43,881 bases of DNA from Lacinutrix sp. (lineage in GTDB: Bacteria; Bacteroidota; Bacteroidia; Flavobacteriales; Flavobacteriaceae): positions 1 to 43,881 of the forward strand of contig NZ_JALZVX010000080.1 in NCBI RefSeq assembly GCF_023299985.1, in the 5' to 3' direction. The position numbers were made by a program, and so were the translations under genes. Positions 1 through 43,881 of this stretch are shown here, piece by piece. The notes under the pieces are model-generated. The model was not told the DNA's origin. It saw only the letters and a program-made list of their open reading frames with translations, and searched no databases. Position 1 is the first letter of the stretch, and every line of letters starts with the position of its first letter.

Positions 1-50
1 CTAGAAATTAATTTCTAGAGGTGTTTTTTGTTTGAATTACATTAAGGTAA

Positions 51-443
51 TTATAACTTTAAATCTAAATTAATATGTTCCCATTTTGAAAAACCGCCTT
101 CAAGATCGTAAATTAATTTGAAACCAGCTTTAGCCATTTCGTTTGCACATTTAGCACTCCTAGTACCTTTTTGACAATATAAAATGACTGGCTTTTCTTT
201 ATCTAAAGCTGCAATATCATCTTGAAAGCTTGGTGAATTAAAATCAATGTTTTGAGAATTTGCAATATGTCCTGCTTTATACTCTGCTGAAGTTCTAACA
301 TCTACTAACTGCACTTTATCTAAGTCTAATAATATTTTCTTTTCTTCTGTAGACACAACTGTAATACCTTGCTGTCTTTTTGGAATGCAATTAAACATGC
401 TTATCACCATGAATAAAACTACTATAGTTACTGATTTTTTCAT
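51..443 (-). CDS. rhodanese-like domain lipoprotein/secreted protein
   Basis: ORF; N-terminal signal with Cys (MFNC); rhodanese motifs VQLVDVRTSAEYKAGHIANSQNIDF and active-site YCQKGTRS. Confidence 0.85.
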   Translation of the reverse strand: MKKSVTIVVLFMVISMFNCIPKRQQGITVVSTEEKKILLDLDKVQLVDVRTSAEYKAGHIANSQNIDFNSPSFQDDIAALDKEKPVILYCQKGTRSAKCANEMAKAGFKLIYDLEGGFSKWEHINLDLKL

Positions 444-467
444 ATTAAATTATTTTAATTGATTCAA

Positions 468-779
468 TTACTCCTCAATATCTCCAGTCCACTCAGAAAA
501 TCCACCCATTAAATTATAGGCATTATCAAATCCCATTTGATTCATAATTACACAAGCTTGACCACTTCTTACTCCTGCTTTACAATACACATAATAGTTT
601 TTATTTTTATCTAAAGCTTCTAATTCATAGATAAAGGCTTGACCTTTAAAAATATTTAGATTTTTAGCATTAGGTATAAAGCCATCGGCTACTTCTTCTT
701 CTGTTCTTACATCTAATATAAAAGCATTCTCATCTGCTTTAAGTTGTTGAGCCCATTGCTCTTGTGATAAATCTGACAT
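468..779 (-). CDS. rhodanese-like domain protein
   Basis: FILDVRTEEEVADGFIPNAKNLNI and active-site YCKAGVRSGQA. Confidence 0.85.
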   Translation of the reverse strand: MSDLSQEQWAQQLKADENAFILDVRTEEEVADGFIPNAKNLNIFKGQAFIYELEALDKNKNYYVYCKAGVRSGQACVIMNQMGFDNAYNLMGGFSEWTGDIEE

Positions 780-838
780 TCTTAGTTTTTAAGGTGCAAA
801 GTTAATTTATTTAACGTTTCCTTAAGATATAGACGTAA

Positions 839-870
839 AAAAACCTGAAATGTTACAACTTCAGGTTTTT
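839..870 (-). terminator. intrinsic terminator (AAACCTGAA-N10-TTCAGGTTT flanked by A/T runs)
   Basis: inverted repeat 841-849/860-868 immediately downstream of the 894-1514 minus-strand gene. Confidence 0.75.
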
Positions 871-893
871 TTATTTAAATAATGTCTCTAATA

Positions 894-1514
894 CTATACT
901 TTTATAGAGCAACCAATCGCTTTTGTTTCGGTTACATCTATAGCTTTTCCATTTAACAATGCATTAACTGCATCTTCAACATATTTGTGTTTTACTTCAT
1001 CTGCATTCTGAAAATTATCGTCTATTGCACCAACATACTTTACAACATTACCTTTATCTGTTTTTTCTACAACGTAGATATGTGGTGTTTTTGTGGCTCC
1101 AAATTGTGGATAAACACGTTGTCCTTTATCCATTAAATATGGAAAAGTAAATCCTTTTTCTTTAGCACGTTCTTGCATATATTTCATACCATCTTCTGGT
1201 TTCGCTTTAACGCTATTAGGCATTATTGCAATTACTGGATAACCTTTTTCAGCATACATTTTATTTAATGCTTCTACTCTATCTTCATATGCGACTGCAT
1301 ATGGGCAAGTGTTACAAGTAAACGTAATAATAAAGCCTTTAGCTTCATTAAATGAAGCCATAGAAACCATTTTACCATCTATATTCTCTAATTTAAAATC
1401 TGAAACAACGTCTCCTACTTTATATCCATCTTCTAATTTATTTTCTACTTTAGTGAATGACCATACACCAAAAACGATTGCTGTTAACAGCATTAATTTT
1501 ACTACTTTTTTCAT
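894..1514 (-). CDS. thioredoxin-fold/AhpC-TSA-like redoxin family protein, exported
   Basis: signal peptide; TFTCNTCPYAVAYEDRVEALN motif typical of this redoxin family. Confidence 0.8.
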   Translation of the reverse strand: MKKVVKLMLLTAIVFGVWSFTKVENKLEDGYKVGDVVSDFKLENIDGKMVSMASFNEAKGFIITFTCNTCPYAVAYEDRVEALNKMYAEKGYPVIAIMPNSVKAKPEDGMKYMQERAKEKGFTFPYLMDKGQRVYPQFGATKTPHIYVVEKTDKGNVVKYVGAIDDNFQNADEVKHKYVEDAVNALLNGKAIDVTETKAIGCSIKV

Positions 1515-1520
1515 ATTTAT

Positions 1521-2054
1521 TTAATTTAAAAATTTATTAACTTCTGTTTTTAATTCTTCTAAGTTAAACGATTTCTCGTAAAACGCTCTTTTTTCGTTCT
1601 TATAAATAACTGTTGCAGGTATCGCTCCAGACCATTCTTTATCTACTTTAGGAATCCAAGTATTAGAATCTACATCATTTAAAGCTACCATTTTAGATTT
1701 CAATTGGCGTTTAATAATAAAAGGCTTCAATTTTGTTTCGTATTGCTTAGGAAAATCTAAACTCACTAAAACAACTTCAACGTTTTTAGACTTGTATTCA
1801 TTGTTTAAAGCTTCAAAATACGGTAACTCTTTAACACAAGGTGCGCACCAAGTGGCCCAAAAATTTACAACATAAATTTTATCGTCCATTTTATTTAAAA
1901 GCGGTTCAAGTTCGTTAAAATTATATACGATTAAATCTAGACTTTCACCTTTTTCGACCTTGACTTCAACAATTTCAATATTTTTATTATCAACAACTAC
2001 ATCTTGTTTGCAAGCAGAAAACAAGACAATAAGTAATATTAAATATATTTTCAT
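1521..2054 (-). CDS. TlpA-like thioredoxin family lipoprotein (start corrected from 2087)
   Basis: NFWATWCAPCVKELPYFEALN active site; lipoprotein signal MKIYLILLIVLFSAC begins at internal Met at 2054. Confidence 0.8.
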   Translation of the reverse strand: MKIYLILLIVLFSACKQDVVVDNKNIEIVEVKVEKGESLDLIVYNFNELEPLLNKMDDKIYVVNFWATWCAPCVKELPYFEALNNEYKSKNVEVVLVSLDFPKQYETKLKPFIIKRQLKSKMVALNDVDSNTWIPKVDKEWSGAIPATVIYKNEKRAFYEKSFNLEELKTEVNKFLN

Positions 2055-2120
2055 TTTATAAAAGTAATAACAGAATTCTGTTTGCAATATACATTTAACA
2101 AATATTTACATTAAAATTAA

Positions 2121-2151
2121 TTTGTTTGTAGTTATTTGATTTCTATCTTTG
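2121..2151 (+). promoter_or_regulatory. Bacteroidetes-type promoter for the trp operon
   Basis: TTTG (2121-2124), 19 nt, TATCTTTG (2144-2151), fitting the -33 TTTG / -7 TAnnTTTG consensus. Confidence 0.65.
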
Positions 2152-2188
2152 ATTTTTATAATAATATTACCGCTTTCGCGGAAAAACT

Positions 2189-2248
2189 ATGAACAAAAAT
2201 TTAAATCATACTTGGTGGTGGAACTTTCGAAACACAATTCGTGAATAA
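2189..2248 (+). CDS. trpL: trp operon leader peptide MNKNLNHTWWWNFRNTIRE
   Basis: 20-codon ORF with three consecutive TGG codons between the trp promoter and an intrinsic terminator upstream of trpE; too short for the ORF track. Confidence 0.88.
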   Translation: MNKNLNHTWWWNFRNTIRE

Positions 2249-2276
2249 ACTCTTAGTATATTTAATTAAAATATAA

Positions 2277-2308
2277 AAGGCTTGTCATTCACGACAAGCC
2301 TTTTTTTT
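2277..2308 (+). terminator. trp attenuator terminator
   Basis: AAAGGCTTGTC-ATTCAC-GACAAGCCTTTTTTTT perfect stem plus U tract, after trpL and before trpE. Confidence 0.88.
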
Positions 2309-2384
2309 ATTCTGAACTTGTTTTAGAATCTTTACATAAAATAACATCTCTACAATAAGAGACACTGAAATAAATTGAGCACTA

Positions 2385-3782
2385 ATGAAGACTTTTAGCC
2401 TTTACACAAATTATAAAAAAATACTAGCAGATACTATTACGCCTGTAAGCATCTATTTGAAAATTCGCGATAAATTCCCGAATAGCATCTTATTAGAAAG
2501 TAGCGATTATCATGCAAACGATAATAGTTTCTCGTATATCTGCTTTAATCCTATTGCTTCTATTAAAGTTTCTGGAGATACAATCGAGCAAACATTTCCA
2601 GATGGAAGCTCTCATAGAAACCGCACCAAAGATGTACCAAAAATGATTCACAAGTTTACTAAGCGTTTTAAAGTAAACTCAGAAAAAGATTTCAAATTTA
2701 TAAATAATGGGATTTTTGGTTACACATCTTACGATGCTGTAAAGTATTTTGAAGATATTGACATTTCAAAAAAACCAAATTCTTTAGACATTCCAGATAT
2801 ATATTATGCAGTCTATCAAAATATTATAGCTATTAATCACTTTAAAAATGAAGCTTATATTTTTGCTCATTGCTTTAATGATAATGCCAGTAATATCGAC
2901 GAGATTCTACATTTAATAAGATCAAATAATTTTGCTTCATATCAATTTTCTACAGATTCTGATATTGATTCTAATTTAACAGACAATGAATATAAAGAAC
3001 ATGTAGAATTAGCAAAACAGCACTGTGCAAGAGGTGATGTTTTTCAACTGGTACTCTCTAAAAAGTTTTCTCAAAAATTTAAAGGAGACGAGTTTAATGT
3101 CTATCGTGCTTTACGTAGCATTAATCCTTCACCTTACTTATTTTATTTTGATTATGGTGATTTTAAAATCTTTGGTAGTTCTCCTGAAGCACAATTAGTG
3201 GTTAACGAAGGTATTGCTGAAATTCATCCTATTGCTGGAACTTTTAAGCGTACAGGAAACGACGAAAAAGATGCAGAACTAGCAAAACAATTAGCAAGAG
3301 ACGAAAAAGAAAATGCAGAGCATGTAATGTTAGTAGATTTAGCTAGAAACGATTTAAGCAGACATGGAAGCCAAGTAAAAGTAGAAACCTATAGGGAAGC
3401 ACAATTTTTCTCGCATGTTATACATTTAGTAAGCAAAGTAACTGGAAAAATACATGACAACACTCCTACAATGCAAGTTGTAGCAGACACATTTCCTGCA
3501 GGAACTTTAAGTGGTGCACCAAAACATAAGGCTATGCAACTTATAGAAAAATACGAAAAAACAAGCCGTGCTTTTTATGGAGGAGCAATAGGTTTTATGG
3601 ATTTTAGTGGTAACTATAATCATGCGATTATGATTAGAACATTCCTAAGTAAAAACCATGAATTGCATTGGCAAGCTGGAGCTGGATTAGTATCAAAATC
3701 TAATCCTGAAAACGAATTACAAGAAGTTTACAATAAATTAGGAGCATTAACAAAGGCTATCGAACTAGCTAAAGATATATGA
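2385..3782 (+). CDS. trpE: anthranilate synthase component I
   Basis: chorismate-binding motifs (SPEAQLV, HPIAGTFKRTG, DLARNDLSRHG, TFPAGTLSGAPK). Confidence 0.96.
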   Translation: MKTFSLYTNYKKILADTITPVSIYLKIRDKFPNSILLESSDYHANDNSFSYICFNPIASIKVSGDTIEQTFPDGSSHRNRTKDVPKMIHKFTKRFKVNSEKDFKFINNGIFGYTSYDAVKYFEDIDISKKPNSLDIPDIYYAVYQNIIAINHFKNEAYIFAHCFNDNASNIDEILHLIRSNNFASYQFSTDSDIDSNLTDNEYKEHVELAKQHCARGDVFQLVLSKKFSQKFKGDEFNVYRALRSINPSPYLFYFDYGDFKIFGSSPEAQLVVNEGIAEIHPIAGTFKRTGNDEKDAELAKQLARDEKENAEHVMLVDLARNDLSRHGSQVKVETYREAQFFSHVIHLVSKVTGKIHDNTPTMQVVADTFPAGTLSGAPKHKAMQLIEKYEKTSRAFYGGAIGFMDFSGNYNHAIMIRTFLSKNHELHWQAGAGLVSKSNPENELQEVYNKLGALTKAIELAKDI

Positions 3783-3796
3783 AGTTAGTATTTAGT

Positions 3797-4024
3797 AAAA
3801 ATTAAAAAAATAGGACGAAACACTAATTTTATAAAAATGTAAGTCCTTAAAATCAATTCATAAAATTGAATATCAAAAATTAAGAAATAATAAGCGGAGG
3901 AATGGAGATGCAAAGCGAAGCTTTAAGCACGTAATTCCGAAAGCAAATGGTGCTTTAGCAATTTCCTAAGTTTGATCGTGATTTTTTGGTTCGTTTTTCA
4001 TCAAGGAAAAATGATCGGAAAGAA
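3797..4024 (+). repeat. dispersed intergenic repeat, copy 1 (trpE-trpG gap)
   Basis: long near-identical match to 4652-4880; ends with GATTTTTTGGTTCGTTTTTCATCAAGGAAAAATGA block also found at 9067-9102. Confidence 0.85.
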
Positions 4025-4052
4025 CGAAAGAAAGAACGTTTAATTAATAAGA

Positions 4053-4070
4053 TTCCCATTTACATGGGAA
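4053..4070 (+). promoter_or_regulatory. start-proximal hairpin of trpG
   Basis: TTCCCAT-TTAC-ATGGGAA, 6 nt upstream of ATG at 4077. Confidence 0.6.
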
Positions 4071-4076
4071 ATAAAC

Positions 4077-4640
4077 ATGAAAGTATTAGTAATAGACAAC
4101 TACGACAGTTTTACTTACAACTTAGTACATTATTTAGAAGATTTAAATTGTGATGTAACCGTAAAACGAAACGATAAATTAACTTTAGAAGAAGTTGATG
4201 CTTTCGAGAAAATAGTACTATCTCCTGGACCAGGTATTCCAGACGAAGCTGGACTATTAAAAGCCATTATTAAGCAGTATGCACCAACAAAAAGCATTCT
4301 TGGTGTTTGTCTAGGTCAACAAGCTATTGGTGAAGTTTTTGGTGGAAAATTAATAAACTTAGACACTGTTTTTCATGGTGTAGCAACCAAAGTAAATATT
4401 ACTGTTAATGACGAAGCCTTATTTAATAATATGAACAAAACAATAGAAGTTGGCCGATACCACTCTTGGGTTGTAGATCCTAATTTACCTGAGCAATTAG
4501 AAGCCACTTCTTTTGATGAAAACGAACAAGTTATGTCTCTAAGACATAAAGTTTACGATGTAAGAGGCGTACAATACCATCCTGAAAGTGTGTTAACGCC
4601 TAATGGAAAACAAATTTTAGAAAACTGGATTAAAAATTAG
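4077..4640 (+). CDS. trpG: anthranilate synthase component II (glutamine amidotransferase)
   Basis: DNYDSFTYNLVHYL, LSPGPGIPDEAG, GVCLGQQAIGE, QYHPESVLTPNG. Confidence 0.96.
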   Translation: MKVLVIDNYDSFTYNLVHYLEDLNCDVTVKRNDKLTLEEVDAFEKIVLSPGPGIPDEAGLLKAIIKQYAPTKSILGVCLGQQAIGEVFGGKLINLDTVFHGVATKVNITVNDEALFNNMNKTIEVGRYHSWVVDPNLPEQLEATSFDENEQVMSLRHKVYDVRGVQYHPESVLTPNGKQILENWIKN

Positions 4641-4651
4641 CTAGCAATTAG

Positions 4652-4880
4652 CAAAAATTAAAAAAAACATAACGAAACACTAATTTTATAAAAATGAAAA
4701 TCCTTAAAATCAATTCATAGAATTGAATATCAAAAATTAAGAAATAATAAGCGTAGGAATGGAGATGCAAAGCGAAGCTTTAAGCATGTAATTCCGAAAG
4801 CGAATGGTGCTTTAGCAATTTCCTAAGTTTGATTGTAATTTTTTGGTTCGTTTTTCATCAAGGAAAAATGAACAGAAAGA
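4652..4880 (+). repeat. dispersed intergenic repeat, copy 2 (trpG-trpD gap)
   Basis: direct-repeat partner of 3797-4024, only scattered substitutions by eye. Confidence 0.85.
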
Positions 4881-4916
4881 ATTACATTAAGAAAAAAAGA
4901 AGTATAACTTAAAAGA

Positions 4917-4934
4917 TTCCCATTGTCATGGGAA
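4917..4934 (+). promoter_or_regulatory. start-proximal hairpin of trpD
   Basis: TTCCCAT-TGTC-ATGGGAA, 6 nt upstream of ATG at 4941. Confidence 0.6.
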
Positions 4935-4940
4935 GTAAAT

Positions 4941-5933
4941 ATGAAACAAATACTAAATAGATTAATAAACCACGAAAACATCTCAAGCGAAGAAGCAAGA
5001 AATGTTTTGATAAATATTTCCGAAGGAAAATATAACCTAAGCCAAATAGCATCATTTCTAACTGTTTTTATGATGCGCAGTATCACCTTAGAAGAACTTC
5101 AAGGTTTTCGTGATGCACTTTTAGAGTTATGTATTCCTATAAATTTATCAGACTTTAACGCTATTGATTTATGTGGCACTGGAGGAGATGGCAAAGACAC
5201 ATTTAACATTTCGACCTTATCGTCTTTTGTAACTGCTGGTGCAGGAATAAAAGTTGCTAAACATGGTAATTATGGAGTATCTTCTGCTTCTGGATCTTCA
5301 AATGTTATGGAGGCTTTGGGTATTCACTTTTCTAATAAATCAGACTTTTTAAAATACGCCATAGATCAAGCTGGAATATGTGTGTTACATGCACCATTAT
5401 TTCATCCTGCTATGAAACATGTTGCTCCTATTCGTAAAGAACTAGGTATTAAAACCTTTTTCAATATGCTAGGTCCAATGGTAAATCCAGCATTTCCAAA
5501 AAACCAGATGGTTGGCGTATTTAACTTAGAACTACAAAGATTGTATGGTTATTTATACCAAAATACAGATAAAAATTACAGCATAGTTCATGCATTAGAT
5601 GGTTATGATGAAATTTCTCTAACAGGAAAAACTAAGATTATTTCTAACCGTTCTGAAACAATATTAAAACCTTCAGATTTAAATGTTCAACAAATAGAGC
5701 AATCAGATATTTTTGGTGGTTCATCTGTAAAAGAAGCTGCTAAAATTTTCAAAAATATTATTGAAGGCAAAGGAACAGAAGCTCAAAACAACGTTGTTTA
5801 TGCCAATGCAGGATTAGCAATAGCGACAGTAAATAACACTTCGCATATAGAAGGATTTAATTTAGCAAAAGAAAGTTTAGAAAGCGGAAGAGCAAAAGAA
5901 AGTTTAGAACGATTAATAGAATTGAGTAAATAA
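4941..5933 (+). CDS. trpD: anthranilate phosphoribosyltransferase (start corrected from 4923)
   Basis: CGTGGDGKDTFNISTLSSFV, KHGNYGVSSASGSSNVMEALG; the upstream MSWEVN extension lies across the hairpin. Confidence 0.95.
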   Translation: MKQILNRLINHENISSEEARNVLINISEGKYNLSQIASFLTVFMMRSITLEELQGFRDALLELCIPINLSDFNAIDLCGTGGDGKDTFNISTLSSFVTAGAGIKVAKHGNYGVSSASGSSNVMEALGIHFSNKSDFLKYAIDQAGICVLHAPLFHPAMKHVAPIRKELGIKTFFNMLGPMVNPAFPKNQMVGVFNLELQRLYGYLYQNTDKNYSIVHALDGYDEISLTGKTKIISNRSETILKPSDLNVQQIEQSDIFGGSSVKEAAKIFKNIIEGKGTEAQNNVVYANAGLAIATVNNTSHIEGFNLAKESLESGRAKESLERLIELSK

Positions 5934-5941
5934 AAAAGTCG

Positions 5942-5968
5942 ACAGTATTCAGTAAACAGTCTTCAGTA
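5942..5968 (+). repeat. degenerate tandem ACAGTATTCAGTA / ACAGTCTTCAGTA in trpD-trpC gap
   Basis: two 13-nt units differing at one position. Confidence 0.6.
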
Positions 5969-6012
5969 TTTATTCAAACTGTTACTGAAAGCTGCTAACC
6001 GAAGATTAAAAC

Positions 6013-6798
6013 ATGGATATTTTAACCAAAATAGTAAACGATAAACGCATCGAAGTTAACCTTCGCAAGCAACTCATTCCTACAAAACAACTAGAGCAAT
6101 CTATTTTGTTTGAAAGAGAAACAGTTTCTTTAGCTAATAAATTAAAAAACAGTACAACAGGAATTATTGCAGAACACAAACGTCGTTCTCCCTCAAAACA
6201 AGTTATCAATCACGATCTAAATGTTTTTGATGTTGCCAAAGGTTATGAAGAAGCTGGAGTTTGCGGCATGTCTGTTTTAACAGATGGCAAATATTTTGGT
6301 GGCTCTCTGGACGACTTACTTACTGCGCGATCAAGCTGTAATTTACCTTTATTACGCAAAGAATTTATAATAGACCAATACCAGATAATAGAAGCTAAAG
6401 CTTATGGAGCTGATGTTATTTTATTAATAGCTGCAATACTAACTAAAGCCGAAATAAAGCAGTTTTCAGAATTAGCAAAAAGTTTAAATTTAGAGGTGCT
6501 TTTAGAAATCCATAATGAAGAAGAGTTAAACAAATCAATAATGCCTAGCTTAGATATGCTTGGTGTAAATAATAGAAATTTAAAAACGTTTGAAGTAAGT
6601 TTAGAAACCAGCAAACAGCTAAGCTCATTAATTCCAAACGATTTTGTAAAAGTATCTGAAAGTGGAATTAGTAATATTGAAGCTATCAAAACATTAAAAC
6701 CTTATGGTTATAAAGGCTTTTTAATAGGTGAAAATTTCATGAAAACAGATAATGCTGGAAAAAGCGCAAAACAATTTATTGAAAGATTAAATAATTAA
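6013..6798 (+). CDS. trpC: indole-3-glycerol phosphate synthase
   Basis: IIAEHKRRSPSK, LLRKEFIIDQYQI, LGVNNRNLKTFEV, VSESGISN. Confidence 0.96.
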   Translation: MDILTKIVNDKRIEVNLRKQLIPTKQLEQSILFERETVSLANKLKNSTTGIIAEHKRRSPSKQVINHDLNVFDVAKGYEEAGVCGMSVLTDGKYFGGSLDDLLTARSSCNLPLLRKEFIIDQYQIIEAKAYGADVILLIAAILTKAEIKQFSELAKSLNLEVLLEIHNEEELNKSIMPSLDMLGVNNRNLKTFEVSLETSKQLSSLIPNDFVKVSESGISNIEAIKTLKPYGYKGFLIGENFMKTDNAGKSAKQFIERLNN

Positions 6799-6807
6799 AA
6801 ATAACTT

Positions 6808-6909
6808 TGTCACTTCGAGTGGTTTTTGAGGTATGAAAAAATTGTATCGAGAAGTCTCTAAAACTTCTCGATACAATTTCAAAAAAACTAAAATCACTCG
6901 AACTGACAG
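6808..6909. repeat. REP/MITE-like palindromic element A (trpC-trpF gap)
   Basis: outer TTGTCACTTCGAGTG...CACTCGAACTGACAG plus inner 16-bp stem AATTGTATCGAGAAGT/ACTTCTCGATACAATT; same ends as 11256-11350. Confidence 0.85.
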
Positions 6910-6922
6910 CAATTAAAACACT

Positions 6923-7561
6923 ATGAAACTAAAAATATGCGGAATGAAAAATGAAAACAACATCCTTGATGTTGCTGAACTTAAGCCAAGTTATATGGGT
7001 TTCATTTTTTACGAAAAATCACCACGTTACTTCAATGGCGTAATTCCTGAAATCTCTAAAGACATTAATAAAATTGGAGTCTTTGTAAATGCTACTTTCG
7101 ATTATATAAGAGGCAAAGTGGAAAAACACGATTTACAAGGCGTACAATTACATGGTGAAGAATCTCCAGAATTATGCGAGCGATTAAAAGCATTAGAGCT
7201 TACCGTTATAAAAGTGTTTTCTATTAAAAACCAGTTCAATTTTAAAGTTCTAGAACCTTTTGAAGACGTTTGCGACTATTATTTGTTCGATACTAAAGGC
7301 AAAGAACCTGGTGGAAACGGTTATACTTTTAACTGGAACGTTTTAAAAAAATACCCATCCATTAAACCTTACTTTTTAAGTGGTGGTATTGGTCCAAAAG
7401 AGATGGATTCAATATTACTATTCTTAAAGAGACCAGAATCACAACTGTGCTGCACATTAGACCTAAACAGCAAGTTTGAAACCGCTTCTAAAGTAAAAGA
7501 CACAGCAAAAATTAAAGCATTTAAACAAGTACTTATAGACAAAAATTATTACTATGTATAA
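6923..7561 (+). CDS. trpF: phosphoribosylanthranilate isomerase
   Basis: [56 protein letters not shown]. Confidence 0.95.
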
Positions 7562-8732
7562 TATTAATGATAAAGGCTATTATGGCGAATTTGGAGGAGC
7601 ATACATTCCAGAAATGCTTTATCCTAATGTAGAGGAGTTACGTCAAAATTATCTAAAAATAATGGCAGAACCTTCGTTTAAGGAAGAGTTCGATCAATTA
7701 TTAAAAGATTACGTTGGACGTCCTTCTCCACTTTATTTAGCTAAAAGATTAAGTGAAAAATATAATACAAAAATCTACTTAAAACGAGAAGATTTAAACC
7801 ATACAGGAGCACATAAAATCAACAATACTATTGGCCAAATTTTAATGGCACAACGCTTAGGTAAAAAACGCATTATTGCCGAAACTGGTGCTGGACAACA
7901 TGGTGTTGCAACTGCAACCGTTTGCGCATTAATGGGAATGGAGTGTATTGTTTATATGGGAGAAATTGATATTGCTCGTCAAGCTCCAAACGTTGCTAGA
8001 ATGAAAATGTTAGGCGCTAAAGTTTTACCTGCATTATCTGGAAGTCGTACATTAAAAGATGCAACAAACGAAGCTATTAGAGATTGGATTAATAATCCTG
8101 TAAACACACATTATATTATAGGTAGTGTGGTTGGACCACATCCATATCCAGATATGGTTGCGCGTTTTCAAGCTGTAGTATCAGAGGAAATACAATGGCA
8201 ACTACAAGAAAAAGAAGGCAAAAGCACACCAGATTATGTAGTAGCTTGTGTTGGTGGAGGAAGTAATGCAGCTGGTGCTTTTTATCATTATTTAGAAAAC
8301 ACAGATGTTAAGCTAATTGCTGTTGAAGCAGCAGGAAAAGGAATCCATTCTGGAGAAAGCGCAGCAACTTCTATACTAGGAAAAGAAGGGATTATTCATG
8401 GTAGCAAAACATTACTAATGCAAACAGACGATGGGCAAATTACTGAGCCTTACTCGATTTCTGCTGGATTAGATTATCCAGGTGTTGGACCAATGCATGC
8501 ACACTTATATAAAACTGGACGTGCAGAATTCATATCCATTACAGATGATGAGGCAATGACTGCTGGTTTAGAATTAAGCCAATTAGAAGGTATTATTCCT
8601 GCTATTGAAACGGCTCATTCTTTAGCAATTTTTGATCATAAAAAATTTAAAGAAGACGACGTTGTCGTTATAAATTTATCTGGTCGTGGTGATAAAGATT
8701 TACAGAATTATATTGATTATTTTAAATTATAA
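7554..8732 (+). CDS. trpB: tryptophan synthase beta chain
   Basis: [41 protein letters not shown]; overlaps trpF by 8 nt. Confidence 0.97.
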
Positions 8733-8920
8733 TCTTTTTTAGGCGTTACAATAAATGGTCAGGCTTACAAACCTCGGTATCAAAGATGAGCTCAAACAAA
8801 CCTTTTAACTACGAAGTAATCACGATTTCTTCCAAAATAAAAATGAATGAGTAATCTTTAATGCAGTAAACGAAAATTAAAAAACTGAGGTTAAAAAACC
8901 ATAATAAGTAAAAGAATCTC

Positions 8921-9105
8921 TAAATCAATTCGCAGAATTGAACGTCAAGGCGAAGAATAGACGAAGAAAAGCTCCGAAAACAGAAGTTCAGACATTTTTA
9001 GTCTGGACGACGCGGAGTTTTCAAATCGGTTTTCAGTTTTTACTGAAAAATTCCTTGACTTGGCCGTGATTTTTTGGTTCGTTTTTCATCAAGGAAAAAT
9101 GAACG
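8921..9105 (+). repeat. dispersed intergenic repeat, copy 3 (trpB-trpA gap), shared ends with divergent core
   Basis: AATCAATTCGCAGAATTGAA at the left and GTGATTTTTTGGTTCGTTTTTCATCAAGGAAAAATGA at the right match copies 1 and 2; core differs and carries its own inverted repeats. Confidence 0.75.
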
Positions 9106-9164
9106 TGAATAAAAACATGGATTTCTGTACAAGTAAAAACAAAATTTAAGTTTAATTAATAAGA

Positions 9165-9182
9165 TTCTCATTTTCGTGAGAA
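9165..9182 (+). promoter_or_regulatory. start-proximal hairpin of trpA
   Basis: TTCTCAT-TTTC-GTGAGAA, 6 nt upstream of ATG at 9189; C-G to T-A compensatory change versus trpG/trpD copies. Confidence 0.6.
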
Positions 9183-9188
9183 ATGAAT

Positions 9189-9953
9189 ATGAACAGAATA
9201 AACCAAAAATTAAAAGAAAAGAAAAAGCTTCTTAGCATATATTTTTCAGCAGGATATCCAAGTTTAAACGACACCGTTTCAATAATAGAAAACCTAGAAA
9301 AAAACGGAGTTGACATAATTGAAATAGGCTTACCATTTAGCGATCCATTAGCAGATGGACCAACAATACAAGCTAGTTCTACCGAAGCTCTAAAAAACGG
9401 AATGACAACCGACGTGCTGTTTAACCAACTAAAAGACATCAGGAAAACAGTTTCTATTCCGTTAATTATCATGGGTTATTTTAATCCTATGTTACAATAT
9501 GGAGTGGAAGACTTTTGCAAAAGATGTCAAGATATTGGTGTTGATGGCTTGATTATTCCAGATTTACCTGTAGATGTTTATAACGACCAATACAAAGCAA
9601 TTTTCGAAAAACACGGATTAATAAATGTGCTTTTAATTACACCACAAACAAGTGTTGAGCGTATTAATTTTATAGATTCCATTTCTACCGGATTTATATA
9701 CATGGTAAGTAGCGCAAGTGTAACAGGAAGCAATTCTGGTTTTGGAGAAGAACAAACTGAATATTTTAAACGTATTGCAGACATGAAATTAAAAAACCCA
9801 CAAATTGTTGGTTTTGGAATTAGTGATAACGAAACATTTAGTCAAGCCACTGCACGTGCAAAAGGTGCAATTATTGGTTCTGCATTTATTAAACATTTAA
9901 CCAAAAATGGTGTTAATAAAATTGATGCTTTTGTAAATTCAATACTAAAATAA
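9189..9953 (+). CDS. trpA: tryptophan synthase alpha chain (track start 9183; 9189 preferred)
   Basis: YFSAGYPSLNDT, IEIGLPFSDPLADGPTIQ, IPDLPVDVY, VSSASVTGS. Confidence 0.95.
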   Translation: MNRINQKLKEKKKLLSIYFSAGYPSLNDTVSIIENLEKNGVDIIEIGLPFSDPLADGPTIQASSTEALKNGMTTDVLFNQLKDIRKTVSIPLIIMGYFNPMLQYGVEDFCKRCQDIGVDGLIIPDLPVDVYNDQYKAIFEKHGLINVLLITPQTSVERINFIDSISTGFIYMVSSASVTGSNSGFGEEQTEYFKRIADMKLKNPQIVGFGISDNETFSQATARAKGAIIGSAFIKHLTKNGVNKIDAFVNSILK

Positions 9954-9997
9954 TAGAATATATTGCCCAAAAATTAATCAACTAAAAAACTAAATTT

Positions 9998-10384
9998 ATG
10001 AAATGGTATTTAAAAGTCATTAAAGACAATTATGCGAATTTTGAAGGTAGAGCAAGACGTAAAGAATATTGGATGTTTGCTCTTTTTCATATAATATTCA
10101 CTTATGCATGTTTAATTTTATTAGGCGTAGTAGCTTATGCAATAGAAAGTCCAGCCGTAGTTATAATAGTATATATTTATATTTTTGCAACATTAATTCC
10201 AGCAATAGCTGTTAATTGTAGAAGAATGCATGATGTTGGAAAAAGTGGATGGTATCAACTAATCCCAATTTACAGCCTTATCTTAACATTAACTGAAGGC
10301 GACAGAGGCTCAAACGAATATGGAGAAGACCCAAAAGGAAACTTAGAAGAAATAAATGAAATTGGAATAAAAGAGATTGAGTAA
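9998..10384 (+). CDS. DUF805 family membrane protein
   Basis: NYANFEGRARRKEYWMFALF and CRRMHDVGKSGWY motifs. Confidence 0.85.
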   Translation: MKWYLKVIKDNYANFEGRARRKEYWMFALFHIIFTYACLILLGVVAYAIESPAVVIIVYIYIFATLIPAIAVNCRRMHDVGKSGWYQLIPIYSLILTLTEGDRGSNEYGEDPKGNLEEINEIGIKEIE

Positions 10385-10420
10385 TCTCAAACTTTAAAAG
10401 TAATTTTCAATTAGCAAATA

Positions 10421-10450
10421 AAAAACCTATTCTATATCGAATAGGTTTTT
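10421..10450 (+). terminator. intrinsic terminator (CCTATTC-TATATC-GAATAGG + T tract)
   Basis: inverted repeat followed by T run. Confidence 0.8.
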
Positions 10451-10493
10451 TACATTAGAAGAATATATTTTATAAAAAAATTACTAAAAAAAA

Positions 10494-10949
10494 ATGACAC
10501 TAAACATCGTTTTAATAGAACCCGAAATACCAAACAATACTGGAAACATTGGCAGATTAGCTTTAGCTTCTGGCTCTAACTTACATCTAGTAAAACCTTT
10601 TGGATTCGAAATTACAGATGCTAGATTAAAACGTGCAGGTTTAGATTATTGGCAACACCTCAACTTACACTATTACGAAAATATCGAAGAATTCTTCAGT
10701 AAAAATGAAGATAAAAAAATGGTGTTTCTTTCTAGTCATGGCACAAAAAAACATTGGGATATTAAGTATGAAGACGATTTATTTCTAGTCTTCGGAAAAG
10801 AATCTAAAGGCTTACCAAAATCGATAACTGAGCACTATTCTGATAAACTATTTAAAATTCCATTGTATAGCGAACATGTTAGAAGTTTAAATTTAGCAAA
10901 CGCAGTAAGTATAATTGTTTATGAAGGTTTAAGACAGTTAGATGTATAA
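10494..10949 (+). CDS. trmL: tRNA (cytidine(34)-2'-O)-methyltransferase, SPOUT family
   Basis: NIVLIEPEIPNNTGNIGRLA, FGKESKGLP, IPLYSEHVRSLNLANAVSIIVYE. Confidence 0.9.
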   Translation: MTLNIVLIEPEIPNNTGNIGRLALASGSNLHLVKPFGFEITDARLKRAGLDYWQHLNLHYYENIEEFFSKNEDKKMVFLSSHGTKKHWDIKYEDDLFLVFGKESKGLPKSITEHYSDKLFKIPLYSEHVRSLNLANAVSIIVYEGLRQLDV

Positions 10950-11008
10950 ATTTTAGTCCTAAATCTTATAAAACAAACGTTATTTAAAAAGAATACTCTT
11001 AATTATAA

Positions 11009-11236
11009 TTATTTAGAATTCTTCTTTAAATACTGTAAATACATATTCTCTACCTTAGTTCGAGCCCAAGGCATTCTACGTAAAAACTTTAAGCTTGACT
11101 TAATTGTAGGATTCTCGTTAAAGCATTTAATATTTACAACAGTTCCCATGTATTCCCAACCATAGTGTTCTTGCAAATCGGTAACGATTTTTTCAAGTTT
11201 TATACCATGAAGTGGATTGTTTGGTTGTGATTCCAT
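11009..11236 (-). CDS. VF530/DUF2132 family protein (start corrected from 11335)
   Basis: NNPLHGIKLEKIVTDLQEHYGWEYMG...NPTIKSSLKFLRRMPWARTKVE; upstream extension is encoded by a palindromic repeat. Confidence 0.88.
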   Translation of the reverse strand: MESQPNNPLHGIKLEKIVTDLQEHYGWEYMGTVVNIKCFNENPTIKSSLKFLRRMPWARTKVENMYLQYLKKNSK

Positions 11237-11255
11237 TATAAACTCTTTTATTTTG

Positions 11256-11350
11256 TTGTCACTTCGAGTGATTTTTGGCAAAAAATTGTATCGAGAAGTT
11301 TTATAGGTTCTCGATACAAAATGCTTTTCAAGCATTTCACTCGAACTGAC
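11256..11350. repeat. REP/MITE-like palindromic element A, second copy
   Basis: TTGTCACTTCGAGTG...CACTCGAACTGAC with inner TTGTATCGAGAA/TTCTCGATACAA and an extra AAATGCTT-TTC-AAGCATTT hairpin. Confidence 0.85.
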
Positions 11351-11361
11351 GAATTGTTTTA

Positions 11362-11568
11362 TTACACCATGTTTTTAATTTTCACTGCTTTTTCAAAATG
11401 ATCTAGTTGTTGTGTTTCAATCCACCAAGTAGCAGCTTCCATTAGTAATTTTGGATTATCATTTTTATTTTTAAAAAATGCGTAAAAAGACAATCCAACA
11501 TTAGTTCCTTTTTGTGCGATTTTAGTATCGCATACTTGTATTATTTTATCTTTTAATTCTTGAGTCAT
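11362..11568 (-). CDS. small conserved protein (possibly DUF6500 family)
   Basis: 68-aa ORF with coherent globular composition; family from memory only. Confidence 0.55.
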   Translation of the reverse strand: MTQELKDKIIQVCDTKIAQKGTNVGLSFYAFFKNKNDNPKLLMEAATWWIETQQLDHFEKAVKIKNMV

Positions 11569-11663
11569 TTTTTAAAGCACTTCTACAGGCTTGGTGAAGC
11601 ATTGGTTTTCATAGTTGTAAATCGAAAAACGATACTGATTCGGTCTTCGTAATAACGTACTAT

Positions 11664-12977
11664 TTAACTTCTAGAATTGTTCGAACGTCTATCGTTACCA
11701 CCAGAATTTCTACTTTTATTTCTGTTACGGTTTCTTCCACCATTTCCAGAACCAGAATTACTCTTCGGTTTATCTCCAGAACCTTTTGATTTATTTCTAG
11801 GCTGTCTGTTTTGACCTGGTTTAATTGGTGCTGTTGATGCATTTGGATCTGGCTCGAAACCTTCCATAATTTCAACTGGTAATTTTTCGCCAATTAACTT
11901 TTGTATATCACGTAAAAAACTAGTTTCGTCTGCACTTACTAAAGAAATTGCTACTCCATTTGCTCCTGCTCTTCCTGTTCTACCAATTCTATGTACATAA
12001 TCTTCAGAGATGTTAGGAATCTCGAAATTAATAACGTGTGGCAATAATGGTATATCTAATCCACGTGCTGCAATATCTGTTGCAACCATTACGCGAACCG
12101 TTCCATCCTTAAAACCTTTTAAGGCTTTAGTTCTTGCGCCTTGACTTTTATTACCATGAATAGCTGCTGCTGTAATACCAGAAGCAATCATTTTTTTTGT
12201 TAAATTATTAGCACCATGTTTAGTACGTGTAAACACTAATACTTGTTTCCAGTTACCTTCAGAGATTAATTTAATAATTAATCCTGTTTTTAAGCCTTTA
12301 GCAACACGATATACTTTTTGCGAAATCGCTTCCACTGCAGTATTTTCTGGAGTTGCTTCAACTTGTACTGGATTTTTAAGTATAGTAAAAGCTAGTTTTT
12401 TAATCTCTTTAGAAAACGTTGCCGAGAACATTAAGTTTTGTCTTTTCTCTGGCATAAGCTTCATTACACGCTCTATATCACGTAAAAAGCCCATATCTAA
12501 CATTCTGTCTGCTTCATCTAAAACAAACATTTCTACGCGCTTTAATGAAATTGCTCCTTGATTACATAAATCTAACAAACGTCCTGGAGTTGCTACTAAA
12601 ATATCGACACCGTTTCTAATGTTTGCTACTTGTGGTTTTTGGTTTACACCACCAAAAATAACTGTACTACGTAAATTTAAAAACTCGCTATATTCCTTAA
12701 CATTAGCATACACTTGTGCAGCTAATTCTCGTGTTGGTGTTAATACCAACGCACGAATAGGTCTAAATTTTTCTTTTGGGTTTTCGCTTAATATATGAAG
12801 CATTGGCAAGGTAAAACCTGCTGTTTTTCCTGTTCCTGTTTGTGCAGATGCTAAAACATCGTAACCATCTAAAACTGGTGGAATTGCTTTTGCTTGAATT
12901 GGTGAAGGTGTTGTATATCCTTTTTTGGCAATAGCCTTAAGTATAGGCTCAGAAAGGCCTAGTAATTTGAATGACAT
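11664..12977 (-). CDS. DEAD/DEAH box RNA helicase, RhlE-like, with G/N/R-rich C-terminal tail
   Basis: [52 protein letters not shown]. Confidence 0.95.
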
Positions 12978-12983
12978 AAATAA

Positions 12984-13000
12984 AGTTTATGAGATAAACT
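12984..13000 (-). promoter_or_regulatory. start-proximal hairpin of the DEAD-box helicase
   Basis: AGTTTAT-CTC-ATAAACT on the minus strand, 6 nt (TTATTT) from ATG. Confidence 0.5.
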
Positions 13001-13036
13001 CTAATTAATTTTAGGTCATCTCTTTTTAATAAGCTG

Positions 13037-13044
13037 CAAAGGTA
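13037..13044 (-). promoter_or_regulatory. putative -7 element of the helicase promoter
   Basis: minus-strand TACCTTTG matches TAnnTTTG; the -33 element is not clear. Confidence 0.4.
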
Positions 13045-13206
13045 GTGCTATTTTATAGGTTATTGGTGTGTTTGGGGAATGTTTGTGTTTTCTAGGTTTG
13101 GGTTTGTGGGAAAAATAGGCGAACTTCGAATTTAAATTAATTACGAATATGAAACATTATTAACGATTTCATATCAACAAATAAGATCAGTACAAGCTAA
13201 AAAAAT

Positions 13207-16083
13207 ATGATAATTGAAACAACAGCACTAATATCAATTGGGACATGGTTAGGAAGTAAACTTTTAGATAAGGGTTTTGACTCAATACATGACAGAGTAA
13301 CTTCTGAGAGTTTTAATGATAAATTTTATCAAAAAGTTAACAATGCATCAACCACATTACAAACTAAACACCCAGATGCATTAGGTGGTAACATCGAATT
13401 TTTTTTTAAGCACGAAGATGTATTTAATGAACTAATCAAATTACTATTCGTTAACTCAAAAGTTGATTTGAAAGTTATTGAAGAAAAGTTTGATATAAAA
13501 ACATTACCTGACAACTTTATTCTAGAATTCATAAACCTTCTAAAAGAAGAACTTTATAAAGACAAGTACTTTTACCAAATATTATCCAACAAAGAAATCT
13601 ATTTATTAAGTATCGGTATTAATAAAAAAATCGAAGATGTGCTAAAAATTTCTTCCTTATCATACGAGGAAATTAAAAAGTTAAAAAAGATAATTGAGTC
13701 TAAATTTAGAAGTGTTTTTTCTTTTACGGATTTTATCAATAAATATAAAATATGCTTAATAAATAATTATTCGCAATTAAACTTCATCGGTCTAGGATTA
13801 GACTTAAGTATAAAAAAAGGTAAAAGAAAAAAGCTTGAAGACCTATTTGTTAAACCAACATTCTCTACAGATGAGGCTAACTCAAAAATTCTACGTAAAA
13901 TCAATCCTGATTATAATACTGAAGGCAAAATTTCACTTGCTGAAATATTCAATTTTGAAAAAAATTTAATAATACTTGGTAATCCAGGTAGCGGAAAATC
14001 AATTTTCACGAAGTTCGTATCATTAAAATTAATACAAAGTGAAAAATTAGTTTTCGAAAACAAAAAAATAACGGAAAGCATTCCTTTTAGAATAGAACTA
14101 AGAAAGTACCATGCTTTTAAAAAAGAACAAAACGAAGGCTTAATTAAATATTTAAGGTTCCTATTAGAAATTGAATATGGTTTTACTAGCCTCATTACTG
14201 AAGATATTCAAAAAATATTAAAAGAAAGAAAGACTGTTATAATATTCGATGGTTTGGATGAAATATTTGATCTTAATGATAAATTATTAATCAAAAACGA
14301 CATTGAAAACTTTATTACGCAACATAAAAATGTTAGAACAATAGTAACCTCAAGAATAATAGGATATGATGATACAGCTTTAAAAGAAGCAGAAATGCTA
14401 AAATTAATAATAAATAATTTTGACGATAACCAAATTGAAAAATATATTAAGAATTGGTATTTAGTTGAAGAAGAAGATGAGCAAGTTCGTCAAAAGGAAA
14501 TTAATGACTTTTTGACTAAAAGAAAACTAATTGATGATGAATTAATTTCTAACCCATTGCTGTTATCACTTATCGTTATTTTATATAGAAACAATCTAAA
14601 AGTTCCTGAATCAAAGCTTGAAATATATCAATCGTGTACTAAAACTTTAGTAGATAAATGGGATCAAAGTAAAGGAATGGAAATTAATATTTCTGATGAT
14701 ATTTACAAACGGAAAGACACCGTTTTTGCAGATTTAGCGTATTGGCAGTATAAGGAGTTAAGTAAAAAGGATGGTAAAGTAACATATCAAAGAGCAAAAA
14801 ACACTGTTGCCAGCAGTTTAACTGAAAAACTAAAAATTGCTGATGACTTCACTTCAGACCTATATTCAGAACAATTTTTATTATATGCACAAAAACGATC
14901 ATTATATTTTGACAACAATTTTACACATAAAACATTCCTTGAATATTTTACAGCTTTTTGGATATTTTCAAATATTGAAAAGAAACATAAAAAAAATGAA
15001 AGAGATAATTTAATAAAAGAATATATTATCAGCCCTTACTGGCATATAGTATTGGAGTTATTAATCAATTTAATAGATAAAGATCAAGCAGACAATGAGA
15101 TAATTGATGATTTAATAAAACACCAATTGAAAGAGAATGTAGAATCTGCCACCTTTTTTCTACAAATTTATAATACCATTCAAAATGTTAGTATTTCTAT
15201 ATTTGAAGATATAGTAAAAGAATCAATTTATAGTCTTTTGAAAAAGCAATCAAAGACAGGTAATAATCAACGCTATAAAAACCAACTAAACTCTCCATTT
15301 TACTTGTTAACACAACATTTTGGAAACAATTCTTTAAAGGAATCAATTAAAAAGTGTATAACAGAAATTCAGTTAGATAAAAACAGTTTCTACGACGCAA
15401 GCCTTCTACTTTCTTTATATTTAGAAATAGGTGTCGAAAGTCGTGATTATAACAATAAGGAGGTTTTCAGTAAGCAAGATACTGTATATGAATTATTTTC
15501 TAAAAAAGTAAGAATTGAAGACCCAATAAACTATTTGATGCAAGAATTTCTATTTAACGAGACTAATTTTGATATTAATCCTGTACCATTTGCAGCTATA
15601 TTTTTAGAAACATTCTCAAAAGAAGAATTTAATAATAATTTACAATCTAAGTTTGGAGAGTTTACATACATTCCTGTGAAAAACATATGTTTGAAGAACG
15701 TACTATTCAATTTAAATCAAAATATACTTAATGAATATATTTTATTAATTGAAAAACACAATATTTCAAAAGATGATTTAGTCAAAGATCTTTTTTTACA
15801 AAATTTTTACATGAAAAAGAAAGAAAGTTTTAAAAATTTAATAAACAACATAAATCACTTAAAGAACAAGAACTACTCGATATTATTAGTTCCAATTATT
15901 TATAAGTTAAGGTTTTACAGATCAAACAGAGATAAACCCGATTTTATTGAATTATTAGACAGGTTAGAAAACCTAAGACTTTCTACAAAATTAAAATTTA
16001 TTGTAAATAATGCTAACAACAAGAAAAAAGTAAAATCTTATATTTGTGAAAATTTTAAAATTGACAAATTGTTAATCAAATAA
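13207..16083 (+). CDS. NACHT domain STAND NTPase, candidate anti-phage protein
   Basis: NLIILGNPGSGKSIFTKFVS (Walker A, 13978-14001), KTVIIFDGLDEIFD (NACHT Walker B), VRTIVTSRIIGYDD sensor; long helical C-terminus. Confidence 0.88.
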   Translation: MIIETTALISIGTWLGSKLLDKGFDSIHDRVTSESFNDKFYQKVNNASTTLQTKHPDALGGNIEFFFKHEDVFNELIKLLFVNSKVDLKVIEEKFDIKTLPDNFILEFINLLKEELYKDKYFYQILSNKEIYLLSIGINKKIEDVLKISSLSYEEIKKLKKIIESKFRSVFSFTDFINKYKICLINNYSQLNFIGLGLDLSIKKGKRKKLEDLFVKPTFSTDEANSKILRKINPDYNTEGKISLAEIFNFEKNLIILGNPGSGKSIFTKFVSLKLIQSEKLVFENKKITESIPFRIELRKYHAFKKEQNEGLIKYLRFLLEIEYGFTSLITEDIQKILKERKTVIIFDGLDEIFDLNDKLLIKNDIENFITQHKNVRTIVTSRIIGYDDTALKEAEMLKLIINNFDDNQIEKYIKNWYLVEEEDEQVRQKEINDFLTKRKLIDDELISNPLLLSLIVILYRNNLKVPESKLEIYQSCTKTLVDKWDQSKGMEINISDDIYKRKDTVFADLAYWQYKELSKKDGKVTYQRAKNTVASSLTEKLKIADDFTSDLYSEQFLLYAQKRSLYFDNNFTHKTFLEYFTAFWIFSNIEKKHKKNERDNLIKEYIISPYWHIVLELLINLIDKDQADNEIIDDLIKHQLKENVESATFFLQIYNTIQNVSISIFEDIVKESIYSLLKKQSKTGNNQRYKNQLNSPFYLLTQHFGNNSLKESIKKCITEIQLDKNSFYDASLLLSLYLEIGVESRDYNNKEVFSKQDTVYELFSKKVRIEDPINYLMQEFLFNETNFDINPVPFAAIFLETFSKEEFNNNLQSKFGEFTYIPVKNICLKNVLFNLNQNILNEYILLIEKHNISKDDLVKDLFLQNFYMKKKESFKNLINNINHLKNKNYSILLVPIIYKLRFYRSNRDKPDFIELLDRLENLRLSTKLKFIVNNANNKKKVKSYICENFKIDKLLIK

Positions 16084-16245
16084 AATCAATTTAAATTTAT
16101 ATTAAATATTACATTACTCTTAATCAACTTATTATTTTCAGGCTCATTAATAGAACTTTGGGATATATTAATTACAGAATTAATCTTACTTAAGAAAACT
16201 ACTAATTGCAAGAACTTTTCTACTAAATTCTAACTCTAAAAAAAA

Positions 16246-16941
16246 CTAAGGCGTAGAATTAGAAACCTGTAACATTTTCCCATTATAAAACTTATTACCA
16301 TTCAAAGAAAAGTCCGCAATATATTCTGCCATTTCTAAAGCTGTTGTTGGTGCTTGATAACCAGGAAACGCTTCTTCTAGCATTTCAGTCTGTACAGCAC
16401 CTAAAGCCAATACATTAAAGCTTGGTCCAGTTTCTTTATATTCTTCGGCTAAGAGCTCTGTAAGCGTTACTACAGCACCTTTACTAGAACTGTAAGCAGA
16501 TAATCCTGGAAACTTAACGCTACCTTGTACTCCACCCATTGAGCTGATGGTAATAACATGACTTTCTTTTTTCATGAAAGGCAATACACGACGCGTCATT
16601 TCGGCAACACCAAAAACGTTAGTTTTATAAACGTGTTCAAAATCGTCCATTGTGGTTTCGGCAAATGGTTTGTTTAATAATGCACCTGCATTATTAATTA
16701 AAACATCTACTTGCTTCCACTCTTTAGTAACGTAAGCTTCTACTTTTTTATAGTCTTCTTCTTTACATAAATCGAAAGCAAAAGATTCTATATTATCAAA
16801 ATGTAAATTACTAACAGGCTGTGCGTTTCTAGATAATGCTAATACATTGTGACCTTGATTGGCAAATAAATGTACCAACTCGAAACCTATACCTCTACTT
16901 GTTCCTGTAATGATTATGTTTTTTTTTACTGTATTACTCAT
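16246..16941 (-). CDS. SDR family NAD(P)-dependent oxidoreductase
   Basis: ITGTSRGIGFELV, LINNAGALL, YSSSKGAV. Confidence 0.92.
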   Translation of the reverse strand: MSNTVKKNIIITGTSRGIGFELVHLFANQGHNVLALSRNAQPVSNLHFDNIESFAFDLCKEEDYKKVEAYVTKEWKQVDVLINNAGALLNKPFAETTMDDFEHVYKTNVFGVAEMTRRVLPFMKKESHVITISSMGGVQGSVKFPGLSAYSSSKGAVVTLTELLAEEYKETGPSFNVLALGAVQTEMLEEAFPGYQAPTTALEMAEYIADFSLNGNKFYNGKMLQVSNSTP

Positions 16942-16967
16942 ATAATTATTGATGCCAATGGCATTTA

Positions 16968-17981
16968 TTAATTCATTTTAATATCTCGTGTTGGCGCATT
17001 TACCATTTGTTCTAAAACTGGTGCTAACTTGTTTATTAATCTCGCCATAAAAGGATAGTCTAATTTATCGATCTCATCATCCACATGATGGTAGAAATCG
17101 AAGTTTGATAAATCGCAAGAGGATACTGTATGGCAAGGTGTTTTAAACGCTTGGTAAAACGCATAATTATCTGAACGTTTAAACAGTCCATATTTTTTAG
17201 CCACATCTGAAGCACCTATTAGTTTTTCGCCTGCATAACCATTCATTACTTCGGCTAAATTTGATAATTCGTGACCAGTAATAAAAGCTTCGTAATCTCT
17301 TCCTACAAATGGCACACCTATCATTTCTAGGTTTATCATGGTGTATAAATCTATGTTCTTTTCTTTTAGTTTTTCAGCTAAATGCTTTGAGCCTAACAAT
17401 CCTTTTTCTTCAGCAGTAAAGGTTGCAAATATGATGCTTCTCTTATTACTTTTATTTTTAGAAAAATACTTTGCTAAAGATAATACACCACTTGTTCCTG
17501 CTGCATTATCGTTTGCACCATTAGCAATCGTGTCTCCATTAACGTCTTTGGCTGTACCAATATGATCGTAATGTGCACCAATAAGTATAAACTCGTCTTT
17601 TAATTTTGGGTCTGTACCTTCAAGGTAACCTACTACATTGTAGGCATCTATTTCTCCAATTGCAAAATTATCGCGATAGGTTTCAAAATATGGTTTTAAG
17701 CCATAGCCTTTAAACTTCGTCTCTATGTAATTTGCAGCTTCGTTTATACCTTCGCTTCCTGTGTCGCGACCTTTCAACTCGTCTGAAGCCAAGAAAGAAA
17801 TAATGCCTTTTAATTCGTCTGGAGTTACTACTTCTTTTACTTCTATTGTTTTAGAAGTTGTTACCTCTTTTACTGCTTCTTTTGCTGCTGGTTGTGTACC
17901 AAGAGTTTCGGTTGTAGTTGTTTTGTTAGAATCGCAACCTATAAATAAGGCTAAAAGACTTAGTGTTGTTATTATTTTCAT
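16968..17981 (-). CDS. M28 family zinc peptidase, lipoprotein
   Basis: FILIGAHYDHIG, ANGANDNAAGTSGVL, ATFTAEEKGLLGS. Confidence 0.92.
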   Translation of the reverse strand: MKIITTLSLLALFIGCDSNKTTTTETLGTQPAAKEAVKEVTTSKTIEVKEVVTPDELKGIISFLASDELKGRDTGSEGINEAANYIETKFKGYGLKPYFETYRDNFAIGEIDAYNVVGYLEGTDPKLKDEFILIGAHYDHIGTAKDVNGDTIANGANDNAAGTSGVLSLAKYFSKNKSNKRSIIFATFTAEEKGLLGSKHLAEKLKEKNIDLYTMINLEMIGVPFVGRDYEAFITGHELSNLAEVMNGYAGEKLIGASDVAKKYGLFKRSDNYAFYQAFKTPCHTVSSCDLSNFDFYHHVDDEIDKLDYPFMARLINKLAPVLEQMVNAPTRDIKMN

Positions 17982-18006
17982 ATAAAATATATTTGAGTTT
18001 AAAGAT

Positions 18007-18043
18007 AAAAAAAACCTACTTCATTATAGTGAAATAGGTTTTA
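18007..18043 (-). terminator. intrinsic terminator between the PDH E2 and M28 peptidase genes
   Basis: AAAACCTA...TAGGTTTT inverted repeat with A run (T run on the minus strand). Confidence 0.6.
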
Positions 18044-18049
18044 GTTTTA

Positions 18050-18078
18050 TGAGATTCTTCGCTGCGCTCTGCATGACA
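18050..18078. repeat. REP-like element B, intergenic copy (AGATTCTTCGCTGCGCTCTGCATGACAG)
   Basis: close match to 19000-19028. Confidence 0.7.
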
Positions 18079-18099
18079 GACTAGACTATTAATGACAGA

Positions 18100-19716
18100 T
18101 TAAACTAACATTGTTACAGGATTTTCAATAAATCCTTTTAAGGTTTGTAAAAACTGTGCTCCAGTTGCACCATCTACTGTTCTATGATCACAAGCAAGAG
18201 TTAATTTCATTGTATTTCCTGCTACTACTTGTCCGTTTTTAACAACCGGTTTTGAAACAATTGCACCTACAGATAATATTGCTGAGTTTGGTTGATTTAT
18301 AATAGACGTAAAACTTTCTATACCAAACATGCCTAAGTTAGAAATAGTAAACGTACTACCTTCCATCTCGTCTAAAGCTAGTTTTTTGTTTCTTGCTTTT
18401 CCAGCATACTCTCTAACAGCTGCACCAATTTGTGGTAAACTTTGCTCGTTGGCAAATTTAACTACTGGTACTAAAAGTCCGTCTTGTACAGCTACAGCAA
18501 CACCAATATGTACATGGTTGTTTAATTTCATTCTATCGTCAAACCACTGAGAGTTAACTTGTGGATGTATACGTAATGCTAAAGCACATGCTTTAACAAT
18601 CATATCATTATAAGAAATTTTTACATCTGGAATAGAGTTGTACTGCACTCTAAATGCCATAGCATTCTCCATATCAAACTCTACATTTAAGTAATAATGT
18701 GGTGCTGTAAATTTAGACTTCGCTAAATTTTTAGCAATTGCTTTACGCATGTTTGAGTTTGGAGTCTCGTCGAAATCTTCTTGACCTGTTGCTATAAACT
18801 TTGCTATTGATGCAGAAGATGTTACAGATGGTGTAAAGTTTTCGATATCACGCTTTACAATACGTCCATTCTCTCCAGAACCTTTTACTTGGTTTAGTTG
18901 AATGCCTTTTTCTTCAGCCATTTTCTTAGCTAAAGGCGAAATAAACAATCTACTTGAGTCTGAATTTGTATTTGATACTACTACCGCTGTTTTTGTTTTA
19001 GATTCTTCACTTACGCTCTGAATGACAGCTTTTGTTTCTTGTTTAGGTACTTCTTCTTTTTTAGCTGAATTTCCTCCAACTGCAAAGTTTTTAGCTATTG
19101 CTGAAACATCTGCTCCTGCAGGACCAATAATTGCTAAAAGCGCATCTACCTTAGCAGAATCTCCTTCGTCTAAACCTACATGTAGTAACGTTCCAGATTG
19201 AAAAGATTCGAATTCCATAGTCGCTTTATCTGTTTCAATTTCAGCAAGAATATCGCCTTCCTCAACAGTATCACCTATTTTTTTTAACCATGTTGCTACA
19301 GTTCCTTCTTCCATTGTATCACTTAAACGTGGCATAGTTACAACTACAACACCTTCTGGTAATGCTTCTGCTTCTTGAGGAGTTTCGCTTTCTGGAGCTG
19401 CTTCTACTTTATCTTCTGTAGAAGTTTCTGGTTCCTCTTTAGTATCACTTACGTTTAATAATCCAGAAATATCTTCACCTTCCTCTCCAATAATTGCTAA
19501 AAGGGTATCTACCTTAGCGGTATCTCCTTCTTGAATGCCTATATGAAGTAAAGTACCTTCGTTGAAAGACTCAAATTCCATAGTGGCTTTATCTGTCTCG
19601 ATTTCTGCTAGAATATCGCCTTCCTCTATTTTATCACCTACTTTTTTAAGCCAACTTGCTACAGTGCCTTCTTCCATTGTGTCGCTTAAACGCGGCATGT
19701 TTATTACTTCAGCCAT
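18100..19716 (-). CDS. pdhC: pyruvate dehydrogenase E2, dihydrolipoamide acetyltransferase with two lipoyl domains
   Basis: two copies of MPRLSDTMEEGTVA.WLKK...ETDKATMEFESF, E3-binding domain SPLAKKMAEEKGI, catalytic CDHRTVDGATGAQFL. Confidence 0.94.
   Translation of the reverse strand: MAEVINMPRLSDTMEEGTVASWLKKVGDKIEEGDILAEIETDKATMEFESFNEGTLLHIGIQEGDTAKVDTLLAIIGEEGEDISGLLNVSDTKEEPETSTEDKVEAAPESETPQEAEALPEGVVVVTMPRLSDTMEEGTVATWLKKIGDTVEEGDILAEIETDKATMEFESFQSGTLLHVGLDEGDSAKVDALLAIIGPAGADVSAIAKNFAVGGNSAKKEEVPKQETKAVIQSVSEESKTKTAVVVSNTNSDSSRLFISPLAKKMAEEKGIQLNQVKGSGENGRIVKRDIENFTPSVTSSASIAKFIATGQEDFDETPNSNMRKAIAKNLAKSKFTAPHYYLNVEFDMENAMAFRVQYNSIPDVKISYNDMIVKACALALRIHPQVNSQWFDDRMKLNNHVHIGVAVAVQDGLLVPVVKFANEQSLPQIGAAVREYAGKARNKKLALDEMEGSTFTISNLGMFGIESFTSIINQPNSAILSVGAIVSKPVVKNGQVVAGNTMKLTLACDHRTVDGATGAQFLQTLKGFIENPVTMLV
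19000..19028. repeat. REP-like element B, copy inside the PDH E2 coding sequence
   Basis: AGATTCTTCACTTACGCTCTGAATGACAG; minus-strand translation is the linker segment VIQSVSEES. Confidence 0.65.
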
Positions 19717-19719
19717 AGC

Positions 19720-20721
19720 TTATTTTATTTTATGCTCTATAAATGGATAATCTTCTTGTTCGTATACAACATCGTACATAACATTTTTATCGGGATATGG
19801 AGATTCATCTGCAAATTTCTCACATTCAGCTACTAATGCTTTAACGCGTTTATCTATAATTTTTAAATCGTCTTCGTTAGCATACTTCTTTTCAAGGATA
19901 ATATCTTTTACTTGCTTGATAGGATCAATTTTCTTGTACTCTTCTACCTCAGATTTCGTTCTATAATGCTGTGCATCAGACATTGAATGCCCTCTATAAC
20001 GGTATGTTTTAACCTCTAAAAATGTTGGTCCTCCACCTGTTCTTGCTCTAGTTATAGCTTCATCAAAAGCTTCTGCAACTTTAATAGGATTCATTCCATC
20101 TACAGGTCCAGAAGGCATTTCGTATCCACGGCCTAACTTCCATATATCTGTATGGTTTGCTGTACGTTCTACTGATGTTCCCATTGCATAACCATTATTC
20201 TCGCAAACAAATACTACAGGTAATTTCCAAAGCATTGCCATGTTAAATGTTTCATGTAAAGAACCTTGTCTTGCTGCACCATCTCCAAAACAACAAATAG
20301 ATACAGCTCCTGTTTCATGATATTTATCTCCAAAAGCCATTCCTGCTCCTAAAGGTATTTGACCACCAACAATACCGTGTCCTCCGTAAAATCCTTTTTC
20401 TTTAGAAAAAATATGCATCGAGCCACCTAAACCTTGAGAAGTTCCTGTTGCTTTACCAAATAATTCTGCCATAACACGTTTAGGATCGACTCCCATACCA
20501 ATAGGCTGAACGTGATTACGATATGCAGTAATCATTTTATCTTTTGTTAAATCCATTGCGTGTAAAGCTCCTGCTAACACTGCTTCTTGACCATTATATA
20601 AGTGAAGGAACCCTCTAACTTTTTGTTGGATATAAACTGCAGCAAGTTTGTCTTCAAACTTTCTCCAGAAATACATGTCTTCATACCATTTAAGGTAAAC
20701 TTCTTTAGTTATTTTCTGCAT
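19720..20721 (-). CDS. pdhA: pyruvate dehydrogenase E1 component alpha subunit
   Basis: GFLHLYNGQEAV, GGSMHIFSKEKGFYGGHGIVGGQIPLGAG, GDGAARQGSLHE, YRYRGHSMSDAQHYR. Confidence 0.95.
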   Translation of the reverse strand: MQKITKEVYLKWYEDMYFWRKFEDKLAAVYIQQKVRGFLHLYNGQEAVLAGALHAMDLTKDKMITAYRNHVQPIGMGVDPKRVMAELFGKATGTSQGLGGSMHIFSKEKGFYGGHGIVGGQIPLGAGMAFGDKYHETGAVSICCFGDGAARQGSLHETFNMAMLWKLPVVFVCENNGYAMGTSVERTANHTDIWKLGRGYEMPSGPVDGMNPIKVAEAFDEAITRARTGGGPTFLEVKTYRYRGHSMSDAQHYRTKSEVEEYKKIDPIKQVKDIILEKKYANEDDLKIIDKRVKALVAECEKFADESPYPDKNVMYDVVYEQEDYPFIEHKIK

Positions 20722-20816
20722 TTTTGGTGTTTCTTTACGGTAAATTAAAAACCATTTTATTCAATAAATTTCAAATTATTAATAAGACACTAATCTTTCA
20801 AAAAAAATTGCAATAA

Positions 20817-20847
20817 CAAAAGTAACACATTCATTTGGTATTGCAAA
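20817..20847 (-). promoter_or_regulatory. Bacteroidetes-type promoter for pdhA
   Basis: minus-strand TTTG (20844-20847), 19-nt spacer, TACTTTTG (20817-20824). Confidence 0.65.
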
Positions 20848-20899
20848 AGTGAAAATTGACTAAAATTACATGAATTTAGTCTTTTATTTTTCGAAAACG

Positions 20900-21382
20900 T
20901 TATAGATTAGAAGAATCGAAGCCAAAAGGCAATAAGTTTGCCAAAGAATTAGATTTCATTACTTTTCCTACTTCACCCATAAAATAAATTTCTATAGGTA
21001 AATTTTGTTTTGTTTCGTATTCTGCAATAGATTGCCTGCAGGCTCCACAAGGCGGTATTGGTGTTTTTGTTTTTTGATTTTGAGAAGCTGCAGTAATTGC
21101 TATTTTAACAATTTTAGCATTTGGATATTTAGCACCAGCATAAAAAATAGCAGTCCGTTCTGCGCACAGACCTGAAGGATAAGAAGCATTTTCTTGATTA
21201 TTACCAGAAATAATTTCTCCGTTATCAAGTAATAATGCAGCACCAACATGAAACCTAGAATAAGGTGCATAAGCTTTATCCCTTGCCTCTATTGCATCTT
21301 GCATTAATTTCTGGATGTCTTTTGGTGTGTCTTCTAAATTATCGAAAACATAAAGTTTCGATTCTATTTTCAATTCTTTCAT
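20900..21382 (-). CDS. cdd: cytidine deaminase
   Basis: YAPYSRFHVGAALL, NASYPSGLCAERTAI, PIPPCGACRQSIAE. Confidence 0.93.
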   Translation of the reverse strand: MKELKIESKLYVFDNLEDTPKDIQKLMQDAIEARDKAYAPYSRFHVGAALLLDNGEIISGNNQENASYPSGLCAERTAIFYAGAKYPNAKIVKIAITAASQNQKTKTPIPPCGACRQSIAEYETKQNLPIEIYFMGEVGKVMKSNSLANLLPFGFDSSNL

Positions 21383-21420
21383 ATCTATTGAAATACGGTA
21401 ATACAGATTAATTTAGACAA

Positions 21421-21451
21421 AAAAACTACTGCTTTTTACGCAATAGTTTTT
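21421..21451 (-). terminator. intrinsic terminator downstream of porV
   Basis: AAAACTACTGC...GCAATAGTTTT with flanking A/T runs. Confidence 0.6.
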
Positions 21452-21474
21452 GTTTTTATAATTTTTAAAAAAAA

Positions 21475-22734
21475 TTAATATTCTGTGTATTCTCCTTCAC
21501 CTAAGTTAAACGTTAAAGAGAAACGCAATGTACTTTCTAATGGACTTTGAACTTGCGATGCTGAGAATAAGTAGGATAAATCTATATTAAGAACATTATA
21601 TTTAAAACCAGCTCCTAATGCAAAGAATTTACGTGCTCCTTTTGTTTCGTGCTCATTAAAATAACCTGCTCTAAAAGCAAAGGAATCTTGATATAAGTAT
21701 TCTAATCCTACTGCATAAGTAAACTCTTGAAGCTCTTCTGCTCCTCCTCCTGGCGCATCACCAAAAGATTGAAATACACCTGAAACAAAATCGACATTAT
21801 TATCTTGACCATCTATAATAAAATTTTGTTCTGTATTTACTATTTCATCATCTAGAGTTGCTGGATCTCCATCAGGATCATCAAGCTGTCCGTTTCCATT
21901 ATTATCAACAAACTCAACTCTATCACCTAAAACTGGTGGTGTTGGTACTAGTAACTTTGCAAATTCTACAGTCACACCCAATTTGTTATATTGATCGAAA
22001 ATAAAGTCGAAACCACCTCCTAAACGCAACATTGTTGGTTGAAAATTTTCTTGTCCTCCTTCATCGTACACGAATTTAGGACCTAGATTTTGAATTGCAA
22101 ATCCACCTCGCCAACGACCATTAAAGTCGTTATAAGCCTCTTCTTCTCCTTGATAATAACCTGTAATATCTACACCAAAAGTATTAGCTGTAGTAACATC
22201 ATTATCTCCAAAATTTAATTTTAAATCTGAACGCAAATAACGCATTGCTACTGCCATACCAAACTGGTCGCTTAAACGTAAAGTATAAGATATATCTAAT
22301 GTTAATTCGTTTGGAGACTGGATAAGTGGTGTTGAGTTTTCGTCTTCAACAAATTCAATATCTCCTAATGAGAAATATTTAAAACTAGCAGCAAATGCAC
22401 TTTGTTCATTTATTCTATTGAAATACGTTACACTACCTAAGAAAATATCGTTTACCAACTGACTTAAATATGGTGTGTAACTTACTGCAACTCCAGATTT
22501 AACTGTCGAAAACACATATTTAGAAGGATTCCATTGTTGCGAAAAAGCATCTGGCGATGTTGCAACTCCCATATCTCCCATTGCAGCAGCTCTAGCATCT
22601 GGTGCTATTAAAAGAAACGGCACTCCTGTTGTTATTACTCGAGTATCCTGAGAAGGTTGGATTTCGAATAAATTTTGTGCAGTACTATTTAAGGCAAAAA
22701 TTAGTACAATTACTATTAAAACATTCTTTTTCAT
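21475..22734 (-). CDS. porV: type IX secretion system outer membrane protein PorV (start corrected from 22767)
   Basis: PFLLIAPDARAAAMGDMGVATSPDAFSQQWNPSKY; adjacent to porU; signal peptide begins at internal MKKN. Confidence 0.92.
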   Translation of the reverse strand: MKKNVLIVIVLIFALNSTAQNLFEIQPSQDTRVITTGVPFLLIAPDARAAAMGDMGVATSPDAFSQQWNPSKYVFSTVKSGVAVSYTPYLSQLVNDIFLGSVTYFNRINEQSAFAASFKYFSLGDIEFVEDENSTPLIQSPNELTLDISYTLRLSDQFGMAVAMRYLRSDLKLNFGDNDVTTANTFGVDITGYYQGEEEAYNDFNGRWRGGFAIQNLGPKFVYDEGGQENFQPTMLRLGGGFDFIFDQYNKLGVTVEFAKLLVPTPPVLGDRVEFVDNNGNGQLDDPDGDPATLDDEIVNTEQNFIIDGQDNNVDFVSGVFQSFGDAPGGGAEELQEFTYAVGLEYLYQDSFAFRAGYFNEHETKGARKFFALGAGFKYNVLNIDLSYLFSASQVQSPLESTLRFSLTFNLGEGEYTEY

Positions 22735-22860
22735 GAGGTTTTTTTTATTGTTTTTTAACGATCGCATGTTAGTAGCAATTAGTCGTTTTTTTTTTAAGAG
22801 GCAATATCTTTATGGTGTTCGTTTTTTAATACTATTTTATTAGACAAATATAATTTTTTA

Positions 22861-25800
22861 TTACAGGATAACAAGTTTCTCTATTTTTTCTACTGTTTTA
22901 TTTGTAGCACTAGAATGTACTTTTAGCTTATAGACGTAGGTTCCTTTTCCTATTTTGTCTCCAAAGTCGTCTCTACCGTCCCAAACTATATCGCGAGATG
23001 TTGAGCTACTAGACTTAGAGCCTACTCCTGTAGTTTGCCCATTTAATGTTCTTACTAACTTTCCAGAAACTGTGAAAATTTGTACAGAGATATCTAAAAC
23101 CTCTGAACTATTATGACTAAACCAAAACTCTGTATAATTTACAAATGGATTTGGATAGTTAAGTACATTTTCTATCACTAAATTTTCTTTTTCATCAAAA
23201 ACTCTAAACTGTAACTCGCTTGTAGAAGAATTATTATAAACGTCCCAAGCTTTAAGTGTTAATGTATGTAATCCAGGTTCTAAGTCTCTATAAGGAAAAC
23301 TTAAACTACCTCTAGTAAAGTCGTCTAATTCTGTTACATAAAAACTATTAAGCACAAATGGATTTACTTCATCTCCATCTAACAAAGCAACTATATCATG
23401 CCCTATTCCACTTGCAGTATTAATTCCATTTTCGTCTTGTAATTTAACTAATAATGTTGGAGAATCGTTTGTGATTCCTCCAGAAGCAAAGTTTTCGTCG
23501 TTCATGAATAAACTTATGTTTGGTCCTTGGTTATCTTCGGCTGCATTTTCATTTACACCACCTATTTGAAGCGTACTTGTTGTTGCTCCAGATTGATCTA
23601 ATAGAGAATTTTCTGTAGAAGTATAGAAACTTACTTTTCCAAAACCAACAGGAACTCCTATATCTCTTGGCACAATAAAATCAAATTCAAACTCACCATT
23701 AGTTACTGTAGATTGACCTCTAAAAATAACCTCTCCTAAAGTTTCATATTGCAACTTAATTACAGATCCTCCAGAAAAAACATTATCGTTTGCTAGTGTT
23801 TCTCTTTGTATTGGTTTATCGTAAATTGTTGTCTCTACTGTTCCATTATAATTAGTTAAAAGGTTTCCTGCAACATCTGTAACTTCTCCAGATAGCTTAG
23901 CATAACTCAACGCTTCTAAAACCTCTGTATTTCCAGCAACAGGTGAGTCGTTTATTTTAGTTAATCTTACATTAGGCTGAGGAAAAGCTAATTTTAAAGC
24001 AGGATCTCCAATATAAAATACTAAGTATTTTTGAGAAATATTAGCTACACTGTTACTGTTTTTTGTAAGTCTTAAAGCTTCTGCCATTGATGGATATTCA
24101 TTATCTTCATAAATATCTGTATCATTAAAAGAGAACAAGAATTCTTCTAATTTAATATTGAATTCTACTCCTACAGTTACAAAAATTTGACGCGTTGTAG
24201 ATATTAACGAAATTGCACCACCATTTTTATTCCAGTACGCTAATTCACCAGCAGTAACACGTAAAGGATTATCAAACCTTGTATATTCACAAGTTACTGT
24301 AACAAAACAAGTTAATTTACAATCATTTCTTAGGTTTTGTACATCAGGCTTTTGAAACAATCTCTCGAATGACCAACCGTCTTCTCCTCCATGTCCAAAA
24401 TAATTAACTACTAATGCTCCATTTTCAATAGCATTAGCAATAGCAGTATTGACTTCGGGATAACGCTCTCCTCCAGCTGATGCTTGTTGTTGAAATGCAT
24501 CTGCATGAATTTTAACTGCGTTTAAAAATGGTTTTTCTGTTGTAATTTGATCGGCAATTTGATCTGTAGTAGCTTGAAGTACTGCTTCATAAGCTTCATC
24601 TACATCATCTGACACAGCAATAAAATTATTCCTCCAACTACCTAACGCTTCTTTAGAATAATAAACAGCCACTTTATCAACCATTTGATTAGCACGTTCT
24701 GGAGAATCTGCAAGAATTCTACCTACTGCAATGTCTAACCTGTCAGAAGAAACCATTGTACCTTCATTTATATCCATCATGCCATAAAAATCGTCTGACA
24801 CAAATGAATTGGTTAAATTAAAACTATCATAAGCATGCCATGAAGGCGTGTTATAGGTGTTTGAAGAAATTCTGCCTTTATAATCGAATGAACTATCTCC
24901 AAAAAGACATAAGTATTTTACTCTATTTTCTGGAGCACTTGCGTTATCATATACATACTTTACCATATTTCTAATTGCCGAAATATCTCTGTTTCCAGTA
25001 TTAAATTCCCTATATATAGATTCTAAAGTTACTACCTTAACATTAAAGTTATTTTGATTTCTATTTATTTGCGCTAAACGATTTGCTTGACCTACAAGAG
25101 AGTTAGGAGTTACAATAATATAATCTACATCTTGAAAATCTCCCTGACTATTATTAAAAATTGTTCCTTTAATATTTTGATTTGGCACAAAAGAACTCCC
25201 TGTGTTTATTGGTTGGTATAAATCTGATGCTGTAAATGCTACATATTCTTTTAAGCTACCTAAATTTGATTTAAAACTAAGTGTTGCTTCAGTATTTAAT
25301 TTATTAGTAACATTATTTATATCTGTTACCTCCCAAACTTCTGAAACATTTGCAGCATTAGTTATAGTGTACATTCCAATGCCTGAAGTCTCCGCAGTAG
25401 CCCGATTAAAAAACAAAAACTGACTACCACTGTAGCTTAAATTCCTAGTTGCTTCTATTGAGATATAATCTATATATCCTGCAGCACTTGGGACTCCTAA
25501 CTTATCGTAATCAACTTTTACACTAATATTTTCTGATGCAACAGCTATGTCTCCGGTGAAATTAGCACTTGATCCAAAATTATCGCCTTCTACACCTGCA
25601 GTTGTTAAGGATGCAACTTCACTATTATTTACACTAACAGTAAAATTAGCGGTATTACTAGATGTAGATGCTCCTTTAAATTCAAATTTCAAAGGCTCTG
25701 TTGTTATTATGTTTGGAAAATTAAAATCGAATATTTTTGTTGTTTCAATATCCAGTTCATCTCCAAACCATCTTCTACCTACAAAAGCAAGATTAAACTC

Positions 25801-26733
25801 ATCTAATTCATGATATTGATAATCTTGAAACGTTGAGATATTGGTAGTAGCGTTTCCAGTTGGCTCAACCATATTTTGAATTCTTTTACCATTTCCAAAT
25901 CCAATATTAACATAATAATTGGTTACACTATTATATGGGTTAACATTTGTGTTTACTAAGGGATCCTCTACAATACCTTTTGGTCCTACTCCATAAAATA
26001 TAACATAATCACCGTCATTAAATATCCCGTCTTCTTCTCCAACTACTTTTATGGCATTCTCAATCGGATCAATTGGATAGTTATCATTATTTAAATAAGG
26101 AATCATTTGTCCTCCATTACCATAAATTCGTATTGTTCTTGGATCTAAAGCGTTAGTATTAACACCTAGACTATTAAGAAAACTCTTAGAAAGTCTAAAA
26201 ACACCTGTTTTATCTATTCCAAATCTATACCATGAACCAGAACTTAAAATAGAATTAGTTATTGGTTGCCTATTACTTGTTCTAGAAGACACATTAGAGT
26301 TCTCGTAATCAACAGTAAAAGAAGTTACTTTTTTGTATGAATTATTTCCTGCTTTTACAATTGCAGAAACTATTAATAATACATATTTATTCTCTCGTGC
26401 TTGAGTGTTTTTTAAATTATATGTAATCGAAGATGGAATAGTTTTTAAATCTAAATCTTTTAAATCTGATTTAGAAACAGGAGCATATTTAACATTTGTT
26501 AGTCTTACACTACCTTCTTTAATACTAGAATTAGTATCCCACTGCGAAACAAAATTAATTCCAGTTTTTAAATTAAAATTAAAATTCTCTTTAGGTGAAA
26601 AATTTGGCACAGTTATACTGTGACTTCCTGTATTTAATGTTTTAGCATCATTCCAGGTAAGATTAAATTTCTTTTGTTGCGAATAGGCTATAGTACATAA
26701 CAGCACTGTAATACCAAATAATATCTTTTTCAT
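22861..26733 (-). CDS. porU: type IX secretion system sortase PorU, C25 peptidase family
   Basis: gingipain-like NYFGHGGEDGWSFERLF and FVTVTCEYTRFDNP; C-terminal YPNPF...GTYVYKLKV domain. Confidence 0.93.
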   Translation of the reverse strand: MKKILFGITVLLCTIAYSQQKKFNLTWNDAKTLNTGSHSITVPNFSPKENFNFNLKTGINFVSQWDTNSSIKEGSVRLTNVKYAPVSKSDLKDLDLKTIPSSITYNLKNTQARENKYVLLIVSAIVKAGNNSYKKVTSFTVDYENSNVSSRTSNRQPITNSILSSGSWYRFGIDKTGVFRLSKSFLNSLGVNTNALDPRTIRIYGNGGQMIPYLNNDNYPIDPIENAIKVVGEEDGIFNDGDYVIFYGVGPKGIVEDPLVNTNVNPYNSVTNYYVNIGFGNGKRIQNMVEPTGNATTNISTFQDYQYHELDEFNLAFVGRRWFGDELDIETTKIFDFNFPNIITTEPLKFEFKGASTSSNTANFTVSVNNSEVASLTTAGVEGDNFGSSANFTGDIAVASENISVKVDYDKLGVPSAAGYIDYISIEATRNLSYSGSQFLFFNRATAETSGIGMYTITNAANVSEVWEVTDINNVTNKLNTEATLSFKSNLGSLKEYVAFTASDLYQPINTGSSFVPNQNIKGTIFNNSQGDFQDVDYIIVTPNSLVGQANRLAQINRNQNNFNVKVVTLESIYREFNTGNRDISAIRNMVKYVYDNASAPENRVKYLCLFGDSSFDYKGRISSNTYNTPSWHAYDSFNLTNSFVSDDFYGMMDINEGTMVSSDRLDIAVGRILADSPERANQMVDKVAVYYSKEALGSWRNNFIAVSDDVDEAYEAVLQATTDQIADQITTEKPFLNAVKIHADAFQQQASAGGERYPEVNTAIANAIENGALVVNYFGHGGEDGWSFERLFQKPDVQNLRNDCKLTCFVTVTCEYTRFDNPLRVTAGELAYWNKNGGAISLISTTRQIFVTVGVEFNIKLEEFLFSFNDTDIYEDNEYPSMAEALRLTKNSNSVANISQKYLVFYIGDPALKLAFPQPNVRLTKINDSPVAGNTEVLEALSYAKLSGEVTDVAGNLLTNYNGTVETTIYDKPIQRETLANDNVFSGGSVIKLQYETLGEVIFRGQSTVTNGEFEFDFIVPRDIGVPVGFGKVSFYTSTENSLLDQSGATTSTLQIGGVNENAAEDNQGPNISLFMNDENFASGGITNDSPTLLVKLQDENGINTASGIGHDIVALLDGDEVNPFVLNSFYVTELDDFTRGSLSFPYRDLEPGLHTLTLKAWDVYNNSSTSELQFRVFDEKENLVIENVLNYPNPFVNYTEFWFSHNSSEVLDISVQIFTVSGKLVRTLNGQTTGVGSKSSSSTSRDIVWDGRDDFGDKIGKGTYVYKLKVHSSATNKTVEKIEKLVIL

Positions 26734-27005
26734 TGTTTTAAATAACGTGAATATTTCAATGTTATTATTACATTTTTAACATTTTCATAAAAACGTTTCA
26801 AAATTACAATAATAAATTAAAATAACCTGCGTTATATACGCTCTAAACGTCGTAAAAAAACAATTAATTTATCGATGTAAAGTAAATAAATAGGTTGAAA
26901 TGCAATTTTTTTTAAGTTAATTTTACGAAATAACTTGTAGAGTTATGTAGAATCATTATATTGCGTCACCAAAAAAAAATAATTAGTTTACATAAACGTA
27001 TCAAT

Positions 27006-28670
27006 ATGAAAAAAGTAATTGTATCAAGGGTTTTAATGCTATTAGCAGTTTCTTTAACCTTGGTTGGATGTGGTAGATCTGGAGGATCTAACGTAGATAG
27101 TGCCACTGGTTGGGAAATTAATGCTAAAGAAGGCGGTTTTCAATACAACACAAAATTTCAAGAACAAGAAACGCCTCCAGGAACCGTATTTATAGAAGGA
27201 GGTACTTTTACTAAAGGTAAAGTTCAAGATGATGTAATGCATGACTGGAACAATACGCCTAACCAACAACATGTACAATCTTACTATTTGGATGAGACTG
27301 AAGTAACTAATCAAAATTACTTAATGTATTTAGATTGGATTAAACAAGTTTATCCACCAGAAGATGAGAACTTTAGAAAAATATACGAAGGTGTTGTGCC
27401 TGATACTTTAGTTTGGAGAAACCGTTTAGGTTATAACGAGGTAATGACAGAAAATTATTTACGCCATCCTGGTTATGGTCAATATCCTGTAGTTGGTGTA
27501 AGCTGGATACAAGCTGTTGAATATGCTAATTGGAGATCAGACCGTGTTCAAGAAAAAGCATTACAAAAAGGAGGGTATTTAAAACAAAATAGTCAATACG
27601 AAGCTACTGCTGATGCAAACTTTAGTACAGATACTTACATTAACGCACCAACTCAAACTTTTGGTGGTAATGAGGATATATTAAGAGGTGGTAAATTAAA
27701 ACCACAAACTGACGCTAATGGTGAAGAAATTAACGTATATGCTTCAAGACAAACTGGTATTATTTCTCCTAAATATAGACTTCCAACTGAGACGGAATGG
27801 GAATATGCAGCTTTAGGTTTATCTGAAATTAGAAGCTATAACGTATACAGAGGACGTAAAAAATATCCTTGGGATGGACAATATACTCGTTCTGGAAAGC
27901 GTAAAATTAAAGGAGATCAATTAGCTAATTTCAAACAAGGAAAAGGTGATTACGGTGGAATTGCTGGGTGGTCTGACGATGGTGCAGACATTACAGCTCA
28001 AGTAAAATCTTACGCAGCAAACGATTATGGCTTATACGATATGGCTGGAAATGTAGCGGAATGGGTTGCTGATGTATACAGACCTATTGTAGATGATGAA
28101 TTTAATGACTTCAACTATTTTAGAGGAAATGTATACACTAAAAATGCAATTACAGAAGATGGTACAGTTAAAATTGTAACTACAGACGAGATTGTTTTTG
28201 ATACACTTCCAAACGGAAAAGTTATAGCAAGAGATTTACCTGGTGAAATTGCTCAAGTCCCTGTTGACGAAGACGAAACTTATTTAAGAACAAACTTCGA
28301 TAGAAGTGATAACCGTAACTTTAGAGATGGAGATAGACGCTCTTCTCGTGGTTATGATGATTTTGATGAAACAGAAAGTGACGAAAAGTCTACAACAGGA
28401 AAAATGTACAATTCGCCTAAGCATTCAACAGAAGTTGATTCTTTAGGAAACATGGTTAGAGAATGGGATAAGAGCACAAAAAGAACATCTTTAATTAACG
28501 ATGAGGCACGTGTATTTAAAGGAGGTTCTTGGAGAGACAGAGAGTATTGGTTAGATCCAGCTCAAAGACGTTATTTTCCTCAAAATATGGCAACAGACTA
28601 CATTGGCTTTAGATGCGCAATGTCTAGAGTAGGTTCTAAATCTAAGTCTAAAAACAAAACTAAGAACTAG
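27006..28670 (+). CDS. gldJ: gliding motility lipoprotein GldJ (start corrected from 26961)
   Basis: lipobox LTLVGCGRSG; formylglycine-generating-enzyme-like motifs (YRLPTETEWEYAA, DMAGNVAEWVADVY); divergent from porU-porV. Confidence 0.93.
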   Translation: MKKVIVSRVLMLLAVSLTLVGCGRSGGSNVDSATGWEINAKEGGFQYNTKFQEQETPPGTVFIEGGTFTKGKVQDDVMHDWNNTPNQQHVQSYYLDETEVTNQNYLMYLDWIKQVYPPEDENFRKIYEGVVPDTLVWRNRLGYNEVMTENYLRHPGYGQYPVVGVSWIQAVEYANWRSDRVQEKALQKGGYLKQNSQYEATADANFSTDTYINAPTQTFGGNEDILRGGKLKPQTDANGEEINVYASRQTGIISPKYRLPTETEWEYAALGLSEIRSYNVYRGRKKYPWDGQYTRSGKRKIKGDQLANFKQGKGDYGGIAGWSDDGADITAQVKSYAANDYGLYDMAGNVAEWVADVYRPIVDDEFNDFNYFRGNVYTKNAITEDGTVKIVTTDEIVFDTLPNGKVIARDLPGEIAQVPVDEDETYLRTNFDRSDNRNFRDGDRRSSRGYDDFDETESDEKSTTGKMYNSPKHSTEVDSLGNMVREWDKSTKRTSLINDEARVFKGGSWRDREYWLDPAQRRYFPQNMATDYIGFRCAMSRVGSKSKSKNKTKN

Positions 28671-28691
28671 AAATAGTTTTAAATAATATTT

Positions 28692-28722
28692 AAAGTCCTA
28701 ACGTTTAGTTAGGACTTTTTTT
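28692..28722 (+). terminator. intrinsic terminator of gldJ
   Basis: AAAGTCCTAAC-GTTTA-GTTAGGACTTTTTTT. Confidence 0.85.
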
Positions 28723-28776
28723 ATACTTTTATTTTATTATACGAGCCTATTAATAAGAGTTAAGAAAATATAATAC

Positions 28777-30060
28777 ATGAAAATACAAGAACTTCACACT
28801 TTGTTTTTAAACTGTAATGGTGTTTCTACAGATACCAGAAAGGTATCTAAAGACAATATGTTTTTTGCACTAAAAGGAGACAACTTTAATGGCAACACAT
28901 TTGCAAATAAAGCCTTAGAAATAGGCGTCAAATATGTAATAATAGATGACGTTGAATTTAAAACTTCGGATAAAACAATTTTAGTAGAAAATGTCTTGGA
29001 AACATTACAAGCATTAGCATCGTATCACAGAAACCATTTAAAAATCCCAATAATAGCTTTAACTGGAAGTAATGGAAAAACAACTACTAAAGAATTAATA
29101 AACGTTGTGCTATCTAAAAAATATAACACAACAGCAACTATAGGTAATTTAAACAACCATATTGGAGTTCCATTAACGTTATTATCGATGTCTAGCGATA
29201 CAGAAATAGGTATTGTAGAAATGGGAGCCAATCATATTAAAGAAATTGAATTTCTATGTACTATTACTAAACCAGACTTTGGTTATATAACTAATTTTGG
29301 TAAAGCTCATTTAGAGGGTTTTGGTGGTGTTGAAGGCGTTATTAAAGGTAAAAGTGAGCTCTATCAATTTTTAACCAAAAATAACAAACATGTGTTCTTA
29401 AATGCTGATGATCCAATCCAAAAAGAAAAACTAAGTGCGTATATTAAAAAGTTTGGTTTTTCTGAAACTGATTCTAATTACATTAAAATTGAATTTATTC
29501 AAGCAAATCCGTTTGTTAAATTTAAAATTGAAGACGTAAATATAGAGTCGCAACTTATTGGGAAATATAACTTCACAAATCTATGCGCAGCATCAATAAT
29601 TGGCAAATATTTTAATATTAAATTGAATGACATAAAGAATGCTTTGGAAAATTATGCGCCAACAAACAATCGTTCTCAAATTATTAAAAAGGAATCTAAT
29701 AAAATTATTCTAGACGCTTATAATGCCAATCCAACAAGTATGAAGGCAGCTTTAGATCATTTTAGTAATTTAAAAGATGAACATAAAATAGCTTTTTTAG
29801 GTGATATGTTCGAATTAGGTAAAGATGCGAAGCAAGAGCATCAAACTATTTGCGAATTGACCAAGACACTATCAATTGATACCGTTTATTTAATTGGAGA
29901 AAATTTTTATAAAACTAAAAATAATGCAAATAAAATTAGGCAATTTGCATCTTTCAAATCTTTAAAAGAAAACTTTAGTTCTATTGAAACTAAAAATGCA
30001 ACATTACTAATTAAAGGCTCTCGTGGCATGGCCTTAGAACGCATATTAGATTTACTTTAA
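28777..30060 (+). CDS. murF: UDP-N-acetylmuramoyl-tripeptide--D-alanyl-D-alanine ligase
   Basis: STDTRKV, ALTGSNGKTTTKEL, DAYNANPTSMKAAL, GDMFELG. Confidence 0.94.
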   Translation: MKIQELHTLFLNCNGVSTDTRKVSKDNMFFALKGDNFNGNTFANKALEIGVKYVIIDDVEFKTSDKTILVENVLETLQALASYHRNHLKIPIIALTGSNGKTTTKELINVVLSKKYNTTATIGNLNNHIGVPLTLLSMSSDTEIGIVEMGANHIKEIEFLCTITKPDFGYITNFGKAHLEGFGGVEGVIKGKSELYQFLTKNNKHVFLNADDPIQKEKLSAYIKKFGFSETDSNYIKIEFIQANPFVKFKIEDVNIESQLIGKYNFTNLCAASIIGKYFNIKLNDIKNALENYAPTNNRSQIIKKESNKIILDAYNANPTSMKAALDHFSNLKDEHKIAFLGDMFELGKDAKQEHQTICELTKTLSIDTVYLIGENFYKTKNNANKIRQFASFKSLKENFSSIETKNATLLIKGSRGMALERILDLL

Positions 30061-30064
30061 AAAC

Positions 30065-30877
30065 CTATATCTTATCTAAAAAAGCTTTAAACATTTCTCT
30101 ATACTCTTTATAACCTTTTGTAGAGTCCCAAAGTGCTCTAGAACCATGAATACCTTCTTCTTTAGGTTTATAATGAAAAAGATTGTTTGTTTTCATCTTA
30201 CTTACTAGTGTTGTTAAGGCTTCCGTTTCTGAAAGAGAAGCTGTAACAAAAGTAGGTTTTGCTATGTCTTTTATCTCATTTTGAATACTCATACCTTTGT
30301 AGTATTCTCCTGGACTAAAAGCAGCAATGGCTTTAACTTTATTATTATTTTCACCTATTAACATCGCTAAAGTAGCAGAATAAGAACTTCCAACAAGTAC
30401 TATTTGCAAATTACCATTGTCTTTATAAACATAATCGATTGCAGCAATAATGTCTGGTTTAGCATCTATATAATCTGTATTTATTTTTTTTGCCTTTGCT
30501 AATTTAGCCGTTTCATTTACAACACTATTAACACCATTACCAGATCTTTGATCTATTGCCATAACACTATAACCATAACTATTTAAAAGTAATGCTGTGT
30601 CTTTATATTCTCCTCTACTATAACCAGCCTGGTGACATAGTAGAATAGTAATTGGGTTGTTTTCTACTTTATAAACGTCTGCTGTAATAGTTAAACCATC
30701 GTGAGATGGAAAAGTTATGGTTTCCTTAGACATTTGTTTATTCCCATTCTTAATACTCCCTTCTAAACTAGCCAGTTTTTCATCTATAACAGAAGACTTA
30801 TTATCAATAGTTTTTTTATCATTTTTACATGACATGATAATGAAGCATAAAGGCAATAAGAACAGTAGATTTTTCAT
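30065..30877 (-). CDS. alpha/beta hydrolase family lipoprotein
   Basis: lipobox CFIIMSCKND; ITILLCHQAGYSRGEYKD and VLVGSSYSATLA nucleophile motif. Confidence 0.8.
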   Translation of the reverse strand: MKNLLFLLPLCFIIMSCKNDKKTIDNKSSVIDEKLASLEGSIKNGNKQMSKETITFPSHDGLTITADVYKVENNPITILLCHQAGYSRGEYKDTALLLNSYGYSVMAIDQRSGNGVNSVVNETAKLAKAKKINTDYIDAKPDIIAAIDYVYKDNGNLQIVLVGSSYSATLAMLIGENNNKVKAIAAFSPGEYYKGMSIQNEIKDIAKPTFVTASLSETEALTTLVSKMKTNNLFHYKPKEEGIHGSRALWDSTKGYKEYREMFKAFLDKI

Positions 30878-30934
30878 TTTGTGATTTTATTTAAAGATAA
30901 TAAAAAATAAGCAACGTATGAAAATGATAGACAC

Positions 30935-30968
30935 AAAAAAAGCCTAATGAAATTTCATTAGGCTTTTT
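30935..30968 (-). terminator. intrinsic (bidirectional) terminator
   Basis: AAAAAAGCCTAATGAAATTTCATTAGGCTTTTTT near-perfect palindrome. Confidence 0.85.
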
Positions 30969-30978
30969 TAAATTTATG

Positions 30979-31053
30979 TGGGCGACAAGGGATTCGAACC
31001 CCTGACCCCTTGGGTGTAAACCAAGTGCTCTGAACCAACTGAGCTAGTCGCCC
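30979..31053 (-). tRNA. tRNA-Val (anticodon TAC), CCA not encoded
   Basis: GGGCGAC...GTCGCCC acceptor stem, CTTGG-TTTACAC-CCAAG anticodon arm, GGTTCGAATCC T-arm. Confidence 0.95.
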
Positions 31054-31117
31054 TTGTTATTAGGAGTGCAAATATACATGAGATTTTGATTACACAAAAG
31101 TTTTTTTGTAAAAATTT

Positions 31118-32335
31118 TTAAATAATTTCAGCAACTACGAAAGTACTTCCTCCAATAAAAATAACATCACGATTTTCAGCATTTTCTAAAGCCTTTTTAT
31201 GTGCTTCACTTACAGAGTTATAAGTGTTAGAAATCAAGCTGTTTGAATCGAAATATTCTTTAAGTTTGTATTGATCTAATCCTCTAGAAATATTTGGTTT
31301 GCAAAGATAATATTGAGCTTTAATTGGTAATAAATCTATAATAGAATCTAAATTCTTATCATTTACTACTCCGAAAACGATATGTAAATTACTATATTCT
31401 TCATTTTGAAGTTGATTCATTACTATTGCTAGTCCTTCTCTATTATGTGCTGTATCACATATAACTTTTGGACCCTCTTTTAATATTTGCCATCTGCCTA
31501 GTAAACCTGTATTATGAACTACTTTAAAAAACCCATTTATAATATTTTTTTCAGATATATGAAACCCTTTAAGTTGAATTTCTTTGAGCGTTTGAACTAC
31601 AGTTATAATATTTTTTTGTTGATAATTACCTATTAAATCGGTTTGGTATTTTTTTGTTTTAACTCTATCTGCGAAAATAATTTTTGTTCTACTATTCTTA
31701 ACTATATCTTTAAATATTTCTTTAGTTTCCTTTTGAGTTTCTCCTATTACAACTGGAATATTTGATTTTATTATTCCTCCTTTCTCTTTAGCTATTGACT
31801 GGAGAGTGTTTCCTAAAAACTGCGTATGATCTAATCCAATGTTAGTGATTACACAAACTTCTGGAGTTATAATATTAGTAGAATCTAATCTTCCTCCCAG
31901 ACCTACTTCAATAATAGCTATATCAACTTTTTGTTTTGAAAAATACTCGAAAGCTAAGCCAACAGTCATTTCAAAAAAGGATAATGAATTAGTCTGGAAA
32001 AAGTTTTTGTTTCGTTTTATAAACTGAATAACAAATTGCTTACTTATTTTTTTACCATTGATTTTTATACGTTCTCTATAGTCTTTTAAATGCGGAGAAG
32101 TGTACAGACCAACTTTGTATCCTTCTTCTTGCAGAATTGATGCTAGCATGTGACTAGTGGAACCTTTACCATTAGTTCCAGCTACATGTATTGATTTGAA
32201 TTTATTTTCGGGATTATTGAGATGATTAGCTAATAGAATAGTATTACTTAAATCTACCCTGTAAGCACTCTTACCTTGTTTTTGATACATTGGAAGTTGA
32301 GAAAACATCCAGTTTACAGTATCGTGATAAGTCAT
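31118..32335 (-). CDS. folC: folylpolyglutamate synthase/dihydrofolate synthase
   Basis: HVAGTNGKGSTSHMLASIL, VGLYTSPHL, EVGLGGRLDSTNI. Confidence 0.94.
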   Translation of the reverse strand: MTYHDTVNWMFSQLPMYQKQGKSAYRVDLSNTILLANHLNNPENKFKSIHVAGTNGKGSTSHMLASILQEEGYKVGLYTSPHLKDYRERIKINGKKISKQFVIQFIKRNKNFFQTNSLSFFEMTVGLAFEYFSKQKVDIAIIEVGLGGRLDSTNIITPEVCVITNIGLDHTQFLGNTLQSIAKEKGGIIKSNIPVVIGETQKETKEIFKDIVKNSRTKIIFADRVKTKKYQTDLIGNYQQKNIITVVQTLKEIQLKGFHISEKNIINGFFKVVHNTGLLGRWQILKEGPKVICDTAHNREGLAIVMNQLQNEEYSNLHIVFGVVNDKNLDSIIDLLPIKAQYYLCKPNISRGLDQYKLKEYFDSNSLISNTYNSVSEAHKKALENAENRDVIFIGGSTFVVAEII

Positions 32336-32337
32336 TA

Positions 32338-33216
32338 TTATTGTCCTAATTTGAAATCTATACTCACAAAACCTATTTGTCTTGTTGGCGCTTTAGAATC
32401 TGCTTTCCATTTATGAGATTTAGCAATTTTTATTGCAGTCTCTTCTAAACAAGCAGCAGTGTTTCTTGTTCCTTTTGTTCGCTCAGCCTTAACAACTTTA
32501 CCAGACCTATCAACTTCAATTTTAATAACGACTAATCCAGACTCATTACAATCCTGTACTGTTGTTTGAAAAGAAGGTTTTCCTCTTCCGTTTAAACCAT
32601 AACCAACTCCTCCATTACCTGTTCCTGCATCTCCAAAATAACTTGACGCATAAGGATTACCATCTAACTGACCTTTATCTCCTGGTTGATTATCGTCACC
32701 TTCACTTCCACTTGATTCTCCATTAGAATTATTCATTCCTCCCATCATGGCATCAATTTCCGCTTTTTTCTTTGCTTCTTCAGCTTTCTTTTTTGCTTCG
32801 GCTTCTGCTTTAGCTTTTGCCTTTTTTGCAGCTTCAATTTTCGCCTTTTCTTCGGCTTGCGCTTTAGCTTTTTTTACTGCTTCAGCTTTTTTTATTGCTA
32901 TAGTTTCTTCAGTGTCTTGGGTTAAAACATCTTCTTTTTCTTCTTGAGAAGCTGAAGCTTCTTCAGCTTTATCTGGTTCTGTTTGTGCTTCTTGAGGTGT
33001 TTTATTTATATTTAAATCTTTAGATTTTACTGGTTTATCTGGTTGTACATTACCACTTCCAACTGGTGAATTACCAAAATTTACTGCAACTCCATATTCT
33101 TCTGGTGGATCTTGATAACTCTGACCTATTACAAAACATAGCAGTATTAGAATAACAACTATTAATGTTGTTATTGCAGCTGAATTTTGTTCGTGTTTAG
33201 TTTTTAAGTATTTCAT
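32338..33216 (-). CDS. TonB-like energy transducer, TolA-like linker (paralog 1)
   Basis: single N-terminal TM, Lys/Ala/Glu-rich linker, C-terminal VVIKIEVDRSGKVVKAE domain. Confidence 0.8.
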   Translation of the reverse strand: MKYLKTKHEQNSAAITTLIVVILILLCFVIGQSYQDPPEEYGVAVNFGNSPVGSGNVQPDKPVKSKDLNINKTPQEAQTEPDKAEEASASQEEKEDVLTQDTEETIAIKKAEAVKKAKAQAEEKAKIEAAKKAKAKAEAEAKKKAEEAKKKAEIDAMMGGMNNSNGESSGSEGDDNQPGDKGQLDGNPYASSYFGDAGTGNGGVGYGLNGRGKPSFQTTVQDCNESGLVVIKIEVDRSGKVVKAERTKGTRNTAACLEETAIKIAKSHKWKADSKAPTRQIGFVSIDFKLGQ

Positions 33217-33247
33217 CTTAATTCCGCTTTTATACGTTTATATAGAT

Positions 33248-34414
33248 TTAATCAATTTTAATACTAAGTGGAAGATTAAAAGACACAGATGCTGGTCTTC
33301 CTTGTTGTTCTCCTGGTTTCATTTTAGGCAATAGCTTTACAACTCTTTTTGCTTCTGCTTCTAATTTAGCATCTGCTGCTTTTGCTCTAATTCCTACAAT
33401 TGTTCCGTTTTCGTTTATTGTAAAACGAATGTTTATTTTTTGAATGCCATTTAACCCAATATCTGAAGCTAAAATTTTATTGAAATTATTATTTAAGAAT
33501 TGTTTGATTTTATCATTCATACACTTTTTTCTCGCAACATTATTTCCAGATTCGCAACCTGGATATATTGGCGAATTCTCAATTAAAGCAAAAGAAACTG
33601 TTTCTCCACCACCTTGATTATTGTTTGCTGCTGAAGCTTTTGCTGCTGCTGCTTTATCCGAAGCTGCTTTTGCTGCGGCTGCCTTAGCTGCTGCAGCTTT
33701 TGCTGCTGCTGCTTTGTCTGATGCCGCTTTTTGTGCTTTTGCCTTAGCATCTGCTGCTGCTTTAGCTTTTGCATCTTTAGCTGCTTTATCGGCTTTAGCT
33801 TTTGCTACTGCTGCTACTTTTGCTGCTGCTGCTTTATCTGCTTTTTCTTTAGCGTCTTTTGCCTCTTTTGCTTCTCTTTCTTTTTTCTCTAATTTTTCTT
33901 TTACCTCTTTAGCTTCCTTCGCTTCCTTCGCTTCTTGAACTTCTTTTTCAGTTTTAATTTTTAAAGCCTCTTCTTCTTCTTGTGCTAATAATTTTTCTGC
34001 CGCAGCTTCAGCTTCAGCCTCTTTTGCTGCTTCTTCCTCAGCTGCTTCTACAGCCTCTGCCTCAGCTTTTTCTTCTGCTAATGCTTCTTCTGCTTGTTTT
34101 TCTTCCTCAGCTATTTCTTGAGCTGTTTCTTCTTCAACTATTTCTTCAGCGACTTCATCTTCTGCTGTTTCTTCTTCAACAACCTCTTCAGACTCTTCTG
34201 GTTCTGATTCTGTATCTTGAACATTTTCAGAATTATCAGGCTGAATATTATCGCTTACAAGATTTGCATCTCCAAAATTTATTGCAACTCCATATTCTTC
34301 TGGTAATTCTTGATAATCTTGACCTACTACAAAACAGAGCAAAACAAAAATAACTATTATTAAAGTTGTTATTTTTGCTGAATTTTTTTCGTGATTTGTT
34401 TCTAAGTATTTCAT
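33248..34414 (-). CDS. TonB-like energy transducer, long Ala/Lys/Glu-rich linker (paralog 2)
   Basis: N-terminus paralogous to 32338-33216; ENSPIYPGCES and INIRFTINENGTIVGIRAKA C-terminal TonB domain. Confidence 0.85.
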   Translation of the reverse strand: MKYLETNHEKNSAKITTLIIVIFVLLCFVVGQDYQELPEEYGVAINFGDANLVSDNIQPDNSENVQDTESEPEESEEVVEEETAEDEVAEEIVEEETAQEIAEEEKQAEEALAEEKAEAEAVEAAEEEAAKEAEAEAAAEKLLAQEEEEALKIKTEKEVQEAKEAKEAKEVKEKLEKKEREAKEAKDAKEKADKAAAAKVAAVAKAKADKAAKDAKAKAAADAKAKAQKAASDKAAAAKAAAAKAAAAKAASDKAAAAKASAANNNQGGGETVSFALIENSPIYPGCESGNNVARKKCMNDKIKQFLNNNFNKILASDIGLNGIQKINIRFTINENGTIVGIRAKAADAKLEAEAKRVVKLLPKMKPGEQQGRPASVSFNLPLSIKID

Positions 34415-34502
34415 GTAAATTATAGTTGTAGAACGTTTAGCTCTATAAAATGCTTTAAGTATGATATTTTAAATTATGACCAAAGTTAGATGAGACAATA
34501 TG

Positions 34503-34895
34503 TTACTGTGACTTTACTGCCAAAGATGACTTTATCTTATTTCTATTTGCAATGTCCATAATGTAAACGACATGTTTCATTTCTACATCTTGATCTGAAC
34601 GAATTGTAATTGATGGTGCTTCTTCATTTCCTAGTTTTGACATTAGTTCTGCTTCTAAAGCATCTTTAGAAACTTTTTTCATGTCTATATAATAATTGGT
34701 ATCCTTATCTACACTTACAGATATGTTTTTTGTCTGTGTGGTTTTACTTGTCGATTTTGGTAACAACAAATCTATAGCTTCGGCAGAAACTAGTGTTGAT
34801 GCAATCATAAAAAAGATAAGTAGTAGGAATACAATATCTGTCATTGAAGACATATTGAATTCTGGTGTTACTTTATTTCTTCCGCGTAAATTCAT
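34503..34895 (-). CDS. exbD: biopolymer transport protein ExbD/TolR
   Basis: FNMSSMTDIVFLLLIFFMIASTLV, DLLLPKS. Confidence 0.9.
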   Translation of the reverse strand: MNLRGRNKVTPEFNMSSMTDIVFLLLIFFMIASTLVSAEAIDLLLPKSTSKTTQTKNISVSVDKDTNYYIDMKKVSKDALEAELMSKLGNEEAPSITIRSDQDVEMKHVVYIMDIANRNKIKSSLAVKSQ

Positions 34896-34905
34896 GAATT
34901 AGTTT

Positions 34906-35607
34906 TTAAATTGGTTCGTTTAAAAGGTCTAAAAACTCTAACGAGTTTGCTTCCATTTTGTAAACTATTTTATCTGTTTTTACAACTATGTGGTTGTATG
35001 CAATATATGCAACGATACCTACTACTAGTCCTCCTACGGTTGTTGTCATTGCTGTATATAGACCATCTGCTAATGTTTTAATATCTATAGAACCACCAGA
35101 ATTTGCTATTTCGAATATAGACAGTATCATTCCAATAACTGTTCCAAGAAATCCAATCATTGGTGCTGCACCTGAAATTGTTGCTAATACACTTACGTTT
35201 TTTTCTAGACTATAAACTTCTAAACGTCCTGCATTTTGAATTGCTGTATTAATATCGTCTAAAGGTTTCCCTATTCTAGAAATACCTTTACTAATTAATC
35301 TTGATACAGGTGAGTTTGCTTGAGAACATAAATTTTGAGCGGAATCAATTTTTCCATCACTTACGTAATCTTTAATTTGATTCATAAAGTTTGAATCTAC
35401 TTTAGAAGCCTCTTTAATAGCAAGGAGTCTTTCAAAATAAATATATAATGCAATTACAAATAAAACAAATAACAGACCTATTATTACTATTCCTGCTGTT
35501 CCTCCAGTTGTTATTAATTCTATTATTGATAGTGTTTTTTCTCCTGTTTCTCCATCTAATAAAGCTTCTGTATCTTGAGCCGTTTCTTGTATAAAAGTGC
35601 TAATCAT
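34906..35607 (-). CDS. exbB: MotA/TolQ/ExbB proton channel family protein
   Basis: ATISGAAPMIGFLGTVIGMILSIFEIA, GLYTAMTTTVGGLVVGIVAYIAYN. Confidence 0.92.
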   Translation of the reverse strand: MISTFIQETAQDTEALLDGETGEKTLSIIELITTGGTAGIVIIGLLFVLFVIALYIYFERLLAIKEASKVDSNFMNQIKDYVSDGKIDSAQNLCSQANSPVSRLISKGISRIGKPLDDINTAIQNAGRLEVYSLEKNVSVLATISGAAPMIGFLGTVIGMILSIFEIANSGGSIDIKTLADGLYTAMTTTVGGLVVGIVAYIAYNHIVVKTDKIVYKMEANSLEFLDLLNEPI

Positions 35608-35657
35608 TTTGTGTGGTTTTATAAGTGTATAACGTTTTTGTTTTTAATTACGTATTT

Positions 35658-37085
35658 TTAAAATAGAGTTCTTGTAAATAGGAATACTAATGCTCCAGCT
35701 AAGAAACCTACTAATGCTAGCCAAGATATTTTTTTAAAGTACCAGAAAAAATCTATTTTTTCCATTCCCATTGCAACAACACCTGCTGCAGATCCAATAA
35801 TTAACATACTTCCTCCTGTACCTGCTGAATAAGCTATAAAGTGCCATAATTGGTCGTCCATAGATTCTGTAAACATACCTAAACTTGCTGCTACTAATGG
35901 TACATTGTCTATTACGGCAGATCCAACACCTAATAAAAGAACTACTAAATCTGACACTTCTGTTCCTGCCATTTCTGTTCCCATTAACGGTATACCCTCT
36001 TTTAAAGTAGATGCAAAACCAAATAATGTGCCTAAAGATTCTAAAGCTGCTACTGCCATTAAAATTCCCAAGAAAAAAAGTATACTTGGTAATTCTATTT
36101 TAGATAACGAGTGGTGTACTGGACTATGGTGTGCATTTGCTTCGCTAACTTCATCGTCTATTTCTGTTAGGCTAAATTTAGATGAACTGTAAATCTCTGC
36201 GAAAATTGCTACGATTCCTAAAGATAACATCATGCCAACGTAAGGCGGTAAATGTGTAACAACTTTGAAGATTGGTACAAATATTATTGCTCCTAAACCT
36301 AAATATAGCATAGTGCCACTAAAACGACTTTTAGGCTTCTTGTTTGTTTCTTCTTCAATATCTAAATTACCTTTGAAAGCAGGTAAAAATGACGCAATAA
36401 AAGCAGGTACAATCATACATACTAATGATGGTAAAAATAAATACCCAAATAAATATCCTGTAGATACTTTATTACCAATCCAAAGCATTGTAGTTGTAAC
36501 ATCTCCAATTGGAGAGAAAGCACCTCCTGCATTTGCGGCGATTATTATTAACCCTGCATACCAAATACGTACGTTTCTATCTTTAACAATTTTTTGAAGT
36601 ATTGATATTAAAACTATTGTTGCTGTTAAATTGTCTATAATAGCAGATAATACAAATGCTAAACCACAGAAAATCCATAAAATTTTAGATTTCTTTTTAG
36701 TTTTTATAAAGTTTTTTATTGTTGAGAACCCATCGAAATAGTCAATAATTTCTACAATAGTCATTGCTCCTAATAAAAACACTAAAATCTCAGCTGTTTT
36801 ACCTAAGTGATGCAATAAGGTTTCTTCCATTATGTGCATTCTTCCATGTACAATATCTCCAGCAGTATTAGTTGTGTCTTCTAAACCTAAAGAAGTATAA
36901 CCTTTAACCAAACCATGATTAGCCGAATCGAACCATTGTGTAAACGAGTCTAATCCTAAAGAAATTAATGCCCAACTAATAGCCATCATCACTAAAGCAG
37001 GAATTAATTTATCTATTTTAATACTGTGTTCTAAAGTAATGGCTAAATAACCAAATACAAATACAAGAATAATTACTGTTTCCAT
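35658..37085 (-). CDS. nhaD: sodium:proton antiporter NhaD
   Basis: multi-TM; FVLSAIIDNLTATIVLISIL, NAGGAFSPIGDVTTTMLWI, SAVIDNVPLVAASLGM. Confidence 0.9.
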   Translation of the reverse strand: METVIILVFVFGYLAITLEHSIKIDKLIPALVMMAISWALISLGLDSFTQWFDSANHGLVKGYTSLGLEDTTNTAGDIVHGRMHIMEETLLHHLGKTAEILVFLLGAMTIVEIIDYFDGFSTIKNFIKTKKKSKILWIFCGLAFVLSAIIDNLTATIVLISILQKIVKDRNVRIWYAGLIIIAANAGGAFSPIGDVTTTMLWIGNKVSTGYLFGYLFLPSLVCMIVPAFIASFLPAFKGNLDIEEETNKKPKSRFSGTMLYLGLGAIIFVPIFKVVTHLPPYVGMMLSLGIVAIFAEIYSSSKFSLTEIDDEVSEANAHHSPVHHSLSKIELPSILFFLGILMAVAALESLGTLFGFASTLKEGIPLMGTEMAGTEVSDLVVLLLGVGSAVIDNVPLVAASLGMFTESMDDQLWHFIAYSAGTGGSMLIIGSAAGVVAMGMEKIDFFWYFKKISWLALVGFLAGALVFLFTRTLF

Positions 37086-37101
37086 AGTTTACTATAAAGG
37101 T

Positions 37102-38328
37102 TTAAACAAGTTGAGTTAATGCAATTTCGAATGCTGTTTTACTAATTTCTGTTTTGCTTGGGTTTTTATTGTACGTATTTTGAATTGCTTTTTTTATAAT
37201 ACTTGATGTATCGTCAAATATGGCATCATCTGTCATTTGTACTTTACGTTCCATAAAATATGCGAATACTCTAGCCATACCACAGTTTGAAATAAAGTCT
37301 GGAATTAAACTTACTTTTTCGTCTGTAGACTCCATGATGCTTCCAAAGAAAATTTCCTTGTCTGCAAAAGGCACATTTGCTCCACATGATATAACCTCTA
37401 ATCCTGTATTAATCATCTGGCTAATTTGGTCTTGAGTTATTAATCGTGAAGCAGCACAAGGTGCAAATATTTCTGTTTGTAGTGACCAAATGCGCTCATT
37501 CATTTCTGAGAATGGAATCATGTTTTCTGTAGCGAGTGTATTGCCATCTTTTGTTAAGAAGAAATTTGTGATTTCATCAAAAGAAAAACCGTTTTCGTTA
37601 ATAACACCTCCTGATATATCAATAATTCCAACAATTTTAGCACCCATTTGAGCTAAGTAGTATGCTGCAGCAGATCCTACGTTTCCAAAACCTTGAACAA
37701 CTGCTCGCTTACCAACTACACTTCCTCCATAAATTTCGTAATAATGTTTTACTGCTTCGGCAACACCATAACCAGTAATCATATCTGCGATTGTATATTT
37801 TTTAGCAACGTTTGGAGAAAAACCTGGATTTTCAATAACTTTAATAACACCTTGACGTAATTGTCCTATTCTATTAATTTTATCAGCTTCTGTGGGTTTA
37901 AAATGTCCATTAAAAACACCTTCTTGAGGATGCCAAACTCCAGATTGTTCTGTAATTGGAATTACTTCGTGAATTTCATCTACATTTAAATCTCCTCCTG
38001 TTCCATAATAGCTTTTAAGTAATGGTGAAACAGCTTTATACCAACGCTCTAAAACTCCTTTTTTTCTTGGGTCTTTAGGATCAAAATTAATACCTGATTT
38101 TGCACCTCCAATTGCTGGTCCAGAAACAGTAAATTTAACTTCCATTGTTTTTGCTAGAGATAAAACCTCGTTCATGTCAAGACCTTTTCTCATTCTTGTT
38201 CCTCCTCCTGCAGCTCCTCCACGAAGTGAGTTTATTACTGTCCAACCTTCAGCTTCAGTCTCTGCATCTTTCCAATTAAAGATTATTTCTGGTTCTTTAT
38301 TTTCGTATTTTTTTAGTAGTTCTTTCAT
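37102..38328 (-). CDS. Glu/Leu/Phe/Val dehydrogenase
   Basis: GGAAGGGTRMRKGLD, GPAIGGAKSGINFDP, VVQGFGNVGSAAAYYLA. Confidence 0.92.
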   Translation of the reverse strand: MKELLKKYENKEPEIIFNWKDAETEAEGWTVINSLRGGAAGGGTRMRKGLDMNEVLSLAKTMEVKFTVSGPAIGGAKSGINFDPKDPRKKGVLERWYKAVSPLLKSYYGTGGDLNVDEIHEVIPITEQSGVWHPQEGVFNGHFKPTEADKINRIGQLRQGVIKVIENPGFSPNVAKKYTIADMITGYGVAEAVKHYYEIYGGSVVGKRAVVQGFGNVGSAAAYYLAQMGAKIVGIIDISGGVINENGFSFDEITNFFLTKDGNTLATENMIPFSEMNERIWSLQTEIFAPCAASRLITQDQISQMINTGLEVISCGANVPFADKEIFFGSIMESTDEKVSLIPDFISNCGMARVFAYFMERKVQMTDDAIFDDTSSIIKKAIQNTYNKNPSKTEISKTAFEIALTQLV

Positions 38329-38478
38329 TTAAAGTGTCTTGAATCTTATTTAACTTTTAATTATTTTTTATCTTTAATTTAAGCTAAGCGTAGCTAAAGT
38401 TGATTCATTTTGAAAGTTTTATATTAGTTTAACAAATATAAAAAACTAAAGGTGCTTAATGTTAAAATTTTCGTTTTT

Positions 38479-39543
38479 TTAAGATGAAAAAATAACACCT
38501 GAAGAATGGTCTTTTTTTGCGCCTGTAACACTAGCTAAACAATTGTTTTCATTTCTAAGTTTTAAAACACCTAAAAAACCAAAAACTAAAGCCTCCTTAA
38601 ACTCTATTATTTCTGTAGTAGGTGTTTTAATATTTGTATGGCTTAAATCTTTAATTCGTTCCATTAAAAAAACATTAAAAACACCACCACCAGAGACTAA
38701 AACTGAAGCTTTTTGTTGCTTATTAAGCACTTTAGAAATTTGAATAGCAATGTGCTCTACAAATGTTCTTAAAACATCTTTTATTGAAAGGTTATAACGC
38801 TCAATTAATGGAAATATAATTTGGTTAACCCATTCTAAACCTAAGGATTTGGGATAGCTTGCTTTATAGAAATCTAAGTTGTTTAATTCTTTTAATAAAT
38901 TATTATCTAGTTCTCCTTCCTGTGCTAGTTTTCCTTTATTATCGTAAGCAAAACCTAATTTAGAAACATAATTATTAAGTACTATGTTAGCAGGACAAAT
39001 ATCGAAAGCAATACGCTTACCATTGATTTGAGTGGAGACATTTGCAAAGCCACCTAAGTTTACACAATAGTTATAATTAGAAAACAACAATGCGTCTCCT
39101 ATTGGTACTAAAGGTGCTCCTTGACCTCCTAAAGCAACATCTTGTATTCTAAAATTACATACTATAGTTTTGTTTAATACTTTATGTAAAATAGGAAGGT
39201 TTCCTATTTGGTATGTTAATCTGTTTTCTGGTTCATGTAACGCAGTATGTCCATGAGAGCAAATAGCGTCAATTTCTAAAATATTATTACGTTTAATAAA
39301 GCTGTCTATAACTTCTACAAGATATAGTGAGTAATCTACATCTAATGGTTTTAATTCTTTCTTTGAGAAATTAACCAAAGTCTTTAACTTATCGATCCAT
39401 TCTTCTGTGTAAGCTATAGTTTCTGCTTTAATAAGTTTGTAAGTCCAACTAATATCTAAATTAAAATTAATTAAAGCTAAATCTATTCCATCTAAAGAAG
39501 TGCCAGACATAACACCAATGACGGTGTATTCATTTTTTATCAT
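38479..39543 (-). CDS. anmK: anhydro-N-acetylmuramic acid kinase
   Basis: VIGVMSGTSLDGIDLAL, CSHGHTALHEP, NLGGFANVS, VSGGGVFN. Confidence 0.94.
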   Translation of the reverse strand: MIKNEYTVIGVMSGTSLDGIDLALINFNLDISWTYKLIKAETIAYTEEWIDKLKTLVNFSKKELKPLDVDYSLYLVEVIDSFIKRNNILEIDAICSHGHTALHEPENRLTYQIGNLPILHKVLNKTIVCNFRIQDVALGGQGAPLVPIGDALLFSNYNYCVNLGGFANVSTQINGKRIAFDICPANIVLNNYVSKLGFAYDNKGKLAQEGELDNNLLKELNNLDFYKASYPKSLGLEWVNQIIFPLIERYNLSIKDVLRTFVEHIAIQISKVLNKQQKASVLVSGGGVFNVFLMERIKDLSHTNIKTPTTEIIEFKEALVFGFLGVLKLRNENNCLASVTGAKKDHSSGVIFSS

Positions 39544-39566
39544 ATTCAGTAAAAATAGAAATATCT

Positions 39567-39598
39567 ATTGACAAAAAGCCAATAAAGAGCTATATTTG
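39567..39598 (+). promoter_or_regulatory. putative Bacteroidetes promoter of the acyl-CoA dehydrogenase gene
   Basis: ATTG, 20 nt, TATATTTG (39591-39598); upstream of the corrected start. Confidence 0.5.
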
Positions 39599-39634
39599 TA
39601 TTCAACTTTTATCAAATTAATAGTACTTATAAAT

Positions 39635-40774
39635 ATGGATTTTAGCTTAACAGAAGAACATATAATGATACGCGACGCAGCTCGTGATTTTGCGCAAACA
39701 GAATTACTACCTGGTGTTATAGAACGTGACAATAAACAAGAATTCCCTAATGAATTAGTAAAAAAAATGGGCGATTTAGGTTTTATGGGTATTATGGTAG
39801 ATCCAAAATATGGAGGAAGTGGAATGGACGCAATTTCTTATGTTTTAATAATGGAAGAACTTTCTAAGATTGATGCTTCTGCTTCTGTAATTGTGTCTGT
39901 AAACAACTCGTTAGTTTGCTATGGAATAGAGGCTTATGGAAATGAAGAACAAAAACAAAAATATTTGACTAAACTCGCTACTGGTGAGTTTGTAGGTGCT
40001 TTTTGTTTAAGTGAGCCTGAAGCTGGTAGTGATGCAACTTCGCAAAGAACCACTGCAATAGACAAAGGTGATCATTACGTAATTAATGGAACAAAAAACT
40101 GGATTACAAGTGGAGGAAGATCTGATATATATTTAGTAATTGCGCAAACCGATAAACACAAAGGTTCTCATGGAATTAATGCTTTTATTGTAGAAAAAGG
40201 AACACCTGGTTTTGATATTGGACCTAAAGAAGATAAATTAGGAATAAGAGGAAGCGATACGCATACCTTGCAGTTTAATGATGTAAAAGTTCCAAAAGAA
40301 AATAGAATTGGAGCGAATGGTTCTGGATTTAGATTTGCAATGAAAACTATCTCTGGAGGACGAATAGGTATTGCAGCACAAGCATTAGGTATTGCTTCTG
40401 GAGCTTATGAACTAGCATTAAAATACTCTAAAGAACGTAAAGCTTTTGGCACAGAAATTTGCAACCATCAAGCTATTGCTTTTAAATTAGCAGATATGTA
40501 TACTGAAATTGAAGCTGCAAGAATGCTTGTAATGAAGTCTGCCTGGGATAAAGACCAAGGTAATAACTATGATATGTCTAGTGCAATGGCAAAATTATAT
40601 GCCTCTAAAGTAGCAATGGAACAAACAGTTGAAGCTGTACAAATTCATGGTGGAAATGGTTTTGTAAAAGAATACCATGTTGAGCGTATGATGCGTGATG
40701 CTAAGATTACACAAATTTATGAAGGTACTTCTGAAATACAAAAAATTGTAATTTCTAGAGGTGTTATCAAATAA
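39635..40774 (+). CDS. acyl-CoA dehydrogenase (start corrected from 39596)
   Basis: FCLSEPEAGSDATSQRTTA, KNWITSGG, QIHGGNGFVKEYHVERMMRDAKITQIYEGTSEIQ. Confidence 0.94.
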   Translation: MDFSLTEEHIMIRDAARDFAQTELLPGVIERDNKQEFPNELVKKMGDLGFMGIMVDPKYGGSGMDAISYVLIMEELSKIDASASVIVSVNNSLVCYGIEAYGNEEQKQKYLTKLATGEFVGAFCLSEPEAGSDATSQRTTAIDKGDHYVINGTKNWITSGGRSDIYLVIAQTDKHKGSHGINAFIVEKGTPGFDIGPKEDKLGIRGSDTHTLQFNDVKVPKENRIGANGSGFRFAMKTISGGRIGIAAQALGIASGAYELALKYSKERKAFGTEICNHQAIAFKLADMYTEIEAARMLVMKSAWDKDQGNNYDMSSAMAKLYASKVAMEQTVEAVQIHGGNGFVKEYHVERMMRDAKITQIYEGTSEIQKIVISRGVIK

Positions 40775-40798
40775 TAAATAACATTTAAAAATTATATA

Positions 40799-40829
40799 AA
40801 AGCTTCGGAATTTATTTCGAAGCTTTTTT
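40799..40829. terminator. bidirectional intrinsic terminator between convergent genes
   Basis: AAAGCTTCG...CGAAGCTTTTTT. Confidence 0.75.
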
Positions 40830-43266
40830 ATTTATTAGATAAATCGTCTAAAACCAAACGCAATTCTCCAAAAGTATATTTATTATCTATTTTATGTTTT
40901 AAATCTGAAATATTCTCAAACTTCTGTTTTGGAATAATAGCTTTTAGTTCTTTATAATGTTTTTCTGAAATTAAATCTAAAATTTTAACTTCTCCTGAAG
41001 TAATAAAACTGGCTAAATGCCCAATAATTGTATTTACATTTAAATCACGCTCCATAGCAATTTGCTCTACAGATTTGCCAGATTTAAATAATTGTAAAGA
41101 AGTTCTATTAGTATCTCCTCTTTTTCGCTTTGGTTTTGGAACTTCAAAAATCTCAACAATTTTAGACGTTTGTATATCATTTTCATCGCAATATTCCCTT
41201 ATTATTTTTAATATATCGGTTCCATATTTTTTAACTCGTGTCTTACCAAAACCATTAACCTTTAATAATTCAGCTTTATTAGTTGGTAAAGTTTCACACA
41301 TTTCATATAAAGATTTCTGATTAAAAATTTGATAATGAATTAAGTCTTTATCGTTAGCTATTGTGTTTCTTAATTCACGAAGCAACTCAAATAACTCTAC
41401 GTTAGTAGTTCCATCAACTACTGTTTTTCTTGCTTTTTTTGGAGCTTCTTTAGCTAAGAAAACAGACTTGGCTCTTAATTCTAAGAAATTCTCAACTTTA
41501 AACCCATCAGCAAATCCTTTGAAATAAAGTAGCTTTATAGCTAATAATTCTTCAAATCCATCTAAAGCTTTAGTTAGATCATTTTCTATTGCTTTATTAT
41601 CTGTAGTAAAGTTAAAAGTTTTATAAGGCTCAATAATTTTTATTTCAACTTCATTCCTATAGTAATCTAATGCCTTTATAAAACGCATTTGTATTTCTTT
41701 ACTTGATTCTGGAATTAGTGTTATTTCAGAAAGCTCAGATAACTGAGTTTTAAAAGCATTTGCAACTTTAAGTAAATTTGTAATACAGTCTTTAATAGAT
41801 AATAATGGAGCTTCAATTTCACCTTCAATACTTCCTCTATTTTTGTAATAAACATCTAAAACACGGTTTACAGGATATAAAAATTTATAGAAGTTAAAAA
41901 TTTCGGAAATTAGATTAAGCTGAAAACTTGATTTTGATTGCTCTAAAATTTTTTCGTCAGGTTGATTTTCTTCTGCCTTTTTATTAAACGTAATTACGTT
42001 ATCATCACTTATAATTTGATTAGAACTAATTTTACTTTTTAAAACTAGACCTTCTAAACTTTTACAACGACTCAGCGCTACATAAGTTTGTCCATGAGCA
42101 AAAGCTCCTTGAGCATCTATTATAGCTTTTTCAAAAGTTAAACCTTGGCTTTTATGTATTGTAATTGACCAAGCTAAACGTAATGGCATTTGTGTATAAG
42201 ATCCAATTCTATTTTCAGTTATTTCTTTAGTATCATTATCAACGGTATAATTTATATTTTCCCATAATTCTGGAGTAGTAATAATATTGAAATCATCGTT
42301 TGGACATTTTACAACAACTTCATTCTTATCTAATAGAATCACTTTTCCAATTTTACCATTAAAATAACGTTTATCAGCAGAACTATCATTCTTAATAAAC
42401 ATAACTTGAGCACCAACTTTCAACATTAATTCCTCCTTATTAGGATATGAAAATTCTGGAAATTTACCGTCTATGGATGCTTTATAACAAAGCTTAAAAC
42501 CATTTAATTTATCCAGCTCTGTTTTATTAGTTTTTTCTGCTTTATTATTATGAGTTGTTAAAGAAATATAACCTTCTTCTTCTTTAGGTGAAAAATCTGG
42601 TTCAAATCTTTTGTTTAATTCATCGGCAGAAGATTGAGTTAAAGTATTTGTTCTAATTTCATTTAAAATATCTATAAATTTAGGATTATCTTGTCTGTAA
42701 ATATGTCTTAATTCAACGGTTACAGCATTACATTCTTTGTATGACAAACTACTAAAAAAGAAAGCATTTTTATAAAAAGGTTTTAATAAATGCCATTCAT
42801 TTTCTTTTACAACAGGAGATAATTGTTGTAAGTCTCCAATCATTAATATCTGTACACCTCCAAAAACAAGGTCTCTATTCCTATATCTTTTTAAAGTTTT
42901 ATCAATACCATCTAATAAATCTGCTCGAACCATACTAATTTCATCAATAACTAATAAATCCATAGATTTAATAATATTAATTTTCGTTCTACCGAATTTC
43001 CTATTAAATCCTACGGAACCATTTAGGTCATCATTAGGTAGTATAGGTCCAAATGGCATCTGAAAAAAAGAATGTATAGTTACTCCTTTAGCATTGATAG
43101 CTGCAACTCCTGTTGGAGCCACAACTACCATTCTTTTTAGAGATTTCATTTTTAACTTGTGTAAAAAAGTAGTTTTGCCAGTTCCTGCTTTTCCAGTCAA
43201 GAACACATTCCTGTCAGTATTATTAACAAAATTCCAAGCTAAATCTAATTCCTTATTTGTCGTCAT
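40828..43266 (-). CDS. PIF1-like/AAA helicase with C-terminal HRDC-like and helix-turn-helix domains
   Basis: NVFLTGKAGTGKTTFLH, LLVIDEISMVRADLLD, GDLQQLSPV, AWSITIHKSQGLTFEKAII, YVALSRCKSLEGLVL. Confidence 0.92.
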   Translation of the reverse strand: MTTNKELDLAWNFVNNTDRNVFLTGKAGTGKTTFLHKLKMKSLKRMVVVAPTGVAAINAKGVTIHSFFQMPFGPILPNDDLNGSVGFNRKFGRTKINIIKSMDLLVIDEISMVRADLLDGIDKTLKRYRNRDLVFGGVQILMIGDLQQLSPVVKENEWHLLKPFYKNAFFFSSLSYKECNAVTVELRHIYRQDNPKFIDILNEIRTNTLTQSSADELNKRFEPDFSPKEEEGYISLTTHNNKAEKTNKTELDKLNGFKLCYKASIDGKFPEFSYPNKEELMLKVGAQVMFIKNDSSADKRYFNGKIGKVILLDKNEVVVKCPNDDFNIITTPELWENINYTVDNDTKEITENRIGSYTQMPLRLAWSITIHKSQGLTFEKAIIDAQGAFAHGQTYVALSRCKSLEGLVLKSKISSNQIISDDNVITFNKKAEENQPDEKILEQSKSSFQLNLISEIFNFYKFLYPVNRVLDVYYKNRGSIEGEIEAPLLSIKDCITNLLKVANAFKTQLSELSEITLIPESSKEIQMRFIKALDYYRNEVEIKIIEPYKTFNFTTDNKAIENDLTKALDGFEELLAIKLLYFKGFADGFKVENFLELRAKSVFLAKEAPKKARKTVVDGTTNVELFELLRELRNTIANDKDLIHYQIFNQKSLYEMCETLPTNKAELLKVNGFGKTRVKKYGTDILKIIREYCDENDIQTSKIVEIFEVPKPKRKRGDTNRTSLQLFKSGKSVEQIAMERDLNVNTIIGHLASFITSGEVKILDLISEKHYKELKAIIPKQKFENISDLKHKIDNKYTFGELRLVLDDLSNK

Positions 43267-43445
43267 TTATAGTTTTTGAATATAAACCCATAAGATAATT
43301 AAAATGAATATTTAATATGCTTCGTTTCTAATAAAAATAAAAACTTATTATTGGCTATGTTCTTTTTTTTATAAAAAAGAAACACAAAAAAGGATGCTAG
43401 TATTATCACTCACTAAAGCCAATACTAAAAAGTTTTAAACAAAAA

Positions 43446-43473
43446 AATCCTAAACAACTAAATGTTTAGGATT
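43446..43473 (-). terminator. rRNA operon intrinsic terminator
   Basis: AATCCTAAACA-ACTAAA-TGTTTAGGATT with A run (T run on the minus strand) after 5S. Confidence 0.75.
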
Positions 43474-43481
43474 CTCTAAAA

Positions 43482-43586
43482 AAGGCGACGACCTACTCTC
43501 CCACAAGTGTAGTACCATCGGCGCAAATAGGCTTAACTTCTCTGTTCGGAATGGTAAGAGGTGAGCCCTATCGCTATAATCACCTT
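43482..43586 (-). rRNA. rrf: 5S rRNA
   Basis: minus strand GGTGATTATAGCGATAGGGCTCACCTCTTACCATTCCGAACAGAGAAGTTAAGCC...GATGGTACTAC...GGGAGAGTAGGTCGTCGCC. Confidence 0.93.
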
Positions 43587-43712
43587 AAATTTTTCGGTGT
43601 GTGTAGTTTATATTTCATAATCTACTTACCGTATAAAATAACATATTGAAAAAAGGTCGATAATCAACTATTTACATGAAAACTTAAATATTATATTGTA
43701 TTTAATAAAAAA

Positions 43713-43881
43713 ACAGGCGTACAATAAGCCTATGGGTTATTAGTATCACTCGGCTATGACATTACTGCCTTTACACCTATGACCTATCAACGTGGTAATC
43801 TCCCACGACCCTTTAAAGAAATCTCATCTTGTGGTGGGTTTCGCGCTTATATGCTTTCAGCGCTTATCCCTTCCCAACGTA
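43713..43881 (-). rRNA. rrl: 23S rRNA, 3' end (truncated by window)
   Basis: minus strand TACGTTGGGAAGGGATAAGCGCTGAAAGCATATAAGCGCGAAACCCACC...GATACTAATAACCCATAGG. Confidence 0.93.

Follow-up and report, generated by a model that had tools for sequence, protein, structure and literature searches.

In the trp leader of E. coli, the 5′ arm of the terminator constitutes region 3 and is the pairing partner of region 2. The trp attenuators of Corynebacterium and Streptomyces comprise a leader peptide with double or triple UGG codons, a terminator and an antiterminator, the latter two sharing complementary triples (gGCC-rGCy-GGCC) analogous to those in proteobacteria (PMC1262725). For Bacteroidota, the Bacteroid-trp motif appears in Table 1 of Weinberg et al. 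2010 (PMC2864571). Such an element is located upstream of the trp operon in Flavobacterium psychrophilum, where its likeness to the E. coli leader was discussed (PMC6414381). A transcriptome study of this species reported strong hints of attenuation by leader peptides in front of amino-acid operons, together with a structured 5′ element at hisG (PMC9723704).

The leader analysed here lies in a stretch of 43,881 nucleotides from Lacinutrix sp., called the window in the following. It is matched by the Rfam model RF01692 (Bacteroid-trp) with 57.1 bits against a gathering score of 49, once in the genome. At the gathering threshold this is the sole Rfam match at the locus, and neither a T-box nor another riboswitch was matched. 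The leader had been called unannotated in a sequence-only reading that preceded this study; this has to be withdrawn, since the match exceeds the threshold and the family was published in 2010. Model and locus have the genomic position, a leader ORF with UGG codons and the terminator 5′ arm GGCUUGUC in common. However, the model contains no antiterminator and lacks the pairing with loop and 3′ arm described below, although the supplement of Weinberg et al. 2010 may draw one. In the literature since 2010, covered with few subscription papers, we found no antiterminator assigned to RF01692, and an earlier description is possible. We consider it likely that the locus is a ribosome-mediated trp attenuator of the Bacteroid-trp family with an antiterminator specific for Flavobacteriaceae.

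Table 1. Positions of the trp leader elements and of the downstream operon in the window
Feature	Position	Strand	Details
Bacteroidota sigma-A promoter	2121-2151	+	TTTG 2121-2124, 19-nt spacer, TATCTTTG 2144-2151 (TAnnTTTG box)
RF01692 match	2169-2286	+	Model ends at terminator 5′ arm
Small perfect hairpin	2170-2181	+	CCGC-TTTC-GCGG, leader 5′ UTR, between promoter and ATG; predicted fold
trp leader peptide ORF	2189-2248	+	MNKNLNHTWWWNFRNTIRE, 19 codons; ATG 2189, stop TAA 2246-2248
Trp control codons	2213-2221	+	Three in tandem, TGG TGG TGG; from the sequence
Candidate region 1	2225-2233	+	TTTCGAAAC; CGAA 2228-2231 can pair with TTCG 2238-2241, sequestering region 2
Region 2, putative antiterminator 5′ strand	2239-2246	+	TCGTGAAT; overlaps the end of the leader ORF and the first base of its stop codon
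Intrinsic terminator hairpin	2275-2304	+	Arms 2275-2286 and 2293-2304, 12 pairs; loop ATTCAC 2287-2292
Region 3, putative antiterminator 3′ strand	2287-2294	+	ATTCACGA; terminator loop and first 2 nt of the 3′ arm
trpE, first controlled gene	2385-3782	+	Pfam Chorismate_bind and Anth_synt_I_N
Remaining trp operon	4077-9953	+	trpG 4077-4640, trpD to 5933, trpC 6013-6798, trpF 6923-7561, trpB 7554-8732, trpA 9183-9953

Promoter, leader ORF and terminator upstream of trpE

The elements of the region 2121-2384 are collected in Table 1. Those that the sequence-only reading had named are present as described: the promoter-like TTTG-N19-TATCTTTG is present, the 19-aa ORF with three tandem TGG codons is exact in the sequence, and the 8-nt complementarity is correct base for base. 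The terminator hairpin with its U tract was borne out as well, except for its extent, which at 2275-2304 is slightly longer than the 2277-2303 given before.

Of 99 relatives, 98 have the TAnnTTTG box, placed at positions −12 to −5 in PMC9723704, 5′ of their leader, compared to 11.1 expected. Transcription of the leader would start at around position 2156. The gap between the box and the start codon of the leader ORF amounts to 37 nt in the window (region 2144-2189). In about one quarter of the relatives it is 4-5 nt, and in most of them it is below 23 nt to the chosen start codon, which implies nearly leaderless leader mRNAs. The small hairpin in the 5′ UTR is not conserved, a hairpin at that place being present in only 6 of 178 relatives.

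For the comparison, 199 trpE upstream regions from Flavobacteriaceae were picked without regard to the presence of a leader, 183 of them distinct. The family-level sample holds about one genome per genus, and loci at the genus level and from the nearest relatives are sampled more densely. Automatic recognition, demanding a leader ORF with WW or WWW together with a terminator, yielded 178 leaders, and manual inspection added two (L234, L240). A WW(W) leader ORF precedes nearly every trpE of the 183 distinct regions, and three Trp codons are present in 180 of 204 leaders. The leader RNA folds far below its dinucleotide shuffles (z −4.3).

Some loci deviate. The leader ORFs of L179, L085, L087, L107 and L053 have no ATG and apparently start with TTG or GTG, and their RNA elements are intact. 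Three strongly reduced genomes, L246 (1.6 Mb, G047) as well as L383 and L395 (about 0.6 Mb), have kept trpE with no Trp-codon leader ORF upstream of it; for L246, manual inspection of the trpE upstream region found no leader. The attenuator has apparently been lost in these genomes. In a genus mate of the Lacinutrix strain (L014/L015, G004:C1:1370374-1371764), trpE is split into two overlapping frames by a frameshift or an assembly error.

The window terminator has the sequence AAAAGGCTTGTC-ATTCAC-GACAAGCCTTTT and ends in a run of eight T (2301-2308), between the leader ORF and trpE. Nearly all terminators of the family are variants of GGCTTGTC-loop-GACAAGCC. Among 101 sequences, compensatory changes were detected at 9 of 11 stem pairs and 96% of the cells are paired. 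A hairpin of this strength, accompanied by a terminator-like match on the minus strand, could also be a constitutive terminator that insulates trpE from upstream transcription and has no regulatory role. However, in essentially all relatives it is situated downstream of a conserved promoter and a Trp-rich leader ORF, and the neighbouring gene upstream of the leader is in the opposite orientation, pointing away, which makes mere insulation extremely improbable. The operon following the leader is a complete and intact trpEGDCFBA according to Pfam. Long gaps of about 280-450 nt are found between trpE and trpG (3783-4076), trpG and trpD (4641-4922), and trpB and trpA (8733-9182).

Complementarity between leader end and terminator apex

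In the window, TCGTGAAT is the exact reverse complement of ATTCACGA, which consists of the 6-nt terminator loop and 2 nt of the 3′ arm. By a rough estimate (about 46 positions × 4^-8), an exact 8-nt match in the leader tail of about 50 nt has a chance of about 1e-3. To compare relatives, we replaced RNAduplex energies against shuffles, which reached p ≤ 0.05 in 30% of cases, by a scan at fixed register; the energy test was too blunt because the apex of the terminator is palindromic and can pair with many sequences. In the scan, a hexamer of each terminator was slid round the apex and its exact complement was sought between the last TGG codon and the terminator of the same leader, with expectations taken from dinucleotide shuffles. 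The core hexamer, formed by the last four loop nucleotides and the first two of the 3′ arm, has a complement in its own leader in 149 of 178 cases against 10.9 expected, a count that overstates the independent evidence as the sequences are related. One step towards the loop the number falls to 93, and one step towards the 3′ arm to 34. The helix would comprise 7-9 bp in 128 of 148 leaders; most extend it beyond the core into the loop, others into the arm.

This register is difficult to reconcile with a textbook attenuator, in which region 2 would pair with the 5′ arm of the terminator and the complementarity to the loop would be incidental. Such an arrangement has precedents close by: among leaders from outside the Flavobacteriaceae, pairing with 5′ arm plus loop is above swapped controls (Fisher p 6e-5), and the hisG leaders of the same family end in a CTCAAGCG-like sequence, which by inspection resembles the 3′ arm of their terminator and would pair with the 5′ arm. 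In the Flavobacteriaceae trp leaders, however, none of the 5′-arm hexamers (registers −10 to −4) has a complement in any of the 178 leaders, fewer than in the shuffles, and the peak falls on the loop together with 2 nt of the 3′ arm. The scan thus rejects a 5′-arm antiterminator for these leaders (0/178), and we regard it as very unlikely for the window.

The leader strand of the pairing is represented by the hexamer TCGTGA in 157 of the 178 leaders. It is positioned 17-22 nt past the last TGG codon, in 149 of the 157 at 17-19 nt. All three reading frames are used (89/57/11), and relative to the stop codon the hexamer is overlapping in 70, preceding in 63 and located after an earlier stop in 24 of these leaders. 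The use of three frames, partly beyond the stop codon, indicates that the RNA rather than the peptide is conserved. Some leaders pair imperfectly (AAGTGA, TAGTGA), and L235 is a poor fit. As a whole, the module TCGTGA-N20-46-GGCYTGTC-loop-GACARGCC was found in 79 of 121 family genomes, with exactly one copy in each, and the reversed control in none; those matches that were compared with the trpE loci are immediately 5′ of trpE. The pattern was also found at G034:C56:19002-19060 and G102:C258:1428-1484, in two genomes in which no trpE was detected above the cut-off.

Covariation between the two strands is modest, because both hexamers are nearly invariant. In the columns of a MAFFT alignment, region 2 against region 3 gave 4 pairs and 8 double-change cells, values reached by 3 and 0 of 500 shuffles, respectively; the overall covariation score was not above the shuffles (116/500). 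Alignment columns under-report variants, as the alignment misplaces the element of L233, L239 and L240, and we therefore added a count in register, anchored on the hairpin and on the similarity to TCGTGA. Compensatory variants recognized in this way are TCGCAA/TTGCGA (L227) and TCGCGA/TCGCGA (L233). One divergent clade shows AAGTGA/TCAC against AAGCGA/TCGC, further cases tolerate G-U pairs, and CCGTGA/TCACGG was found in the leader L390, which belongs to a different family of the order. As independent compensatory cases are few, they support the pairing, but not overwhelmingly.

It could be argued that TCGTGA and the loop are each conserved separately, for example as the context of the stop codon, as a pause site of the polymerase or as a site for a protein, with no pairing between them; the near invariance of both motifs leaves most sequences with no information on covariation. 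We consider this unlikely, since TCGTGA is kept in three frames and outside of the ORF at a fixed distance from the Trp codons, the compensatory variants occur in separate lineages and in another family, and the reverse complement is exact with a sharply defined register. Most of the weight in support of the proposed pairing is carried by the sharp register, the spacing and the independence of the frame, and the compensatory cases come from a handful of lineages. From these comparisons, both parts of the sequence-only reading, trp attenuation and pairing of the leader-stop region with the loop and the apical end of the 3′ arm, appear to be conserved across Flavobacteriaceae; the antiterminator proposal withstands the comparison with relatives that this reading had named as a check.

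Proposed switching and possible role of region 1

The proposed switch works as follows. If charged tRNA-Trp is scarce, a ribosome would stall on the Trp codons (2213-2221), cover the RNA up to about 2230 and leave region 2 (2239-2246) free. The ATTCAC loop and the beginning of the 3′ arm would then pair with region 2 before this arm is complete. This antiterminator would block nucleation of the terminator beside its loop, and transcription would continue into trpE. If Trp is plentiful, a ribosome at the stop codon (2246-2248) would cover region 2 and the terminator would form, the masking being deduced from the positions. We infer the ribosome footprint, the folding order, the prevention of termination by the pairing and the dependence on Trp. 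Given the generally known size of the ribosome footprint, the spacing of 17-22 nt fits this logic: whichever Trp codon the ribosome stalls on, region 2 would be just beyond its edge, whereas a ribosome that has reached the stop codon would cover it.

In fold predictions with the RNA freed from position 2233, the antiterminator is the minimum-energy fold for 3′ ends from 2292 to 2298, and the terminator is better from 2299 onwards. For the complete RNA at equilibrium, the terminator reaches −19.5 kcal/mol and the antiterminator −11.8 kcal/mol, about 8 kcal/mol apart, which means that the antiterminator must act kinetically. For a ribosome at the stop codon, the prediction leaves the terminator as the only possible structure (−17.0 kcal/mol). 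A helix on the loop and the first 3′-arm bases leaves almost no linker, and we argue that the remaining terminator pairs could not close without strain. We regard it as somewhat more probable than not that the trp operons of Flavobacteriaceae use a loop-capture antiterminator, a helix of 6-9 bp that holds the terminator loop and the start of the 3′ arm while these emerge and so prevents nucleation at the loop; the block would be steric and kinetic, and the 5′ arm would not be lost to the terminator.

A further element may be present between the Trp codons and region 2. The sequence-only reading had set the short loop-nucleated antiterminator against the enterobacterial 1:2/2:3/3:4 arrangement and may have overlooked 1:2. 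In such a full scheme, region 1 past the Trp codons would sequester TCGTGA in the absence of a ribosome, with the loop pairing as 2:3. This can be compatible with the favoured explanation as an addition to it, with region 3 shifted onto loop and 3′ arm. In the window fold, the CGAA-TTCG pairing is part of a longer hairpin that contains the Trp codons. The dinucleotide CG is present in region 1 of 68 of 82 leaders compared to 20 of 82 in the downstream spacer, and a helix of at least 4 bp which contains this CG and involves the TCGTGA element is possible in 62 of 82. In L227, region 1 has changed together with regions 2 and 3 (ATTGCGA/TCGCAAT), in far leaders the 1:2 pairing is above swaps (p 0.0017), and RF01692 draws a hairpin at the place of 1:2. 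However, RNAalifold on 60 relatives gave no consensus pairs upstream of the terminator, the 1:2 pairing among near variants is not above swaps (p 0.16), the shuffle test of region 1 is weak, and the CG can be explained by a conserved Arg codon as well. On balance, a 1:2 protector hairpin in the window and in many relatives is possible and weakly suggested, and we hold the full scheme tentatively, at slightly less than an even chance. A connector hairpin between region 2 and the terminator (TATATTT/AAATATA in the window) was rejected, since across 82 relatives it scored no better than shuffles (mean z 0.01).

Comparison with other attenuators

In 39 trp leaders from other families of Bacteroidota, pairing between leader tail and terminator apex is also above swapped controls (Fisher p 2e-7). 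Here the signal comes from the 5′ arm and the loop, as in GAACAGC/GCTGTTC (L252, L253, L282) or GAGAAGC/GCTTCTC, and not from loop and 3′ arm (p 0.70). This contrast marks the loop/3′-arm geometry as characteristic of Flavobacteriaceae, with scattered similar cases in L257 and L390. Since the other families use 5′ arm and loop, with much the same spacing to the Trp codons, the loop-capture design may have arisen by sliding of the target round the hairpin apex.

Further leaders were seen upstream of other amino-acid genes; thrA loci, which ended short of the gene start, were left out. The hisG upstream regions of Flavobacteriaceae (L287-L316, e.g. L288, L295, L304) encode His-rich leader peptides with HHHH that end in ..QA[R/S/N/K], followed by a terminator CCCGTTTGA-loop-TCAAGCGGG, the 3′ arm of which resembles the leader end; by inspection, they look like textbook 5′-arm attenuation. 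In front of several ilvD genes (L317-L342, e.g. L320, L337, L341) there are leader ORFs rich in Ile/Val, together with a terminator of the CCTTCC or CCTGTATC type. These are candidate branched-chain attenuators, several of which, by inspection, look like the hisG arrangement. Both groups have runs of codons for the regulated amino acid and a terminator in common with the trp leader, whereas the element at the end of their leaders is similar to the 3′ arm, so that its partner would be the 5′ arm.

With our analyses, the Bacteroid-trp family gains a testable antiterminator assignment, and the switch would be covered more fully by an RF01692 model that runs through the terminator and includes the alternative pairing. 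Attenuators within one phylum would have moved the antiterminator target round the terminator apex. A kinetic helix of 7-8 bp competing with a 12-bp terminator also offers a clean test of whether a block of loop nucleation suffices against intrinsic termination.

The locus is a known Bacteroid-trp leader, and its geometry would be a variant of classic ribosome-mediated attenuation rather than a new mechanism. With the trp attenuators of Corynebacterium and Streptomyces it shares the UGG runs in the leader peptide, the terminator and an antiterminator, whereas the complementary triples are theirs. With the E. coli trp leader it has in common a short leader peptide that contains tandem Trp codons, an intrinsic terminator in front of trpE and, judged from the positions here, an alternative pairing governed by the ribosome, but in Lacinutrix sp. 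region 2 would pair over about 8 bp with the loop and the apical end of the 3′ arm.
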